Of a stretch of DNA of 64,000 nt, positions 1-64,000 are shown one piece after another. A model generated the notes under the pieces. That model searched no databases. It worked only from the letters and a program-made list of their open reading frames with translations, and was not told the DNA's origin. The position numbers were made by a program, and so were the translations under genes. How positions within the stretch are numbered: the first letter of the stretch is position 1; each line of letters begins with the position of its first letter. Location of the stretch: assembly GCA_008501765.1 (NCBI GenBank), contig QQUE01000006.1:186001-250000 (forward strand). Direction: 5' to 3'. The DNA comes from Calditrichota bacterium. Lineage in GTDB: Bacteria; Zhuqueibacterota; Zhuqueibacteria; Zhuqueibacterales; Geothermadaptataceae.

Positions 1-1456
1 ACCGCATCAAGCCGACACCGTTGTTAAAGCCGATGTAAATACGATTTGAATCGTATTTTGAACGCGCAAAGCAGACGGGGCTCAATGATTTGTGATGGAA
101 AAATAATTTAGCCCGATCATTTTCGATTTGGTAAATCCCTTTATTTGAAACGACGAAAAGAAACTTCCCTGCAGATAATAATTGTCCACACAACGCCTGG
201 AGCCCTGCAACCGGTTTGAAAACAGCAGAGTTCCATGGTGATAATTCTTGTTCCATAAAGTAAACACCCTCGGCAGACGAAGTGTAAATCCTGTTTTTAT
301 GCCGGGTGATGGAGGATACTCCGCTTTGCAGTCCCTTCGGAGAAACATGCCGGCTGAGCGGGGATGATAGTTCAATACGCGCGATGCCTTTGTTCAATGC
401 CAGCCACAATCCCTGTTGACTGTCAGGATAAATATGTGCAATTGAATTATCTGGCAATCCAAGTGCTTTATTTAGAATGAGTCGAAGCGATCCATTTTGG
501 CTGATAAAAGCAATTCCCCCGTGCCGGGTTCCGATAGCATAGATGCCATCATTCAATGCCGCTCCACAATAAATACTATTCTGTTTCAGGAATGTATCTG
601 CTTCAGTTTTGAAGATTTGAAAAGAATCGCCATCGTAGATAAACAGGCCATTTTTTGGCGTGCCGACAAGGAGATGTTGAGATGTGTTGTTGGAATTTTC
701 AATTTGTGTTGGATCGCTGGTTTCTTGTATATAGAGCCGTTTTTGGGAACCATTATCCAAATTTGTCCATGGAAGGACTGCGCGGATGTCGATATCCGAA
801 AACATCTCCCCGCCGGGCATGCAATGCAGAGAATCAGATTCCATTTTCATGAGCCCGATTCGCATCTCCCGAATATAAAACTCATCTTCGACCACAAATG
901 CTCTACCGAATCCGGAGTCAGAGCGCCAGAATTCTACCTCTTTGGCATGTGGTGCCCAGCGAAGAATGACTCTTTGCGCGTGAAAATAAACACCTTTTGC
1001 GGTGATTGCCACGCGCCAAAATTTTTCAAATTCACGATCTTGAAGCGGGATTCGTTCCAGAAGCGATGTAAATTGCCAGTTACCCGTGGAATCAGGTGAA
1101 AAATAGCCCAGATCCCGCATTGCTCCCACCCAAATTCGCCCGTTTGCATCGATGGCTAAAGAGCCTCCGAGTAAATTGCCTCCAATGGAATTATGACGCC
1201 AAAAAGCGCCGTCGTATTCTAACATGCCGCCATTATTGGCGATATACATCACACCGCGGTGATCCTGGGCTATGCCCCAATTTTGTTGTCCGCCGCCATA
1301 CTCGACGGCGCTGTATGACTGAATATACGGTAGCCCGGCTTCCTGCCATCGCTCGCCGACAACAGGAAATGAGGCCCGCGTATTTCGGGGTAGCAGCATT
1401 GTACAAAGCACAGAGCCAACGAGAAATTGCCATGATATCCATAAAATTTGCTTCAA
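1..1456 (-). CDS. Two-component-regulator-type beta-propeller protein (3' part beyond window)
   Basis: An uninterrupted minus-strand reading frame of about 485 codons runs off the left edge, so the C-terminus is missing. The translation has repeated propeller-blade signatures of the Reg_prop kind, such as GLPDNSIAHIYPD followed by QGLWLALNKGI, and NGRIWVGAMRDLGYF. Such propellers usually form the periplasmic sensor half of a one-protein histidine kinase/regulator or adenylate cyclase; the output domain would lie outside. The N-terminus looks like a signal peptide or membrane anchor (KQILWISWQFLVGSVL). No ATG precedes it, so I chose a TTG at 1456. A TTG at 1495 or the ATG at 1399 are alternatives. 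Function beyond ligand sensing is not visible. Confidence 0.75.
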   Translation of the reverse strand, partial: MKQILWISWQFLVGSVLCTMLLPRNTRASFPVVGERWQEAGLPYIQSYSAVEYGGGQQNWGIAQDHRGVMYIANNGGMLEYDGAFWRHNSIGGNLLGGSLAIDANGRIWVGAMRDLGYFSPDSTGNWQFTSLLERIPLQDREFEKFWRVAITAKGVYFHAQRVILRWAPHAKEVEFWRSDSGFGRAFVVEDEFYIREMRIGLMKMESDSLHCMPGGEMFSDIDIRAVLPWTNLDNGSQKRLYIQETSDPTQIENSNNTSQHLLVGTPKNGLFIYDGDSFQIFKTEADTFLKQNSIYCGAALNDGIYAIGTRHGGIAFISQNGSLRLILNKALGLPDNSIAHIYPDSQQGLWLALNKGIARIELSSPLSRHVSPKGLQSGVSSITRHKNRIYTSSAEGVYFMEQELSPWNSAVFKPVAGLQALCGQLLSAGKFLFVVSNKGIYQIENDRAKLFFHHKSLSPVCFARSKYDSNRIYIGFNNGVGLMR

Positions 1457-2271
1457 TGATTTTTCCCAAGAATTTGCGGTGTTGCCTGTTATCAAATTTC
1501 ATCAATTATTAACAATGCTTGTGTGTGATTTTTCAGGCACGGTATGCAGCATGGACACGGTTTCCGTTAAAATTTGTATGCCACCAAACAGGAAGTTTTA
1601 AAAATACTTATTTTGCAAAAATTTCAAACTGGAAGAAGACAATTGGCTGAAATAATGCCCAAGCTCCTTATAAATGCGTGGCATCTCTTTGTTCGATCTG
1701 GTCATAACGGAGCATCCTGACAGAGTTAATCCAGGACTTACAAGATCATCTCTGGCAAATTTGATGAATTATATATATCCCGCCAAGTATTAAATAGAAT
1801 TAAATTCCGAGTTCAGAATATAGGAGGAAACGAAGTCTGCGAACGTATTGGCTATTTCAATTTATAGAGATTAAAGCGCAAATTGATTTCGTTTACATTG
1901 AATGATTTTATCGAGTGGGGCAAAATTGAAACCTGAACGCGGAGATGTACAGAACCAATCGAATTAAAATCAGCATTTGGACTCAAACTGTATATTTATC
2001 TTTGACATAAGTCTGAATGTCTTTTCCCTTGAATTAATTTAGAAAATGCATGGTGTGATGTCAATGTAAATAGTACCAAAATCTAAAAAAATATCATTTC
2101 AGGACAATGAGCTCCCGGATGGTAGAGGCTCCAGACTTTCTTTGATTATTTAAATTATTGAAATGCAATCATCAACCGATTTGTTAGGGGAATATACTTT
2201 TAATTATGCCAATTGTGTGCTATCTTTTCAGAATTAAATCTGCAACCATAAATTAGAATGAATCGGATAAA
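1457..2271. other. AT-rich intergenic region, no gene seen
   Basis: About 800 bases between the divergent propeller gene and rseP. No reading frame with coding character, RNA gene or strong hairpin was recognised. It should hold promoters for both flanking genes, but no convincing -35/-10 pair was found. Confidence 0.5.
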
Positions 2272-3579
2272 ATGGTAACTCCTGTTTTTGCTTTTATAAT
2301 CGTGTTAGGTTTTTTGGTGTTCGTACATGAGCTGGGTCACTTCGTGGTGGCCAAATGGATCGGTGTGCGCGTTGATGTTTTTTCAATCGGATTTGGACCG
2401 AAGATAGTCGGATTCAAACGCGGCGATACCGACTATCGTATTGCCGCGATTCCGTTGGGTGGTTACGTAAAAATGGCCGGGCATGATCCGGGTGAAGAAC
2501 TCACCGGAGCCAAGCACGAGTTTGGATCACGCAAAGTGTGGCAGCGCATGGCCATCATCGCCGCAGGCCCGATTATGAATATAATTTGGGCGATTATTTT
2601 TATCGCAGTTTTGTTTTATGCCGGTGTAGAAAAGCCACTCTATTATTCGGATTTTGTGACTATTGGCTGGGTGGAAGATGGTTCACCCGCAGCAGACGCA
2701 GGATTTCGAGCCGGGGACAAAGTTCTAAAAGTTGAGGGTGACGAAGTAAATTCATGGGAGAAGTTTTATAATTCCGCAGCGCTATTCACCCAGGATACGG
2801 TTTATATTCAAGTTAAAAGACCGGCGGGACTCCTTGATTTCACAATTCACAGCAACGACAGTTTGCGTCAAGCCTTTCCGCTTTTGGGGATTTCACCGCC
2901 GCTGCCTGCCCGGGTCGGTCGGTTGGTCCCAGGCTATCCGGCAGAGAAAGCCGGGATTCGCACAGGAGATTTGATAGTAAAAATTGGCAGCGATTCGATT
3001 CAATCTTTTTATCAAATGTCACGATTGGTAACCTCAAGCGGCGATTCAACACTGCACATTTCAGTCGCGCGCTCAGATTCAATTCTAAATTTTGTACTAT
3101 CTGCCACATTGGATAAAAACGAGAACCGTTTTATGATTGGGATAGCGCCCTTTCAGGAAACTGAAAAAATCCGATTCGGTGTGATTGAATCATTGAAAAG
3201 GAGTGTGGAAATAAATGCCATGTTATCAACACTGCTCGGAGATTTTCTCGCGCGGGTGTTGAAGGGGGAAGCTTCCGGAGAGGAACTTGGCGGTCCCATT
3301 AAAATTGCCGAGTTGGCAGGTGAAGCTGCCCGCACCGGTATCCTCGATGTCATTCGTTTGATGGGATTTCTCAGTTTGCAGCTGGGTTTGCTCAACTTGC
3401 TGCCCATCCCGGTTTTGGATGGCGGTCACCTCTTCCTGCTTACCATCGAGGCTGTGATGCGAAAACCGTTGAGTCAGGGCAGCCGCGAGATCGTGCAAAT
3501 GGTGGGGCTGGTAATTCTCATTACAATCATGGTTTTTGTGTTTTACAATGATATCGCCGGGCTTTTGAGCCGGCCTTGA
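2272..3579 (+). CDS. rseP: RIP metalloprotease RseP (site-2 protease, M50)
   Basis: Inner-membrane zinc protease that cleaves transmembrane substrates such as anti-sigma factors in regulated intramembrane proteolysis. The first membrane segment carries HELGH at residues 19-23, the zinc-binding and catalytic motif. Two PDZ-like stretches follow (GSPAADAGFRAGDKV and GYPAEKAGIRTGDLI), so this is the double-PDZ form found in Gram-negatives. The third zinc ligand lies in LDGGH near residue 383, followed by a last membrane helix. The length of 435 aa is normal for the family. In many bacteria rseP follows dxr or precedes bamA; here it stands alone, with a palindromic repeat downstream. No anti-sigma partner is seen in the window. 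Confidence 0.95.
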   Translation: MVTPVFAFIIVLGFLVFVHELGHFVVAKWIGVRVDVFSIGFGPKIVGFKRGDTDYRIAAIPLGGYVKMAGHDPGEELTGAKHEFGSRKVWQRMAIIAAGPIMNIIWAIIFIAVLFYAGVEKPLYYSDFVTIGWVEDGSPAADAGFRAGDKVLKVEGDEVNSWEKFYNSAALFTQDTVYIQVKRPAGLLDFTIHSNDSLRQAFPLLGISPPLPARVGRLVPGYPAEKAGIRTGDLIVKIGSDSIQSFYQMSRLVTSSGDSTLHISVARSDSILNFVLSATLDKNENRFMIGIAPFQETEKIRFGVIESLKRSVEINAMLSTLLGDFLARVLKGEASGEELGGPIKIAELAGEAARTGILDVIRLMGFLSLQLGLLNLLPIPVLDGGHLFLLTIEAVMRKPLSQGSREIVQMVGLVILITIMVFVFYNDIAGLLSRP

Positions 3580-3590
3580 CTAAGTAACAA

Positions 3591-3755
3591 AACGTGAGTT
3601 CGATGTAAGCTGTAACATTCTTTACCAAGCATAATTAAAATAGAGCGAAGGCGTCTCGCCGAGCGTTTCGTGCGTTATCCTCGGCGGGACGCCTTCGGAC
3701 TAGATCCTATAATTAATTCGTTTTGTCCCAATTTTTCTTATAGCGAACTCACGTT
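3591..3755. repeat. MITE-like palindromic element with terminal inverted repeats
   Basis: Ends are perfect 12-bp inverted repeats, AACGTGAGTTCG at 3591-3602 and its complement at 3744-3755. The centre is an 18-bp stem at 3646-3663 pairing with 3680-3697 with one mismatch (wobble as RNA). It carries no coding capacity and sits directly after rseP, where the hairpin could also stabilise or end the transcript. Confidence 0.65.
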
Positions 3756-3764
3756 AACAAAGCA

Positions 3765-3843
3765 TTCTGAGAATCCTGCTTGTTTTACAGCAGGCTGTAT
3801 CGAAGAGTGCGTTTCACTCGAGCTGTCCACACCCTCCGATACG
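3765..3843. repeat. Structured repeat, copy 1 (related to 18203-18279)
   Basis: Two hairpins: CCTGCT/AGCAGG around TGTTTTAC, then GTATCG/CGATAC enclosing AGTG/CACT. A diverged copy at 18203-18279 keeps the first hairpin but with changed, still complementary, arm sequences. The rest of 3580-3945 holds only the preceding palindromic element. Confidence 0.5.
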
Positions 3844-3945
3844 CCGCGGAATTAAAACGCCGCGTCTGTTCAGAATTATGCAACTGAATAACGTTCGGTA
3901 ACCACAGCTCAGACTTCAGATTTATTTTCACCCTTTTGAATCAAA

Positions 3946-5604
3946 TTAGGTCAATTTCGGACCACCCGGCTGCGCCAGCTCGCCATCGGGGCCAAAAGCA
4001 GCGATTTTTTCTGCCATTTGCACACGGCTCAGATTTTTTCCTACCTGCCGTGGCTTTTTCTCTGGCACACTATCCACATGCAATGTTTGGGTCGGGAACG
4101 CAAATTCGACGCCGATTTCCTCGGCCATACGTAATATCTCCAACAGCAGATTGTGTCTTTCTATGAGTTCTTTACTCCAGTTTGGCACTGTGAAAAAGAC
4201 GTACACCAGCACATTTAATGAATACTCGCCATAATCATTAAAATGGATTTCATAGTAATCTTTGCGGGTGAACGGATTGGCTAAAACGATGGCACGAATC
4301 CCTTCAACAAACGCCTGCATTTGATCGGCCGTGGTCGAATAGGAGAGACCGAGATTGGTTTTGAAGCGGCGATATTGGCGCAATCCCAAATTATCGACGG
4401 CATTATCGGCGATTTTAGCATTGGGCACGCTGACGAGAGAATTATAAAATGTGCGGATGCGCGTTGATCGAAAGCCGACTTCTTCAACAGTCCCCTCGAT
4501 ATTTCCAGCCACAACCCAGTCGCCAACCTGAAAAGGCTTATCAATAAAAATCGTGATGGACCCGAAAAAATTGGCCAAAGTGTCTCGTGCAGCAAGTGCA
4601 AACGCCAAACCGCCAATTCCCAAACCGGTGAGCAGTGAAGCGACATCCACTTCCAGGTTTTGCAGAATGAAAATCGTCCCCAGAATCACAACAAAGACCT
4701 TTAGTGTTTTGCGAATCAGGGGCACCAGTTGGTCGTCGAGTTTGCTTTCGGTTGCCGAGGTAATGCGTGTGAGATAATTTTCCAGAACGTCGATGAGCCG
4801 ATAAATCATCCAGATAATGCTTGAATAAATGAGGATCAGCAAAATGTAGCGCATATATTGGTTGAGCGTCACACCGAAGCGTAAATTAGCGTAAGTGAGA
4901 TAATAGAATCCGGCCATTATGAACAGACCAATCGGTTTCATAGCTGAGCGCACGATGAGCTCATCCCACTCTGTTTTTGTGTGTTTGTGTAGCCGTTCGG
5001 CAAATCTGGTGAGAAAAAATTCAGCCAATTTACGCAATATCAAGCCGAAAAGAAGAATGAGAAACAGCCCCAAAATTTGCCAAAAGGCAAAACCGATAAT
5101 TTTTTCTTGCAACCAGGTCGGCAAACTTCCAATGAGTTTCTCGATACTGGTTGAAAATGTACTCTGATACAATTCTGGAATAGCTTTGATAGCGTCCGGG
5201 GTGAAGAGCCATTGGTTGCCATATTTTTTCAGGCTGATTTGTGGAAGTTGCTGTGAAAGGAGTACCTCTTGCACGCCGGTAATTTGGTCGACAAAATCCG
5301 GGTCGTCCGGGTAATCGGTCATTTTGATGAACATTCCGCGGGCGTCGAGCGTGTGCTTCAGCTTTCGTGCCAATTCTTTTCTATCGGTGAGACTTAGAGT
5401 TGTATCCGAACTCAGTGCCTGTGCTGCGATGTCGAGCCGGTTATGATTTTGCCAATAGATAAAATTTGTGATCGTTTGCCGTGGGGTAGAAAAACGCTGC
5501 CACTCTGTTGGTGTGCTTTCAGAAATTTGCCCTTCTGTTTGCGCGAAAATCGAGGGTGTCCAACTAAATAGAAAAAAGAGAAAAAGGGTGAATCGTGTTT
5601 TCAT
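3946..5604 (-). CDS. MscS-family mechanosensitive ion channel
   Basis: Membrane channel that opens under tension on hypo-osmotic shock. The N-terminus is a cleavable signal peptide (MKTRFTLFLFFLFSW to IFAQ), followed by a periplasmic domain of about 150 residues. Several membrane helices follow, and then the conserved MscS core: the pore helix GLGIGGLAFALAARDTLANF and the beta domain FIDKPFQVGDWV. The C-terminal alpha/beta domain ends with EFAFPTQTLHVDS, typical of the family. At 552 aa it belongs to the extended MscS-like channels, not the 286-aa MscS type. It is probably transcribed alone, since an inverted repeat separates it from the upstream gene. Confidence 0.9.
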   Translation of the reverse strand: MKTRFTLFLFFLFSWTPSIFAQTEGQISESTPTEWQRFSTPRQTITNFIYWQNHNRLDIAAQALSSDTTLSLTDRKELARKLKHTLDARGMFIKMTDYPDDPDFVDQITGVQEVLLSQQLPQISLKKYGNQWLFTPDAIKAIPELYQSTFSTSIEKLIGSLPTWLQEKIIGFAFWQILGLFLILLFGLILRKLAEFFLTRFAERLHKHTKTEWDELIVRSAMKPIGLFIMAGFYYLTYANLRFGVTLNQYMRYILLILIYSSIIWMIYRLIDVLENYLTRITSATESKLDDQLVPLIRKTLKVFVVILGTIFILQNLEVDVASLLTGLGIGGLAFALAARDTLANFFGSITIFIDKPFQVGDWVVAGNIEGTVEEVGFRSTRIRTFYNSLVSVPNAKIADNAVDNLGLRQYRRFKTNLGLSYSTTADQMQAFVEGIRAIVLANPFTRKDYYEIHFNDYGEYSLNVLVYVFFTVPNWSKELIERHNLLLEILRMAEEIGVEFAFPTQTLHVDSVPEKKPRQVGKNLSRVQMAEKIAAFGPDGELAQPGGPKLT

Positions 5605-5804
5605 ATTTTTACCCGGTGGTTAAATTGAATAGGTGTAAGCTTAAGAAAATATTATAAATTGTGTGTGGAAATTACGCTTCAAACATAGGAAAAGAAGAGA
5701 TTTTTGGCAAGGAAAATAGTACTTCCTTTAGAACAGGAGAGATGTTCCGATTTGAACAATGGCAGGAAATACCGTTTTTGCCTGTATTGTTCACAGAGAT
5801 CACG

Positions 5805-5898
5805 TTAGGTGCCGCGCACTTATTCGCTTTTTGTCAAGACCAAAAAATTTTATTGGCTTCACAATTTTAATATAATCAGATAAGTGCGCGGCTCCTAA
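5805..5898. repeat. Inverted repeat, 19-bp arms
   Basis: Arms at 5805-5823 and 5880-5898 are complementary over 19 bp with one mismatch (core GCCGCGCACTTAT), separated by 56 AT-rich bases. It lies in the 306-base gap between two minus-strand genes, just after the barrel-like gene, and may act as a transcription boundary or be a small mobile palindrome. No gene is seen in the rest of this gap. Confidence 0.6.
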
Positions 5899-5910
5899 TA
5901 ATCCAAAAAA

Positions 5911-6678
5911 CTAAGGCTTGCCGGTTTGCCCGATGGCGATAAAAATAGCAACATCGCTATCTGTGCCACCTTTTAGTTCAAAACCGAGGTGGTGACGGCC
6001 CGGCAGCGCTATGTTGAGGCCAAGACTGAGATTTGGCCGGCTTTCTTCCAGATAAACACCACGGCTGCTGCTGAGAAAAAATGTGCCTTCGTCACTCTCT
6101 AAAGTGAGGTCTCGTTTAAAATCTACACTGTTGATAATGAGCTCACCACCGATAAAAAATTCATAATGCCGGAATTGTCGTGCGGCAAAAGTCGCCACTT
6201 GAGTGTGCCGCCACTCATAAGTGAAATCATGCCTTTTTCGATAATTTGTATTGGGCACGGTGGAACGGCTGTAGGCTGCCCCGGTTGGACTAAACACTAC
6301 CATTTGTCCCGTAGAAGAGAGTTTTAATTTCCATGGCAGCTTAAAAGGCCACTGAATGGCAAGCCCGCCACCGAGCGTGCGCGCCATTCCGGAATCGAAG
6401 TTGGATAGACTGGTGTCGGAGTGACGAATATTTTGTTTGCTGGAACCGATGAGGCTGTACACATCAAACATTTTGTGGAAACCGATGCCGAAACGCACAA
6501 AGGCCCCATAGATTCGAATGCGGTCTCCGTTGGCATAACTTTCTGAAAATCCGCCCTGAGTTGTCATCGCAAATTCAGTTTTGCCGTTTGATAACAAAGG
6601 CAACGAAGTGGATTGCGCAATAACTGGACTGGAAGTTGCTATCAAAAAGATCGATAAATAAATGATTTTATGATACAT
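5911..6678 (-). CDS. Secreted outer-membrane beta-barrel-like protein, function unknown
   Basis: A protein of about 255 aa starting with a clear signal peptide (MYHKIIYLSIFLIATSSPV then AQ). I chose the ATG at 6678 because it has a purine-rich AAAGAGA upstream and gives a clean signal peptide; a longer frame from 6723 is less likely. The mature part has alternating polar and hydrophobic strands with aromatic girdle residues (YEWRHTQVATFAARQFRHYEFFIGGEL; shown here only as character) and ends in a strand-like segment, fitting a small outer-membrane barrel. No family is recognised. It follows the Ig-domain lipoprotein gene by 41 bases and probably ends the pilus-locus transcript. Confidence 0.65.
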   Translation of the reverse strand: MYHKIIYLSIFLIATSSPVIAQSTSLPLLSNGKTEFAMTTQGGFSESYANGDRIRIYGAFVRFGIGFHKMFDVYSLIGSSKQNIRHSDTSLSNFDSGMARTLGGGLAIQWPFKLPWKLKLSSTGQMVVFSPTGAAYSRSTVPNTNYRKRHDFTYEWRHTQVATFAARQFRHYEFFIGGELIINSVDFKRDLTLESDEGTFFLSSSRGVYLEESRPNLSLGLNIALPGRHHLGFELKGGTDSDVAIFIAIGQTGKP

Positions 6679-6719
6679 AATAGTCTCTTTTAAAAACAGT
6701 TTTACATGCAAAAAAAACA

Positions 6720-9461
6720 TCAATTCAGCTTCAATTGTATGGGCACTGTTGAGGTCACAACTGTGCCATTTTCTGATTCCACACGCACACCGATACTGAT
6801 CGTTGCTTCCTTGGCGTCGGGATCATTGGGATCGAGATTATTTACCAGTGTGGCCTGGTAAAGAGTTTTGCCGGGATCCCCGGTTTTGAATTCTGACCAG
6901 CTCAATTTACCCGCTTCTGCATTCAGCGTAATCGTCGAGCCTGGTACGATTGGATTGCCGTTGCCATCGTAAACATAAATTGTGATGATTGAACTTTGGG
7001 AAGGCAAGAGCAGCGTATCACTGACTTCGGTATAAAATGTTTCGATTTCTCCGGAAAATATGACACTGGCAACACCCCAAACCTTGGCCGAATTGCCGCT
7101 GGCATCCACCCCCTCTGTGACCGCTAAAACCCGGGCAATGCCGTTATTTTGGCTCGTCGCATCGTAACCATTGTCGATGACACCGAATTCGAGATCGGGA
7201 ATTGGGCCTGGAATGATATCCGTGCCCAAACTAAAATCCGGGTGGCTGGCATTGGGATCCAGGAATGTGTTGTAAAAACGCGGCACATCCGGGTAGGGCT
7301 GCGCACTGTGCAGGGTAACGCTGGCTACACCTTCTTCATCGGTGTAACCCGTGTAAGTTGAAATTATGCCACCCGAAGTTGTGAAATACACGGCGGTTCC
7401 GGCCGGCACCGGATTATTGAATTTATCACCGATTACTGCGGTGAGGGTCGTCGTGCTATTTACGATTCCCCAGCCATAAATATTGACGGGTTTCGGGCCG
7501 GTTGAGAGGTGGCTCGTGCTGCGATCATTGATATTTTCGATGTAAGGTGGTCCGGCAAAAATAATTACATCAGTCGAAATGGCGACGATCGGCGGATTAA
7601 ACGGCGTGTTATTGGCATCGATGACTTCGGCTTTAACCCGCACGGTTCCCGAACGAATGCCGGAATTTAGCGAAACATGTGCCAGACCGTTAATCGTCGG
7701 AACGGGTGCCAATGAGCTCAAAAATTCACCACCGCCCGGGGATGCAAAAATATTGAATCGCACCAGTGTGCCATCGAGAACGGGATTGTTTTGCACATCG
7801 CGGATGTCGGCTGTGACCGTCAAAGTCGTGTTGCGGCCGCTATCTTTGACGCCCAGCGATGTTGGATCATAAGTTAGCAAAATGCTGTTGGCGGCTCCCG
7901 GACGGAGCTTCATTGTGATCGTGCGGGAAATGGAACCAATGCTGGCTGAAATTTCAGCTAAACCGGTTTCTTTGGATGAATAAGTCGCGTGAGCGATACC
8001 ATTTATCGTTTCCGAAGTGGCGGTGATATCGCCAAAACTCGCCTGAAATCGGATAATAGTACCATCCGGCAAAGGATTACCCACGGCGTCTGTGACAAAC
8101 GCATGAATTCCGGTAGTCGTGCGGCCATCCGCCGGCAAACTGCTGCTATCGCTGCTCATGGAAATTGTTGCGGCCTCCCCAACAATATACTGAACCGATA
8201 CGGTATCACTCAAACCGCCAACGGTGGCAGCAATGCGCACCGTGCCTGGCGTTCTGGAACTTGTGAGATTGCTCACGGCGACGCCATTTTGAGTAGTGCG
8301 CTGGGTTTCGAGTGTTCCTCCTCCTTGCACCAATGAAAACATGATGACCGTGCCATCGGGAACCGGGTTGGCCGCCGCATCGGTGACCACGGCTTTAATC
8401 TGCGTTGAACTTTTCGCATCCGCAACAAGCTCGGTCGTGGCTGCAGTCAAAGTCAAATAAGTTGGTATCGACTGCCCCATGAGCACATAAACCGTGTCGC
8501 TGATAAAATCGCCATAAGATGCAATAATCATGGCGTTGCCGGTTTGGATTGAGCTTTTTAAAATGGCTTCTGCTACACCGCTGGCATCGGTATCGACCGA
8601 GTTGGGGATGGTGCCGAGGTCAGCGCCGAACTTAATTTCGGCCTCGGCCACGGCAATTTTGCTGGTCGATTCTTTTAAAATAGCGCGAATGAGGGAGGTG
8701 GAATTGCCACCGTCAGCAATAATTGCCGGCGGATTTGCCTCGACTGAGAAAGTGACTCCGGAAAAAATAACCAGTGTCACGACTTCAATTTCACCAATCG
8801 TCGCCCGGATTGTCGCCGCGACATCGGACTGGGATGCCTGTGAACGCAGAGGGACGAACGCTAAGCCGTTCGCATCTGTGACAACAAATGGCGAGATGCT
8901 GCCGGCGTTTGTCTCGAGCGTGACCCTGGTATTCGCTATTGGTTGTTGATCGGTATCCCAAACCGAGATGGCCAACATTGTGGTTGAAAATCCATTGGCC
9001 AATATGTAGTCATCTTCGGGGATTACTTGTAAATTCTGGGTAATTTGGTTGTCGATGGTCACAGAAATACTGTCGGTTTGCTCGCCGAGCTGTGCATAAA
9101 CGCGAAAGATGCCAGTCGCGGAAGGGGCACGGAAAATTGCTTCTGCCACACCAATGATATTTGTGGTGTCAAATGGGGTAATTGTGCCTCCATTTGAGCT
9201 GAAACTTACAACTCGTCCCGCAAGCGGCGTGGCATTTTCATCGACGACGATGGCTGCAATACGAGCGCTTCCGCCAATGCCAATCGAGTTTGGTGTAGCC
9301 GTGAGACTGGTTAGAATTGTCGCGGTGCCGGGATCCGGTGTATCGGGTTGTGGATCGGTAGCATTGTCAGATTTGCAGCTCAGGATATAGGAAAATATGC
9401 AAAATAAAAGCAGAGTTCCACTTCTGTACAGCCATTTATTTTTAATCAAAAGAGTATTCAT
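6720..9461 (-). CDS. Surface lipoprotein with about eight bacterial Ig-like (invasin/Big_1-type) domains
   Basis: Lipoprotein signal peptide with lipobox ILSC, acylated Cys near residue 29, then a Pro/Asp-rich linker (DPQPDTPDPG). The rest is about eight tandem Ig-like domains of 90-110 residues. Each has the hallmark 'DxxxNPVPDGTxVxF' strand pair and a following 'T.nGvA.a.l.S....G' segment, as in VTDAAANPVPDGTVI and VTDAVGNPLPDGTII. Such rods display adhesive tips or bind surfaces. The last two domains are more diverged and longer. I chose the ATG at 9461 behind GTGGAAAC rather than the in-frame GTG at 9473. It lies 265 bases after the beta-helix gene on the same strand and shares its surface theme. 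Confidence 0.85.
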   Translation of the reverse strand: MNTLLIKNKWLYRSGTLLLFCIFSYILSCKSDNATDPQPDTPDPGTATILTSLTATPNSIGIGGSARIAAIVVDENATPLAGRVVSFSSNGGTITPFDTTNIIGVAEAIFRAPSATGIFRVYAQLGEQTDSISVTIDNQITQNLQVIPEDDYILANGFSTTMLAISVWDTDQQPIANTRVTLETNAGSISPFVVTDANGLAFVPLRSQASQSDVAATIRATIGEIEVVTLVIFSGVTFSVEANPPAIIADGGNSTSLIRAILKESTSKIAVAEAEIKFGADLGTIPNSVDTDASGVAEAILKSSIQTGNAMIIASYGDFISDTVYVLMGQSIPTYLTLTAATTELVADAKSSTQIKAVVTDAAANPVPDGTVIMFSLVQGGGTLETQRTTQNGVAVSNLTSSRTPGTVRIAATVGGLSDTVSVQYIVGEAATISMSSDSSSLPADGRTTTGIHAFVTDAVGNPLPDGTIIRFQASFGDITATSETINGIAHATYSSKETGLAEISASIGSISRTITMKLRPGAANSILLTYDPTSLGVKDSGRNTTLTVTADIRDVQNNPVLDGTLVRFNIFASPGGGEFLSSLAPVPTINGLAHVSLNSGIRSGTVRVKAEVIDANNTPFNPPIVAISTDVIIFAGPPYIENINDRSTSHLSTGPKPVNIYGWGIVNSTTTLTAVIGDKFNNPVPAGTAVYFTTSGGIISTYTGYTDEEGVASVTLHSAQPYPDVPRFYNTFLDPNASHPDFSLGTDIIPGPIPDLEFGVIDNGYDATSQNNGIARVLAVTEGVDASGNSAKVWGVASVIFSGEIETFYTEVSDTLLLPSQSSIITIYVYDGNGNPIVPGSTITLNAEAGKLSWSEFKTGDPGKTLYQATLVNNLDPNDPDAKEATISIGVRVESENGTVVTSTVPIQLKLN

Positions 9462-9726
9462 TTTCGTTTCCACTTAACCCGGCACTGTGGCCGCTATTCA
9501 TTTTCGATTCCAGAAAAAACTGATCACCTGTTCGGGATTGATATTCGTGCAAATCTCCTCCTGTATAATCAGCGGATATCCTCTGATCAATCAGTAATTT
9601 ACACTTTGTATTTATTAGTTGATTTATCGACATTTACGCGGGCATCTTGACTGAAATTGCAGAACGGTTCAAATAAAATAAACAGGTTTTTGCATGTGGA
9701 GCGGTGCTAACGATTTATTCTTTTCA

Positions 9727-11376
9727 TTAATTTAGTAGTGTCAATGATTTGCACAACTTCCCATTCGGGGAGCTTAAAATATAAAAATAGACGCCGGGAC
9801 TGAGAACATGACCGCTGTCATCGCGGCCATCCCACTGAATCGAAATTTGACCGGATTCAACAGGCATATCGATGAGCGTTTTTACCTGCCGTGCAAGAAT
9901 ATCGTAAATTTTTAAATTCACGTGTCCGGTTTCCAATAAATTGAACTGAATTGTTGTGGTGGTATTGGATGAAAATGGATTGGGGAAATTTTGGGCGAGT
10001 GCCACAGTTGCTGATTTGTTTTCTGATTTTAAGACGCGGCTGTATTCGAATGAACCATCGAAATCCACCTGTTTTAGACGATAAAACCGCTGCCCGGTCC
10101 CCCAATTAATTGCAAAAGAGTATTCCCTTCGTTCGACCGTAGTGCCAGCCCCTTCAACGAACCCGATCGAGGAAAAAGGACCGCTTTCTTTATCTGCCAT
10201 TTCAATGTAAAAACCAAGATTGTTGGATTCACTGGCTGTCGCCCAGTACAAATAATTGGGAGAGATTGACAATGAGACCAGTTCGACCGGCACAATTACG
10301 CCATTGTTCTCGTTGGCTCCCATGTCCGGCGCAGCGCCGGCAATCCAAATTTCTGCCGGATTTGTTGGGTCTCCGGTATCAATGCAGGGTGATCCAATTT
10401 GAATTCGGAAATCCTGGGAATTGGGATTAAAGAAATTGGGATCCAGTTGAATATTAAAATAGGCATCGCACGAATCGCCGCGGGTATTGCGCCGGGTATT
10501 GACGCCCAGGCCGGCAGGTGGAGTGATAAAATTGCCGCTGCTGTTCAGGGATACGGCGTTGTGAAAGGCCGCAGGAATACTGTTTTCAGTGGAAATGCCG
10601 GTGCCGTTGAGGGCAATTATATTATTGATAATCGTCGGATCACAATCTGAAATAGTGATTCCCATATCGTTCTGAACAATCGTATTTTGATATATTTTCA
10701 CAGCAGAGCTGTTGGTTAAATCGATACCTGAATTGATATTTTCAAATATGAAATTCTGGACGATGGTTCCGCTCGCGCCCTGCAAAACAATGGCTGATTC
10801 GAGTCCGTTTTCACTATTTTGCCGCAAAATGCAGCGCTTTACGACCGGGCCGGCATTTAATATGCGGATACCGGCATTGGGATTTTTTTCAAAAAGAGAT
10901 TCGGTGATATTTCCCGCAGCGCCTGCCAGGCAATCGAGGCCGGTGTTGTTTTTGGTAAAATGACTGCTGTTTATTTCGGGAGAAGCAGCGTCCAGCGTCA
11001 GCGCCACCCCGGCATAATTTATTTGGCAAAATTCGAGCCTGCCATCGGAGCCTGTGCTAAAATAGATCCCCGACCAATCGCCTTCGTGCGGGCTTGCACT
11101 GCTGGAGGTAAACCTTATTGAATCTTCTTCCGTGCCAACAGCTTGTAAAAATCCGTAGTTGATCAAACCTATGGAGGTATTGAACTGCAATACGACGCCG
11201 GATTCAATGAGCAAAGTGTCGCCAACGGCAATTTTCAGATCGGCTGTAACAGTATAGGGGCTGTTTTGAATGGACAACGTTCCTTGAATGAAACCACTGA
11301 TATTTGAGGCTGATGCTGGAGTGGACAGCATAAAAAATGATAAAAATGGCAGAATTTGTTTGGTTAAAATTTTCAT
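9727..11376 (-). CDS. Right-handed beta-helix surface protein with type IX/FlgD-like C-terminal sorting domain
   Basis: Signal peptide (MKILTKQILPFLSFFML to ASAS), then a right-handed parallel beta-helix: an SGVVLQF rung, IYQNTIVQND and TIINNIIALNGTGI are typical NosD/pectate-lyase-like coils. The region around residues 290-350 (DPNFFNPNSQDFRI, SPCIDTGDP) is the usual capping motif of such 'choice-of-anchor' helices. The last 90 residues (NFPNPFSSNTT, VNLKIYDILARQV, LSPGVYFYIL) match the type IX secretion type A sorting domain, implying export across the outer membrane and surface attachment. The start ATG is one base after the PilX-like stop codon, so translation is probably coupled to the pseudopilin operon. 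This suggests that the protein works with the pilus. Confidence 0.85.
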   Translation of the reverse strand: MKILTKQILPFLSFFMLSTPASASNISGFIQGTLSIQNSPYTVTADLKIAVGDTLLIESGVVLQFNTSIGLINYGFLQAVGTEEDSIRFTSSSASPHEGDWSGIYFSTGSDGRLEFCQINYAGVALTLDAASPEINSSHFTKNNTGLDCLAGAAGNITESLFEKNPNAGIRILNAGPVVKRCILRQNSENGLESAIVLQGASGTIVQNFIFENINSGIDLTNSSAVKIYQNTIVQNDMGITISDCDPTIINNIIALNGTGISTENSIPAAFHNAVSLNSSGNFITPPAGLGVNTRRNTRGDSCDAYFNIQLDPNFFNPNSQDFRIQIGSPCIDTGDPTNPAEIWIAGAAPDMGANENNGVIVPVELVSLSISPNYLYWATASESNNLGFYIEMADKESGPFSSIGFVEGAGTTVERREYSFAINWGTGQRFYRLKQVDFDGSFEYSRVLKSENKSATVALAQNFPNPFSSNTTTTIQFNLLETGHVNLKIYDILARQVKTLIDMPVESGQISIQWDGRDDSGHVLSPGVYFYILSSPNGKLCKSLTLLN

Positions 11377-11377
11377 T

Positions 11378-12712
11378 CTAATGGCTAAGATCAGTCCAGT
11401 TTGTTACTTCGTATTGGCCAGTTGTCGGAAAATAGGGGGGGATCATCGCGTTGAGCCGCTGATCGTAATGGTAATTTTTTGAATAGCCGGTGCTGCCTCC
11501 CCAACTGCTGAAAGTACCCACCGGCCCGCGAATTTTTTGGCTGAGCGAACCATAAATTGATAATGTGCCACGGTGCGAACCGGAATAATAGTTCTCAACG
11601 GTAAACGAGGTGCCGAGCGCGAGCATGGCACCGTTAACTATGCAGTCACTTCGATTGGCATAAGTGTCGGCTATGACGATATTTTTCACGCTGATTAATC
11701 CGAGCACATCCGTGCTGCTGGTCGATGGAATCCCACCGGCTCCGGAATCGTGATATAAAATATTATCAACAATGTTGATATTGTCCGAAGCGAGCAACGT
11801 AACCTGCCCTTTGACTGTACCTTTAACATCGACATCGCCTTTGACATTGATCATTCCACTGACGGAAGCCAGGTCAACTACTTGATTTTGAATGATATAA
11901 ACTTTGCTCCCCCAATAGTTGTAACGCCAAACACTGTATGTAATTGTACCGTTCGGATTGAAAATAACTTCTGCATCGCGGTTAAATCGTGCATCGATGG
12001 TCAAAGGCGGATTGCTGCCGCCATTTTCCAATAAATAATTATCAATCACATCTTGCAGAACCGGGAAATCGACCTGGGGAACGCCAAGTTGATATCCCTC
12101 CTGAAAATCCGGATTATATCCGCCACCCTGGTTAAAGCTGGTAGCTGAACTGGTTACTTTGCCCATAAAAGTGGGTGATCCGGTAATTGAAATCCGGTCG
12201 TTGGAATGCAGCGGCCCTTCGATGAGATCCGAGGAGGTAAACCAAATTGTTCCGCCTTCCGAGCCCGAGAGATAGGCATATTTGCCGAATGTTGAAGTGC
12301 GAACGTGGCTGCGGATACTCCGTGAAATATCGCCGACTGTGGCTGCCACAGTAATCGTATATCCTTTGATATAAGTGCCGGTATTGGCATCGTCGGGATC
12401 AATTTGTGTGGTGTAATTGCCGTTGCCAACCTCAATATTTGATTGATAGGTAAAGGGAGCGGTACCTCCCGGCGGCGGGCTGGCAAATCGCAAATAGCGC
12501 AGCGCCCGTTCGAGACCGGCTTCAGCTGCCCAAAAAGCTTGCGTAGCTTGTGCGTGATCACCGGAAGTGCGGCTGGAAATTATTACCGCATGAAAAGTGG
12601 CATAACCGATGGAGCTGAGCGTGATGCCGAGAAAAATAGCCAGAAGAAGAGAAACGCCTCTTTCGTTGCTTGTTCTTTCCGCACAAATATTTTTGATACT
12701 CTGGAAATTCAT
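11378..12712 (-). CDS. PilX-like large pseudopilin / pilus assembly protein (DUF4900-like)
   Basis: The N-terminus is prepilin-like but atypical: ERG followed by VSLLLAIFLGITL, with no Glu at position +5. This is the PilX/GspK pattern of a tip pseudopilin, followed by the conserved FWAAEAGLERALRYL. The remaining about 350 residues are beta-rich, include GPLHSNDRISI, and end in repeated hydrophobic strands (VDVKGTVKGQVTLLAS, LGLISVKNIVIAD). This resembles the DUF4900 domain seen after PilX-like N-termini; that assignment is from memory of the family. It is the fifth pseudopilin of the cluster and probably sits at the pilus tip. It is tightly linked to the pilV-like gene upstream and the beta-helix gene downstream. 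Confidence 0.8.
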   Translation of the reverse strand: MNFQSIKNICAERTSNERGVSLLLAIFLGITLSSIGYATFHAVIISSRTSGDHAQATQAFWAAEAGLERALRYLRFASPPPGGTAPFTYQSNIEVGNGNYTTQIDPDDANTGTYIKGYTITVAATVGDISRSIRSHVRTSTFGKYAYLSGSEGGTIWFTSSDLIEGPLHSNDRISITGSPTFMGKVTSSATSFNQGGGYNPDFQEGYQLGVPQVDFPVLQDVIDNYLLENGGSNPPLTIDARFNRDAEVIFNPNGTITYSVWRYNYWGSKVYIIQNQVVDLASVSGMINVKGDVDVKGTVKGQVTLLASDNINIVDNILYHDSGAGGIPSTSSTDVLGLISVKNIVIADTYANRSDCIVNGAMLALGTSFTVENYYSGSHRGTLSIYGSLSQKIRGPVGTFSSWGGSTGYSKNYHYDQRLNAMIPPYFPTTGQYEVTNWTDLSH

Positions 12713-12728
12713 TTCTAATCGGCGTCCA

Positions 12729-13151
12729 TTAATAATTGGTTAAAAATGTCACCAGCTCGACTGATGGTATATCTTCCTTAGAAACAACTACTTCAATCTT
12801 TTTATAATTCTGGTATGTTGTAACTGTCGTCGTACGGGTAAAACCGGAGTAACCACCGGCATTTGACTCTGTGACATAGTTTTGACTTGTGATATAAAAA
12901 TAGCCCCGGCCGTTTTTGTCGCCGCGTATTTCTTCCAGTTTTTGCTCTGCCAGTGTTGATGAAAGTGACAACGTTTCAGAATCCATACTTTGCGTTACAC
13001 CCGTGCTTACCATTGTTAAAGTCGTCGCCAGGGCAATGCCCAGAAATATTATCACGAATATCAATTCGATTAGCGAAAAACCACGTTGACCAGTAAATTG
13101 CCTAAAAATTGCGTGGTTTAATTTCGTTAAAAAGGTAAATGGAATTGCCAT
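12729..13151 (-). CDS. Minor pseudopilin, PilV/GspI-like
   Basis: Class III-type prepilin leader ending in RG, then FSLIELIFVIIFLGIALATTL, with the Glu at +5 needed for assembly and methylation. AEQKLEEIRGD after the helix is typical of PilV/GspI. The total length is 140 aa with a small C-terminal beta domain. The only usable start is the ATG at 13151, so the first 50 bases lie inside the preceding pseudopilin gene. This long overlap is real, because no alternative start codon occurs before the leader cleavage site. Expected role: initiation or tip complex of the pilus-like fibre. Confidence 0.85.
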   Translation of the reverse strand: MAIPFTFLTKLNHAIFRQFTGQRGFSLIELIFVIIFLGIALATTLTMVSTGVTQSMDSETLSLSSTLAEQKLEEIRGDKNGRGYFYITSQNYVTESNAGGYSGFTRTTTVTTYQNYKKIEVVVSKEDIPSVELVTFLTNY

Positions 13152-13626
13152 TGACCGTGGTCCTCAGTTCAAATTTAATTTGATGGATATCGTATAAATT
13201 GGCAATTGGCATAGTTAAAAGAGTGCGTTGATCATTGAAATACGAGAGCCTGAAAAGCGAAACATTATCCGCAAGTAGTTGTCCATTTAAATTCAGATTG
13301 CTGCTGGTTTTTGCAATACTGATCAGCCCGCCGCCTTGTTTATAAAATCGAATGGAGTCAGTAGTGGCAGCAATGAGAGAATCTTTGCTGGCAATTTGCC
13401 GCAGTTCTTTTTTTACGCGCAACAGCGCCAGTCGACTGGTTTGCATGCCGGCTTTTCTTTCAATCACAAAACTATAAGCCCGGGCGCCGCTGGAAAGCAT
13501 TTGTCCGATTATTATTGATATTATTGCAGTTACCGTAATCGTGACGATGAGTTCGATGAGTGAAACGCCGTTTTCGGAGCGTGGCGGAAATGGCCGGCTC
13601 CCTGTTTTTGGCTTAGCATTTGACAT
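13102..13626 (-). CDS. Minor pseudopilin, PilW/GspJ-like
   Basis: Leader of about 20 residues ending in G, then VSLIELIVTITVTAIISIIIGQ, a type IV prepilin cleavage site with Glu+5. The protein is 174 aa. The C-terminal part has the alternating strands of GspJ/PilW (SIRFYKQGGGLIS, LFRLSYFNDQ, IHQIKFELRTTV). The leader is long and basic (MSNAKPKTGSRPFPPRSEN). It follows the GspH-like gene by 3 bases and overlaps the next pseudopilin by 50 bases, so it belongs to one operon. It would form part of the minor-pilin priming complex. Confidence 0.85.
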   Translation of the reverse strand: MSNAKPKTGSRPFPPRSENGVSLIELIVTITVTAIISIIIGQMLSSGARAYSFVIERKAGMQTSRLALLRVKKELRQIASKDSLIAATTDSIRFYKQGGGLISIAKTSSNLNLNGQLLADNVSLFRLSYFNDQRTLLTMPIANLYDIHQIKFELRTTVNGNSIYLFNEIKPRNF

Positions 13627-13629
13627 GAC

Positions 13630-14148
13630 TTACTGGGAGTAGATTTTTACCAGTCCCGTTTCGGGAATGATGACCACATTGTGCGTATTGTCCAGGGAAA
13701 TGGCAATTCGTTGTTCCGTCAGTTTTACTCCATTTGAGATGGGTTCACCATTTGTTTTGAAGCGGAGATTGTTGTTCGACAGATCAGAATCTGAAATGTG
13801 GACGTCCTGGAATTCGTTTTCACCGAAACGGCGGATAAAGTTGCCGTTGCCGGTGATGGATGGCAGGTATTCGTTGGTATCGTTCCATTTTAAGCTGTAG
13901 AGATTGAGCCCGGGTTCGACGTCGATGCGAACAGAGCGGCCATAGGTCATGGCGATTTCTTGAGCGTAGCGAAAATCATTGACAACGATGCGCGCTGCGT
14001 TGGCTCGCTGGGCAGCAGTGGGAGAATTTTTCATGCGGCTAAGCCCGACGGCCGCCAATAATCCAACAATAGAAATAACCACGATCAGTTCCATAAAAGT
14101 ATAACCGCGCTGGTTTTTCCAGGTTTTCCGGATCGTTGTCGTTTTCAT
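13630..14148 (-). CDS. Minor pseudopilin, GspH/FimT family
   Basis: Short leader NQRG then YTFMELIVVISIVGLLAAVGL, the prepilin helix with Glu+5. The helix is followed by ANAARIVVNDFRYAQEIAMTYG, the diagnostic GspH/FimT segment. The rest (VRIDVEPGLNLYSLKW, DVHISDSDL, GLVKIYSQ) is the usual C-terminal beta sandwich. Length 172 aa is normal. It starts about 94 bases after the major pilin stop, beyond a strong hairpin, so it is probably expressed at a lower level by readthrough. Confidence 0.88.
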   Translation of the reverse strand: MKTTTIRKTWKNQRGYTFMELIVVISIVGLLAAVGLSRMKNSPTAAQRANAARIVVNDFRYAQEIAMTYGRSVRIDVEPGLNLYSLKWNDTNEYLPSITGNGNFIRRFGENEFQDVHISDSDLSNNNLRFKTNGEPISNGVKLTEQRIAISLDNTHNVVIIPETGLVKIYSQ

Positions 14149-14187
14149 ATTTCTAGCCCTCGGTTTTCACCGTTCTCATTCCTGAGC

Positions 14188-14224
14188 ATAATAAAAATAT
14201 AAGGGAAGTGCTTTCACACTTCCC
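14188..14224 (-). terminator. Hairpin terminator/attenuator after the major pilin gene
   Basis: On the minus strand GGGAAGTG, a 6-base loop and CACTTCCC are followed by TTATATTTTTATT. It lies just after the pilin stop codon and before the minor pseudopilins. A partial terminator here would give abundant pilin mRNA and less of the minor components. Confidence 0.65.
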
Positions 14225-14241
14225 CAGCGGACAGAGAAAGA

Positions 14242-14574
14242 TTATCGGTCGTGGCCGGTTTGATCACAGGTAATTGTTCCGGTGGCGGATGCATAAGTGT
14301 ATGTTCCTCCACTCGGGCACGTCGGCACGGAGCCGGATGCATAATAGGAGGTCACAGCATAATCCGCTGGAAAACCCGGTGAACCGGAAGCTGCATTTTG
14401 AGCATAAGCCAATGCCATCGCACTTTCAATCGCTGATAAATTTGCTTTACAAGCGCTGGCTTCAGCATTGCCGCTCAGATCCACAAACTTGGGGATAGCA
14501 ACAGCGGCTAAAATACCGAGAATAACGATGACCATGATAAGCTCAATGAGGGTAAAACCTTTTTGGTTCTTCAT
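14242..14574 (-). CDS. Major type IV pilin / GspG-like prepilin
   Basis: A six-residue leader MKNQKG is followed by FTLIELIMVIVILGILAAVAIPKFVDL, a textbook type IVa/GspG prepilin with Glu+5. The mature protein is only about 104 residues, with a short globular part. There are three Cys (ACKANLSAIESA, VPTCPSGG, TITCDQ); the last two could form the C-terminal disulfide loop. The short leader and ESAMALAYAQ helix resemble small structural pilins of Geobacter or MSHA type more than calcium-binding GspG. A good GGAG ribosome site precedes the ATG. It has its own probable sigma-54 promoter and a downstream hairpin, which fits a highly expressed fibre subunit. Confidence 0.92.
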   Translation of the reverse strand: MKNQKGFTLIELIMVIVILGILAAVAIPKFVDLSGNAEASACKANLSAIESAMALAYAQNAASGSPGFPADYAVTSYYASGSVPTCPSGGTYTYASATGTITCDQTGHDR

Positions 14575-14642
14575 AAGTCTGCTCCAAAAAATAATTAAGT
14601 AAATCGAACTGATTTCTCTCTAAACCAATCGTCCATCTTCTA

Positions 14643-14658
14643 TACAACCTGTATGCCA
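14643..14658 (-). promoter_or_regulatory. Probable sigma-54 (-24/-12) promoter of the major pilin gene
   Basis: Minus-strand TGGCATACAGGTTGTA has the -24 TGGCA and -12 TTG elements at exact sigma-54 spacing; it deviates only in the less conserved middle bases and GT for GC at -12. It gives a leader of about 58 bases with a GGAG ribosome site. A sigma-54 activator gene lies 1.6 kb upstream. The remainder of the 423-base gap (14575-14997) shows no gene. Confidence 0.55.
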
Positions 14659-14997
14659 TATTTTTGATGCAGCAAAAATTTATTCTGACAATTTATTAAA
14701 AATAAACGGCTTAACGCTGTTTGATTTTTTTGCACTACAGAAATAAATCAAATATTATGTCAACAATCCCAAAACCGAGTGTTCCACTTCGGATTAAGAT
14801 TCTGTTGCAGAACTTTTACAGGAAAAATGGCTGTTGTTTTTTAAGAATTTAAACTGCGATGTGTCAAAATGAAATAGCGTGCCGAATTGGAAATCCCGGA
14901 ATAAAATGCAAGTTTGCCGGCATAATAATTACCTTCTGTTCCAAAATGACATCGGTGCTCGAGCATTGTTTTGCAGAAGGAACCCGAGGTGCTAAAA

Positions 14998-16206
14998 TTA
15001 ATTTGCAATCGATGTGAGATCCCACATGGGAAGAAAAATAGCGAGGGCGAGAAATAATACGATGATGCCGAGCATGACTGTAATAATTGGCTCAATCATC
15101 GAAGAGAGGCTTTTGACGGCATAATCAACTTCGACATCATAATGGCCGGAAATATTGAGCAGCATTTCGTCCAGTGAGCCGGATTGTTCGCCGATTGAAA
15201 TCATGCGGATAACCATAGGCGGAAATAATTTGCTTTGCCTGAGTGGCACCGCCAATCCATCACCCTTGCGAACACCAAGCGCTGCTTTTTCAATTTCTTT
15301 GCCGATCACTTCATTGCCGACGGTTTTTGAAACGATATCCAACGCCTGAAGGATGGGGAGACCACTGCTGTTTAATGTTTCCAACATGCGTGTGAACCTG
15401 GACATGGTGCTTTTCATAATCAGCGCCCCGAAGATCGGCATCTTCAATTTTATCAAATCCCAATTATAAGCCCCGGAGGGTGTTTTAACCCAAAGCTTGA
15501 AGCCAATAATTGAGGCAATTAAAACGCCACCAACGATGTACCAGTAGCCGGAGATAATCGTGTACATGGCAATAAGCAAGCGTGTTGGCAGCGGCAAGTT
15601 TACCCCAAGTTTGGCGAACATATCAATAAATTTTGGTACGACGAAGAGCATCAGGGAAATAAAAGCAACGGTCAGCGATACGACGATAATTACCGGGTGC
15701 CGCATGGCAGATTTTATCTGCGCCCGCGTCTCCCGGTCAAATTCCATGAGCTCAGCCAGCCGTGCGAGAACTTTGTCCAGCGCGCCGCCCATTTCACCAG
15801 CGCGGATTGTGTTGATATACATTTTTTCAAAGGCCTGCGGGTGTTTGCTTAACGCCTCGGAAAAGCTGATTCCGCTTTCGATGTCCACATAAATCTTCAT
15901 AATTATATCGCGCATACTCTCATTTTCCGCTTGCTCAGCCAGGGCATCGAGGCAGGAAAGCAAGGGGACGCCGGCTTTTAGCAGAACCACGAGTTGCCGG
16001 GTGAAAACGATGACATCGTCCGTTTTAATTTTGGCTTTTTGGTTAAATATCTCCAGGTTTAAACCGGCATTTTTACTCTTGATGTTGAGTGGATGGTACC
16101 CAATCGACCGTAGTTTATCCGAGGCTGCTATTGAACTGGCCGCTTCAACGGTGTCTTCAACAACGATGCCGTTTGTATTGATCGCTTTGTAGCTAAACAG
16201 GGGCAT
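14998..16206 (-). CDS. pilC: Type IV pilus / type II secretion inner-membrane platform protein PilC (GspF)
   Basis: Polytopic inner-membrane protein that anchors the assembly ATPase and the growing fibre. The N-terminus MPLFSYKAIN is the normal PilC start. Two T2SSF domains follow: the first around residues 65-190 with FTRQLVVLLKAGVPLLSCLDAL and IRAGEMGGALDKVLARLAELME; the second around 270-395 with FTRMLETLNSSGLPILQAL and ISIGEQSGSLDEMLLNISGHYD. Three membrane helices are visible. Length 402 aa is standard. It starts 13 bases after the sigma-54 activator stop and is followed by the pilin promoter region. Confidence 0.95.
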   Translation of the reverse strand: MPLFSYKAINTNGIVVEDTVEAASSIAASDKLRSIGYHPLNIKSKNAGLNLEIFNQKAKIKTDDVIVFTRQLVVLLKAGVPLLSCLDALAEQAENESMRDIIMKIYVDIESGISFSEALSKHPQAFEKMYINTIRAGEMGGALDKVLARLAELMEFDRETRAQIKSAMRHPVIIVVSLTVAFISLMLFVVPKFIDMFAKLGVNLPLPTRLLIAMYTIISGYWYIVGGVLIASIIGFKLWVKTPSGAYNWDLIKLKMPIFGALIMKSTMSRFTRMLETLNSSGLPILQALDIVSKTVGNEVIGKEIEKAALGVRKGDGLAVPLRQSKLFPPMVIRMISIGEQSGSLDEMLLNISGHYDVEVDYAVKSLSSMIEPIITVMLGIIVLFLALAIFLPMWDLTSIAN

Positions 16207-16218
16207 AATAATTCCGGA

Positions 16219-17643
16219 TCAATGGTTATTCATCACGGAGATAGCGAAGCGTGGAACCTGAATTTCGTACTTGTGAATTTTGCGGTACAGGGTCGTTCGG
16301 CCGATGCCGAGAGCCGAGGCGGTGGAACTCATATTGTAATTGGTCAGTTTGAGTGCGTGTTGCAATACCTCTTTTTCTATTTCTTCGAGGGGGATTATGC
16401 GTCGGCTCATGCTTACCGCGGCGCGGAAATCAAACATGTTTTGGCTGGGCTGATTATTAAAAGCATTAAACGAAGTAATCGTCATCGGCAGGTGGTCTGG
16501 CTGAATTAATCCGGAGCCGGCAGTGAGAATCGAGCGCTCGATTACATTTTGCAGCTCGCGAATATTGCCGGGCCACTTGTAATTGATTAAAAAATCCATG
16601 GCTTTGCTTGAGAAACCAACCACTTCGTGCCCCGTGGTTTCGTGAAATTTGCGAATAAAAAAAGCGACCAGCACAGGAATATCTTCCCGGCGTTCACGCA
16701 GCGGCGGAATTGCAATTGGATAAACGCTGATGCGATAGTATAAATCTTCCCGAAAACGGCCTTGTTTCATTTCTTCTTCAAGATTTTTGTTGGTCGCTGA
16801 AATAATACGCACATCGACGTCGAGCAGCTCGGTGCCGCCAACGCGTTGAAAACGCTGTTCCTGCAGAATGCGCAGAATTTTAACTTGCGTCGTTTGCGGC
16901 ATATCGCCGATTTCATCGAGAAAGATTGTGCCGCCGTTTGCCTGCTCGAATTTTCCGGGACGCATATTGTAAGCGCCGGTAAAAGCACCTTTTTCATGGC
17001 CAAAGAGTTCACTTTCCAGCAATTGCTCCGGAATAGCAGCACAGTTTACGGGCACGAATGGCTTCTGGCGCCGGTCACCGTGGTGGTGAATGGCGTTGGC
17101 AAGCAGCTCTTTTCCGGTGCCACTTTCACCCTGAATTGCTACGGTAACCGGACTATCCAGCACTTTTTCGATGCTTTGAAACACCTCCTGCATGCGGCGG
17201 CTAATTCCAATGACGTTGCCAAATCCGAATTTATCTTTTAACTCGCCCTTGAGCCGATGCACTTCCGCGGTTAGGCTGCCTGTTAAAAGAGCATTGTGAA
17301 TAATGACTTTCAGCCGGTCCCAATCTGCCGGTTTGGTGACATAATCGTAGGCCCCGAGTTTCATCGCTTCGATGGCGGTATCAATATGTTCGTTGCCGGT
17401 TAAAATGATCACCGGCAATCCCGGCCGAATGTTTTTCAGCTTTTTTAATGTATCGATACCGTGCATTCCCGGCATAATTAAATCGAGCAAAATCAAATCA
17501 AAATTATGAATTTCGATGAGTTGCAGACCGTCCATTCCGGAATAGGCTCGTTCAACCAGATAGCCCTGATTTGTGAGTAATTCAGCGGCGAGTTTGGTAA
17601 AATCTTCCTCATCATCTATAATCAGCAATCGTTTTTCATTCAT
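16219..17643 (-). CDS. NtrC-family sigma-54-dependent response regulator (PilR/AtoC-like)
   Basis: Three-domain activator of sigma-54 RNA polymerase. The receiver domain has the phosphoacceptor Asp54 in LILLDLIMPG. The AAA+ domain has Walker A GESGTGKE at 172-179, the sigma-54 contact loop GAFTGA at 219-224 and Walker B FLDEIGD near 241. The Fis-type helix-turn-helix at the end is SSTASALGIGRTTLYRKI. The start is the ATG at 17643, preceded by AAGG; an in-frame TTG at 17664 is weaker. Its likely target is the pilin promoter at 14643-14658, by analogy with PilR control of pilA; its kinase partner could be the histidine kinase encoded at 23500-25026. Confidence 0.93.
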   Translation of the reverse strand: MNEKRLLIIDDEEDFTKLAAELLTNQGYLVERAYSGMDGLQLIEIHNFDLILLDLIMPGMHGIDTLKKLKNIRPGLPVIILTGNEHIDTAIEAMKLGAYDYVTKPADWDRLKVIIHNALLTGSLTAEVHRLKGELKDKFGFGNVIGISRRMQEVFQSIEKVLDSPVTVAIQGESGTGKELLANAIHHHGDRRQKPFVPVNCAAIPEQLLESELFGHEKGAFTGAYNMRPGKFEQANGGTIFLDEIGDMPQTTQVKILRILQEQRFQRVGGTELLDVDVRIISATNKNLEEEMKQGRFREDLYYRISVYPIAIPPLRERREDIPVLVAFFIRKFHETTGHEVVGFSSKAMDFLINYKWPGNIRELQNVIERSILTAGSGLIQPDHLPMTITSFNAFNNQPSQNMFDFRAAVSMSRRIIPLEEIEKEVLQHALKLTNYNMSSTASALGIGRTTLYRKIHKYEIQVPRFAISVMNNH

Positions 17644-17801
17644 GATCGATTGGGCCTTTTTCAATAATTCTTTCGGTGTCGATTAATTCCCGGAGAATGG
17701 GGTGGTGTCGGCTAATCACAGAATTTCCTTAAAAGTAAAATTCCATTATTTTTCGTATCGGCAGGTTTGGCGCTTTTATAAGATCATGAAAGTAATGTTA
17801 T

Positions 17802-17949
17802 TTAGCCTGAATTATTCATAAAGTGCAGTGGATGTGCCTGGCACTTAGTTGATTTTTAAAAATTTAACTAAACAAAGTAGCGTTTAATGGCTTTCATAAC
17901 TTGTAGAAGTGCCAGGCACATTTTTATCAGTTTATGAATAGATCAGGTT
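17802..17949. repeat. MITE-like element, family 1, core type TGCCTGGCAC (copy A)
   Basis: Ends are inverted repeats TTAGCCTGAATTATTCATAA and, at the far end, TTTATGAATAGATCAGGTT. Inside, TGTGCCTGGCACTT pairs with AAGTGCCAGGCACA. A nearly identical 148-bp copy lies at 29920-30068. The rest of the 17644-18402 gap holds the structured repeat at 18203 and no gene. Confidence 0.8.
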
Positions 17950-18202
17950 CGATGTGTAGATTATTAAAAATAACCTGTTAAAATTATCATCATTCATTAA
18001 AACTGCCCACAGGCTGTCAATTTGCTGATGCCGGCCTTCGGCTCCGAGTGTTTTTATCAGGAATCTACCCTCTGCTGTTAGTATGGATTCACGCTTGGAG
18101 CATGCGCATGTGAATTATCCTAAGATTTACAAAAAGGGCGAAGAGGGGAGTTAATTTTTAAGGCTAAATACCGGTATCTGTTAACCTAAATTCAGGCAAG
18201 TA

Positions 18203-18279
18203 TCCTGAGTGTTCCGCTTGTTTTTTAAGCGGAATGTATGGAAGGGTACGTGATACTTCCGACGCCCGCCCCCTCGATA
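18203..18279. repeat. Structured repeat, copy 2 (related to 3765-3843)
   Basis: TTCCGCTT/AAGCGGAA hairpin, then a GGAAG...TACTTCC hairpin. The pattern and flanking words (CTGAG, GCTTGTTTT, TGTAT.GAAG.GT) match the copy at 3765. The arms of the first hairpin differ between copies but remain complementary. Confidence 0.45.
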
Positions 18280-18402
18280 AATCCCGCCCAAAAGCAGGCA
18301 GGACACCCGGGATGCTATTAGGTGTATCTTTGTGTTTTTCACATTTCTAAATCCTTAAGAAGCAGCATTATTTTTGTCAATTTAATAATGCTGCCTTTAA
18401 AA

Positions 18403-19932
18403 TCAGGATTCGATTGGAGAAGTGTGTAATTTAGTAACTTCCTCGCGAAGTTTTTTTCGTAAAACAGAGGAAGCTTGTTCAAATATCAACTCTTCATCGC
18501 CGTGGCTTTCTGAATTCTCCCGGATCCAGACAGATTCCAATAGTGCTGCTTTTTTTGATAAATCCGGATTTGAATCAATTGTTTCTTTGTCATTGGTTAG
18601 AAAATCAGGTTTATCCTTGAAAACACGATTGAGGGGATAATTGATATAAATTTGCCGCAATTGATGGGCTAAACGTATTTTCGCTGCATCATATAAAATA
18701 GACCGAAATAATTCCCACGGATTCGATGCCTGAAATGCGATTACAACGGCAGTCCCACTTTCAGCCAGATTTACGGCATGAGTGAGCGTGTATGAATCGC
18801 GTATGTCTTTCAAAAAAAGACAATCAACACCGGAGAGCTCGGCAAATTGCAAGGCTGATGCCTGCTCATTTCTTTGAATGCAGGTTAATTGCAGCACATC
18901 CGGTAACAAATGCGTGGGTTTGGTTTCAATTGAAAGAGGATTTTGGAATTCCTGTTTTGCTCGATTGAGTAAAGAATAATAGCTATCATTGAGAGAGAAT
19001 TCATCGGCAGAACTGAGTATTGTCACTCCGGCGGGAAGCTTCATTGCGCTGAAATTTTTAAATTGGGTGCAATCCGGATTCGCTGATAAATCAGGCCGTT
19101 CCATTTGAATGTGAAAGGACAATCCTTGGTATTGGCTTGCTGAGCTGGAAAAAAGATGGAACCGCACAATTTTATTGTTTATTTCTTTTTCAATTTGAAA
19201 GCGTTTGGGCCCGCGACCGCCCGGGTACATGTCATCCCCCAAATTACAGATCATGCGAATAAAATTACTGGCCGTCATCTTTTCCGGCAGATCCCAGTTT
19301 TTTGTGCCCGCAGCATTGAAAATACGGAGTTTATCTGCCACAACGATAGCTTTATAAACCTGTTTATCGACCAGCTTTTTTAGCAGGCTATCAATCTGTG
19401 ATAATAAATTATCCTGTTCGTGGCCCTGCTCAACAACTGTCACAGGAAAATCGGGATTTGCGACCGGAGGATTATTACTTAACTGTGGCTCCGGCATTTC
19501 TTGTGGATAGTGTTTTTGCAAGGCTTCGAGAATATCCGCTTCCATGGCAATCACGGGTTCAACTTTTAGTTTGGTCGCGCGGGTTAACTCATCGAGGGCG
19601 TAAATATCAAGCGGATTTACCATAGCCACGCTGAGTCTGTTGTGCAACCGGAATAGGGGAAAGACAAAGTAATTCCAGGCTATTTCCGGCGAGATATATT
19701 CGAGCACGTCTTCATCAAAGCGGTAATTTTTAAGATTGATGTATTGCACGCCGAGCTGGGTACTCAGGTTTTTAATGATTTCTTTTTCTTCGAGAATTTT
19801 CAGCTCGATAAATGCCCGGCCCAGTTTGACACCATTTTCATTGTGATATGTTAAAGCCTGGCTCAGTTGCTCTTCAGTGATGAGTCCCTGTTCAAGAAGA
19901 AACTCACCAAGCAGAATATTTTTCTTCGTCAA
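18403..19932 (-). CDS. PilB/GspE-like pseudo-ATPase with MshEN N-terminal domain
   Basis: The N-terminal 140 residues align with those of the neighbouring PilB (GEFLLEQGLITEEQL, then VEPVIAMEADILEALQKHY), i.e. a type II secretion E / MshEN domain. The C-terminal 200 residues also follow PilB colinearly (LPAGVTILSS for YGILLVTGP; VDCLFLKDIRDS for PDIVMVGEIRDS). The catalytic motifs are gone: Walker A GPTGSGKT is SADEFSLN near residues 308-315, the Asp box is lost, the His box has no His, and the zinc-binding Cys pairs are absent. I chose the TTG at 19932 because AGGAGG lies five bases upstream; a longer frame from 19956 is possible. It probably has a regulatory or structural role in the ATPase ring. 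The fold assignment is strong, the role is inferred. Confidence 0.8.
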   Translation of the reverse strand: MTKKNILLGEFLLEQGLITEEQLSQALTYHNENGVKLGRAFIELKILEEKEIIKNLSTQLGVQYINLKNYRFDEDVLEYISPEIAWNYFVFPLFRLHNRLSVAMVNPLDIYALDELTRATKLKVEPVIAMEADILEALQKHYPQEMPEPQLSNNPPVANPDFPVTVVEQGHEQDNLLSQIDSLLKKLVDKQVYKAIVVADKLRIFNAAGTKNWDLPEKMTASNFIRMICNLGDDMYPGGRGPKRFQIEKEINNKIVRFHLFSSSASQYQGLSFHIQMERPDLSANPDCTQFKNFSAMKLPAGVTILSSADEFSLNDSYYSLLNRAKQEFQNPLSIETKPTHLLPDVLQLTCIQRNEQASALQFAELSGVDCLFLKDIRDSYTLTHAVNLAESGTAVVIAFQASNPWELFRSILYDAAKIRLAHQLRQIYINYPLNRVFKDKPDFLTNDKETIDSNPDLSKKAALLESVWIRENSESHGDEELIFEQASSVLRKKLREEVTKLHTSPIES

Positions 19933-19974
19933 TTTTGCCTCCTGGTAATGCTGCAATCGCCGTGTTGAATTGAA

Positions 19975-20394
19975 TCATCCTTGTTTATTAGATTCTGCCT
20001 GCTTTTTCGTGGTGTTGCGCTCATTTGCAGAAATGAGGTCGTTCATGTTTATGAGCAGTTCCTGCCAGTTGACGGGTTTGACGTAATAGGCGTCAGCACC
20101 GGCCTCCATCGCCAGTTCGGTATCTGATTCCAGCGAGCGCGCCGTGACAATGATTATCGGAATATGCTCAAATTCTTTGTCAAATTTAATAAAACGGCAA
20201 ATCCGGTACCCGTCCACTTCCGGCAACATCAAATCAAGCAGAATGAGATCGGGATAAATTGAGCGCGCCATTTCAAGGCCCTTGTTGCCATCTGCGGCGG
20301 TGTGAACCTCAAATCCTGCAGCGTTCAACCGAATTTTGTACTGATACACCAATTCGGGTGTATCTTCAACAACGAGTATCTTTTTTTTCTCCAT
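19975..20394 (-). CDS. Single-domain response regulator (CheY-like)
   Basis: A 139-aa receiver domain. VVEDTPELV carries the acidic pocket, the phosphoacceptor Asp is in LILLDLMLPEVDG, followed by the conserved Thr/Ser (VTARS) and Lys (YYVKPVNW). A short charged tail (NERNTTKKQAESNKQ) follows and there is no output domain. It lies 29 bases after pilB and 42 bases before the pseudo-ATPase start, so it is in the same transcript and probably controls assembly by protein contact, as PilG/PilH or FrzZ-type proteins do. It is similar in architecture to the CheY at 23095. Confidence 0.93.
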   Translation of the reverse strand: MEKKKILVVEDTPELVYQYKIRLNAAGFEVHTAADGNKGLEMARSIYPDLILLDLMLPEVDGYRICRFIKFDKEFEHIPIIIVTARSLESDTELAMEAGADAYYVKPVNWQELLINMNDLISANERNTTKKQAESNKQG

Positions 20395-20423
20395 TCCATA
20401 CCCTTTTGCTAAAATGAGAACTT

Positions 20424-22139
20424 TTACGTATCGACATTTGTGGCACGCATAACTTCTTCTATGGTCGTGATGCCTTTGAGCACTTTTACAAATCCATCTT
20501 GCCTCAAAGTGCGCATTCCATTGCGAATCGATGCCTTTTTAATTTCGTCAGATGTAGCCGATTGCAAGCAAAGTGTTCTTACTTCTTCATTAAAAAGAAG
20601 AATTTCATAAATTCCCATTCTCCCTTTATAGCCCATATTGTTGCATTGTTTGCAGCCTTTGCCTTTATAAAAAACCCAATTTCTTTTTGCCGGATTAAAA
20701 CCCAACTCATTGAGCAAATCTGTAGTCGGTGTGTAGGCATATTTGCATTTGGGGCAAATTTTACGAACCAGCCGTTGGGCCAGAACCCCAATAGTTGCGC
20801 TGGCAACCAAAAAGGGTTCGACACCCATTTCGATGAGCCTGGTAACAGCGCCCGGGGCATCGTTTGTGTGCAAAGTAGAAAGAACCAAATGTCCGGTTAA
20901 TGCCGCCTCCACTGCGATCTTTGCTGTCTCGGAATCACGGATTTCACCCACCATCACGATATCCGGGTCCTGGCGTAAAATGGAGCGCAGCCCGGCAGCA
21001 AAAGTCATTTTGGCTTTGGTGTTCACCTGCGCCTGGCGAATCAATGGCAATCGGTATTCCACCGGGTCTTCGATGGTGATAATATTTTTATCCGGCGTAT
21101 TGATTTTATTCAAACAGGAATACAAGGTTGTCGTCTTGCCTGATCCCGTAGGTCCGGTCACCAGCAGTATTCCATAAGAGCTGGACAGCGCATTTTTCAA
21201 ATTTGCGAGATTTTCTTCGCCGAATCCCAGTTCCTCCAGATTGATCATCAAACTGCTTTTGTCAAGAATCCGGCAGACGATATTTTCGCCGTAAACCGTG
21301 GGCAAAGTCGAGACACGCAGATCGACGACATTGCCGTTAAAACTGGCCTGGCAACGGCCGTCCTGCGGAACGCGGGTCTCTGCGATATCCATTTCGGACA
21401 GTATTTTTAACCGCGATATTATCGCAGCCTGTAAATTTTTCGGCGGCGTAAATGCCTCCCGTAAGATGCCGTCTATCCGGTACCGAACCATCAGCTTGTC
21501 CTCTTCGGGGCTGATATGAATATCGGAAGCACCATTGGAAATTGCCTGTCCGATTATTAAATTCACCAGTTTGATGACCGGCGCATCTTCGGCAGCCTGC
21601 TTCAGTGATTCGGTGTTTTTTTCTTCATCGTGCTGCGGCTGCTCCGCCTGAATTTTTTCGATAACTTCATCGTAAGAAGTGTCGATGACCTCGCTTGGTC
21701 CGTATATTTCAATGAGCGCATTTTTGATATCTTCAGCCGGGCTGATGGCTGGTTCAATTTCAAGTTTCGTGGTGCGTCGCAGCGTGTCTGTAACAGCCAC
21801 ATCAGCCGCGTTCGACATGGCCACTGTGAGCACATTACCTATTTTGAAAATTGGAATGACGCGAAATTGATAGGCCATTTCTTTCGGTAAATATGCCGTG
21901 GCTTCCTTTTCTATTTCATAGTCTTCCAGTTCGAGATAGGGTATTTCCAACTGCTCGGCCACGCACCGCAATACATCTTCAGTTTGGGCATATCCCCGCC
22001 GCAAAATTAATGCAGCCAGGTCTTCTTTGGTCGAATTGTGTTCCTGAAATGCTTTTTCTAAATCTTCAAATGTGATATAGCCATGATCAATGAGAATATC
22101 ACCGAGCTTTTCATCATTTTGTTTAAGCATCGGTGTCAT
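20424..22139 (-). CDS. pilB: Type IV pilus assembly ATPase PilB (GspE)
   Basis: Cytoplasmic hexameric ATPase that drives fibre extension. MshEN domain at residues 1-150; N2 domain near 190-290 (SDIHISPEED, VRYRIDG). The catalytic domain is complete: Walker A GPTGSGKT at 329-336, Asp box IITIEDPVEY, Walker B DIVMVGEIRDSE from 393, and His box TGHLVLSTLHTND at 416-427. Four Cys at 462, 465, 496 and 499 form the PilB/GspE zinc knuckle. Length 571 aa is typical. Its ATG shares one base with the stop codon of the HDOD gene, so translation is coupled. No retraction ATPase PilT, secretin or PilMNOP is present in the window. Confidence 0.96.
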   Translation of the reverse strand: MTPMLKQNDEKLGDILIDHGYITFEDLEKAFQEHNSTKEDLAALILRRGYAQTEDVLRCVAEQLEIPYLELEDYEIEKEATAYLPKEMAYQFRVIPIFKIGNVLTVAMSNAADVAVTDTLRRTTKLEIEPAISPAEDIKNALIEIYGPSEVIDTSYDEVIEKIQAEQPQHDEEKNTESLKQAAEDAPVIKLVNLIIGQAISNGASDIHISPEEDKLMVRYRIDGILREAFTPPKNLQAAIISRLKILSEMDIAETRVPQDGRCQASFNGNVVDLRVSTLPTVYGENIVCRILDKSSLMINLEELGFGEENLANLKNALSSSYGILLVTGPTGSGKTTTLYSCLNKINTPDKNIITIEDPVEYRLPLIRQAQVNTKAKMTFAAGLRSILRQDPDIVMVGEIRDSETAKIAVEAALTGHLVLSTLHTNDAPGAVTRLIEMGVEPFLVASATIGVLAQRLVRKICPKCKYAYTPTTDLLNELGFNPAKRNWVFYKGKGCKQCNNMGYKGRMGIYEILLFNEEVRTLCLQSATSDEIKKASIRNGMRTLRQDGFVKVLKGITTIEEVMRATNVDT

Positions 22140-22993
22140 TAATGAACCAGGGCTAACAAGTCAGCCGAATCTTTCAGTTTTTCGCCCACACTTTCGGTTA
22201 ATTCTTGTAAATCGGCTTTTTCGATATCCAGTTCTTCCATAGCAAAAGAATTTATAGCGGGAATTAGCGAATCTCCACCGGAGCCAATTTCCAGTTTGCG
22301 CGCTAAAATATCAGCCAAATGCACAAGACTCACCATCTGCGGATTACTGCGTAAAATGGACGGGGTATGATGTAATGCAACACTTTCCACCAGCAGGTGG
22401 GGCAGACTCCAATGCTCCAACAGATATTCACCAATTTCACAGTGGTCTGTTTCGATTACAAATCGTTCGGCTTCAAGAATCGAACATTGCCGGCTTTGGA
22501 CTGTCTCAATGATTTTTTTGAATTTTTCCGGCAAAACCTGGTCGAGAACAAGTTTCCCGATATCGTGCAAAATGCCGCAGGCGAAAGCTTCATCTTCCAT
22601 GCCCACGCGTAATTCTTTTGCCAAATGCCGGGTGATTGTTCCAACCCCGAACGAGTGTTCCCAAAATGCTTGCCGGTCAAAACAGGAATTATCTTTTGAT
22701 TCAAAGGCTTCAATAACTGAAATTGAGAGAACGGCACTGCGAATGGCATTAAATCCCAGCAGGACAACAGCCTGATTAATTTGTGTTATTTTTCTGCTGA
22801 ATCCGAAAAAGGATGAATTGACAAGCCGCAGTACTTTGGATGAAATAGCCTGATCCGATTCGATAATTCGGGAAACCTGATTTGAATTCGATTGTGATGA
22901 CTGCAGGAGCTGATTCAGTTTCAGATAAACTGTTGGTAATGTTGGCAGCTCTGTAATATCATCGAGGAGTTCTGCAAGTTTTTCCTGGCTCAT
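22139..22993 (-). CDS. HDOD-domain signalling protein
   Basis: A 284-aa protein with an HDOD domain over most of its length: LPTLPTVYLKLNQLL at the start, SSKVLRLVNSSFFGFSRKI, INQAVVLLGFNAIRS, then the partly HD-like GILHDIGKLVLDQVLP. DHCEIGEYLLEHWSLPHLLVESVALHH follows. Unlike many HDOD proteins it keeps an HD dyad (LHDIGK) and downstream His residues, so metal-dependent phosphohydrolase activity is not excluded. HDOD proteins usually act as signalling or scaffold modules and occur beside chemosensory and motility genes. It is coupled to pilB. Confidence 0.9.
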   Translation of the reverse strand: MSQEKLAELLDDITELPTLPTVYLKLNQLLQSSQSNSNQVSRIIESDQAISSKVLRLVNSSFFGFSRKITQINQAVVLLGFNAIRSAVLSISVIEAFESKDNSCFDRQAFWEHSFGVGTITRHLAKELRVGMEDEAFACGILHDIGKLVLDQVLPEKFKKIIETVQSRQCSILEAERFVIETDHCEIGEYLLEHWSLPHLLVESVALHHTPSILRSNPQMVSLVHLADILARKLEIGSGGDSLIPAINSFAMEELDIEKADLQELTESVGEKLKDSADLLALVH

Positions 22994-23094
22994 TTTACTC
23001 TGTCTTTTTTAAATTATCGTTTAACGATTGCTTGTTAATTTTTCTGTCATTATCGGTGCAGACACGCTGAATTGACATGCATTTTGAACAAATT

Positions 23095-23478
23095 TCAGGC
23101 TGGTAATTCGCTTAATTTTAAATAGTGATTTATCAGCCCGACCAATTCTTTGGGTTCGTATGGTTTGGTAATATATTCGTCAGCGCCTGTCTTTTTACCC
23201 AGCTCTCTGTCTGAATTTTTCCGGCGTGAGGTCAACATAAATATTGGAGTTTTCTGATACTTTTTGTCGAATTTCAGTAACCGGCATAATTTGTAACCAT
23301 TCATTTTGGGCAGCATGACATCCAGAATAATTAAATCAGGATTGTCCTCCCGGGCGCGCTGCAGGCCCTCCTGCCCATCCAGTGCAGTGATAATCTCAAA
23401 TCCTGCGTTTTCCAGCCTGACGCGCAGCACTTCGACGATGTGGGCATAATCTTCAATAATCAGTATCTTTTTTTTCAT
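23095..23478 (-). CDS. Single-domain response regulator (CheY-like)
   Basis: A 127-aa receiver. IIEDYAHIVEVL gives the acidic pocket, LIILDVMLPKMNG the phosphoacceptor Asp, MLTSRR the Thr, and YITKPYEP the conserved Lys. There is no effector domain. It lies 21 bases after the histidine kinase stop codon, which makes that kinase its probable phosphodonor. About 100 bases separate it from the HDOD gene. Confidence 0.93.
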   Translation of the reverse strand: MKKKILIIEDYAHIVEVLRVRLENAGFEIITALDGQEGLQRAREDNPDLIILDVMLPKMNGYKLCRLLKFDKKYQKTPIFMLTSRRKNSDRELGKKTGADEYITKPYEPKELVGLINHYLKLSELPA

Positions 23479-23499
23479 CGATGCATTTATCTCAAATCT

Positions 23500-25026
23500 C
23501 TATTCTTCGTCGTTCTCGGTTTTTGGAATCGTAAAGTAGAAAGTTGTGCCTTTATGCAGCTCACTTTCAAGCCAGATACGGCCGCCGTGTGCTTTAATCA
23601 AATCCCGGGCGATCGACAGGCCAAGACCAAAACCGGTGGCTGTGCCTTTGCTATAAGATTCAACTTGAAAAAAACGTTCAAAAATCTTCTCCTGCATTTC
23701 AGCGGGAATTCCAATGCCTTCATCGGAAATTCTGACCTGAATTCCAGTGTCATTTTCCTCGATACCGATTGTAATCTGGCTGTTTCGCGGGGAAAATTTG
23801 ATTGCGTTGTCGAGCAAATTCATCAGAATTTGAGTAACCCGGTCGCGGTCGCCGATAAAACTGCTTATGCGCTGCGGAAAGATGGTTTTGAGCTTGATTT
23901 CCCGTGATTTTGCCAAAATCGTGTACGATTCGATGACGCGGTTGGCAATCATATCAATTCGTACATGCCGCCGCCGATCGAGCATAATTTTACCGTCATT
24001 AATTTTTGTGCTGTCAAGCAAATCGTGCAGCATGCGTTGCATGTGGCGGATGTCATCTTTCAGAATGGAAAGCATGCGACGCTGGTCTTTGTTAATCGGG
24101 CCAACTTCTTCATCTGTGAGCAAATCGACCGTGCTTTGCATGGAAACGAGAGGTGTTTTGAGTTCGTGGCTGGCGATGGAAATAATTGAGCGCAACTGAT
24201 CGGACTGCCAGCTTGCGGTTATGTCGCGCAACATTATCAACCAGCCAATGGAATTGTTTTCCAAATCCGGTACGTGAGCAATGTGAACGCCGAGCAGGTT
24301 TGTGCGGTTGTCATTCAGGCGAATAACTTTATTGAGTTGGTGCAAACCATTATCGATAGCCTCGCGCAAAAGTTCGCTGATATCACAAATTGTTGTTGGC
24401 AGAAGCGGGCTGCCGATTGGCGGCATTTCGTGCATGCCTGTCAATTTTTGTGCGTTTTGGTTGATAAACAAGATATGTTCGTCATCATCACACAAAATGA
24501 CACCGTCCATGAGTTTGCGAAAAAGTGCTTCGTACTCCCCATGACTTTCAAGGAGCCGGTTCCACAACAACCAAATACCATTGTCCTTTTTTTTCTCGCA
24601 CAGGCGGAGCGCATCGTTGGTTTTGATGTCGATCCCGCTGTCAGAGAATGCGATACAAATAATAAACTCCGCGCCGGTCTCGAAATTTAAATGAAAACTT
24701 TGCAACCGTTTGATGGGATGAATAACATGCGGGTGCATGTAGCCTTCATTTTCTTTGCCATTTATTGCGGTTTTAATTTCAGCAGAATCGATCAGTGGCC
24801 AGCCGAGTTTCAAAGCGTGGGTTACTATTTTATCGCGGATTTTATGAATATCACCGGGAACAAGAGGGCCCCGCGTCTGGATTGAAATACAGTCCTGGTT
24901 TTTGTAAAGTGTTGCAACACTGGTTTCCGCTTTGGCAATTTGAAATGTCAGCAGCCGTAAGGTATCGGCGTCTACAGGAATCGGTGGTTGTTTTGCTATC
25001 GTATTTTCTTGCACAAGTGGGGACAT
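23500..25026 (-). CDS. PAS-domain sensor histidine kinase
   Basis: A cytoplasmic kinase of about 508 aa with no clear membrane segment. The N-terminal 150 residues are an unrecognised input region. A PAS domain follows (LFRKLMDGVILCDDDEHILFINQNAQ). The HisKA dimerisation helix carries the phosphoacceptor His287 in ASHELKTPL. The HATPase domain has the N box NLLDNAIKFS, G1 DEGIGI and G2 GFGLGLSIA, so all catalytic motifs are intact. The ATG at 25026 has AGGA at good spacing. A GTG at 25062, overlapping the prepilin peptidase stop by ten bases, is an alternative. It probably phosphorylates the adjacent CheY and perhaps the sigma-54 regulator of this locus. Confidence 0.92.
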   Translation of the reverse strand: MSPLVQENTIAKQPPIPVDADTLRLLTFQIAKAETSVATLYKNQDCISIQTRGPLVPGDIHKIRDKIVTHALKLGWPLIDSAEIKTAINGKENEGYMHPHVIHPIKRLQSFHLNFETGAEFIICIAFSDSGIDIKTNDALRLCEKKKDNGIWLLWNRLLESHGEYEALFRKLMDGVILCDDDEHILFINQNAQKLTGMHEMPPIGSPLLPTTICDISELLREAIDNGLHQLNKVIRLNDNRTNLLGVHIAHVPDLENNSIGWLIMLRDITASWQSDQLRSIISIASHELKTPLVSMQSTVDLLTDEEVGPINKDQRRMLSILKDDIRHMQRMLHDLLDSTKINDGKIMLDRRRHVRIDMIANRVIESYTILAKSREIKLKTIFPQRISSFIGDRDRVTQILMNLLDNAIKFSPRNSQITIGIEENDTGIQVRISDEGIGIPAEMQEKIFERFFQVESYSKGTATGFGLGLSIARDLIKAHGGRIWLESELHKGTTFYFTIPKTENDEE

Positions 25027-25052
25027 GGTTAAAATCCTGCCAAGTTTTTCAA

Positions 25053-25820
25053 TTATTTCCACCCAATCCAGGCGAGATATGCCTGGAGAATTTGATTTTT
25101 AAAACCGATGGAAACAAGCGCGCCAAGCGCAATAAAAGGGCCAAAGGGAACAATACTTCTTCTTTCGAGTCTGCCTGAAAATATACCAACGATCGAAAAA
25201 ACAGCCGCGATGAAAAAGGCGGTAAAGAGGGAAAAAATGATGCTGTCAATCGTCATAAATGCACCGATCATTGCGCCAAATTTGATGTCCCCGCCGCCCA
25301 TGCTTTCCTGTTTATAGATGAATTGCCCGAAAAGCGCAACCAGCATGAGTAAGCCGCCGCCTGCTAAAAGACTCAAAAATGGTATGTAAAACTTTGCCGG
25401 TTCCGCGAAAATCGAAATCGACAGCCCGATGATCATGCCCGGGATTGTAATTTTATCGAGCAAAAGCTGCCGATCGATATCGATAAATGTCGCCGGAATG
25501 AGTAACAAAACGAGAACCGCATATTTGTAAAACTCGAGGGATAATCCAAAAAACATGTAAAGAAACAGTATAATAAGCGGTGTCAGGATTTCGACGATTA
25601 AATAGCGGACAGGAATTTTTACCTTGCATTGCGCGCACCGGCCCAACAAAAGTAAATAGCTGATCACCGGAATATTCTGCCATGGTTTTATTTTTTGCCC
25701 GCATTCCGGACAGTGCGATGCCGGGAAAATAAGCGATTTATTTTCCGGCAGCCGGTGGATGACCACATTGAGAAAACTGCCAATGCAGGCAGAAAGAATG
25801 AGGAGAACAGCGATTTCCAT
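25053..25820 (-). CDS. pilD: Prepilin peptidase / N-methyltransferase PilD (A24 family)
   Basis: Integral inner-membrane aspartic protease that removes prepilin leaders and methylates the new N-terminus. The N-terminal methylase region has GSFLNVVIHRLP and two zinc-binding Cys pairs (C37/C40 and C62/C65), the complete bifunctional form. Catalytic Asp residues are in TFIDIDRQ (114 and 116, one being catalytic) and GGGDIKFG (Asp178). About eight membrane helices are visible; 255 aa is normal. Its substrates are presumably the five prepilin-like proteins encoded downstream in the same locus. Confidence 0.96.
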   Translation of the reverse strand: MEIAVLLILSACIGSFLNVVIHRLPENKSLIFPASHCPECGQKIKPWQNIPVISYLLLLGRCAQCKVKIPVRYLIVEILTPLIILFLYMFFGLSLEFYKYAVLVLLLIPATFIDIDRQLLLDKITIPGMIIGLSISIFAEPAKFYIPFLSLLAGGGLLMLVALFGQFIYKQESMGGGDIKFGAMIGAFMTIDSIIFSLFTAFFIAAVFSIVGIFSGRLERRSIVPFGPFIALGALVSIGFKNQILQAYLAWIGWK

Positions 25821-25828
25821 GAAGTCCT

Positions 25829-26071
25829 CTAATTGGCTTTCAATTGTGCTTTTTGTGCGGCGCTCGACAAGGTATAACCCTGATCGAGCAACTCTTTTAC
25901 TTTTTGCAACGTGTTGAGATCACTCAGTGAATAGCGCTTGAATTCCCGCGAACCCATGGTAATTGAGTGCGGATTTACGATTCCTTTGAGCTCCCAGTAA
26001 TAGAGCTGGCGCAAACTGATATCGAGTTTTTCCCGGATTTCTGAACTGCTTAACCACTGGACATTTTTCAT
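25829..26071 (-). CDS. Small MerR-type helix-turn-helix DNA-binding protein
   Basis: An 80-aa protein with a MerR-like winged helix: WLSSSEIREKLDISLRQLYYWELKGIVNP, then REFKRYSLSDLNTLQKVKELLDQGYTLS. The body lacks the coiled-coil and ligand domain of full MerR proteins. I chose the ATG at 26071, which has AAAGG eight bases upstream. A longer frame from 26173 would add 34 low-quality residues overlapping the likely promoter. It is the first gene of the long minus-strand pilus locus, nine bases before pilD, so it may autoregulate the operon. The gene's position is clear; the regulatory target is inferred. Confidence 0.82.
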   Translation of the reverse strand: MKNVQWLSSSEIREKLDISLRQLYYWELKGIVNPHSITMGSREFKRYSLSDLNTLQKVKELLDQGYTLSSAAQKAQLKAN

Positions 26072-26102
26072 GTGACAACCTTTGGGGTTATTCAAATAGC
26101 TG

Positions 26103-26130
26103 ATTTTATTAGTATAATTTCGAAAGTCAA
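26103..26130 (-). promoter_or_regulatory. Possible sigma-70 promoter of the pilus locus
   Basis: Minus-strand TTGACT, 16 bases, TAAAAT. Transcription would begin about 25 bases before the HTH gene start at 26071. It is the only reasonable -35/-10 pair seen upstream of the first gene, but in AT-rich DNA such matches are common. Confidence 0.35.
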
Positions 26131-26571
26131 ATTGCCCGTTTTCGATCTGCAAATTATGTTGTTTTAAATTCATCGATCGGGTTAATGTATTTATTTATCC
26201 TGCACTACTTAGCCCATTTGAAAATATATCCCGGGCTGTTTTTGAGAAAATCCTGCCCCTTAAATGAATTTTTTCTTCGATAACTCAGTGTGTTTTAATT
26301 AAAATAGGAATCGGCAGGTTAGACATGAATGTTGAAGGGTAATTGTTGAACGGAGAGAATGATTATTTTCTTATTAATGCCTTATTTTATTGTGGTTATG
26401 GTGACTTTATCAATCTCGAATTTTATGAAAATTTTTTAAAAATAGGAATGATGAAGGATGTTTGCTGTAAAAAATAAGGATGCTTACAGATTTAAGAATG
26501 TGACTTTTCACAGAATTGCTTTGCAAGTTGGCGTTATATTCCCGAATTTAGCCACCTTTGAATTTCAAAAA

Positions 26572-26770
26572 TTAACTCGTTGTGCAAAATTCGAACAAGT
26601 TGACTCCACGATAATACGTTGAAGTCATTCCGGCAATCCTTTGGCCGGAATCTATCTTTTTTACTTTAACCTTGATGGATTCCCGCAACAACTCGCGGGA
26701 ATGACAATTTTGGTGAATAAAAATTTAGCACAAATTATGGAATTCTTGCTATTGTGCACAACGGTCAAAA
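26572..26770. repeat. MITE-like element, family 2 (TIR CGTTGTGCAaAAT), copy 1
   Basis: Ends TTAACTCGTTGTGCAAAAT and (complement of the right end) TTTTGACCGTTGTGCACAAT. The interior has two hairpins, ATTCCGG...CCGGAAT and ATTCCCGC...GCGGGAAT. It lies in the 951-base gap between the HTH gene and the MATE gene, in which no gene was seen. Confidence 0.65.
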
Positions 26771-26804
26771 ATATAAATTATATGATTATAATAATTACAA
26801 TAAG

Positions 26805-26940
26805 TTAGCCTGAATTATTCATAAATTTTTTTAAAAAAACACCCCACGCAGAGTCGCAGAGCTCGCAGAATTTGTTTTTTAAATCTTTAAATTTTTTCCT
26901 TGCGGGCTTTGCGACTCTGCGAGAAAATTATTCAGATAAG
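26805..26940. repeat. MITE-like element, family 1, core type GCAGAGTCGCAG (copy C)
   Basis: The left end TTAGCCTGAATTATTCATAAA is the same terminus as in the copies at 17802 and 29920. The right end AAAATTATTCAGATAAG is its imperfect complement. The core is a different palindrome: CGCAGAGTCGCAGAGCTCGCAG pairs with the later TGCGGGCTTTGCGACTCTGCG (shown as words, not exact arms). Confidence 0.7.
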
Positions 26941-27022
26941 ATCCAGTTTCGACAAAGATCAACTTGTTTTCCGAAATTAACCCCCAAAATTGAACGTACT
27001 TCTTGCTTGAAAATATAAATAT

Positions 27023-28417
27023 ATGAGCTCACAAAATTTTGATAAATCGATAGTGGAAGGGCCGGTGCTGGCCGCCGTATGGAAAATGGCATGGCCTACG
27101 ATGCTGCAAAATATGATTGCCGGCCTGCAGGGAGTTGTTGACCATACGATGGTGGGTCACTATGTAGGTTTTGAAGGCAATGCGGCGATCGGTGTCAGTT
27201 GGCAAATATTTTTGGTCGTTGTCGTATTTATCAGCTCACTCTATTCCGGCATGGCAGTTTTGGTGGCGCGTTTTGCCGGCGCGGGCGATGCCAAAAATGT
27301 AAACCATGCTGTCTATCAAGGCATTCTGGTTTCGGCAATTTTAGCCATGGGCATTATGGCGCCATTGGGCTATTTTTTCGCGCCGGATCTTCTCAATATT
27401 GTGAAAGCGGCCCCGGCTGTGCAAGCGGAAGCTCTCCCGTATATTCGAATTATGTTCGTTTTCAGTTTTGGCAAGCTCCTGTTTTTTATGTTGGGAGGCA
27501 CCTTGCGCTCCGCAGGTGATGCGAAAACACCTTTGCAGTTGGGAATCGCATTGACAATTCTCAACTTGCTGCTGAATATGATTCTTATTCCCGGGTTCGG
27601 CCCCATTCCCGCATATGGCACGAAAGGCGCGGCAATCGGTACTGTAATCGCGACAAATTTAATCGGGTTGTTTGGCATTCTTTTGCTCTTCTCCAAACGC
27701 CTGGTGATAAAGTTTTCGTTAGCCATGCACTGGAGGCCTGATTGGAAAGTAATCGCTCAACTCTTCAAGTTTGGACTGCCGACCGGATTTCAGGGCATTG
27801 TAGTCAATATCGGTGGGGTGCTGATGTTGCGCTTTGTCGGCTCACTGGAACAAGGGGCGGAGGCGCAGGCGGCATTTACGGTGGGTTATACGCAGCTTTT
27901 TTCATTGATTACGTGGACGGCTGTGGGACTGATGGGCGCAACAGCGGCTGTTGCCGGGCAGAATCTTGGAGCAGAAAAACCGCACCGCACAGTAGATGCC
28001 GTAAAAAAAGCCAGTCGCGTCGCGATCGTTTTGGCCTTGATTGTTGGTTCACTTTTCATGTTTGTGCCTGAAAAATTACTAAGCGTTTTTGGGATGACCG
28101 ATGCCGAATTAATTAAAATTGGTATCGAGCTGCTGCGCTATCTCAGTATCTCCGGGATTTTTATTTCGCTGGCCCTGGTTTATACCGGGGGCTTGCAAGG
28201 GACCGGCGATACACGCAGCCCGCTATTTATTTCGCTCATTTCACAGGTCATCGTACCGTTGGGCTACTGTTCTGTTCAGGAGATTTTTGCTGTACTCGAA
28301 TCCACGGATATTTGGCTCGCAATCCTGTTCGGACATGTTACACGCTGCGTCCTGTCATATTTACGATTCAAGCAGGGACATTGGAAGGATATAAAAGTAA
28401 ATGTCGCCGATATCTAA
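27023..28417 (+). CDS. MATE-family multidrug/sodium efflux transporter
   Basis: A 464-aa inner-membrane protein with about twelve helices in two homologous halves. MATE signatures: WPTMLQNMIAGLQGVVDHTMVGHYVG near the start, GGTLRSAGDAKTP in the first half, and the matching GGLQGTGDTRSPLFISL in the second half, plus AAVAGQNLGAEKP. It exports cationic drugs or metabolites using a Na+ or H+ gradient; the substrate cannot be told. It is monocistronic, flanked by repeat-rich gaps. The ATG at 27023 has no clear ribosome-binding site. Confidence 0.92.
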   Translation: MSSQNFDKSIVEGPVLAAVWKMAWPTMLQNMIAGLQGVVDHTMVGHYVGFEGNAAIGVSWQIFLVVVVFISSLYSGMAVLVARFAGAGDAKNVNHAVYQGILVSAILAMGIMAPLGYFFAPDLLNIVKAAPAVQAEALPYIRIMFVFSFGKLLFFMLGGTLRSAGDAKTPLQLGIALTILNLLLNMILIPGFGPIPAYGTKGAAIGTVIATNLIGLFGILLLFSKRLVIKFSLAMHWRPDWKVIAQLFKFGLPTGFQGIVVNIGGVLMLRFVGSLEQGAEAQAAFTVGYTQLFSLITWTAVGLMGATAAVAGQNLGAEKPHRTVDAVKKASRVAIVLALIVGSLFMFVPEKLLSVFGMTDAELIKIGIELLRYLSISGIFISLALVYTGGLQGTGDTRSPLFISLISQVIVPLGYCSVQEIFAVLESTDIWLAILFGHVTRCVLSYLRFKQGHWKDIKVNVADI

Positions 28418-28620
28418 CCAGTGGTTTTCATTTTGCAGATATAATAGTGCAGTAGATATTCCGTAAACAAACGGACTTCGATGGAATGGAAATTGATGTG
28501 AGCGTCAGAATTAATTCCCAGTGAGGCCTGCCAATTCAAGTCGGTTCACATTTTTTTTTGAACTATAAAAATTTCGACTTGCATAGTTGATTCCAGGTTT
28601 AAAGAATTAAGGCAGCAATC

Positions 28621-29598
28621 TCATAATTGAACAAAGTTTTCTTCGGCGCGTTTCACGATGTCTTCGAACTCGGAAACCGTGGTGGCAGTTACGAGTTGGC
28701 CACGCAATTCACGCGCGCCATAGACACTATTGATATATTTAACGACATGTTTGCGGAACAATATCAGTCCGTAATCGCCATCATAAAAATTAAGGTTGGC
28801 GGTGAGATGGCGGCGGATCATTTTGAGTTTTTCGGGGAGTGTTACTTCCTCAGCATCTTTTCCGGCAAATATCCACGGATTCCCGATGGCTGCCCGCGCA
28901 ATCATCACGGCATCGCAGCCGGTGTGATTTTTCATACGATTTATATCTGCCGCACAGGTGACGTCGCCGTTTCCAATGACAGGAACCTGCGCCATACTTT
29001 TTATCTCGGCAATGGCATCCCAGTTGGCGTTGCCCTTGTAAGCTTGTTGTTTTGTACGGCCATGCACGGCCACCAATTGTGCCCCATTTTCCTGCATCGC
29101 TTTGACAACCTCGAGGTAATTCAGGTTTTCGTGATCCCAGCCCAGCCGTATTTTTCCAGTGACAGGGATGGTCAATTCTTTGCTCAAAAGATTAAAAATC
29201 TCCCCAATTTTTGATGGCGATTTTAGCAGTGCCGCACCGGCTCCTTTGCCCGAAACCTTTTTGACCGAGCACCCCATGTTTATATCGATGATGTCCGGTT
29301 GCATTGGCTCGATTTTTTTCGCAGCCTCCAAAATAACCTCAGGATTGGCCCCGAAAATTTGGAAAACGACCGGCCTTTCCTGCGGATCAAAGCGCAACAT
29401 GCGCAATGTTTTCTCATTGTGCCGCACGATCGCTTCGGTGGAGACGAACTCTGAATAACTCATTGCCGAGCCCAATTCACGACAAATCGAACGGTAGGGC
29501 ATGTCTGAGAATCCGGCCATTGGCGCCAAAATTACCTCGCCAAAAATGGGAACATTCCCAATATGAAAATTTGGAATTTTATCTATATTTGAATGCAT
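28621..29598 (-). CDS. dusB: tRNA-dihydrouridine synthase (DusB-like)
   Basis: FMN-dependent reduction of uridines in the tRNA D-loop. TIM-barrel motifs: LAPMAGFSDMPYR at the start, FQIFGANPE, and DINMGCSVKKVSGKGAGAAL with the catalytic Cys. FMN-phosphate contacts follow in VHGRTKQQAYKG, VIGNGDV and IARAAIGNPWIF. DusB proteins usually have NMGCP; here Pro is Ser, a minor change. Length 325 aa is normal. In proteobacteria dusB pairs with fis; here it is alone. A long plus-strand frame within it is a shadow. Confidence 0.95.
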   Translation of the reverse strand: MHSNIDKIPNFHIGNVPIFGEVILAPMAGFSDMPYRSICRELGSAMSYSEFVSTEAIVRHNEKTLRMLRFDPQERPVVFQIFGANPEVILEAAKKIEPMQPDIIDINMGCSVKKVSGKGAGAALLKSPSKIGEIFNLLSKELTIPVTGKIRLGWDHENLNYLEVVKAMQENGAQLVAVHGRTKQQAYKGNANWDAIAEIKSMAQVPVIGNGDVTCAADINRMKNHTGCDAVMIARAAIGNPWIFAGKDAEEVTLPEKLKMIRRHLTANLNFYDGDYGLILFRKHVVKYINSVYGARELRGQLVTATTVSEFEDIVKRAEENFVQL

Positions 29599-30152
29599 TG
29601 TGTTCAGAAAAAGCTCTATTTATGTTTAAAATGATTTTTCATTTACAGGATCGTGTTGCATTTCCTGTCGGATGTGCCGAAAATTTTTATATAATTGCGG
29701 TTATTGTGAACAGCAGGTCAGACTGGATGCGCAGGGCTGAAAAGAAAATTATTGCGTTGCTGGCATTCCAAAGCATTGCGTAAAATACGATTAAGTGAGA
29801 AATAATGCAAGCCTGGCATCACATTTCGATTTGCCGAAAATTTTAAAATTCTCTGCAATAAGGTTTTCCAGACTGATTTGGAACAATCGCCATAATTATA
29901 AGAAATAACAGCAGGCCATTTAGCCTGAATTATTCATAAAGCACAGTGGATGTGCCTGGCACTTAGTTGATTTTTATAAATTTAACGAAACAAAGTAGCT
30001 TTTAAGGGCTATCATAACTTGTAGAAGTGCCAGGCACATTTTTATCAGTTTATGAATAGATCAGGTTAGATTCTAATTAAAAATCCTTGACTATTGGTGC
30101 TATTTCTTTAAATTATTTAAGTCTAAAATGGCACTACTGGAAGGTAAGAACG
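29599..30152. other. Intergenic region holding a family 1 repeat, no gene
   Basis: About 550 bases between the divergent dusB and the small secreted protein gene. It contains the MITE-like copy B near its end and nothing else recognisable. Confidence 0.5.
29920..30068. repeat. MITE-like element, family 1, core type TGCCTGGCAC (copy B)
   Basis: Same length and nearly the same sequence as the copy at 17802-17949, with the same TTAGCCTGAATTATTCATAA terminus and GTGCCTGGCACTTAG/AAGTGCCAGGCAC core. The few differences are scattered single bases, mostly in the loop. Confidence 0.8.
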
Positions 30153-30572
30153 ATGAAAAGTAGACTAAGAAATTTGTTGATCCTCGCCTGTTTTCTAACA
30201 GGTTTCCTTTTTGCCGACGGCATAATCAAACGATTTGATGTCAATCCCGGCTATAATAAAGTAACCATTTCATGGGAAACCTCGACTGAGAGTGGTATTA
30301 AAGGCTATGAATTGCAACGCGCCTTTACGGAGAATAATTTTTCCAAACTTACTTATTTTGATTCGAAAAAAGATAATCAACCTGTGCATAAGTACAAATA
30401 CGATGATATCACGGTTTTCAAAACATCGACGACCGATGCGCGCACATTTTTTTATCGCATAAAAATTGAGAAACTCGACGGAAGTTTTGAATACTCGAAA
30501 GTGGAGAAAGTTGTTCCCACCGTCTCAAGCGCACGGCAAACCTGGGGCAGCATCAAGGCGATGTTTCGCTAA
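30153..30572 (+). CDS. Small secreted fibronectin III-like protein
   Basis: A 139-aa protein with signal peptide MKSRLRNLLILACFLTGFLFA followed by one beta-sandwich domain: VNPGYNKVTISWETSTESGIKGYELQRA is the typical fibronectin III opening, and FFYRIKIEKLDGSFEYSKVEKV its end. The same 'YELQRA ... DGSFEYS' pattern occurs in the 'T9SS-associated' region of the beta-helix protein at 9727. The ATG at 30153 is preceded by GGAAGGTAAG, better than an upstream in-frame start at 30087. It is followed by a clear terminator, so it is a single-gene unit. Function unknown. Confidence 0.8.
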   Translation: MKSRLRNLLILACFLTGFLFADGIIKRFDVNPGYNKVTISWETSTESGIKGYELQRAFTENNFSKLTYFDSKKDNQPVHKYKYDDITVFKTSTTDARTFFYRIKIEKLDGSFEYSKVEKVVPTVSSARQTWGSIKAMFR

Positions 30573-30593
30573 ACATTTACCGAGTAAAAATTC

Positions 30594-30623
30594 TAAAAGG
30601 CAGCCAGATGGTTGCCTTTTTTG
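30594..30623 (+). terminator. Rho-independent terminator
   Basis: AAAGGCAGCC, loop AGAT, GGTTGCCTTT, then a T-rich run. It lies 22 bases after the fibronectin-like gene and before the DUF998 gene. Confidence 0.8.
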
Positions 30624-30671
30624 TTTGGGGCTAATTAAATAAATGTGCTGATTACCGACATTGGAATCTAA

Positions 30672-31277
30672 ATGAAAATTTTTTCGCAGGCCCTTTTGGG
30701 GCTCTATCTTGCCATCCTGTTCATTGCCGGCCTGATTGCACCGGAATACTATTCACTCATCCGAAATACCGTTTCCGAACTCGGGGCGCAGGGCTTTCCC
30801 AACGCATGGCTCATGCGCACTGGTTTTTTCGTACTCGCCGGTGCGGTTTTGACAACAGCTTATAATTTGGGAAAGAAATTCAATCTCAACTTATTTCGGG
30901 CGGCGGCGCTCCTGTTTCTCCTGCTCTATGGTGGCGCAGTGTTCATAACTGGATTTTGGTCGGACAAGAATTTTTTTGTACTCGACCACAACCTTGAATC
31001 TTTTATTCATAGTTTTCTCGCGAACATAGCAGGCATGTTTTATTTGATTGCTGTTTGGATGAACGCCAGTTCAATCAAACAGAAACGATTTTCCATTATC
31101 AGTTTTGTGGTATTTTTTTCGTATCTGGCTCTCAGCTATCTCTTTTTTGAAGTGGAAGAATTTCAGGGACTCACGCAACGCGGGATGCATTTGATTTCTG
31201 CATCCTGGTTGATTTTATTAAATGAACAGCAGAGAACTCCAGACAAGATCAACTTCGATAAATCGGTACGAGCATAG
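30672..31277 (+). CDS. DUF998-family integral membrane protein
   Basis: A 201-aa protein with about six hydrophobic helices. The region after the first helix, SLIRNTVSELGAQGFPNAWLMR, is the DUF998 signature (SxLG...N.W.mr.gf). Later helices carry FIHSFLANIAGMFYLIAVW and QRGMHLISASWLILL. No enzymatic residues stand out and no function is established for the family. It stands between the terminator and a 90-bp tandem repeat. Confidence 0.8.
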   Translation: MKIFSQALLGLYLAILFIAGLIAPEYYSLIRNTVSELGAQGFPNAWLMRTGFFVLAGAVLTTAYNLGKKFNLNLFRAAALLFLLLYGGAVFITGFWSDKNFFVLDHNLESFIHSFLANIAGMFYLIAVWMNASSIKQKRFSIISFVVFFSYLALSYLFFEVEEFQGLTQRGMHLISASWLILLNEQQRTPDKINFDKSVRA

Positions 31278-31318
31278 TAAAATCGCAATTTTCCTGATAA
31301 GGAGAGACCAGAAGATTA

Positions 31319-31577
31319 ATTTGTAGCTCAGGCCCTCATGGCCTGAAATTTCACTTGTGTGACAAATCAAAACCACACCACAAGGGGGCGTGCTACATTT
31401 TAATTCAATTTAGTAGTCCAGGCCCTCGTGGTCTGAAATTTACACTTATGTGACAAATCAAAACACCCCACAAGGGGGCGTGCTACATTTTAATTCAATT
31501 TAGTAGTCCTGGCCCTCGTGGCCTGAAATTTACGCTTGTTTGTTAACTCAAAACCACCGCATAAGGGGGTGGCTAAA
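31319..31577. repeat. 90-bp tandem repeat, about 2.8 copies
   Basis: The word GGCCCTC recurs at 31331, 31421 and 31511, an exact 90-base period. Each unit has a CAGGCCCTCATGGCCTG-type palindrome, then TGTGACAAATCAAAAC and CAAGGGGGCGTGCTACATTTT; the last unit is diverged and truncated. It fills the gap between two convergent genes, and no gene was seen there. Confidence 0.85.
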
Positions 31578-31589
31578 ATCAGAAAAAAT

Positions 31590-32366
31590 TTATCTTGCCA
31601 ATTTTATCTGAAATTTCTCCCATAGAAAAGTATCAAATTCCGCCTCGCTGGAAACTTTTTGCTCAGTCTTGCGGCCGTTCCTCGTCACTTTTAAATTATT
31701 ATCGCTCAAAGTAATTCTGCCGTCATTTGTAGCACTGGAGCAGAATCGTTTTTGCGTGAACTCCGATTTTTGTGATGTCTGCAGATAATCGCACTGCGGC
31801 TGAAAATCTGATAATTCTCTCGATTGCTGGCTGAACAAATATTTTGAAACCAACTCGATTTCCCCGGTTCTTCGCATATTCAAACGTAAATAAAGATCGC
31901 TTTCACGGTCGATCATAAAATCCCCAACAGGATCTTTTTGGATTTCGTTCAGGGATATTTTTAAGGGGTGCAGGAAATTCTCGCCAAAACCCACATCCAC
32001 CAACCAATCATCTGCGAGCGAAACAATAAGCGCCATGTGGTCAAATTCCGGACCAGGGACGCCATTGTTATCGAAAACCCGGGCGGAAACCATTTTGACT
32101 GGATATCCGATTTCTCTGAGCAGGGCATAGAAAAGCCCGTTTAATTCGTAGCAAAATCCTCCACGATAATTGAAAAGAATTTTCTTTTCCAGTGCGTTGA
32201 TGTCTAAAATAATTTTATGCTTGCGGTGAATATCCAGATTTTCGAATGGAATGGCTAACAGGTGATTTTTGTGGAGCGATTTCAACGCTTTTAAGTCAGG
32301 ACGCAATTCGCCAACAAATCCAATTCTATGCAGGTATTTTTTGCAATCTATTTTATCGGAACTCAT
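31590..32366 (-). CDS. Arylamine N-acetyltransferase (NAT)
   Basis: Acetyl-CoA-dependent acetylation of arylamines or related acyl transfer. The catalytic triad is visible: Cys72 in RGGFCYELN, His110 in FDHMALIV and Asp124 in LVDVGFGE, with spacing as in bacterial NATs. AIPFENLDIHRKHKI is the usual N-terminal motif. I chose the ATG at 32366, which has TTGGAG five bases upstream and gives 258 aa; a frame from 32468 would add 34 untypical residues. Monocistronic and convergent with DUF998. Confidence 0.92.
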   Translation of the reverse strand: MSSDKIDCKKYLHRIGFVGELRPDLKALKSLHKNHLLAIPFENLDIHRKHKIILDINALEKKILFNYRGGFCYELNGLFYALLREIGYPVKMVSARVFDNNGVPGPEFDHMALIVSLADDWLVDVGFGENFLHPLKISLNEIQKDPVGDFMIDRESDLYLRLNMRRTGEIELVSKYLFSQQSRELSDFQPQCDYLQTSQKSEFTQKRFCSSATNDGRITLSDNNLKVTRNGRKTEQKVSSEAEFDTFLWEKFQIKLAR

Positions 32367-32802
32367 AATTCTCCAAGGTTTCTTTTTCCCGAGTATTGTA
32401 TGCAAATTCTCGGGTGGATTATGCCCGATTTTCAAGCATTTGTCCTGATTTTTTGGATCAATCTTCATCGATGACTGCGAAGCGTGCAGTAAAATTTTCG
32501 TTCAATGCTTCCAGTTTCTGTAAGACTTTTATTTTTATGTGTTGCTCAATTTGCGATAAATTGCTTTTTTATAGCGTGCTAAATAAGTCCTTCGCACTTG
32601 TACGGTTGTGCTAAAATTTCGAAATTAAGTGTCTTCCCTGTGTTGACAAAAACTGCCAAGAATGCGGCGCTTTTGTTTATCTTTTTTATAACAAAGGTGA
32701 AGTCAATAGTATTTCTCGGCTTTAATAAACAGCGAAAAAGTACGTGACTCCTTATAACCAGTATATTAACAGTTGGTGATCTGACCTGATAGGATGTGTA
32801 TT
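32367..32802. other. Intergenic region, no gene seen
   Basis: About 435 bases between the divergent NAT gene and the DUF6090-like gene. It must carry both promoters. TTGACA near 32643 has no matching -10 element at normal spacing. Confidence 0.45.
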
Positions 32803-33519
32803 ATGAAGTTGACGCTTTGGCGGCTGCTTAAAAATAAATGGCGTGAATACCTTCTGGAGGTAACAGTCATTGCCGTTGGTATCACATTGTCGTTTTTACT
32901 GAACGAATTTCGCGAAGGGCGCCTGCAAAAAAAAGCTGAAATCGCCGCCCTGCAAAGTATCCGTGATGACATGATCGCCGACAGCACAAAATTGTTTGAG
33001 GGTTTGCAGTATTTTGAACGGTGTGACACCTTAAATTCTTATCTCGTAAAAAGTCGAAATGGCAATAATATCAACACAGACAGTGTGCAAATCGCGGTCA
33101 CAAATTTTGGTTCTTACACGACATTTGATGCACAAATCATTGGCTATCAGCAATTAAAAGAGACCGGACTGCTTAATATTATTTTCAAAAAACCGCTTTT
33201 GAAAGCGCTCATCCAACTTTACTCCAGCCAATACCAGAATATAAAAGAGATTGAATCTATCGATAAAAAATATACTTTGGATATGATAATCCCGCAATTT
33301 TTCGAGATTATTATTACGGATGGAGATAGCCTGTTTACCGGTTCGGAGAACGCCCGCCTGCAGGCCGCGGCAAAAATTTTAACTGATTTGCCGTTTCAGA
33401 AAGCACTTTTTATGAATCGACAATTAAAATTACTGGGTAAAAACGCTTATCTGGAGGTTTTGCCGGATTTGCGTCGATTGATTTCACAGGTTGAAAACGA
33501 ATTGCAGTATTTGGAATAA
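32803..33519 (+). CDS. Membrane-anchored DUF6090-like protein
   Basis: A 238-aa protein with one membrane helix near the N-terminus (YLLEVTVIAVGITLSFLL) followed immediately by NEFREGRLQKKAEIAALQSIRDDM, the pattern of DUF6090 proteins, common in Bacteroidota and relatives. The rest is alpha-helical and probably periplasmic or cytoplasmic without enzyme motifs. The ATG at 32803 has AGGA eight bases upstream; the ATG at 32794 overlaps that site. It lies 25 bases before trmH and may be cotranscribed. Function unknown. Confidence 0.7.
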   Translation: MKLTLWRLLKNKWREYLLEVTVIAVGITLSFLLNEFREGRLQKKAEIAALQSIRDDMIADSTKLFEGLQYFERCDTLNSYLVKSRNGNNINTDSVQIAVTNFGSYTTFDAQIIGYQQLKETGLLNIIFKKPLLKALIQLYSSQYQNIKEIESIDKKYTLDMIIPQFFEIIITDGDSLFTGSENARLQAAAKILTDLPFQKALFMNRQLKLLGKNAYLEVLPDLRRLISQVENELQYLE

Positions 33520-33544
33520 ACCGGGAAGAATGAAGTGAATCAAA

Positions 33545-34273
33545 ATGGATAATGCAACCAAACAGGAATTGATGACTTACCTGTCGCAGTACGTCACGCA
33601 ACATAAGTTGCACCGAATCGACGCGGTACTAAAAAACCGGACGCGGCATATCGCTATCGTGCTGGAAGATTTGTATCAGACCCACAATGCCAGCGCCGTT
33701 ATCCGATCTTGCGAATGTTTCGGAATCCAGGATTTGTACGCTATCGAAAATAAAAATGTATTTCGCACCCACAAAGCGATCGCCTCCGGTTCTGGCAAAT
33801 GGGTGGATGTGCATCGTTTTACAGGAAGTGGTGAAGAAAATAGTGCGGCTTGCATTGCAACTTTAAAACAGAAAAATTACCAAATAGTCGTAACGACTTT
33901 AAACGGAGAAGCAGTGCCGCCGGATGCCATTGATTTGAGCCGACCGGTGGCGTTGTTTTTTGGCAATGAAGAATTGGGCGTGAGCCCAAATATCGTCGAA
34001 GCGGCCGAATCTTTTGTGAAAATTCCAATGTTTGGATTTACACAAAGCTTTAATATTTCAGTAAGTGCGGCCTTGCTGCTCTCCAATTTGATCACACGGC
34101 TGCACCAATCACAAATCACCTGGCGTTTGTCCGAGCAGGAAATGTTCGACTTGCGTCTGGATTGGATTCAACGGGTTGAAGGCAACAATTCTAAAAAGAT
34201 GGCCTTGCTGAAGCAGCATTTTTTTCAGAATCGTCAATCGAATTCTGGCAACGGCCAGGCGGTGGAGCCCTGA
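33545..34273 (+). CDS. trmH: tRNA (guanosine(18)-2'-O)-methyltransferase TrmH (SpoU family)
   Basis: SPOUT-fold enzyme that uses S-adenosylmethionine to methylate the ribose of G18 in tRNA. Motif 1 is NASAVIRSCECFGI with the catalytic Arg, motif 2 FFGNEELGVS, motif 3 MFGFTQSFNISVSAALLLS, which form the trefoil knot. The N-terminal NRTRHIAIVLEDLYQTHNA and the C-terminal helical extension (RLDWIQRVE) match TrmH, not the ribosomal RlmB type. Length 242 aa. Substrate assignment is by family resemblance. Confidence 0.9.
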   Translation: MDNATKQELMTYLSQYVTQHKLHRIDAVLKNRTRHIAIVLEDLYQTHNASAVIRSCECFGIQDLYAIENKNVFRTHKAIASGSGKWVDVHRFTGSGEENSAACIATLKQKNYQIVVTTLNGEAVPPDAIDLSRPVALFFGNEELGVSPNIVEAAESFVKIPMFGFTQSFNISVSAALLLSNLITRLHQSQITWRLSEQEMFDLRLDWIQRVEGNNSKKMALLKQHFFQNRQSNSGNGQAVEP

Positions 34274-34322
34274 TTTTCACCATTTAAAAAAACAGCGCTG
34301 AATCAATAATCAAGACCGAAAT

Positions 34323-34340
34323 TTAACCTGAATTATTCAA
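34323..34340. repeat. Solo family 1 terminus
   Basis: TTAACCTGAATTATTCAA matches the end of the family 1 elements, without a partner end nearby. It lies 20 bases before the SDR gene start. Confidence 0.5.
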
Positions 34341-34359
34341 AGAACTGGCGGAGAGAGAA

Positions 34360-35148
34360 ATGGCAAACAAACAATTGTTGCGATCGTACTGGCAAAATAA
34401 AACCGTGCTGATCACCGGCGCCTCATCCGGGCTCGGCTGGGCGATCACCAAAGCGTTGGCGCCCTACCACGTGACATTTGGCCTATTGAGCCGCCGCAAA
34501 GAAAAAATGGCTGAACTGGCCGAGTCGTTGCGTCATGGCAACAGCCGTTTTTGGATTCGCGTTTGTGATGTACAGGATAGAGATGATGTCTATGATTCCG
34601 TGCGTGAATTCAACGAATACGCTGGTAAAATTGATGTTGTTTGGGTCAATGCGGGCATCGGAGCGAAAACTAATTTGTTCAAATGGGATTGGGATTCTTT
34701 CGAAAACTGCCTACAGACAAATTTGTGCGGTGCCGTTTATACGGCCAAAGCGAGCCTGGAAATCATGTTGCCACAAAAACGAGGGACAATTGTCAGTATT
34801 AGTTCAACGGCGTCAATGCGGGGACTGCCGGGCACAAGCGCATACAGCATGTCAAAAGTAGCGCTCAATTATTTGATGGAAAGCCTGGCGACGCAGGCAA
34901 GAGATATCCAGTTTACTTCGATATTGCCGGGCTGGGTTGATACGCCGATCAGCGCCGAAGTCCGCAACCGGTTGTGGCTCATGCCCACTGATGTGGCGGC
35001 GCAGAAAATGATAACGGCGGTGGCAAAGAAGAAAGTGAAGTATATTTTTCCGTGGCAGATGTTTGTTTTCTATTATTTTATGCGCAGCTTGCCTACAACT
35101 CTTTATATTAAACTGGCACGAAAATTTTTCATGAAAAAAAGAAAATAA
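34360..35148 (+). CDS. Short-chain dehydrogenase/reductase (SDR)
   Basis: NAD(P)-dependent oxidoreductase with a Rossmann fold. The cofactor loop is GASSGLGWAI at 20-29; Arg residues in LLSRRKEK after strand 2 suggest NADP. NAGIG at 97-101 and the catalytic Ser149, Tyr162 and Lys166 (AYSMSK) are all present. The last 60 residues have a hydrophobic segment (IFPWQMFVFYYFMRSLP), as in membrane-associated DltE/YqjQ-like SDRs. The substrate cannot be told. Monocistronic. Confidence 0.92.
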   Translation: MANKQLLRSYWQNKTVLITGASSGLGWAITKALAPYHVTFGLLSRRKEKMAELAESLRHGNSRFWIRVCDVQDRDDVYDSVREFNEYAGKIDVVWVNAGIGAKTNLFKWDWDSFENCLQTNLCGAVYTAKASLEIMLPQKRGTIVSISSTASMRGLPGTSAYSMSKVALNYLMESLATQARDIQFTSILPGWVDTPISAEVRNRLWLMPTDVAAQKMITAVAKKKVKYIFPWQMFVFYYFMRSLPTTLYIKLARKFFMKKRK

Positions 35149-35202
35149 ATTAGCGTGCTAATGATGTGGGATTCAAGGAAGCCATGGCTGGAAAGTGTAA
35201 CC

Positions 35203-35220
35203 TTAACCCGTTGTGCAAAA
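35203..35220. repeat. Solo family 2 terminus
   Basis: TTAACCCGTTGTGCAAAA is the consensus end of family 2, just outside the family 1 element that begins at 35239. The layout suggests an older family 2 copy interrupted by a later insertion. Confidence 0.5.
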
Positions 35221-35238
35221 TAAAATGTTTACTTCGAT

Positions 35239-35623
35239 TTAGCCTGCTTTATTCACAAATATTTTTTGTGGACTTAGTGTCCTTGTGTGCGAATTATTCA
35301 GTCTATTAAAATTAGCTCTCATAAAGCCACTGAGTACACAAAGTTATGTTTTATAAGTATTTAAATATTTTTTGTGGACTTAGTGTCCTTGTGTGCGAAT
35401 TATTCAATCTATTAAAATTAGCTCTCATAAAGCCACTGGGTACACAAAGTTATGTTTTATAAGTATTTAAATATTTTTTGTGGACTTAGTGTCCTTGTGT
35501 GCGAATTATTCAGTCTATTAAAATTAGCTCTCATAAAGCCACTGGGTACACAAAGTTATGTTTTATAAGTATTTAAATATTTTTTGTGAACTTAGTGCCC
35601 TTGTGTGCGAATTATTCAGGTTA
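35239..35623. repeat. Family 1-type ends enclosing 106-bp tandem repeats (about 3.4 copies)
   Basis: The segment begins TTAGCCTGCTTTATTCACAAA and ends GAATTATTCAGGTTA, i.e. family 1 termini. Between them a unit with GTGGACTTAGTGTCCTTGTG followed by AAAGCCACTGGGTACACAAAG recurs. The word GTGGAC lies at 35268, 35374 and 35480, and GTGAAC at 35586, an exact 106-base period. Copies are over 95 % alike, pointing to recent expansion. No gene lies in 35149-35802. Confidence 0.85.
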
Positions 35624-35802
35624 GTACGAAACTATCGTTTTTTCTTAGTTTCTGTCATTCCCAAATGCCTTTAATTGGAATCCATCCAGGCAACAGTGTG
35701 GATTCCGGATAGTTGATTGCCGAGCCGAAGACCTGCGCAGCCAATTGACGGGAAATAAAAAACATCGTGTGAAATCGATGAAATTCTGTACGATGGGTTG
35801 AT

Positions 35803-36240
35803 TTAAAATTTTTGTGTGAGGTTGAGACCCCAGGATGAAAGCTTGTGGTCACCGACGAAAGTAATACCACGACTGTAGTAGGATTTATCGTTTTGCATCA
35901 GCATGACTTCCGAGCCCACATAGTCGCCTTCTTCGCTGTAAAATTGCGAAATAATAGTCTCGGCTACCAGGAGAAACTTGCCTCTTAAATTTCCCATCAA
36001 GGTGTTCGCGGCAGACCAGTTGAGAAATTCACTGCCTTCCTGCCAGGGCTGAATGATATATTTATTTTTTATATCCGGCTCCTGATCGTTGTGAATTCTA
36101 ATTTCACTTTCATACCGCCATGCATCGAATTCGTGCAGAATCCGAATCGTTCCTTCGGCCGGGATGCTGACTTCATTTTCATTTATGAAGCGGCCCTCAG
36201 CGTGCCATTCTCCGGGATTTAATATGAGCGTATGTTGCAT
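35803..36240 (-). CDS. Conserved-looking hypothetical protein
   Basis: A 145-aa soluble protein with mostly beta-strand character: GEWHAEGRFINENEVSIPAEGTIRILHEFDAWRYESEIRI and KSYYSRGITFVGDHKLSSWGLNLTQKF at the ends are given here only in part as 'GEWHAEGRF' and 'LSSWGLNLTQKF'. It may be a small lipocalin- or calycin-like barrel, but no family is recognised. There is no signal peptide. It starts 18 bases after the CsgG-like lipoprotein gene stop, with AGGAAA upstream, so the two are probably cotranscribed. Confidence 0.6.
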   Translation of the reverse strand: MQHTLILNPGEWHAEGRFINENEVSIPAEGTIRILHEFDAWRYESEIRIHNDQEPDIKNKYIIQPWQEGSEFLNWSAANTLMGNLRGKFLLVAETIISQFYSEEGDYVGSEVMLMQNDKSYYSRGITFVGDHKLSSWGLNLTQKF

Positions 36241-36258
36241 TTATTTCGATTTCCTGTG

Positions 36259-37224
36259 CTACATCTGTTCTTTTAATCGGCGTTTTTCCTCGATTCGCCG
36301 GTTCAGTTTTTTTATCGCCTGTTCGTATTTTCCCTCGGCTTTGCGCTTGTAGGCCAATTCAAAATTCTGCCGCGCCTCCGTAAAACGGTCGGTGTACATA
36401 TATCCCAAACCGAGATTGTAATAGGCTTTATCGACCTTTAATTGGCCATTTTTATATTTTTTTACCGCAGTTTGAAAACTGATTATCGCTTCATCCCAGT
36501 TGCCGATCTTGGCCATATTGTAACCTTGTTGCAGTTCCGGCATTTTATCATCCGTTTCGAATGCGACAGAAACGCGTTCGGTGTAAGGTGCAATCTCCCG
36601 CATAAATTTTCGCACGATATTTTCGCGGCACTGGCTAAAAAGTGCATTTTTGTCAACTTTGGCGGGTCGTTTTACATCACTATATTTTGTAGCAGATTGT
36701 GCCTTTTCCAATTTTGATATGGCGATAATTTTACCTGTTGCCAAATCGACAACCTGCAAAGTTGCGGTGACTTTTGACGTGCCTTTGCGCTGCCACTTTC
36801 GGATTGTTTTCTTGGTTTTTTTATTGGTTTCGTCGCGATGGGTAAGTTCTTCGGAATAGTCGTATTCCGTAATATTGCCGAAAATCAACGCCGCTGTACC
36901 AATGAGTTTTCCCACTTCCACGGCCGTGGATTCGTCGACCAGTCCCGAGAGACTGAGGGAGTGTTCTTTGAGAATGGCATCGAGGTGTTGGCGGTCGAGG
37001 ACCTCAAAGCGTTTGGACTTGAAAAGGGCCAAAGTTAGTTCGTCCGTTAGCTGGCGGCTGCCCCTGCCATCAATTTCACCGATGGCAATTTTATCAAATC
37101 CCTTGAGGTTTATTTCTGCCGGACGTGTGACCGGGATGGATAGACGGCTGGAACTGCAGGCGATCAAGATAAATAGAAACAGGACGTATGATAAAATAAT
37201 GCGAAATATTCTGGCATTCTGCAT
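36259..37224 (-). CDS. CsgG/HfaB-like lipoprotein with C-terminal TPR
   Basis: Signal peptide with lipobox LIACSSS (acylated Cys23). Residues 40-220 match the CsgG/curli-assembly type fold: FDKIAIGEIDGRGS, LTLALFKSKRFEVLDRQHLDAIL, STAVEVGKLIGTAALIFGNITEYD and LQVVDLATGKIIAISKLEKAQSA. The C-terminal 100 residues hold two TPR-like units (WDEAIISFQTAVKKY, VDKAYYNLGLGYMYTDRFTEARQNFELAY) and a basic helical tail. CsgG proper lacks TPRs, so this is a related penicillin-binding-protein-activator-like periplasmic lipoprotein rather than a curli pore. AGGAG precedes the ATG. Confidence 0.85.
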   Translation of the reverse strand: MQNARIFRIILSYVLFLFILIACSSSRLSIPVTRPAEINLKGFDKIAIGEIDGRGSRQLTDELTLALFKSKRFEVLDRQHLDAILKEHSLSLSGLVDESTAVEVGKLIGTAALIFGNITEYDYSEELTHRDETNKKTKKTIRKWQRKGTSKVTATLQVVDLATGKIIAISKLEKAQSATKYSDVKRPAKVDKNALFSQCRENIVRKFMREIAPYTERVSVAFETDDKMPELQQGYNMAKIGNWDEAIISFQTAVKKYKNGQLKVDKAYYNLGLGYMYTDRFTEARQNFELAYKRKAEGKYEQAIKKLNRRIEEKRRLKEQM

Positions 37225-37239
37225 AAAAAACTCCTATAC

Positions 37240-37458
37240 TTAATCCGTTGAGCAATATGAAAGATAATCACTTATTTTCTTCCATTTCAGCCTCATTTGT
37301 CACCCCGGTTTGCGTTTTTTGTAATACCAGTATCTCCCTGAAACCTCGTTAAATATCAGGAGACCCCGGTATTTCACCCTGTGATAACCGGAATGACACG
37401 CACGTAAACAACTTATTATTTTGTGTGCGTATTCTAATTTGCACAACGCGTGATAATT
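37240..37458. repeat. MITE-like element, family 2, copy 2
   Basis: Left end TTAATCCGTTGAGCAATAT; right end TTTGCACAACGCGTGATAAT, whose complement is ATTATCACGCGTTGTGCAAA. The core has CACCCCGGTTTGCG and ACCGGAATGACACGC words resembling copy 1. It abuts the ribosome site of the CsgG-like gene. The rest of 37225-37742 shows no gene. Confidence 0.6.
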
Positions 37459-37742
37459 AATCAATATTTTTCAGATCCCTGCATTCCCCTTTGAAACGAA
37501 TCAGTTTGATGCCGCAGGTTTTTACCTGACAATATTATCGCCGTCTATTTCGACGCGGATAAACATTATATTTACAAAAAAATGAATCACTTGCAAATAA
37601 AAAACATATGGCAAGCTGCTAATTCGAATTTTTTATAACCGCCACTGGTTAACTCCCGGAATCGTGGGCTATTTCTCTGCTGAAAATTATACTTTAATTG
37701 AGAATATATCCAATGTTCGCATTTTAAAACACAGAAGAAAAA

Positions 37743-38621
37743 ATGGACTTTAAACAAAATTACATTGACGAAATTATCAATGACCGTGAGAGCGGCGCCA
37801 GCGAGCTGGCACGACGCTGTTTGGAAATGTGTGCTGATATCATCTGGAAATTACAAACAGACGGTGTCAGCGAAATGAAAAATGAAATCGAAGAGTTTGT
37901 CCATGCACTGCAAAACGCCCGTCCGAGCATGTCTCCCATAAAAAATCTATTGCAAACCTGGTTGGAAAACCTCAAATCACTGCCAACTTTTACGCTGCAG
38001 GAGTTCCGCCTTGAAGCCATGGGCACGGCTGAAGATTTAATCGAACGCTCCAAAATGGCTGTCGACCAGGCTGCTGATTCGATGTTTAAAATCTTAAAAC
38101 CAAACAGCCGTATAATGACGTACAGCTACAGTTCCACGGTGATGGCGTTGATGAATTTGTGTAAAAAATCGGGAATGCGGGTTGTAGTGCCGGAGGGCCG
38201 GCCACTGTTCGAAGGCCGAAAATTCGGTAAACGTATCAGTGATTTGGGCATTGAGACGACGGTAATTACCGAGAGTCAGATTGGAATTTGTATTAAAAAT
38301 GTCGACGTGGTTGTCGTTGGTGCAGACACAGTGGTGAACGATGGTTCCGTCGTCAATAAAGCCGGAACAAGTTTGCTGGCGCTCGCAGCGCAAACGGAAA
38401 ATGTGCCGGTTTATGTTGTGTACGAGAAGTTCAAAAAATCAAACCAAACGAGTGCGGAAGTTGTACTTGAAAAAATGCCGGAAGATGAATTGGGAGTGGA
38501 TACCGGTAAAAATTTGCATATCTATAATTATTACTTCGATATCACACCGGCAGAGCGCATCACCGCGTGGATTACAGAAGACGGCGTGCGGTTGAATAAA
38601 GGAAAGAAATTTAGCAAATGA
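37743..38621 (+). CDS. eIF-2B alpha/beta/delta-family protein (sugar-phosphate isomerase-like)
   Basis: A 292-aa protein of the eIF2B/MtnA/ribose-1,5-bisphosphate isomerase superfamily. The C-terminal Rossmann-like half has MTYSYSSTVMALM, VVPEGRPLFEGRKFG, IKNVDVVVVGADTVVNDGSVVNKAGT and FDITPAERITAWITEDG. The Asp in GADTV and the Cys/Ser-region (here YSYSST) correspond to catalytic positions of MtnA-type isomerases. The substrate is uncertain; bacterial and archaeal members act on methylthioribose- or ribose-phosphates. The last codons overlap the start of the ENPP gene (ATGATGA), so the two are translationally coupled. Confidence 0.85.
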   Translation: MDFKQNYIDEIINDRESGASELARRCLEMCADIIWKLQTDGVSEMKNEIEEFVHALQNARPSMSPIKNLLQTWLENLKSLPTFTLQEFRLEAMGTAEDLIERSKMAVDQAADSMFKILKPNSRIMTYSYSSTVMALMNLCKKSGMRVVVPEGRPLFEGRKFGKRISDLGIETTVITESQIGICIKNVDVVVVGADTVVNDGSVVNKAGTSLLALAAQTENVPVYVVYEKFKKSNQTSAEVVLEKMPEDELGVDTGKNLHIYNYYFDITPAERITAWITEDGVRLNKGKKFSK

Positions 38622-39865
38622 TGAGAAAAAATCTTACTCTCATACTAATTTTTATTGGCATTTTTGCCGGCACAATTTGGGTGGGGGCTGCGAAAAGTGC
38701 GCAGCCCGGCAGTGAACAACGGCTGCTGCTTATTTCATTCGACGGATTTCGCTGGGATTATTTCGATAAATGTGCAACCCCGAATTTTGATAGAATTATC
38801 GCCAATGGCGTAAAAGCCAAGAGTCTGATACCCGTTTTCCCATCGCTCACTTTTCCCAATCATTTTTCGATTGTGACCGGACTTTATCCGGAAAATCACG
38901 GCATCATTTCAAACTATATGTTCGATCCCGAATTAGGCGCCTATTTTTCACTGCGCGACGAAAATGCGTTGACAAACGGGATTTGGTGGGGCGGCGAACC
39001 CATTTGGATCACCGCTGAAAAACAGGGTGTGCGTGCGGCAACATTCTTTTGGGTGGGTTCGGAAGCCGAAATCGGTGGTGTGCGTCCATCTATTGTTAAA
39101 AAATATGATGGGCATTTTTCCAATAAAACCCGTGTCGATTCCGTGCTGGCATGGCTTGATTATCCCGAAAAAAAGCGCCCGCAATTGATGACATTGTACT
39201 TTAGTTTTATCGATCACATCGGTCATGCTTTCGGCCCGGATTCTGAAGAAATTGTCGCGGCTGTGGGTGAGGCAGACAGCCTGATTGGCCTTTTGTATGA
39301 CGGAATTCAGCAGCAGGCGCAGCAAAAACGGCCAAATTTGGTCGTTGTCAGCGATCATGGCATGGCTGAAATTAACGAGAGTGATGTCATTGTCATCGAT
39401 GATTATATCGATCTGGCGGAGGTGGAATATGCCGACTGGTATGTGATCAGCACAGTTTTGCCGAAGGCGGGAAAAACTGAAAAATTATACACCCAATTAA
39501 AAGATGCCCACCCCCATCTGCATGTTTACAAAAAAAATGAAGTTCCGGCACGCTTTCATTTTCGCAATCATAGACGCATTCATCCGCTGGTTTTGATCGC
39601 TGATCCAGGGTGGAGTGTGATGACGCAAAAAAAATATGAGCGCTTTCGCGCCGGCAGTCGATCTGTTGGCGGGGCGCATGGCTACGATAATCTTGAGAAG
39701 GATATGCATGGAATTTTTCTCGCAGTGGGCCCGGCGATTAAAAAAAATGTGCAGATTCCCGCTTTTCAAAATATCCAAATTTATAATGCAATGAACCATA
39801 TTTTGGGAACAAAACCGGCGAAAAATGATGGAAATTTGGACTCATTGCGTTTAATATTTAAATAG
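38618..39865 (+). CDS. Ectonucleotide pyrophosphatase/phosphodiesterase family protein (ENPP-like)
   Basis: Alkaline-phosphatase superfamily enzyme, secreted by an N-terminal signal peptide (LTLILIFIGIFAGTIWVGA). Metal ligands and nucleophile are visible: ISFDGFRWDY (Asp), FPSLTFPNHF (nucleophile Thr), FIDHIGHAFGPDS (Asp, His), VVSDHGMAEI (Asp-His) and GGAHGYDN (His). The 415-aa length equals the catalytic domain of eukaryotic NPPs. It hydrolyses nucleotide or phospholipid phosphodiesters in the periplasm. Coupling to an eIF2B-like sugar-phosphate isomerase suggests a nucleotide/sugar salvage role, which is an inference. Confidence 0.92.
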   Translation: MMRKNLTLILIFIGIFAGTIWVGAAKSAQPGSEQRLLLISFDGFRWDYFDKCATPNFDRIIANGVKAKSLIPVFPSLTFPNHFSIVTGLYPENHGIISNYMFDPELGAYFSLRDENALTNGIWWGGEPIWITAEKQGVRAATFFWVGSEAEIGGVRPSIVKKYDGHFSNKTRVDSVLAWLDYPEKKRPQLMTLYFSFIDHIGHAFGPDSEEIVAAVGEADSLIGLLYDGIQQQAQQKRPNLVVVSDHGMAEINESDVIVIDDYIDLAEVEYADWYVISTVLPKAGKTEKLYTQLKDAHPHLHVYKKNEVPARFHFRNHRRIHPLVLIADPGWSVMTQKKYERFRAGSRSVGGAHGYDNLEKDMHGIFLAVGPAIKKNVQIPAFQNIQIYNAMNHILGTKPAKNDGNLDSLRLIFK

Positions 39866-39895
39866 GGATAAACCACTTCGGTTTACTGCATAAAT

Positions 39896-40678
39896 CTATT
39901 TTCTTTGGCCAGGGGAAACAGAGAATCTTTCAGTGTGAATTTTAATCACGGTAGCCAATCTATCGGGATAATCGGTGATAATTCCGTCAACTCCCATTTT
40001 GCACATCCGGTGCATCAGCCATTTGTTATTAACTGTCCAGACGAACACTTTTTTCCCTGCTTTTCGCGCCTTCCGCATAAATTTTCTGGTAATTAATGTA
40101 AAATGAACACTTAATACATCGACTGGCGCTTTGAATGATTTGGCACGTAAACCCTGTTTGCTAAATACATAACCAACTTCCAATTCCGGTGCAAGGCTTT
40201 TGATCTGGTCGATTACAAAAAAATCGAAAGAAGTGAGCACGCAGTCTTTTTCAAAGCCGGTTGCTTGTATTTTTTCAATAACCTGCTCCAGCATGTTATC
40301 CTGCTTACCGTTGCATTTTACTTCAATATTTAATTTTACTTTTCCCTTTGCCAATTTCAGAACAGAATCAAATTCCGGAACCCGTTCCCCGGTAAATTTT
40401 TTCGCGAACCAACTGCCGGCATCCAATTTCTCAAGCTCTTTTCCAGTGAGCTGCCACAATTTTTTTTTGCCATTTGTAGTCCGGCGCACTTTTTCATCAT
40501 GCATAATATAGAGCTTTTTGTCACGCGTTTGCTGAACGTCAAACTCAATCATGTCGGTTTGCAAGTCGATGGCCATTTGGAATGCAGCCATGGTATTTTC
40601 CGGCGCGTACCCGGAAGCGCCACGGTGGGCGCAAATTATCGGCGCAATAAATGGATCATCTTTGTCATGTTTTTTCAT
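39896..40678 (-). CDS. Glycerophosphodiester phosphodiesterase
   Basis: A TIM-barrel hydrolase that releases glycerol-3-phosphate from deacylated phospholipids. CAHRGASGYAPENTMAAF contains the catalytic His and ENT motif; MIEFDVQQTRDKKLYIMHDEKVRRTTNG holds the metal-binding Glu/Asp and second catalytic His. KLNIEVKCNGKQ and the C-terminal VNNKWLMHRMCKMGVDGIITDYPD complete the family pattern. The 260-aa protein has no signal peptide, so it is the cytosolic UgpQ-like type. It converges with the ENPP gene with only 30 bases between them, containing a weak AAACC/GGTTT hairpin. Confidence 0.94.
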   Translation of the reverse strand: MKKHDKDDPFIAPIICAHRGASGYAPENTMAAFQMAIDLQTDMIEFDVQQTRDKKLYIMHDEKVRRTTNGKKKLWQLTGKELEKLDAGSWFAKKFTGERVPEFDSVLKLAKGKVKLNIEVKCNGKQDNMLEQVIEKIQATGFEKDCVLTSFDFFVIDQIKSLAPELEVGYVFSKQGLRAKSFKAPVDVLSVHFTLITRKFMRKARKAGKKVFVWTVNNKWLMHRMCKMGVDGIITDYPDRLATVIKIHTERFSVSPGQRK

Positions 40679-40928
40679 GAGGATCGGTAACTTTCTGATA
40701 GGTTTTTTCCGGCAAAAATAGGTGCCGCAGATTTATGTCTCGAATTCCTGACGTGATACCGCATCGATTCAGACGAAGTCGGTTTTCTTCCGAGAGATAT
40801 AATACGTAAAAAATCTAACGGCAAGCAAATTTTTTATTGTATTCTGAAAAGCCAAAAATTCCGGATAACCATCTCAACAATTGTCGCCGATAAATAAGAG
40901 GAAAGTTTTTTCAGATTAAGGGCCAGAT

Positions 40929-42014
40929 ATGAAAGATGCATTGAGTACAAATTACAAAATCCTCCTCGTGGATGATGATCCGGTGAATATCTCCATTTTA
41001 GAGGAAGTTCTGGAAGAGAATTATACATTAAAATCCGTTGCAACAGGCGAGCAAGCGCTTGCTGTTCTGCCGGCGTTTTCCCCGGATTTAATTCTTTTGG
41101 ATATCATGATGCCCGGGTTGAATGGATATGAAGTTTGTCAAAAAATCCGCGCAAATCCATTGCACCGGCATGTGAAAATAATTCTGGTTTCCGGCAGGGG
41201 AAGCATTGAGGACAGGTTAGACGGGTATAATGTCGGAGCTGATGATTACATTACAAAACCTTTTGTAGAAGAAGAATTAGACGCCAAAGTTAAAGTGTTT
41301 TTGCGTCTCAAATATACTGAAAAAATTGAAATGGTGAGCCAGCGTTTGCTCAACCAATTTTCCAATGGCTCCTCAACACCACTGGCGCGAATTCTATCTG
41401 CAAACGATATGCTGCAAAGTTGGGCGCCACTCACTGCGGATCAGATGGAATGTGTGCGCATTATAAATAATGAAGGCGAGCATTTATTGCAGGTAGTTGA
41501 GGAATCCCGCCGCTATTGTGAGCTGAAACGCGGTATAAAACTTGAAAAATGCAGTGAACCATTGAAACTCAATCTCGGAAGTTTACACACAATTTTTGAG
41601 AAGCTGTTAAATCAGAAATCTATTGAATTGGATATCGATGTCAGCGAGGAGATCGAAGTAATTGGCGATTGGCGCCTGTTGCCGACGGCGTTCCAAAATC
41701 TCGTCGAAACTGCGATTAGACTAACAGAGAACAACGCAAAAGTCTGCATTGAAGCAGATGCGAATGAATCGGTGTGTTCGATTACTTTTCAGGCAGCCGG
41801 AAATCTGCTCGGCAACGATGATTTACTGCAATTGACTAATTTTATATCTGCGCCGGAGTCGCATATAAACAACGCACTGAAACTGGCAAATGCCCAATCT
41901 ATTTTTGAATTGCACGGCAGTTCGCTGATTGCGCGGAATGTGGAAAATCGTGGGGTTGCTTTCTCTCTCAGTTTACCGGTTGCAAAATCGGAGAAAGAAA
42001 TCAAGGTAGTTTGA
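40929..42014 (+). CDS. Response-regulator receiver fused to a degenerate histidine-kinase core
   Basis: Residues 1-125 are an intact receiver: DDDP acidic pocket, phosphoacceptor Asp58 in LILLDIMMPG, the Ser of VSGRG and Lys in YITKPF. Residues 130-350 follow the HisKA/HATPase layout but the motifs are lost: the H box His is replaced by Asn146 (SNGSSTPL), the N box has NLVETAIRLT with the second Asn changed to Thr261, and G1/G2 are unrecognisable. The protein can be phosphorylated but should not phosphorylate others. A pseudokinase output is inferred; it may bind a kinase or ring complex. Monocistronic; the region upstream from 40679 holds no other gene. Confidence 0.82.
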   Translation: MKDALSTNYKILLVDDDPVNISILEEVLEENYTLKSVATGEQALAVLPAFSPDLILLDIMMPGLNGYEVCQKIRANPLHRHVKIILVSGRGSIEDRLDGYNVGADDYITKPFVEEELDAKVKVFLRLKYTEKIEMVSQRLLNQFSNGSSTPLARILSANDMLQSWAPLTADQMECVRIINNEGEHLLQVVEESRRYCELKRGIKLEKCSEPLKLNLGSLHTIFEKLLNQKSIELDIDVSEEIEVIGDWRLLPTAFQNLVETAIRLTENNAKVCIEADANESVCSITFQAAGNLLGNDDLLQLTNFISAPESHINNALKLANAQSIFELHGSSLIARNVENRGVAFSLSLPVAKSEKEIKVV

Positions 42015-42018
42015 GTTT

Positions 42019-42507
42019 CTATTTTATGGATTCAAATACACCCAATTCTCTGTTTTTTCGAACATTATCCCAGTTGAAGTAACGCCCATTCATGGCAATA
42101 TAAACACCATTGGGCAGTGATTGCACGAATGAAAGCGCACTGCCTAAATTAAAAAATCCATCGGAGCTGCCAAAAGCAAATGGCACCATGGCTCCGGTGA
42201 GCACAATTGTTTTGCCGGTTATTTCCTCTCCGAGTTGACGCGCCGTCTTTTCCATCGTGTCGGTTCCATGGGTGATGACTATTTTATCTTCCTCAGATTT
42301 TTTGCAAATTTCCAGAATTATTTTTCGGTCAATATCGCTCATTTCCAGGCTGTCGACCATCATAATATTGCGAACATGAATTGGCAACCGTGAACGCGCT
42401 GTTTTTAACATCGCCGGGATGTGGGTGTCTTTGAACTGCAATTGACCGGTTATTTCGTCGTATTCTTTATCGAACGTGCCCCCGGTAATCAAAATCTTAA
42501 TTCCCAT
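42019..42507 (-). CDS. Single-domain asparaginase-like protein
   Basis: About 162 aa covering only the N-terminal domain of type I/II L-asparaginases: TGGTFDKEYD with the first catalytic Thr, VITHGTDTMEKTA with the second Thr-Asp pair, then LTGAMVPFAFGSSDGFFNLG. The C-terminal domain, which completes the substrate pocket in the dimer, is absent, yet the frame ends cleanly with a conserved-looking ELGVFE. Such short forms are known. The ATG at 42507 has AAGG eight bases upstream. An ATG at 42522 overlaps the preceding stop as ATGA and is a possible alternative. It is coupled to the PHP hydrolase gene. Confidence 0.82.
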   Translation of the reverse strand: MGIKILITGGTFDKEYDEITGQLQFKDTHIPAMLKTARSRLPIHVRNIMMVDSLEMSDIDRKIILEICKKSEEDKIVITHGTDTMEKTARQLGEEITGKTIVLTGAMVPFAFGSSDGFFNLGSALSFVQSLPNGVYIAMNGRYFNWDNVRKNRELGVFESIK

Positions 42508-42518
42508 TTTATTTACCT

Positions 42519-44174
42519 TCATTTAGAGGATAATGAATGCCAAATCGGGTTGGTTAATGCCTGCATTTTAAGCGGCATCCGCTGCTCTCCGACCAATTCG
42601 GCACGATAATAAAACAACTGATTAGCTTCTGTGGTAACTTCAAACCTTTCCTCTATTTTTAAAGGATCAACAAAGGAACTTTTTTGCCAAATAATTTCTT
42701 CTTTTTGGGTATTTAAATCGCCCCGGTAAAGGATGATTTTTTTTATTTCACCAAATTCTGGTGAAGAAATTGCTTGCAGATGCAGTTGTGCAATCGCGGT
42801 GGTGATTTCTCCGCCCATGGGTATAAAGCGCTCCATTTCGCATTGCCCGTGCAACGCCAAAAATGGCCCGGAAGTTACCGCCAGAGCCCCATTTTGCAGC
42901 GCGTGTGTTAATGTTTCGGGGGTGGCTTTTTCAGGTTGGTAAATTATACTGCGCTGCGAGCCAAAAATTTGCAGATTCGGATCGTCTGCCATTTCCCACA
43001 ATGGTTTGGTAATCTGGCGAAATCGATTAAAATTACCGTGGGCATCGGTTCCGGCGAGAATAAACAAGCGTTGGCCGGATAAAAGCAAGTGGCGCCAAAT
43101 CTCGAAAGTTTTTTGCGAATTTTTTTCTTCACCGTTCCAGATTTGAATTCCGTGAAGTCCGGGTGTTCGATAGTCCTGCTGATGCCATTTACCGCGGTTG
43201 AGTAATAATTTTTGGAAAATCGGTGGCTTCGATTCCGGGTGTGACGCAAAGCAAGCAGCATTTTTGGCCAGTTTATTAATCACTTCACTGATTGTTAAAT
43301 CCGGTTTGAACTGAAGCCATTTTTCACCGCCATCGCCGGTTCCGGGAATCAGCGCAGAATTGTTGAAAATCAAAAAATGTGCATTTTCCCCTTTTGCGTT
43401 TCCGCAGGAAACCTCCTCGCCGGGGATGATGACAAAATTCTTATTTTCGCAGTTGAAAGCGGCGATGTCTTTTTGAAATTTTTTCCATTTTTGTTGTACC
43501 GGATCATTAATCAGATAATTGTCGGGTAAATCATCGAGATCGTAGGAGTGATCGGTGATCCCGACAAAGCCGTGTCCCATGGCACGCGCCAAGGCCGCCG
43601 TCGCTTCCGGCGATGCTCCAAATTCAAGCTGGTCATCGGTAAAACTGGAGTGCACATGCAAGTCACCGGATAAATAATTCCGGGCGTAGGGGAGCGGGGT
43701 ATCGGCCATGAATATCGAAAATGGGGTGGGGCGTGTTCGTTTATAATTGTCATTTATACAATGCAATCGCTTGTCACCGATTTTATAATCGATATGGACA
43801 GAAATTTCAATCAGACCGGTAAAGGGAATTTTGTCATCGACCTCAATTATCCGTTCCCAAAATGTGCTTTCGATGTTTTTATTTATCTCGAAGCCAATTT
43901 CGAGCTCGGTATCATTTTTACCGGAAATCTGCAGTTTTACCGTTTCGAGGAAAACCGGAAATTTATCCGCATCTTTGACGATGAGCAGAAGCGGGATCCT
44001 GTGGTTTGGTTCCAGTCGCCGTGGGATATCAGCTATAATTTCCGGCTCATTTTTGTAATAGCGGCTTCCCAAAAATGGAATCCGGTAATGTATTTCAGCA
44101 TAGGCGAAAAACATGGAGGCTGCGAACAGCAGAAAATCAAAAAAATAGATTGTTGAGTCAGCATAAAATGGCAT
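42519..44174 (-). CDS. PHP-domain metallohydrolase (CehA/McbA-like)
   Basis: A 551-aa protein whose central part is a PHP domain: LSGDLHVHSSFTDDQ (His-x-His and Asp), FVGITDHSYD, IIPGEEVSCGNAKGENAHF and LAGTDAHGNFNRF. These are the metal ligands of polymerase-and-histidinol-phosphatase enzymes. The first 150 residues form a beta-rich domain and the C-terminal 130 residues another, as in CehA-type phosphoesterases. The substrate is unknown; phosphoesters or carbamates are typical. A hydrophobic stretch near the N-terminus (YFFDFLLFAASMFFAY) could be a signal anchor. Upstream 44175-44390 has no gene. Confidence 0.85.
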   Translation of the reverse strand: MPFYADSTIYFFDFLLFAASMFFAYAEIHYRIPFLGSRYYKNEPEIIADIPRRLEPNHRIPLLLIVKDADKFPVFLETVKLQISGKNDTELEIGFEINKNIESTFWERIIEVDDKIPFTGLIEISVHIDYKIGDKRLHCINDNYKRTRPTPFSIFMADTPLPYARNYLSGDLHVHSSFTDDQLEFGASPEATAALARAMGHGFVGITDHSYDLDDLPDNYLINDPVQQKWKKFQKDIAAFNCENKNFVIIPGEEVSCGNAKGENAHFLIFNNSALIPGTGDGGEKWLQFKPDLTISEVINKLAKNAACFASHPESKPPIFQKLLLNRGKWHQQDYRTPGLHGIQIWNGEEKNSQKTFEIWRHLLLSGQRLFILAGTDAHGNFNRFRQITKPLWEMADDPNLQIFGSQRSIIYQPEKATPETLTHALQNGALAVTSGPFLALHGQCEMERFIPMGGEITTAIAQLHLQAISSPEFGEIKKIILYRGDLNTQKEEIIWQKSSFVDPLKIEERFEVTTEANQLFYYRAELVGEQRMPLKMQALTNPIWHSLSSK

Positions 44175-44390
44175 AAATTTGTAAGGCTCATAACTTTAAG
44201 ATTCAGCGATTCTGTCAAAGGATTGGCAAAATAGCAAGCACGAATCAGCAATGCAAGCACAATGATAACAAGAATTATACAATTGTCGTTTTTGCCACAA
44301 TGTGGATAGATTCAATTTTCACTACTTGAATTTTGATTCGAACAACAGGATTGTCTCTGTTCATATTAACAGCACAGTTGTTGATATTAC

Positions 44391-44419
44391 TTGACTTTCC
44401 AACTTTTTTTTATTAAATT
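44391..44419 (+). promoter_or_regulatory. Probable sigma-70 promoter of the SPOR lipoprotein gene
   Basis: TTGACT, 17 bases, TAAATT, starting transcription about 85 bases before the ATG at 44512. The rest of the 337-base gap 44175-44511 has no gene. Confidence 0.5.
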
Positions 44420-44511
44420 CACAGTTCGCTTTTGCGATAGTGTTAACAAAGTTTTTTATCATATTATTAGTTATAAATTAAATTTGAAACCGATTTTAGC
44501 AGGTGGTGACG

Positions 44512-45030
44512 ATGAAAAAATGCATCACTGGATTGATTGTCCTGTTTGTGTTTTCTGCATGCGGCAGTGGCTCGAAAGTTACGATTTCCGATTCCACAGA
44601 CAAAGGACTTCCTGTTGAAAACAGCCAACTTATCGACGAAGATTTTGACCCGAACAGCCTGCAAGAGCCTGTCTCCGCAGTTTCTCCGAAATCCAAAAAA
44701 CAAATAAAATCCCACGATTTTGATTTGTCCTCGGCAACTCCGAATGCGAGCACAAATGAACAAACGCTTGGTTATCGGATACAGATTTTACAAACACAAG
44801 ATGCGGAACAGGCACGTACGGTGCAAAATGACGCCATCGTTGAGCTGGATGCCGAAGTCTATTCCATTTTTGACAGCCCTTATTATAAAGTACGCGTAGG
44901 AGATTTTGCAATTCGTGCTGATGCCGAGGAATTATTGCAAAAGGTCATTCGAAAAGGCTATAAAAGTGCCTGGGTCGTTCGTACAAAAATCAATAGAACG
45001 GATTTGGACGGGTTGCTGCGGGAAGAGTGA
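44512..45030 (+). CDS. SPOR-domain lipoprotein
   Basis: Lipoprotein signal peptide MKKCITGLIVLFVFSAC with acylated Cys17. A disordered, acidic linker covers residues 20-85. The C-terminal 75 residues are a SPOR domain: YRIQILQTQDAEQARTVQNDAI, SPYYKVRVGDFAIRADAEELLQKVIRKGYKSAWVV. SPOR domains bind denuded peptidoglycan at septa and lytic sites; the protein is likely envelope-bound at the division site. AGGTGG precedes the ATG at 44512. It lies 58 bases before yebC and may open the yebC-ruv transcript. Confidence 0.9.
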   Translation: MKKCITGLIVLFVFSACGSGSKVTISDSTDKGLPVENSQLIDEDFDPNSLQEPVSAVSPKSKKQIKSHDFDLSSATPNASTNEQTLGYRIQILQTQDAEQARTVQNDAIVELDAEVYSIFDSPYYKVRVGDFAIRADAEELLQKVIRKGYKSAWVVRTKINRTDLDGLLREE

Positions 45031-45088
45031 CGAAATGCTGTGTGTTGAATTTAAAATTTTTTATGTGGAAGATTGACGTGGAGGTGGC

Positions 45089-45838
45089 ATGTCTGGACAT
45101 TCGAAATGGAGTACAATAAAACGCAAGAAAGCTGCCAACGATTCTGCCCGTGGCAAGATATTTACAAAACTCATAAAAGAAATTACCGTCGCAGCACGCG
45201 CTGGCGGTGGTGATGAAGAATCAAACCCGAGACTAAGAACAGCCGTGCAAGCGGCGCGTGGTGCGAATATGCCGACTGCTAATGTTGATCGCGCCATCAA
45301 AAAAGGAACGGGTGAATTGCCGGGCGTCAATTACGATGAAATCGTATACGAAGGATACACGCCGGGTGGCGCAGCACTGATTATTCAATGCCTGACAGAT
45401 AATAAAAATCGCACGGTGGCCGAAGTGCGCCATTTGCTCAGCAAACACAATGGCAATTTAGGTGAAACAGGTTCGGTTGGGTGGAATTTCAAACGCTGCG
45501 GCGAGATTGTAATCGCAGCGGATGGCATGACGGAGGATGACCTCATGGAATTGAGTCTCGAAGTTGGTGCTGATGATTTTTCACTGGACGAGGGGATGGG
45601 TACACTTCTTTGTCCACCAGCTGACTTACATGCTGTACAAAAAGCATTAGAGGAAAGACAAGCAAAAATTGAATCGGCTGATCAAGTCATGGTGCCGAAA
45701 AATACAGTTGCTGTCGAAGGGAAAGCCGCAGAGCAAACACTTAAATTGATGGCACTCCTTGACGACCATGACGATGTTCAAAATGTTTATTCAAATTTTG
45801 ATATTGATCCTGAAATAATGGCCGCATTTGAAGGTTGA
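45089..45838 (+). CDS. yebC: YebC/PmpR/TACO1-family protein
   Basis: A 249-aa cytosolic protein of the YebC family, implicated in transcriptional regulation and, more recently, translation of difficult peptide stretches. The start MSGHSKWSTIKRKKAANDSARGKIFTK is nearly invariant in the family; TAVQAARGANMPTANVDRAIKKG, YEGYTPGGAALIIQCLTDNKNRT and the final NVYSNFDID follow. It is next to ruvC, the usual arrangement in many phyla, and overlaps the ruvC start by 11 bases. GGAGGTGG precedes the ATG. Confidence 0.97.
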   Translation: MSGHSKWSTIKRKKAANDSARGKIFTKLIKEITVAARAGGGDEESNPRLRTAVQAARGANMPTANVDRAIKKGTGELPGVNYDEIVYEGYTPGGAALIIQCLTDNKNRTVAEVRHLLSKHNGNLGETGSVGWNFKRCGEIVIAADGMTEDDLMELSLEVGADDFSLDEGMGTLLCPPADLHAVQKALEERQAKIESADQVMVPKNTVAVEGKAAEQTLKLMALLDDHDDVQNVYSNFDIDPEIMAAFEG

Positions 45839-46334
45839 ATCGAATAAAAACAGATTGCGAATTGTCGGTGTAGATCCAGGTTTGACGCGTTCCGGCTGGG
45901 GGATTGTTGATTATGCACGCGGACAAGTAAGTTTGGTTGATTTTGGCACTATTGCAACAACAACGAAGTTAGAATTCCCGGCCAGATTAGCAAAAATCTA
46001 CGCTGAATTGCAGGCTGTAACTGAGAAGTTTCAACCCGATTTTTTTGCAGTTGAGGATGTTATCTACGCTGCGAATGTGAAAATCGCCTTGAAACTGGGC
46101 CATGCGAGGGGATCGATATTGCTTGTCGCTGCTCATAACCGTATTCCTGTTGCCAGTTATTCACCCAAAGAAATCAAACAATCTGTCACGGGAAACGGCA
46201 ATGCTTCCAAGGATCAGGTTCAAAGAATGGTTCAAGTTATTCTGAACACAGACGCTTTAAAAACCTTTCACGATGTTAGCGACGCACTTGCTGCCGCCAT
46301 TTGTCATGCAAATCGCGTAAAATTTGAAAGATAA
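45828..46334 (+). CDS. ruvC: Crossover junction endodeoxyribonuclease RuvC
   Basis: Resolves Holliday junctions with RuvAB by paired nicks. RNase H-like fold with the acidic catalytic residues: VGVDPGLTRSGWG (Asp), FFAVEDVIYAANVKIALKLG (Glu) and FHDVSDALAAAICH (two Asp). No ATG is available. The TTG at 45828, overlapping yebC, is used; a TTG at 45855 would start directly at RIVGVDPG and is a realistic alternative. First gene of a contiguous ruvC-ruvA-ruvB unit. Confidence 0.95.
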   Translation: MKVESNKNRLRIVGVDPGLTRSGWGIVDYARGQVSLVDFGTIATTTKLEFPARLAKIYAELQAVTEKFQPDFFAVEDVIYAANVKIALKLGHARGSILLVAAHNRIPVASYSPKEIKQSVTGNGNASKDQVQRMVQVILNTDALKTFHDVSDALAAAICHANRVKFER

Positions 46335-46339
46335 ATCGC

Positions 46340-46927
46340 ATGATTGCCTTTCTTGAAGGAACTTTGATCGCCAAGCAACCGACTCAAATTTTGTTAAACG
46401 TCAATGGCGTTGGCTACGAAATCTCAATTCCGGTTTCGACATATGATCAGCTGCCGCAAGAAGGTCAAAAACTGTCCATTCACACCTCGATGATTGTCCG
46501 CGAGGACAGCATGCAGCTCTTCGGTTTTGCCAGCAAAGATGAAAAGCAGTTTTTTCTTGATCTAATCGGTATTTCCGGAGTCGGTCCTAAAGTAGCAACA
46601 GGCATTCTCAGCGGGACAAATTTTCCCAATTTCCGTGATTCTATCGTGATGAACGATGTGAGCCGTTTAAAAAGTTTGCCCGGAATTGGCAAAAAAACGG
46701 CTGAACGGCTGGTTCTGGAACTCAAAGATAAATATGCGCGTTCTGGAATTACTTCTGGAAAATCAGCACGCATTTCAGGGTCCAGTGTTTTTGATGATAC
46801 TGTCCTGGCGCTGGTGTCGCTGGGTTATTCAAAAGCCAGTGTAGTAAAAATTTTAGATAAAATTGTACAAGATGGCCCGGCTGATACAATGGAAGGCTTA
46901 ATAAAAGAAGCGTTGCGGCGGTTATAG
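46340..46927 (+). CDS. ruvA: Holliday junction DNA helicase subunit RuvA
   Basis: Tetrameric junction-binding protein. The N-terminal OB fold is MIAFLEGTLIAKQPTQILLNVNGVGYEI, the two helix-hairpin-helix motifs are LIGISGVGPKVATGILSG and LKSLPGIGKKTAERLVLELKDK, and the flexible C-terminal domain III (ALVSLGYSKASVVKILDKI) contacts RuvB. Length 195 aa is standard. It begins five bases after ruvC and ends immediately before the ruvB start. Confidence 0.97.
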   Translation: MIAFLEGTLIAKQPTQILLNVNGVGYEISIPVSTYDQLPQEGQKLSIHTSMIVREDSMQLFGFASKDEKQFFLDLIGISGVGPKVATGILSGTNFPNFRDSIVMNDVSRLKSLPGIGKKTAERLVLELKDKYARSGITSGKSARISGSSVFDDTVLALVSLGYSKASVVKILDKIVQDGPADTMEGLIKEALRRL

Positions 46928-47974
46928 TTGACAGAAGAAAAGTCACAAAATCCAACAAATCCTGATATTTTTTCAGATGAGATTGAGTTCGACCGCACGC
47001 TAAGGCCGCGCTCTTTTGCTGATTTTACCGGCCAGGAAAAGTTGAAAGAAAATTTGCATGTCTTTATTCAGGCGGCCCGCGGGCGCAACGAGAGCCTGGA
47101 TCATGTTTTGTTTTACGGTCCGCCGGGACTCGGTAAAACCACGCTGGCAAATATTATCGCCGCTGAAATGGAATCAGGAATTCGGGTCACCTCCGGACCG
47201 GCGTTGGAAAAACCCGGCGATTTGGCCGGCATATTAACCAATCTGCAGGAAAACGATGTCCTGTTCATTGATGAAATACATCGGCTGGGCAAAGTTGTTG
47301 AAGAATACCTTTATCCCGCGATGGAAGATTTTAAGCTCGATATAATTATCGATAAAGGTGCAAATGCCCGCACAATTCAGTTGAATTTGCCGAAGTTCAC
47401 CCTTGTCGGGGCAACCACGCGGGCCGGCCAGCTCACCTCACCGATGCGGGCTCGTTTCGGTGTTGTTTCCCGGCTGGATTATTATCAAGCTGAAGATTTG
47501 CAGAGAATTTTAATGCGTTCGGCAAAACTGCTTGAGGTTGATTTAGTGCCCGTCGCATCAGAAGAAATTGCCCGGCGTTCCCGCGGAACACCCCGGGTGG
47601 CAAACCGGCTTTTACGCCGTGTGCGCGATTTTGCACAAATTGCCGGGAAAACTGAAATTGACCTTGAAATAGCGCTGCATAGTCTTGGCCGTCTCGACGT
47701 CGATGCCCGAGGCCTTGACGATATGGATAAACGCATTTTACACACACTAATCGAAAAATTTAATGGTGGTCCGGTGGGAGTCGGAACCCTGGCTGTCGCG
47801 ATCGGCGAAAAGGGTGAAACACTTGAAGAAATATATGAACCATACCTTATTCAGGAAGGATTTATCAAACGAACACAACGTGGTAGAATGGTAACTCAAC
47901 TGGCTTTGGATCATTTAAAAATTACACGCAAACCTGGCCGCAACCAAAAAAATCTGTTCGATTCTGCTGATTAA
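46928..47974 (+). CDS. ruvB: Holliday junction branch-migration ATPase RuvB
   Basis: AAA+ motor of branch migration. [18 protein letters not shown] opens the ATPase domain; Walker A is GPPGLGKTT near 64-72; Walker [10 protein letters not shown] at 112-120; sensor 1 is LVGATTRAG; the arginine finger region is MRARFGVV; and the C-terminal winged helix ends with [15 protein letters not shown]. Length 348 aa. The TTG start directly follows the ruvA TAG codon with no gap. Confidence 0.97.
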
Positions 47975-48155
47975 TGTGCGGCAGGTTTTTCAGGAGCCGG
48001 ACGGAGTTAATTTCTTCCAAAATATTAAGAGCAGTTCGGGCTATCAGCTCGGAGCGCAAAAAAAGTTAAATTGAATTTCCACTTTTTAAAAGTTAGTTGC
48101 AGAAGCAGTTCAACGAATTTGCAACTTTCTTTATTAAACAAACTCGAGGCACAAT

Positions 48156-49184
48156 ATGAAATTAACCAATTTTAAGTATGAATTACCAAACGAACTCATT
48201 GCCCAATACCCGGCTGAAACGCGTGATGGATCGCGATTGATGGTTGTCAACCGTGAAACCAATGAAACGGAAGAAATGAAATTTAAAGATATCGTTAATC
48301 AATTTAACGAAGGCGATTGTCTTGTTATCAATGAAACGCGGGTATTCCCGGCGCGATTGATGGGAACGAAAGATAAAACCGATGCCGAGGTAGAAATCTT
48401 TCTGCTGCGCCAACTCGAAGGCGGCCTGTGGGAAGTTTTGGTCAAACCGGCACGCAAAGTACGGGTGGGCAATCGCTTGAGCATCGGTTCTGAGCTGATG
48501 TGCGATGTCATCGATAACACGGTTTCCGGCGGACGTGTCGTGCGATTTAATTTCGAAGGCGATTTTTTCGATATTATTGACCGTATCGGCCGCTCGCCGC
48601 TGCCACCCTATGTTGACCGCGAGCCGGAACCGATGGATAAAGAGCGCTATCAGACGGTGTATGCGAAAGTTCGCGGCGCCGTAGCGGCCCCAACCGCCGG
48701 TTTGCATTTCACCGAAGCATTGCTTGATGCTTTGCGGAAAAAAGGTGTTTCTGTTGTTCCTGTTGTTCTCCATTTGGGACTCGGAAGTTTCCGTCCGGTG
48801 ATCGTTGAAGACCTGGGTCGGCATAAAATGGACAGCGAGTATTATGAGATTTCACCGGAAAGCGCAGAAATTATTAATAATACGATGAAAAATGGCGGCA
48901 AAATCACGGCTGTTGGAACAAGCGTTGTTCGTGCACTGGAAACGCAGGTAACCTCAGAAGGCTGGGTAAAACCGGATAAAGGCTGGACAGATAAATTTAT
49001 CTATCCACCTTACAATTTTAAAATAATCGATCGTCTTGTCACCAATTTCCATCTGCCGGCTTCGACTTTGCTGATGCTCATTTCTGCATTTGCAGGGCAT
49101 GATTTGGTTTTTGATGCCTATAAAAAAGCAATTGAAAGCAAGTTTCGATTCTATAGTTATGGCGATGCCATGCTGGTTATTTAA
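48156..49184 (+). CDS. queA: tRNA preQ1(34) S-adenosylmethionine ribosyltransferase-isomerase QueA
   Basis: Transfers the ribosyl moiety of S-adenosylmethionine to preQ1 in tRNA to form epoxyqueuosine. Family motifs: FKYELPNELIAQYPAE and RDGSRLMVVNRE at the start, NETRVFPARLMG, LPPYVDREPEPMDKERYQTVYAK, GAVAAPTAGLHFTEALL and VTNFHLPASTLLMLISAFAG near the end. Length 342 aa is normal. It lies 181 bases after ruvB, the common ruvB-queA order, and 9 bases before ispD. Confidence 0.97.
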   Translation: MKLTNFKYELPNELIAQYPAETRDGSRLMVVNRETNETEEMKFKDIVNQFNEGDCLVINETRVFPARLMGTKDKTDAEVEIFLLRQLEGGLWEVLVKPARKVRVGNRLSIGSELMCDVIDNTVSGGRVVRFNFEGDFFDIIDRIGRSPLPPYVDREPEPMDKERYQTVYAKVRGAVAAPTAGLHFTEALLDALRKKGVSVVPVVLHLGLGSFRPVIVEDLGRHKMDSEYYEISPESAEIINNTMKNGGKITAVGTSVVRALETQVTSEGWVKPDKGWTDKFIYPPYNFKIIDRLVTNFHLPASTLLMLISAFAGHDLVFDAYKKAIESKFRFYSYGDAMLVI

Positions 49185-49193
49185 GGAAGAGCG

Positions 49194-49883
49194 ATGCAAC
49201 TTGGAGTTGTCATCGTCGCAGGCGGAAAAGGGCTGCGTTTCGGTGGTGAAACACCGAAGCAATTTCTGGATCTTGCCGGCAAACCGGTTCTCGCCCATTC
49301 AATTGCGGTATTTGAAAATCATTCTTCGATCAACAAAATTGTTGTGGTTGGACCCGATGACTGGCTTTATTTTATCGATGAGGAAATTGTCGATCGATTT
49401 GGATTTGACAAAGTACAACGAATTGTCGGCGGTGGGGCGGAAAGACAGGACTCGGTGCTCGCGGGTCTAAATGCGCTTGACGATGCAACCGGACCCGTTT
49501 TGATTCACGATGGTGCCCGACCGCTGGTTACCGCTGCAATTATCGATCGGATTATTGCAGGTTTGAGCACGAATAATGGGGTAATTCCGGCGATTCCGGT
49601 TACCGATACGATTAAAGAAATAGAAAATGATCGAGTTCAACAAACGCTGCAGCGTGAGAGATTGCGTGCAATTCAAACACCGCAGGGATTTATTATTGAG
49701 AACTTAAAACCGTTGCTTTTGCAGTCTAAAAATGAAAAATTCGCAGCCACCGACGAAGCCATGGTGCTGGAAAAAAATGGCGAATCTGTGGCTGTTGTCG
49801 ATGGGCACAGTACGAATATAAAAATCACCGATGAGCACGATTTGAAAATTGCAGAATTGATTTTGAGGGATAGAGATTTATGA
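49194..49883 (+). CDS. ispD: 2-C-methyl-D-erythritol 4-phosphate cytidylyltransferase IspD
   Basis: Third step of the MEP isoprenoid pathway: CTP plus MEP to CDP-ME. The nucleotide-binding N-terminus is VIVAGGKGLRFGGETPKQF, with the family's AAG.G.RfG signature. VGGGAERQDSVLAGL, LIHDGARPLV, IPVTDTIKEI, LRAIQTPQGF and ATDEAMVLE follow. Length 229 aa is normal. It overlaps ispF by four bases (ATGA), so the two consecutive-pathway enzymes are coupled. Confidence 0.96.
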   Translation: MQLGVVIVAGGKGLRFGGETPKQFLDLAGKPVLAHSIAVFENHSSINKIVVVGPDDWLYFIDEEIVDRFGFDKVQRIVGGGAERQDSVLAGLNALDDATGPVLIHDGARPLVTAAIIDRIIAGLSTNNGVIPAIPVTDTIKEIENDRVQQTLQRERLRAIQTPQGFIIENLKPLLLQSKNEKFAATDEAMVLEKNGESVAVVDGHSTNIKITDEHDLKIAELILRDRDL

Positions 49884-50365
49884 GAGTGGGTTTCGGCTAC
49901 GATGTACATCCATTGAAGAAAAAACGACTCCTGATTTTGGGTGGCGTCACGATTCCATTTGAAAAGGGCGTGCAGGGGCATTCCGATGCCGATGTTTTGC
50001 TTCATGCAATCGGTGACGCCATTTTGGGTGCAGCCGCCCTGGGTGATCTGGGAAAACATTTCCCGGATACAGATCCTGCGTATGCCAATTTCTCGAGTTT
50101 ATTGCTGTTGCGCGAAATTAATACTTTGCTGAACAAGCACGGTTATTCCGTCGTAAATGTAGACTCGACGATCGTGATTGAACGACCTAAAATTGCACCG
50201 CACATCGAAAGCATGCGCAAAAATATTGCAGAGTGCCTACAGATAGAAGTCGACGCCGTTTCAGTGAAAGCGACAACCTCGGAAGGCATGAGTTTTATCG
50301 GAAAAGGCGCAGGCGTCGCTGTGCATGCCGTTGCGTTGATTTCGCGGATCCACGAAACATCGTGA
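49880..50365 (+). CDS. ispF: 2-C-methyl-D-erythritol 2,4-cyclodiphosphate synthase IspF
   Basis: Fifth step of the MEP pathway, cyclising CDP-ME-2-phosphate. Zinc ligands are in GFGYDVHPL (Asp, His) and GHSDADVLLHAIGDAILGAA (His). DLGKHFPDTDP, DSTIVIERPKIAPHIESMR and VKATTSEGMSFIGKGAGVAVHAVAL complete the signature. Length 161 aa is typical of the homotrimeric enzyme. IspE, the step between IspD and IspF, is not in this window. Confidence 0.97.
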   Translation: MRVGFGYDVHPLKKKRLLILGGVTIPFEKGVQGHSDADVLLHAIGDAILGAAALGDLGKHFPDTDPAYANFSSLLLLREINTLLNKHGYSVVNVDSTIVIERPKIAPHIESMRKNIAECLQIEVDAVSVKATTSEGMSFIGKGAGVAVHAVALISRIHETS

Positions 50366-50535
50366 GTAGCCATTCCGGCGGTGAAAATTCAATTATAATT
50401 GATATCCGTATAATTTTTTGATTGTTACAGTCTCTCTTTTTAACCGAACTTGCTGAAAAACAGTTTTAAGAAAACTCCAGTTTACCTCACTGATTTTATC
50501 AAAATTTGTACTCCTTCTGAAAAGGAATAGTTTAG

Positions 50536-51984
50536 ATGACCCAGGAAATACGAGTACGATTTGCCCCAAGCCCAACCGGCAAATTGCATATTGGCAACGC
50601 CCGAACAGCAATTTTAAATTGGCTGTTTGCACGGCATTCGGGGGGGAAATTGATTCTGCGAATTGAAGATACCGATCTTGAAAGATCTTCCAGGGAAAGT
50701 GAAGAAGGAATCTACCGTGACCTGAAATGGCTTGGCATGAATTGGGACGAGGGCCCGGATGTGGGTGGGAAATTCGGCCCCTACCGTCAAATGGATCGTA
50801 CGCAAATTTATCAAAAATATGAAAATAAGCTTCTTGCCAATGGCCAGGCTTATCACTGTTTTTGCACCCCTGATGAGCTGAATGAAATGCGGGAAAAAGC
50901 CCTGGCAGCAGGCAATACCGATGCCTGGTACGATTGCCGTCACCGCAATCTCACCGAAAAAGAAAAACAGGATTTTCTTGCCGAAGGTCGCAAACCAGTG
51001 GTTCGTTTGAAATACCCGGATGAAGATATTATGTTTACCGATATCGTCAAAGGTGAGCTCACATTTCCGGCAGGCAGTACGGGTGATTTTGTCATCGTGC
51101 GCAGTGATGGCACGCCTACTTATAATTTTGTCTGTGTCATCGATGACGGATTAATGAAAATGTCCCATGTCATTCGGGGTGACGATCATTTATCGAATAC
51201 ACCGAAGCAAATAGCTGTTTACAAAGCGCTCGGTTGGACGCCACCGAAATTTGCCCACATCCCGATGATTCTGGGGGATGACCGCACGCGGCTCTCGAAA
51301 CGACACGGTGCGACATCTGTTAAAGGCTATGCGGATGACGGATTTCTGCCCCGGGCGCTGGTGAATTTTATGAGCCTGCTAAGTTGGTCTTCACCCAGCG
51401 GCGATGAGATTTTATCGGTCGAAAGATTGATCGAAGAATATGATTTTTCCCGCGTTTCCAAATCACCGGCTGTGTTTAATGTCGAAAAACTGGAATGGAT
51501 GAATGGAACTTACATTCGTGCATTGGATATCGCTGAGCTGACGGATCTATGTTTGCCTTATTTACAAAGTGCAGGATACCGTCTGCCGGAGCGAGCCGTT
51601 CTGGAACAGATAGTGTCTTTAGTGCAGGAAAATTTGGAACGCCTGAAGGACAGCATTGAAAAATTGGAATTTGTTTTCGCAGAAAAAGTTCGCCCGGCAA
51701 CCCCTGAGGCTGTACAAATGATTGAAAAAGAATCAACGCAAAAAGTATTTTGGTCTTTTTTACGGCAAGTGGAGAAAGTAGAAAAACTGGATTTTGCCCA
51801 ATTCAGGAAAATCATGAAGACTGTCAGCGTTGAAACCGGCGTGATGGGCAAGGATTTGTGGATGCCCGTCCGCGTGGCTCTGACTGGGCAAATCCACGGG
51901 CCAGAACTGCCAAAAGTGGTTGATATTTTCGGCAAAAAACGCTGCAAAAAATTGATCAAATCTGCATTGAACTTAAACAACTAA
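50536..51984 (+). CDS. gltX: Glutamyl-tRNA synthetase GltX
   Basis: Class I synthetase charging tRNA-Glu, and possibly tRNA-Gln if a GatCAB system is used. The HIGH-type motif is APSPTGKLHIGNART, the second signature DDRTRLSKRHGATS, and the ADP/ATP-binding context RGDDHLSNTPKQI is conserved. VRFAPSPTG at the start and the 482-aa length fit the bacterial non-discriminating-size enzyme. The C-terminal anticodon-binding helical domain spans residues 330-480. It follows ispF by 170 bases. Confidence 0.96.
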   Translation: MTQEIRVRFAPSPTGKLHIGNARTAILNWLFARHSGGKLILRIEDTDLERSSRESEEGIYRDLKWLGMNWDEGPDVGGKFGPYRQMDRTQIYQKYENKLLANGQAYHCFCTPDELNEMREKALAAGNTDAWYDCRHRNLTEKEKQDFLAEGRKPVVRLKYPDEDIMFTDIVKGELTFPAGSTGDFVIVRSDGTPTYNFVCVIDDGLMKMSHVIRGDDHLSNTPKQIAVYKALGWTPPKFAHIPMILGDDRTRLSKRHGATSVKGYADDGFLPRALVNFMSLLSWSSPSGDEILSVERLIEEYDFSRVSKSPAVFNVEKLEWMNGTYIRALDIAELTDLCLPYLQSAGYRLPERAVLEQIVSLVQENLERLKDSIEKLEFVFAEKVRPATPEAVQMIEKESTQKVFWSFLRQVEKVEKLDFAQFRKIMKTVSVETGVMGKDLWMPVRVALTGQIHGPELPKVVDIFGKKRCKKLIKSALNLNN

Positions 51985-52044
51985 AATGTTTCAGGCTTGC
52001 CAGGTTTTTTGATCACCCGGCCAGGAAAAATTTTGCAACAAAAT

Positions 52045-52842
52045 ATGATGAAATCCCTCTTTTTATGCAATATACCCGTCATCGGCATGGTGCACTTAAA
52101 AGCGCTGCCGGGCTCGCCATTTTTTTCTGGCAAGCTGGAGGAAGTGGTCGCAGCGGCCAGAGAGGATGTATTTGCTCTGCAAAATGGCGGCGTTAATGGA
52201 TTACTATTTGAAAATTTTAACGATGTCCCTTTTTTCCCGGATACCGTACCGGCGGAAACGATTGCCGGATTTGCGGCTTTGGTAGCAGAATTGAAGCAGG
52301 AAATATCGCTTCCGTTCGGGATAAATGTTTTACGCAATGATGGCGCGGCTGCCGTAGCCATTGCAACTGCAACCGGCGCCCAATTTATTCGAGTGAATGT
52401 TTTTAATGGTGCCACGGTGACTGATCAGGGAGTATTGCAATCAAAAGCGCACGCGATTGTCCGATTGAAACATCGGCTCAATCCCGAACTGAAAATTTTC
52501 GCGGATGTGCAGGTAAAACACGGCGCCCCCCTGATCAAGCGGCCTGTTGCTGAAGAAGCGCAGGAATTAATTGAGCGCTCTTGTGCCGACGCTGTAATTT
52601 GTAGTGGAACCATGACGGGCGCCCCGGTTGATCGCGCAGAATTGGAACAGATTAAAAAGGCTGTTCCAAAGGCTGCAATAATTTTAGGCAGTGGGGTGGA
52701 TGCCGAAAACATAGCTTCACTTTTATCCTGCGCCGACGCGATGATTGTCGGGACGGCTTTCAAAAAAGATGGAAAGGTGACTGCACAGGTCGATGAAGCG
52801 CGCGTGAAAAATTTCATGCGCTTGATACAGGAGAAAGAATGA
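52045..52842 (+). CDS. BtpA/SgcQ-family TIM-barrel protein
   Basis: A protein of about 265 aa: IPVIGMVHLKALPGSPFF at the start, DVFALQNGGVNGLLFENFND, LPFGINVLRNDG, FIRVNVFNGATVTDQG, FADVQVKHG and ILGSGVDAENIASLL. These are BtpA/SgcQ signatures; BtpA is linked to photosystem I stability in cyanobacteria, but members elsewhere are probably sugar- or nucleoside-related TIM-barrel enzymes. I chose an ATG at 52045 since the TTG at 51997 would add an unlikely Pro-Gly-rich tail. Its end overlaps the cysS start by four bases, so it is coupled to cysS. Confidence 0.85.
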   Translation: MMKSLFLCNIPVIGMVHLKALPGSPFFSGKLEEVVAAAREDVFALQNGGVNGLLFENFNDVPFFPDTVPAETIAGFAALVAELKQEISLPFGINVLRNDGAAAVAIATATGAQFIRVNVFNGATVTDQGVLQSKAHAIVRLKHRLNPELKIFADVQVKHGAPLIKRPVAEEAQELIERSCADAVICSGTMTGAPVDRAELEQIKKAVPKAAIILGSGVDAENIASLLSCADAMIVGTAFKKDGKVTAQVDEARVKNFMRLIQEKE

Positions 52843-54290
52843 GTTTAAAAATCTTCAATACATTATCGGGTAAAAAAGAAAAGTTTGTGCCTATAAATCC
52901 AGACTATACGGGGTTTTACGTTTGTGGTCCAACGGTTTATGATTATTTTCACATCGGCAATGCCCGGCCTTTTATCATTTTTGATGTCATCCGCCGCTTT
53001 CTGATTTCGCGTGGCTACAATGTGCGCTACGTGATGAATTTGACCGATATCGATGATAAAATAATCAATCGCGCCAAAGATGAGGGCGTAACGAGCAAGG
53101 AAATTGCTGATCGCTACATTAATGCGTTTTTCGAAGATATTCAAAAATTGGGCGTCCGGCCGGCGGATGTCTATCCCAGAGCCACTGACCACATCGAAGA
53201 AATTATTGGTATCATCAGCAGTCTGGTTGAGAAAGGGGCCGCTTACCCTACCGCCGGCGATGTATTTTATGATGTCAGCCAATTTGAAGAATATGGGCGG
53301 CTATCTAAGAAAAAGGTGGAAGATCTGCAGGCTGGGAAACGCGTCGCAGTTGATGAACTCAAAAAAAATCCGGCTGATTTTGTTTTGTGGAAAAAAGCAA
53401 AACAGGGTGAGCCTTCGTGGCCGAGCCCCTGGGGTAACGGCCGCCCGGGTTGGCATATCGAATGCTCAGCCATGTCGATGAAATTTCTCGGCCAATCTTT
53501 CGATTTTCATGGGGGAGGGCAAGACCTGATTTTCCCGCATCATGAAAATGAAATTGCCCAAAGTTGTGCATCAACCGGCTGTGATGTATTTGCCAAATAT
53601 TGGTTGCACAACGGTTTCCTCGATATGAAGGGTGAGAAAATGTCCAAATCTTTGGGCAATTTTATCACCGCTCGCGAGTTGATGGAATTGTATCCAACGG
53701 CTGCTATTCGGCTTTTCTTTTTGCAGAAGCATTATCGTGGGCCCATCGATTTCTCCGAAGAGGGATTAAATGCCGCACGCACGACTGCGGAGCGCCTCTC
53801 TTTAACTTATAAAAAACTGATGGATTTGATTCCAGAAAATCGCGAAGAATTTAATGCGGAAAATATTAAAAACTCCAAACGGCTCGAAGAGTTTTATGAG
53901 CGGATTGAAAGTCTTGATGGCGAATTGATTGCGTCCATGGAAGATGATTTCAATACACCAGCCGTCATTGGCAAACTTTTCGATATGGTTCGCGAAGTAA
54001 ATAAATATATTGATGATGGTGTTGCTGATGGCCCGGAAAAGGACATTTTGTCCTGGGTACAGATGAAATTTGATGGCTATGATCGTTTTCTTGGCATAAT
54101 CGACAAGACGCGTGATGGTATCGATTTTGAGCGTATGGATAACGTGATGCAAACGGTGATAAAATTGCGGCATTCATTGCGTAAAGAGAAGAACTGGGTG
54201 TTGGCCGATCAGCTCCGTGATGACCTCACAGAAGCGGGAATTCTTCTTGAAGATTCCGCATCTGGAACCACATGGCGATGGAGAAAATAA
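52839..54290 (+). CDS. cysS: Cysteinyl-tRNA synthetase CysS
   Basis: Class I synthetase. CGPTVYDYFHIGNARPF carries the zinc Cys and the HIGH-like motif; WHIECSAMSMKFLG with GGGQDLIFPHHENEIAQS provides the other zinc ligands; GEKMSKSLGNFIT is the KMSKS loop. The C-terminal DALR domain and anticodon region follow from residue 320. Length 483 aa is normal. It is the last gene before the tRNA cluster and shares four bases with the BtpA-family gene. Confidence 0.97.
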   Translation: MSLKIFNTLSGKKEKFVPINPDYTGFYVCGPTVYDYFHIGNARPFIIFDVIRRFLISRGYNVRYVMNLTDIDDKIINRAKDEGVTSKEIADRYINAFFEDIQKLGVRPADVYPRATDHIEEIIGIISSLVEKGAAYPTAGDVFYDVSQFEEYGRLSKKKVEDLQAGKRVAVDELKKNPADFVLWKKAKQGEPSWPSPWGNGRPGWHIECSAMSMKFLGQSFDFHGGGQDLIFPHHENEIAQSCASTGCDVFAKYWLHNGFLDMKGEKMSKSLGNFITARELMELYPTAAIRLFFLQKHYRGPIDFSEEGLNAARTTAERLSLTYKKLMDLIPENREEFNAENIKNSKRLEEFYERIESLDGELIASMEDDFNTPAVIGKLFDMVREVNKYIDDGVADGPEKDILSWVQMKFDGYDRFLGIIDKTRDGIDFERMDNVMQTVIKLRHSLRKEKNWVLADQLRDDLTEAGILLEDSASGTTWRWRK

Positions 54291-54305
54291 AAAATCAAAA
54301 TAATC

Positions 54306-54333
54306 TTGACATGCTCAATTTTTTTTGTATATT
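54306..54333 (+). promoter_or_regulatory. Strong sigma-70 promoter for the tRNA-secE-nusG cluster
   Basis: TTGACA at 54306-54311, 16 bases, TATATT at 54328-54333: a perfect -35 and a good -10. It is 49 bases upstream of the first tRNA, right for a stable-RNA promoter. Confidence 0.75.
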
Positions 54334-54381
54334 ATTTGGCTGTTCTTAAAACGCGATAATATAGTTTTTTTGAAATATTTC

Positions 54382-54454
54382 GCCACCATAGCTCAGTTGG
54401 TAGAGCAACTGATTTGTAATCAGTGGGTCGCGGGTTCGACTCCTGCTGGTGGCT
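54382..54454 (+). tRNA. tRNA-Thr (anticodon TGT)
   Basis: Acceptor GCCACCA pairs with TGGTGGC, D-arm AGCTCAGTTGGTAGAGC, anticodon loop TTTGTAA, T-loop GTTCGAC. It reads ACA and, by wobble, other ACN codons. The 3' CCA is not encoded. Confidence 0.97.
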
Positions 54455-54461
54455 TTATCGC

Positions 54462-54543
54462 GGGGAGATTCCAGAGTGGCCAAACGGGGCAGACTGTAAA
54501 TCTGTTGGCAATGCCTTCGGAGGTTCGAATCCTCCTCTCCCCA
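54462..54543 (+). tRNA. tRNA-Tyr (anticodon GTA)
   Basis: Class II tRNA with a long variable arm. Acceptor GGGGAGA pairs with TCTCCCC, discriminator A, anticodon in GACTGTAAATC, T-loop GTTCGAA. The CCA end is not encoded. It starts seven bases after the tRNA-Thr. Confidence 0.97.
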
Positions 54544-54690
54544 CTGAATAGTAGAAATATTGGTTTGTTGCCCCTATTTATCCTGTTATATTCATCGATT
54601 GCTTCCCATCTTTTAGGACTCCAATGGTTTCTAAAATGAACAATTGATTTGTATGCTGTGAAATATGGGGTTTTTTTGTCTTTAAAATAT

Positions 54691-54764
54691 GCGGGAGTAA
54701 CTCAGTTGGCTAGAGTCACAGCCTTCCAAGCTGTTGGTCGCGGGTTCGAATCCCGTCTCCCGCT
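54691..54764 (+). tRNA. tRNA-Gly (anticodon TCC)
   Basis: Acceptor GCGGGAG pairs with CTCCCGC, discriminator T, anticodon loop CTTCCAA, T-loop GTTCGAA. The CCA end is not encoded. A 147-base spacer without other features separates it from tRNA-Tyr. Confidence 0.97.
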
Positions 54765-54780
54765 CTTCTGCATGTGAAGC

Positions 54781-54853
<73 letters not shown>

Positions 54854-54922
54854 CTCGATTTCGCATTAGCGAGTGTATATTTGTGCATAAAAAATAATAA
54901 CTTGGGGACTGCTTTTAAATTT

Positions 54923-54996
54923 AGGTCTGTAGCACAATTGGCTAGTGCACCGGTCTCCAAAACCGGGGGTTGGGGGTTCGAGTCCCTCCAGACCTG
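54923..54996 (+). tRNA. tRNA-Trp (anticodon CCA)
   Basis: Acceptor AGGTCTG pairs with CAGACCT, discriminator G, anticodon loop CTCCAAA, T-loop GTTCGAG. It lies 44 bases before the secE start, the widespread trnW-secE-nusG arrangement. Confidence 0.97.
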
Positions 54997-55040
54997 CTAA
55001 TTGTAACGACTTCGATATTAATTGGAGAGAGACAGAGAGA

Positions 55041-55229
55041 ATGGCAATATTACAAAAACCTGTAAAGTTTATTGAAGAGGTTAAAGCTGAGCTTACCAAG
55101 GTGAGTTGGCCGACTTTTGATTCATTGAAAAGTAATACCTGGGTTGTTATCGCTTTGTCGCTCTTTTTAGCTTTATACATTTTTTTAGTGGACAAAGGGT
55201 TAAGCTACTTAGTTTTCCTTTTGTATTAA
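55041..55229 (+). CDS. secE: Preprotein translocase subunit SecE
   Basis: A 62-aa single-spanning subunit of the SecYEG channel. KFIEEVKAELTKVSWPT is the amphipathic surface helix with the conserved KVxWP motif, and the single membrane helix is VVIALSLFLALYIFLV. The ATG at 55041 follows GGAGAGAGAC; an in-frame extension into the tRNA-Trp gene is spurious. It lies directly upstream of nusG. Confidence 0.96.
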   Translation: MAILQKPVKFIEEVKAELTKVSWPTFDSLKSNTWVVIALSLFLALYIFLVDKGLSYLVFLLY

Positions 55230-55249
55230 ATCAAGCCTAGGATGGATGC

Positions 55250-55813
55250 GTGGCGGAAAATATTGAAAATAACACGGGCGCTGAGCTTAAATGGTATGCA
55301 TTGCATGTTCTTTCCGGTCATGAGCAGAAAGTAAAAGCTCATTTGGAGAACGAAGCTGAGCTGGCCGGGATGTCTGAAAAGATCGAACAGATACTTATCC
55401 CGTCCGAGCAAGTAACGGAAATACGCCAGGGCAAAAAAAGAACCCGTAATAAAGTATTTTTTCCGGGATATATGCTTGTTGAGATGGAACTCAGCAAAGA
55501 AACGCGCCACTTGATTGTTAATACACCCGGCATTACAAATTTTGTGGGGCCGCGAAATCAACCACAGCCTTTGCGTCAGGATGAGGTGGACAGGATACTC
55601 GGCCGCGTCGATGAAGTTGGTTCGGAAGAACGCGTTGAAATCCCGTTTCAGATGGGTGATCCAATTCGGGTGACAGATGGTCCATTTACGGATTTTACCG
55701 GGTTTATCGAAGAAATTAATGAAGAGAAGAAAAAAGTAAAAGTTAGAGTTAGTATTTTTGGCAGGTCAACGCCTGTTGAACTTGACTTTTTACAAGTCGA
55801 ACTTGAAAATTAA
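55250..55813 (+). CDS. nusG: Transcription termination/antitermination factor NusG
   Basis: A 187-aa protein. The NGN domain is KWYALHVLSGHEQKVKAHLE with FFPGYMLVEMEL, and the C-terminal KOW domain has FQMGDPIRVTDGPFTDFTGFIEEIN. NusG binds RNA polymerase via NGN and Rho or S10 via KOW. The GTG start at 55250 follows TAGGA at good spacing. It is 20 bases after secE. Confidence 0.97.
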   Translation: MAENIENNTGAELKWYALHVLSGHEQKVKAHLENEAELAGMSEKIEQILIPSEQVTEIRQGKKRTRNKVFFPGYMLVEMELSKETRHLIVNTPGITNFVGPRNQPQPLRQDEVDRILGRVDEVGSEERVEIPFQMGDPIRVTDGPFTDFTGFIEEINEEKKKVKVRVSIFGRSTPVELDFLQVELEN

Positions 55814-55831
55814 GAGTACGGTGGAATATTC

Positions 55832-56257
55832 ATGGCAAAGAAGATAGTAGGCCTTATTAAGCTGCAAATTCCCGCAGGTCAAGCCAATCCCTCCCCTCCC
55901 GTCGGGCCGGCCCTGGGTCAGCATGGTGTCAATATTATGGAGTTTTGCAAAGCTTTTAATGCAAAAACACAGGATAAAGCCGGGTTGATTATTCCGGTCG
56001 TTATTTCAGTGTTTGCAGACAGATCCTTTACTTTTATTACAAAGACTCCACCCGCAGCAGTTTTGCTGAAAAAAGCTGCTGGCCTTGAAAAAGGATCCGG
56101 GGAGCCAAATCGTGATAAAGTGGGTAAGGTAACGCATGATCAGGTTAAGGAGATTGCTGAAGTAAAAATGCCAGACCTGAATGCGAATGATGTTGAAGCG
56201 GCAATGGAAATGGTTAAAGGAACGGCTCGCAGCATGGGTATCGTAGTCGAAGGCTAA
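55832..56257 (+). CDS. rplK: 50S ribosomal protein L11
   Basis: A 141-aa protein binding 23S rRNA at the GTPase-associated region. [35 protein letters not shown] is the typical N-terminal domain (quoted in part: [19 protein letters not shown]), followed by the rRNA-binding C-terminal domain with [13 protein letters not shown]. Length is standard. It is 18 bases after nusG and 27 before rplA. Confidence 0.98.
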
Positions 56258-56284
56258 AATTTATTTGAATTTTAGGATGTGTAG

Positions 56285-56974
56285 ATGAAACATAGCAAAA
56301 GGTTTAACGAAGCGCAGAAAAATGTATCCCCCGGGGTAGATTATTCTTTGGAAGATGCCATTAAGCTGGTTAAAGATGGGGCGACTGCCAAGTTTGATGA
56401 AACCGTTGAAGTGACTATTCGTTTGGGCGTTGATCCACGTCACGCAGATCAGGTTGTGCGTGGTACGGTAGCGTTGCCCAACGGAACTGGAAAAGATGTC
56501 CGGGTGCTTGTTATTGCCAAGGATGCAAAAGCAAGTGAAGCTTCTGATGCGGGTGCTGATTTTGTCGGATTTGACGACATGGTTAACAAAATTCAGGGTG
56601 GCTGGTACGATTTTGACGTCGTGATTGCTACGCCGGATGTCATGGCTCAAGTTGGAAAATTAGGTCGAGTATTAGGGCCACGCGGATTGATGCCAAATCC
56701 GAAAGCCGGCACTGTGACCATGGATGTCGCGAGCGCAGTAAAAGATGTGAAAGCTGGTAAAATCGAGTTCCGTGTTGATAAATATGGAATTCTGCATGTT
56801 GGCGTTGGCAAGGCATCGTTTGAGCATGATAAACTTGAAGAAAACATCAGAACATTTCTTGAAGTTGTGCAACGATTGCGCCCACCGGCTGCAAAAGGCC
56901 AGTATATGCGTAGCGTGACCATCGGTAGCACGATGGGGCCTGGAATTCGTATTGATAAAAATTCATTAGTCTAA
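56285..56974 (+). CDS. rplA: 50S ribosomal protein L1
   Basis: A 229-aa L1-stalk protein. [69 protein letters not shown] and [18 protein letters not shown] are the family signature segments (each given in part). L1 commonly autoregulates the rplK-rplA mRNA. It is followed by rplJ after only 28 bases. Confidence 0.98.
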
Positions 56975-57002
56975 CAGCCGCAGATTGAGGGCGAAAGATA
57001 TT

Positions 57003-57542
57003 ATGGAAGCATATGCAAGAGAACCGCGCCCCGAAAAGGTCGCGGAAGTCGAAAGGCTCTCCGAGAAACTGACCACCGCTAAAAGTATTTATCTAACTGA
57101 CTATAGCGGGCTGAGCGTCGAAGCTATTACTGACCTCAGAAAACGTTTCACAGAGGAAAAAGTAGAATATTTGGTGATAAAAAATACGCTGGCGCGTTTT
57201 GGAGCAAAAAAAGCCGGGCAGGATGAATTGATCGAATATTTTCAGGGCCCCATAGCTCTGGCAATTGGATATGATGATCCCGCCAGTCCAGCTCGTGTTA
57301 TAACCAAATTTCTTAAAAATCATCCAAAGCCTGAAGTGAAGGCTTGCATGATCGATGGTGATGTTTTGCCTGGGAGCGAAGTTGAAAATATTTCAAAATG
57401 GCTCACCAGGGAAGAATTGCTGGCGAAAATGGTCGGTGCGATGAACAATCCAATTTCCGGATTGGTGAACACACTCTCCGGTGTCCTGCGACAGTTTGTT
57501 ACTGTTTTGGGCGCTATTCAAGAGAAAAAAGAAAATCAATAA
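57003..57542 (+). CDS. rplJ: 50S ribosomal protein L10
   Basis: A 179-aa protein forming the base of the L12 stalk. AKSIYLTDYSGLSVEAITDLRKRF, YLVIKNTLARFGAKKAG and FQGPIALAIGYDDPASPARV are L10 signatures; the C-terminal helix binds L7/L12 dimers. I chose the ATG at 57003 over an in-frame TTG at 56985. The 28-base gap after rplA has no room for the usual L10 leader structure. 74 bases separate it from rplL. Confidence 0.95.
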   Translation: MEAYAREPRPEKVAEVERLSEKLTTAKSIYLTDYSGLSVEAITDLRKRFTEEKVEYLVIKNTLARFGAKKAGQDELIEYFQGPIALAIGYDDPASPARVITKFLKNHPKPEVKACMIDGDVLPGSEVENISKWLTREELLAKMVGAMNNPISGLVNTLSGVLRQFVTVLGAIQEKKENQ

Positions 57543-57616
57543 CTGCTAAGCAGTATACATAACAAGTATTTCCGTATAACTTGCAAACAATTCAATGAGA
57601 CCAAGGAGGAAACGCC

Positions 57617-58009
57617 GTGGCCGCAGAAACAAAAGGTCAACTCGACAACTTCATCGAGTCGATAGAAAATATGTCCGTAAAAGAACTTAACGAGTTGGTT
57701 AAGGCTCTTGAAGAACGATTTGGTGTAAGTGCCGCAGCGCCTGTGATGGCTGTTGCCGGTGCTGCAGCTGGCGGTGACCCCGAAGCTGCTGAAGAAAAAA
57801 CCGAATTCGATGTAATTTTGGCAGGTGCTGGTGCGAAGAAAATTCAGGTAATTAAAGTTGTTCGTACAATTACCAGTCTTGGATTGAAAGAAGCCAAAGA
57901 ATTGGTTGATTCAGCTCCAAAACCAGTAAAAGAAGCAGTATCGAAGGACGAAGCAGAAGATATTAAAGCCAAGCTTGAAGAAGTTGGCGCTTCTGTGGAA
58001 GTAAAATAA
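57617..58009 (+). CDS. rplL: 50S ribosomal protein L7/L12
   Basis: A 130-aa stalk protein. The N-terminal dimerisation helices have [20 protein letters not shown], the Ala-rich hinge is [12 protein letters not shown], and the C-terminal domain is [41 protein letters not shown]. The GTG start at 57617 follows AAGGAGGAAAC. It recruits translational GTPases. Confidence 0.98.
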
Positions 58010-58042
58010 TCTTAAAACCAATTGCCAGAGGATGGTTTTTGA

Positions 58043-61000
58043 ATGACCTACAATGGCCCTTTTAACAGGCGAGTTTCATTTTCAAAGCTGAAATCAGTTA
58101 TTGATCTACCTGATCTGCTCGATATTCAGCTGCGTTCGTTTGAAGAATTTCTTCAGGCAAACGAAGTGCCTAATAAAAGAAAGGATCAAGGCCTACAGGC
58201 AGTTTTTACCGGTATTTTCCCGATTGTAGACAGTCGGGAAAATTTTCTACTGGAATTCGTCGACTATTATGTCGAGCATCCGAAATCCAGTGTTGCCGAA
58301 TGTCAAGAGCGCGGAATTACCTATTCAGCTCCTCTTAAGGCCAAGCTACGCCTTTCTGCTAAAGACGACTCCGGATCGAGTGAATTCAAGGATACAACCG
58401 AACAGGTTGTTTATCTTGGAAATTTACCGTATATGACCAACCGGGGTACTTTTGTTATTAACGGCGCTGAACGTATAATTGTCAGTCAATTGCACCGCTC
58501 ACCAGGCGTGTTTTTTGATGAAGCCGATCACCCGAATGGTGCAAAATTACATTCTGCACGTATCATCCCGTTACGCGGATCATGGGTGGAGTTTACAACG
58601 GATATCAATGATATTCTTTATGTTTACATTGATAGACGTAAAAAATTCCCGGTCACAACTTTGTTGCGTGCGCTCGGATATTCTGACAATAACACGATAC
58701 TCAAATTATTCAATCTCATCGAAGAGATTGCTGTTTCAAAAATTAAGGTAAAAAAGCACGTCGGTCGAGTTGTTATCGAAGATGTCATCGATTTTGAAAC
58801 AGGCGAGCTTTTAATCGAAGCCCATGAAACATTGACTGAGGAAACGTTGGAAAAAATTTCTGAGTCGAGTGTTAAAAAGGTATCCTTCCTGTTACACGAG
58901 GCGACCCTGGGCCCCGAACTAATAAGTAATACGTTGCGAAAAGATGCGACAAACAATGAAGCTGAAGCGTTAGAATTTATATACCGAAACCTGCGTTCCG
59001 GTGATCCACCCGATGTCGATACGGCGCGAAATTTCCTTGAGCGTCTCTTTTTCAATGCAAAAAGATACGATCTTGGTGAAGTGGGCCGCTATCGATTAAA
59101 CAAGAAACTCAATCTTGAAGTTGCGGTCGATAATGCTGTACTCACCCGGGACGATTTGATTCAAATAATCAAATATCTCATGGAAATGCGGTTGGGTAAA
59201 CGCTCCAGTGATGATATCGATCACCTGGGCAATCGCCGTATTAAAACTGTGGGTGAACAGCTCTCAGCGCAAATGAGCGTCGGGTTATCTCGAATGGCGC
59301 GTACGATCAAGGAAAGAATGAATTTGCGGGACAGTGAAAAACTGACACCGCAAGACTTGGTTAATGCTCGCACAATACTTTCAGTTATAAATACATTTTT
59401 TGGTACGAGCCAGCTTTCCCAGTTTATGGATCAGACAAATCCATTGTCTGAAATGACACACAAACGTCGACTCTCAGCGCTGGGACCGGGTGGTTTAACC
59501 CGTGAACGCGCAGGATTTGAGGTGCGTGATGTTCACTATACGCATTACGGCCGGCTCTGTCCGATTGAAACACCGGAAGGTCCTAATATCGGCCTGATTT
59601 CTTCATTGACTACCTATGCGCGAATTAATGAATTTGGGTTCATTGAGACGCCGTATCGGCCTGTCAAATCCGGAAAAGTTTTGAACGAGATTGAATATTT
59701 GACTGCCGATGATGAGGATAATTTTATCATTGCCCAGGCAAATGCTCCATTAAAGGAAAACGGGTCTTTTGAACGTGACAAAGTAAAAGTACGTGATAAA
59801 GGAGATTTCCCGATAGTCTCGCCCGATGCAGTTGATTATATTGATGTCTCTCCGAATCAAATTGTATCTGCAGCTGCCTCTCTCATTCCTTTCCTTGAAC
59901 ACGATGATGCGAACAGAGCTCTGATGGGCTCAAATATGCAGCGTCAGGCGGTGCCATTACTGCAACCGGATTCACCCGTTGTTGGTACTGGAATGGAAGA
60001 AAAAGTGGCCCGGGATTCTCGTGCCCTGATCGTTTCGGATGTTGACGGTGTCATTGAAAGTGTTAGTGCTGATGAGATCGTTGTGCGTCAGGATAGAAAT
60101 GTGGCCGAGGACGATCGCGATAATTTGCTCAGTTTTTCTGAAGATGGTTTATACCGTTATCCGACGACCAAATTTATGCGGTCAAATCAGGATACTTGTA
60201 TCAATCAGAAACCGATAGTTGTTCCTGGGCAAAAAGTAGCAAAAGGGCAAGTCATCGCCGATGGTTTTGCAACTCAAAATGGCGAATTGGCCTTGGGTAG
60301 AAATGTGATGGTTGCATTTATGCCGTGGCGGGGCTACAATTTTGAAGATGCAATCGTGATATCTGAACGCGTCGTACGCGACGATGTTTACACTTCAATT
60401 CATATTGATGTGTACGAATTACAGGTTCGCGATACCAAACGTGGTGAAGAAGAGTTGACCCGTGAAATACCAAATGTCAGTGAAGAAGCAACGAAAAATC
60501 TTGACGAAAATGGTATAATTCGGATTGGTGCTGAAGTGCATCCCAGCGATATTCTCGTCGGAAAAGTGACACCAAAAGGTGAAACGGATCCGACTCCTGA
60601 AGAAAAGCTGTTAAAAGCGATCTTCGGTGAGAAAGCCGGTGATGTGAAAGACGCAAGTTTGAAAGCACCGCCGGGATTAAGTGGAATTGTTATCGATACA
60701 AAGCTCTTTTCCCGCAAAAAGAAAGATGCAAAAACTAAAAAACAGGATAAGCTGGAACTCGAAAAACTTGAAATCTGGAAAGAAAAAGAAGAGCAGCGTG
60801 TAAAAGAGCTCTTAAATTCCAAGTTGGATATAGTTCTCCGCGGTCAAAAATCTGTCGCGATTCAAAACAAAGTTGACGGCAGTTTCATCCTGAATAAAAA
60901 TGTTGTTTTTGATAGCGAGGTTGTCCAATCTCTGGATGTCGAAAATATTGAATTGTCGGTTGGATTTACCGCAAGCGAAAACGAAAACAATCTTGCTGTC

Positions 61001-61855
61001 GAAATCGTTAAATCCTATATAGAAAAGCTGCAAGATATCAACGAAGAATTTGAGCGTAACAAGCTTAAAATCGTCGTTGGTGATGAACTTCCCCCAGGTA
61101 TTGTTCAGCTTGCCAAAGTTTACGTCGCTAAAAAGCGTAAGCTGGCAGTTGGCGATAAAATGGCGGGGCGCCACGGAAATAAAGGTGTCGTCGCTAAAAT
61201 TGTCCCGATGGAAGATATGCCTTATATGACTGATGGCACACCGGTAGATATTGTTTTAAATCCACTTGGCGTTCCTTCACGTATGAACTTAGGGCAGATT
61301 TTTGAAACCCAGCTTGGTTGGGCAGCGGGAAAATTAGGTGTAAAATACGCAACGCCAGTTTTTGATGGCGCGAGTTACGATGAAGTTCTCGGTGAAATGA
61401 AAAAAGCCGGATTACCGGAAAGTGGTAAAACCGCGCTGACGGATGGCCGTACCGGAGAACCCATCGAATCAGAAGTGACAGTTGGTCTGATTTATATACT
61501 TAAACTTTCCCACCTGGTGGAAGATAAAATTCACGCCCGCTCCATTGGACCATATTCACTTATTACGCAGCAGCCACTTGGTGGAAAAGCGCAATTTGGT
61601 GGCCAGCGTTTTGGTGAAATGGAAGTCTGGGCCCTGGAAGCATATGGCGCTGCACATACTCTACAAGAAATATTGACCGTGAAATCAGATGACGTTCGCG
61701 GCCGTAGTAAAGTGTATGAAGCGATCGTGAAGGGTGACAACCTTCCTGAACCCGGCCTGCCGGAATCATTTAACGTTCTTATTCGAGAATTGCAAGGATT
61801 GGGTCTTGATGTAGAGCTTATCGAAGACGTTTCAAACGGTAATAGTAATATTTAA
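58043..61855 (+). CDS. rpoB: DNA-directed RNA polymerase beta subunit
   Basis: A 1270-aa subunit. [10 protein letters not shown] near the start, [12 protein letters not shown], the rifampicin pocket [29 protein letters not shown], the catalytic-region [14 protein letters not shown], the active-site [16 protein letters not shown] and the clamp-region [24 protein letters not shown] are all in place. The rifampicin pocket keeps the Asp, His and Ser residues commonly mutated to resistance, so a sensitive type is predicted. A charged Lys/Glu insert near residues 890-1010 ([20 protein letters not shown]) is longer than in E. coli's corresponding region. It follows rplL by 33 bases. Confidence 0.98.
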
Positions 61856-61870
61856 AAATTAAATATAATT

Positions 61871-61902
61871 GCGGAGCAGAATGTGTCCTGCTCCGTATTT
61901 TT
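61871..61902 (+). terminator. Terminator-like hairpin between rpoB and rpoC
   Basis: CGGAGCAG, 8-base loop, CTGCTCCG, then TATTTTTATTTG. It lies 16 bases after the rpoB stop. The stem is 8-9 bp and the T tract is interrupted by an A, so termination may be partial. Confidence 0.55.
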
Positions 61903-61978
61903 ATTTGTTAGCGCAAGTAAAAATTACGCTTTTTTTCAACGTGTACACACTCAATCAACAAGTGTGGAGGTGAAACCT

Positions 61979-64000
61979 TGAATTTCTTTCAAAAGCAAGA
62001 AAGTGCCTTTCGTCGCAACATTAAAGCAATCGGCATTAAACTGGCATCGCCAGATAAAATTCTTGAACGTTCTCACGGTGAAGTAACCAAGCCTGAGACA
62101 ATAAATTACCGCAGTTTTAAACCAGAAAAAGACGGTTTATTCTGTGAAAAAATCTTTGGACCCGTTCGCGATTATGAATGCCACTGCGGCAAATACAAAC
62201 GAATCCGTTATAAAGGAATCATTTGTGATCGCTGTGGTGTTGAGGTTACAACTAAAAGTGTTCGTCGTGAACGCATGGGACACATTTCCCTTGCTGTTCC
62301 TATCGTCCACATTTGGTTTTGGAAATCACTTCCATCAAAGATCGGCTACATCCTTGGTATCAGCCCTAAAGACCTCGAACGAATTATTTACTACGAGTCT
62401 TATGTTGTCACAAAACCTGGAACCACGGGATTGCAGCCTGGTGATCTGATTGCTGAAGAAGATTATTATAATTATTTGACGGAAGCTGAAAATCTCCCGG
62501 AAGATGATGAGAGTGAAAAGTTTGAAGCCAAAATTGGCGGCGGCGCCATTCTCGAACTTCTGAAAAACGTTGATCAGGAACCGTTGTCACGCGAGCTGCG
62601 TCATGCCGTGAATACTGAAACTTCAGCGCAGAGAAAAAATGATGCTCTGAAGCGCCTTAAAGTAGTTGAGTTGTTCAAGAAAAGCGGAAATAAGCCGGAA
62701 TGGATGGTAATGTCGGTCGTGCCGGTTATTCCACCCGAATTACGCCCGCTGGTTCCCCTCGAAGGCGGCCGCTTTGCAACAAGCGATTTAAATGATCTTT
62801 ATCGCCGTGTTATTATTCGAAATAACAGACTTAAAAAATTGATGGAAATCAAGGCCCCGGAAGTTATTCTGCGTAACGAAAAGCGAATGCTGCAGGAAGC
62901 TGTCGATGCACTTTTTGACAATGGTCGAAAAGCCGCCGCAGTGCGTGGCGATGGGAATCGTCCACTCAAATCACTCTCCGATATGCTTCGTGGGAAGCAG
63001 GGACGTTTTCGTCAGAACTTGCTCGGAAAACGAATTGACTATTCAGGTCGTTCAGTTATTGTTGTTGGGCCAGAATTGCGCCTGCACGAATGCGGACTGC
63101 CAAAATATATGGCGCTTGAATTGTTCAAGCCGTTCGTCATTCGACGTCTCGTGCAAAACGGGCTTGTGAAGACAGTTAAAAGTGCAAAAAAACTTGTGGA
63201 TAAAAAGAGCGCCGAAGTCTGGGATTTACTGGAAGATATTATTAAAGATCATCCTGTAATGCTCAATCGTGCGCCAACATTGCACAGACTTGGAATCCAG
63301 GCATTTCAACCCATTTTGGTTGAGGGAAAAGCTATTCAGGTTCATCCGTTAGTTTGTGCGGCGTTTAACGCTGACTTTGATGGTGACCAAATGGCCGTTC
63401 ACTTGCCGCTATCGAGTTACGCCCAGGTTGAAACACGTCTGCTGATGCTTTCGAGTCATAATATTCTTTCTCCAGCAAGTGGAAGGCCACTTGCCATTCC
63501 GAGTCAGGATATTGTACTCGGGTTATATTATATGACCAAAAGCCGCAAAGGATCAATGGGCGAAGGCAAGCTGATGTCGAGCCCTGAGGAAGCGTTAATT
63601 GCATATAATAACAGGAAGATATCTCTTCATGCAAAGATAAAAGTCCGTTTTAGCGATAAGAAACGCGAAACTACCGCAGGCCGGATTATTTTTAACATGA
63701 TCGTACCTGATGGTATCGGATATATTAATGAGTTGTTAACGAAAAAACGCATTGAAGAAATTATCTCAGATGTGTACAAGGAACTTGGAAATTATGAATG
63801 TGCCAACTTCCTGGATAATATTAAGCGTATGGGATTTGAATTCGCAATGCTCTCCGGGTCCACGGTTGGCATCGAAGATGTTAAAATTCCTGAAGAAAAA
63901 GCTGCGTTATTGGAAGATGCGACCGCCCGCGTTGATACTATTCAAAAGCAGTATGAAAACGGTATAATCACCGATGGTGAACGCTACAATAAAATTATCG
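61979..64000 (+). CDS. rpoC: DNA-directed RNA polymerase beta' subunit (5' part; continues beyond window)
   Basis: The first 674 codons are present with no stop. Features: [21 protein letters not shown], the first zinc ribbon [22 protein letters not shown] with four Cys, [47 protein letters not shown], and the catalytic [12 protein letters not shown] near residue 465 with three Mg-binding Asp. The start is a TTG at 61979 preceded by GGAGGTG; no ATG is suitable. It is separated from rpoB by 123 bases with a hairpin. Confidence 0.98.

Follow-up and report, generated by a model that had tools for sequence, protein, structure and literature searches.

The gene at positions 18403–19932 (minus strand) of the window, by which is meant the whole 64,000-nucleotide stretch of DNA that was analysed, encodes a 509-residue protein, psPilB, that represents a branch of the PilB family made up of pseudoenzymes. 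It traces back to an ancient second PilB, has lost the catalytic motifs of an extension ATPase, and is under purifying selection in which constraint has shifted to the N-terminal domain; it is also linked across genomes to CheY1, a receiver gene encoded just upstream. It is very probably a dead paralogue kept for a function, and the target of that function is probably the pilus motor. The narrower proposition, that psPilB works mainly through its N-terminal domain (N1D) together with CheY1, is about evenly balanced.

All genes of the locus lie on the minus strand. psPilB is preceded by CheY1 (19975–20394), a stand-alone receiver with the Asp, Thr and Lys of an active receiver, and this in turn by PilB (20424–22139), a complete extension ATPase of the active type in which every motif is present (T2SSE, 2.3e-143). 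Further upstream, domain searches identified an HDOD-domain protein belonging to the operon of PilB (22139–22993), a second stand-alone receiver, CheY2 (23095–23478), a PAS histidine kinase that is PilS-like by position (23500–25062) and the prepilin peptidase PilD (25053–25820). On the downstream side, an NtrC-type sigma-54 response regulator, PilR-like by position (16219–17664; domain search), is followed by the platform protein PilC (14998–16206; T2SSF, 2.3e-64). The original prediction placed psPilB between two CheY genes, which is incorrect for the downstream side, where the neighbour is the NtrC-type gene. The gap between psPilB and this gene is 738 bp, compared with ∼69 bp in a sister species (G001). 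A non-coding repeat of ∼150 bp, which carries GTGCCTGGCAC / GTGCCAGGCAC palindromes and is of the MITE or REP type, is present in roughly 40 copies in the genome of the window (G000, 5.9 Mb), most of them at 82–97% identity; the window holds copies at 17799–17952 and 29918–30084, and one copy lies inside the 738-bp gap. The order PilD, histidine kinase, CheY2, HDOD, PilB, CheY1, B2 (the ancient second PilB, of which psPilB is the representative here), NtrC, PilC and pilins is common to the window and other classes as far as the contigs reach. In G003 and G005, the NtrC–PilC–pilin half is located elsewhere and CheY1–psPilB still lies behind pilB. Three more intact ATPases of the PilB/GspE type, each of which has GPTGSGKT and the two cysteine pairs, are encoded at other loci of G000 (L002, L003, and L004).

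Homology between psPilB and the neighbouring PilB is detectable by BLASTP (24% identity over 430 residues, E=1e-23) and is stronger between profiles, that of psPilB and its relatives (six sequences) matching a PilB profile at 100% probability (E=4e-46, 474 columns). In Pfam searches, MshEN was the only domain found in psPilB (PF05157, residues 60–146, E=3.7e-20) and there was no match to PF00437 (T2SSE). Three regions can be delimited, namely the N1D/MshEN domain (residues 1–146; 19495–19932), which is also recognized by NCBIfam model NF053729.1, an N2D-like domain (residues 169–277; 19102–19428) assigned from an AF2 model and Foldseek, and a RecA-like core devoid of catalytic motifs (residues 289–434; 18631–19068), for which profile, AF2 and Foldseek evidence agree. 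The six-sequence profile matches core-only PilF structures that contain no MshEN domain (hmmsearch, E∼1e-10), and an AF2 model computed from the six psPilB rows only (mean pLDDT 57.9, with N2 and core mostly at 70–86) matches PilF, PilB and GspE in the PDB (Foldseek, E∼1e-10). A deeper model (46 rows, pLDDT 81) matches the same proteins at E∼1e-15 but is partly circular because PilB rows entered its alignment, so that independent evidence comes from the psPilB-only model. Compared with PDB chains, the full-length models reach only modest TM-scores (about 0.2–0.66), probably because the relative placement of the domains differs, and the fold assignment is carried by E-values and aligned lengths. 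Chance resemblance in the C-terminal half is ruled out by the profile–profile, core-only PilF and Foldseek matches. The proposal that the protein aligns lengthwise with PilB, an MshEN domain being followed by an ATPase core, was thus borne out, the GspE fold having been found in the C-terminal half, and psPilB is a full-length PilB homologue with the GspE/PilB fold. It nevertheless scores far under the cut-off of TIGR02538 (73.2 bits versus 675.65), the best stretch covering residues 8–196 only, although the live PilB of the window also falls just under it, at 646.9 bits.

The residues that bind and hydrolyse nucleotide in PilB have been replaced. At the Walker A position, GPTGSGKT has become SADEFSLN (residues 308–315; 18988–19011; motif alignment and AF2 model), and a P-loop is not predicted because the helix of the model starts at residue 311. 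The Asp box has changed from TIEDPVEY to SIETKPTH, the His box from TGHLVLSTLHTND to SGTAVVIAFQASN, and Walker B from VGEIRDSET to LKDIRDSYT, in which the catalytic Glu is gone. The losses of Walker A, Asp box and His box are those originally described, and with every nucleotide motif gone from a GspE/PilB fold the protein may be called a pseudo-ATPase, for which ATP binding would no longer be expected. Two other details hold for the genus of the window and not for the wider family. Both CxxC pairs of the tetracysteine zinc site, reported as lost, are indeed gone in the window and in G001 but are kept in four other family members (G003–G006). The DIRDS sequence said to hold the place of Walker B (residues 376–380; 18793–18807; motif alignment, Glu to Asp) is present in the window but is genus-specific, relatives reading DVNDR, NITDA or NIVDP; DIRDS is hence a relic rather than a conserved feature, and a functional remnant is ruled out as a family trait.

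Relatives of the gene were sought in MAGs titled KSB1, Bacteroidetes, Deferribacteres or "bacterium". A scan of the genome contigs with psPilB as a single protein gave no matches; a scan with an MshEN profile then detected B2 or psPilB in 18 of 82 genomes. The pairing with PilB recurs in relatives, psPilB being intact in six of the seven genomes of the family of the window (f1), where the other copies are 70, 45, 45, 38, and 39% identical to that of the window. The seventh, G002, a 67%-complete MAG from the same genus, yielded no psPilB, an absence that is uninformative because of this incompleteness and because a transposase follows pilB. That transposase gene, of an IS1595/ISXO2-like type (L049, 2154–3149), lies directly 3′ of pilB, at the expected place of CheY1 and psPilB. 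B2 orthologues occur in twelve genomes outside the family, three in f4 of the same class, seven in f14–f17 outside the class, and one each in f9 (G044) and f11 (G046), and the order PilB–CheY1–B2/psPilB was found in 16 loci of six families. In a tree of MshEN domains, B2 and psPilB (18 rows) are split from PilB (19 rows) with support of 100/100, which indicates that psPilB is orthologous to an ancient second PilB and was not copied from its neighbour. A recent duplication of the neighbouring PilB is thereby ruled out, and with it any view of psPilB as a duplicate of that gene.

The ancient second extension ATPase would have served the same pilus as PilB and probably continues to do so in other families, as B2 appears from its motifs to be catalytically intact in f4 (GPTGSGKT/S) and, as far as it is covered, outside the class. 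In the B2 of G046, Walker A is retained (GPSGSGKT) but the Asp box, Walker B and the His box have disappeared, and that of G044 has GPNESGRT at Walker A and keeps its cysteines. The genes for these two PilB-like proteins, whose active sites are partly destroyed, lie at L046 5573–7171 (G046) and L048 780–2486 (G044). No nucleotide motif is left in f1, where the cysteines were the last to go. The data neither establish nor reject a single decay clade comprising f1, G044, and G046 (AU p=0.087), and in G044 and G046 the same second motor may have decayed independently.

The reading frame of psPilB is intact over 509 codons from a TTG start, 5 nt upstream of which is an AGGAGG ribosome-binding site (19938–19943, read from the sequence), in agreement with the frame of about 510 codons and strong AGGAGG described at the outset. 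AGGAGG occurs five times in the window versus 2.5 expected, so that the pattern alone is not significant and its position is the argument; a protein start of the form xxKKN/xxRKS is common to the relatives. In the one pair in which dS is unsaturated (G004/G006, dS 0.18), dN/dS of psPilB is 0.022 (95% 0.005–0.044), based on 60 synonymous and 5 nonsynonymous changes, compared with 0.024 for PilB, which amounts to strong purifying selection. The G000/G001 pair gives only dN because its dS is saturated. A broken gene, already argued against at the outset, or an assembly error is ruled out by this ratio and by intact frames in six genomes of three genera. In the G005/G003 comparison, dN/dS is 0.088 for psPilB and 0.029 for PilB, the values by domain (PilB in parentheses) being 0.032 (0.034) for MshEN, 0.19 (0.025) for the middle and 0.10 (0.028) for the core, so that the ATPase half is relaxed ∼four- to sevenfold relative to that of PilB. 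Such relaxation, together with the stepwise loss of motifs across lineages and the complete absence of B2 and CheY1 from f7, would suit a relic, i.e., a non-essential second motor that is slowly decaying. This reading is largely refuted by the selection results, by the intact frames and by an N1D that is better conserved than that of PilB, and is accordingly very improbable.

The distribution of constraint along psPilB is the reverse of that in PilB. Between f1 genera, psPilB is 63% identical in N1D, 37% in N2D and 27% in CTD, whereas PilB is 57, 83, and 76% identical, respectively; the N1D of live B2 is likewise better conserved than that of PilB (61% versus 39%, f4 versus other classes). Selection therefore retains psPilB, above all its N-terminal domain. 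Divergence is greatest in the ring-forming domains, psPilB and live f4 B2 sharing 15% identity in N2D and 19% in CTD, and psPilB keeping only 3 of 26 N2D and 13 of 65 CTD residues that are invariant in PilB. This bears on the suggestion that psPilB forms mixed rings with PilB or caps it, which is unproven. Replacement of PilB subunits within the hexamer, by which psPilB would tune the cycle, is consistent with the shared operon and fold and with heterohexamers proposed for this ATPase family (PMC6711533), but PilT and PilU, the pair that has been tested, form separate rings (PMC6821130) and the conserved N-terminal domain of psPilB lies outside the ring. As the ring-forming domains are the diverged ones, mixed rings have the least support among the functional models and are decidedly improbable. 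Somewhat better placed, although doubtful, is a homohexamer of psPilB that stacks with the PilB ring, or takes turns with it, and links that ring to the platform, no ATP being burned, since the N2D and core fold is predicted to be kept and purifying selection still acts on the ATPase half. By analogy, ATP-binding-dead PilT supports PilU-driven retraction, the two forming separate homohexamers (PMC6821130); the small number of PilB-invariant residues left in N2D and CTD speaks against such a stack.

MshE binds c-di-GMP with its MshEN domain through two 24-residue motifs (PMC5013675), for which NF053729.1 is a curated model with a cut-off of 38 bits. The psPilB of the window scores 53 bits, that of G005 72 and the live B2 of G016 68, compared with a borderline 38.6 for the PilB of the window. 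In the 16 genomes with both proteins, 17.7 of the 22 motif positions are kept in B2/psPilB, compared with 13.6 in PilB (Wilcoxon p=0.0006, a statistic that ignores kinship). Within the class of the window, the motif is worn in the live PilB (20424–22139) and better kept in B2/psPilB, and it is possible that motor and sensor roles have been split between the two. In the genus of the window, the motif of psPilB is itself worn (8 of 12 contact residues kept; R9L, Q32H, R38K, and G47K by the numbering of MshE), and c-di-GMP binding would be less likely there than in G005 or live B2. N1D is also thought to be a docking domain, and its conservation could therefore mean docking rather than sensing. 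One form of this idea, that the N1D of psPilB takes the place of PilB at PilM/PilC and so inhibits extension, gains from N1D being the conserved part of the protein and from the existence of natural PilB inhibitors (CpiA, PMC8213720, and others reviewed in PMC11656802), but the N1D of psPilB is only 33% identical to that of the local PilB. Given so strong a difference, they may dock at separate sites, and the decoy is an unlikely reading.

Linkage to CheY1 points to a signalling input. A CheY1 receiver lies between pilB and B2/psPilB in 16 of 16 loci with both on the contig and is present in 16 of the 17 B2/psPilB loci with a visible upstream gene. The degraded B2 of G046 has neither CheY1 nor PilB beside it. 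All 17 pilB loci without B2 lack CheY1; in the six of f7, NtrC comes immediately after PilB, and in the eleven of f18–f23 PilC follows PilB. As f7 adjoins f1 in the PilB tree and f4 falls outside, f7 has most simply lost B2 and CheY1 together. The association draws on few independent events, among them this one inferred co-loss. CheY1 is proposed as the likeliest signalling partner of psPilB.

psPilB shares with PilB/GspE (TIGR02538, PF00437) full-length homology, the N1D–N2D–RecA core order, the fold and the operon context, and differs in the features noted above, the absence of all catalytic motifs and of a PF00437 match and a score under the TIGR02538 cut-off. In Acinetobacter, where two extension motors and an inhibitor are known, TfpB of A. 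baylyi is a distinct second PilB that drives extension of the same pilus (PMC8213720). TfpB is a fair analogue of live B2, being phylogenetically distinct from PilB and serving the same pilus, unlike psPilB, which has no active site; psPilB did not match the TfpB family model NF053534 at E≤0.01, and live B2 falls under its cut-off (513.6 versus 850 bits). PilT and PilU similarly place two paralogous motors in one machine, and engineered ATP-binding-dead PilT supports PilU, but the natural proteins are live enzymes and retraction motors (PMC6821130). CpiA and phage-encoded inhibitors are non-motor proteins that act on PilB, as psPilB may; CpiA lacks homologues among known proteins, whereas psPilB is a PilB paralogue in a pilus operon (PMC8213720, PMC11656802). 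With MshEN receptors (PMC5013675) psPilB has in common an N-terminal domain over the NF053729.1 cut-off, but its guanine-stacking Arg and one Gln are changed and its binding is a prediction. PixE, a CheY-type regulator of Synechocystis, is thought to act directly on PilB1 (PMC7690835), as is proposed here for CheY1 and a relative of the extension ATPase; PixE has a PATAN domain, whereas CheY1 is a bare receiver with a dead paralogue as its proposed target. A naturally dead type IV pilus motor paralogue was not found in the accessible literature (most subscription papers excluded), and the accessible part of a 2024 review of PilB regulation does not name a dead PilB paralogue. Dead paralogues often become regulators, as pseudoenzymes, but we know of none in the PilB superfamily.

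The preferred reading, for which the case is evenly poised, is that a pilus motor paralogue has become a non-catalytic regulator, mainly via its N-terminal domain and with CheY1. In the family of the window, B2 would have lost ATP binding and hydrolysis and been kept as a regulatory subunit, of which the MshEN domain, as a c-di-GMP-type sensor and docking domain, would be the working part and the decayed ATPase half the structural body. CheY1, inherited with psPilB, would provide the signalling input, and psPilB, located at the pilus base and in putative contact with CheY1, PilB or PilC, would govern whether the live PilB ring engages the platform and at what time. It might act as a stacked ring of its own, as a competitor for docking or as a free adaptor. 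A fuller version, more tentative, is that of a natural pseudo-motor of the type IV pilus, in which, following duplication, one PilB was kept as the engine and the other became a dedicated sensor subunit, responsive to c-di-GMP and to a CheY signal, through which the live ring is gated, live, half-dead and dead stages of this conversion being preserved in relatives.

Live, half-dead and dead orthologues in one gene slot make the order of loss visible, the zinc cysteines going last and the N-terminal domain being kept. They also render testable the question of why two PilBs serve one pilus, since here the second has lost its engine and is still kept. In an uncultured bacterium and its relatives, a second motor gene that, to judge from its motifs, can no longer use ATP remains under selection, which suggests that an engine has been turned into a controller.
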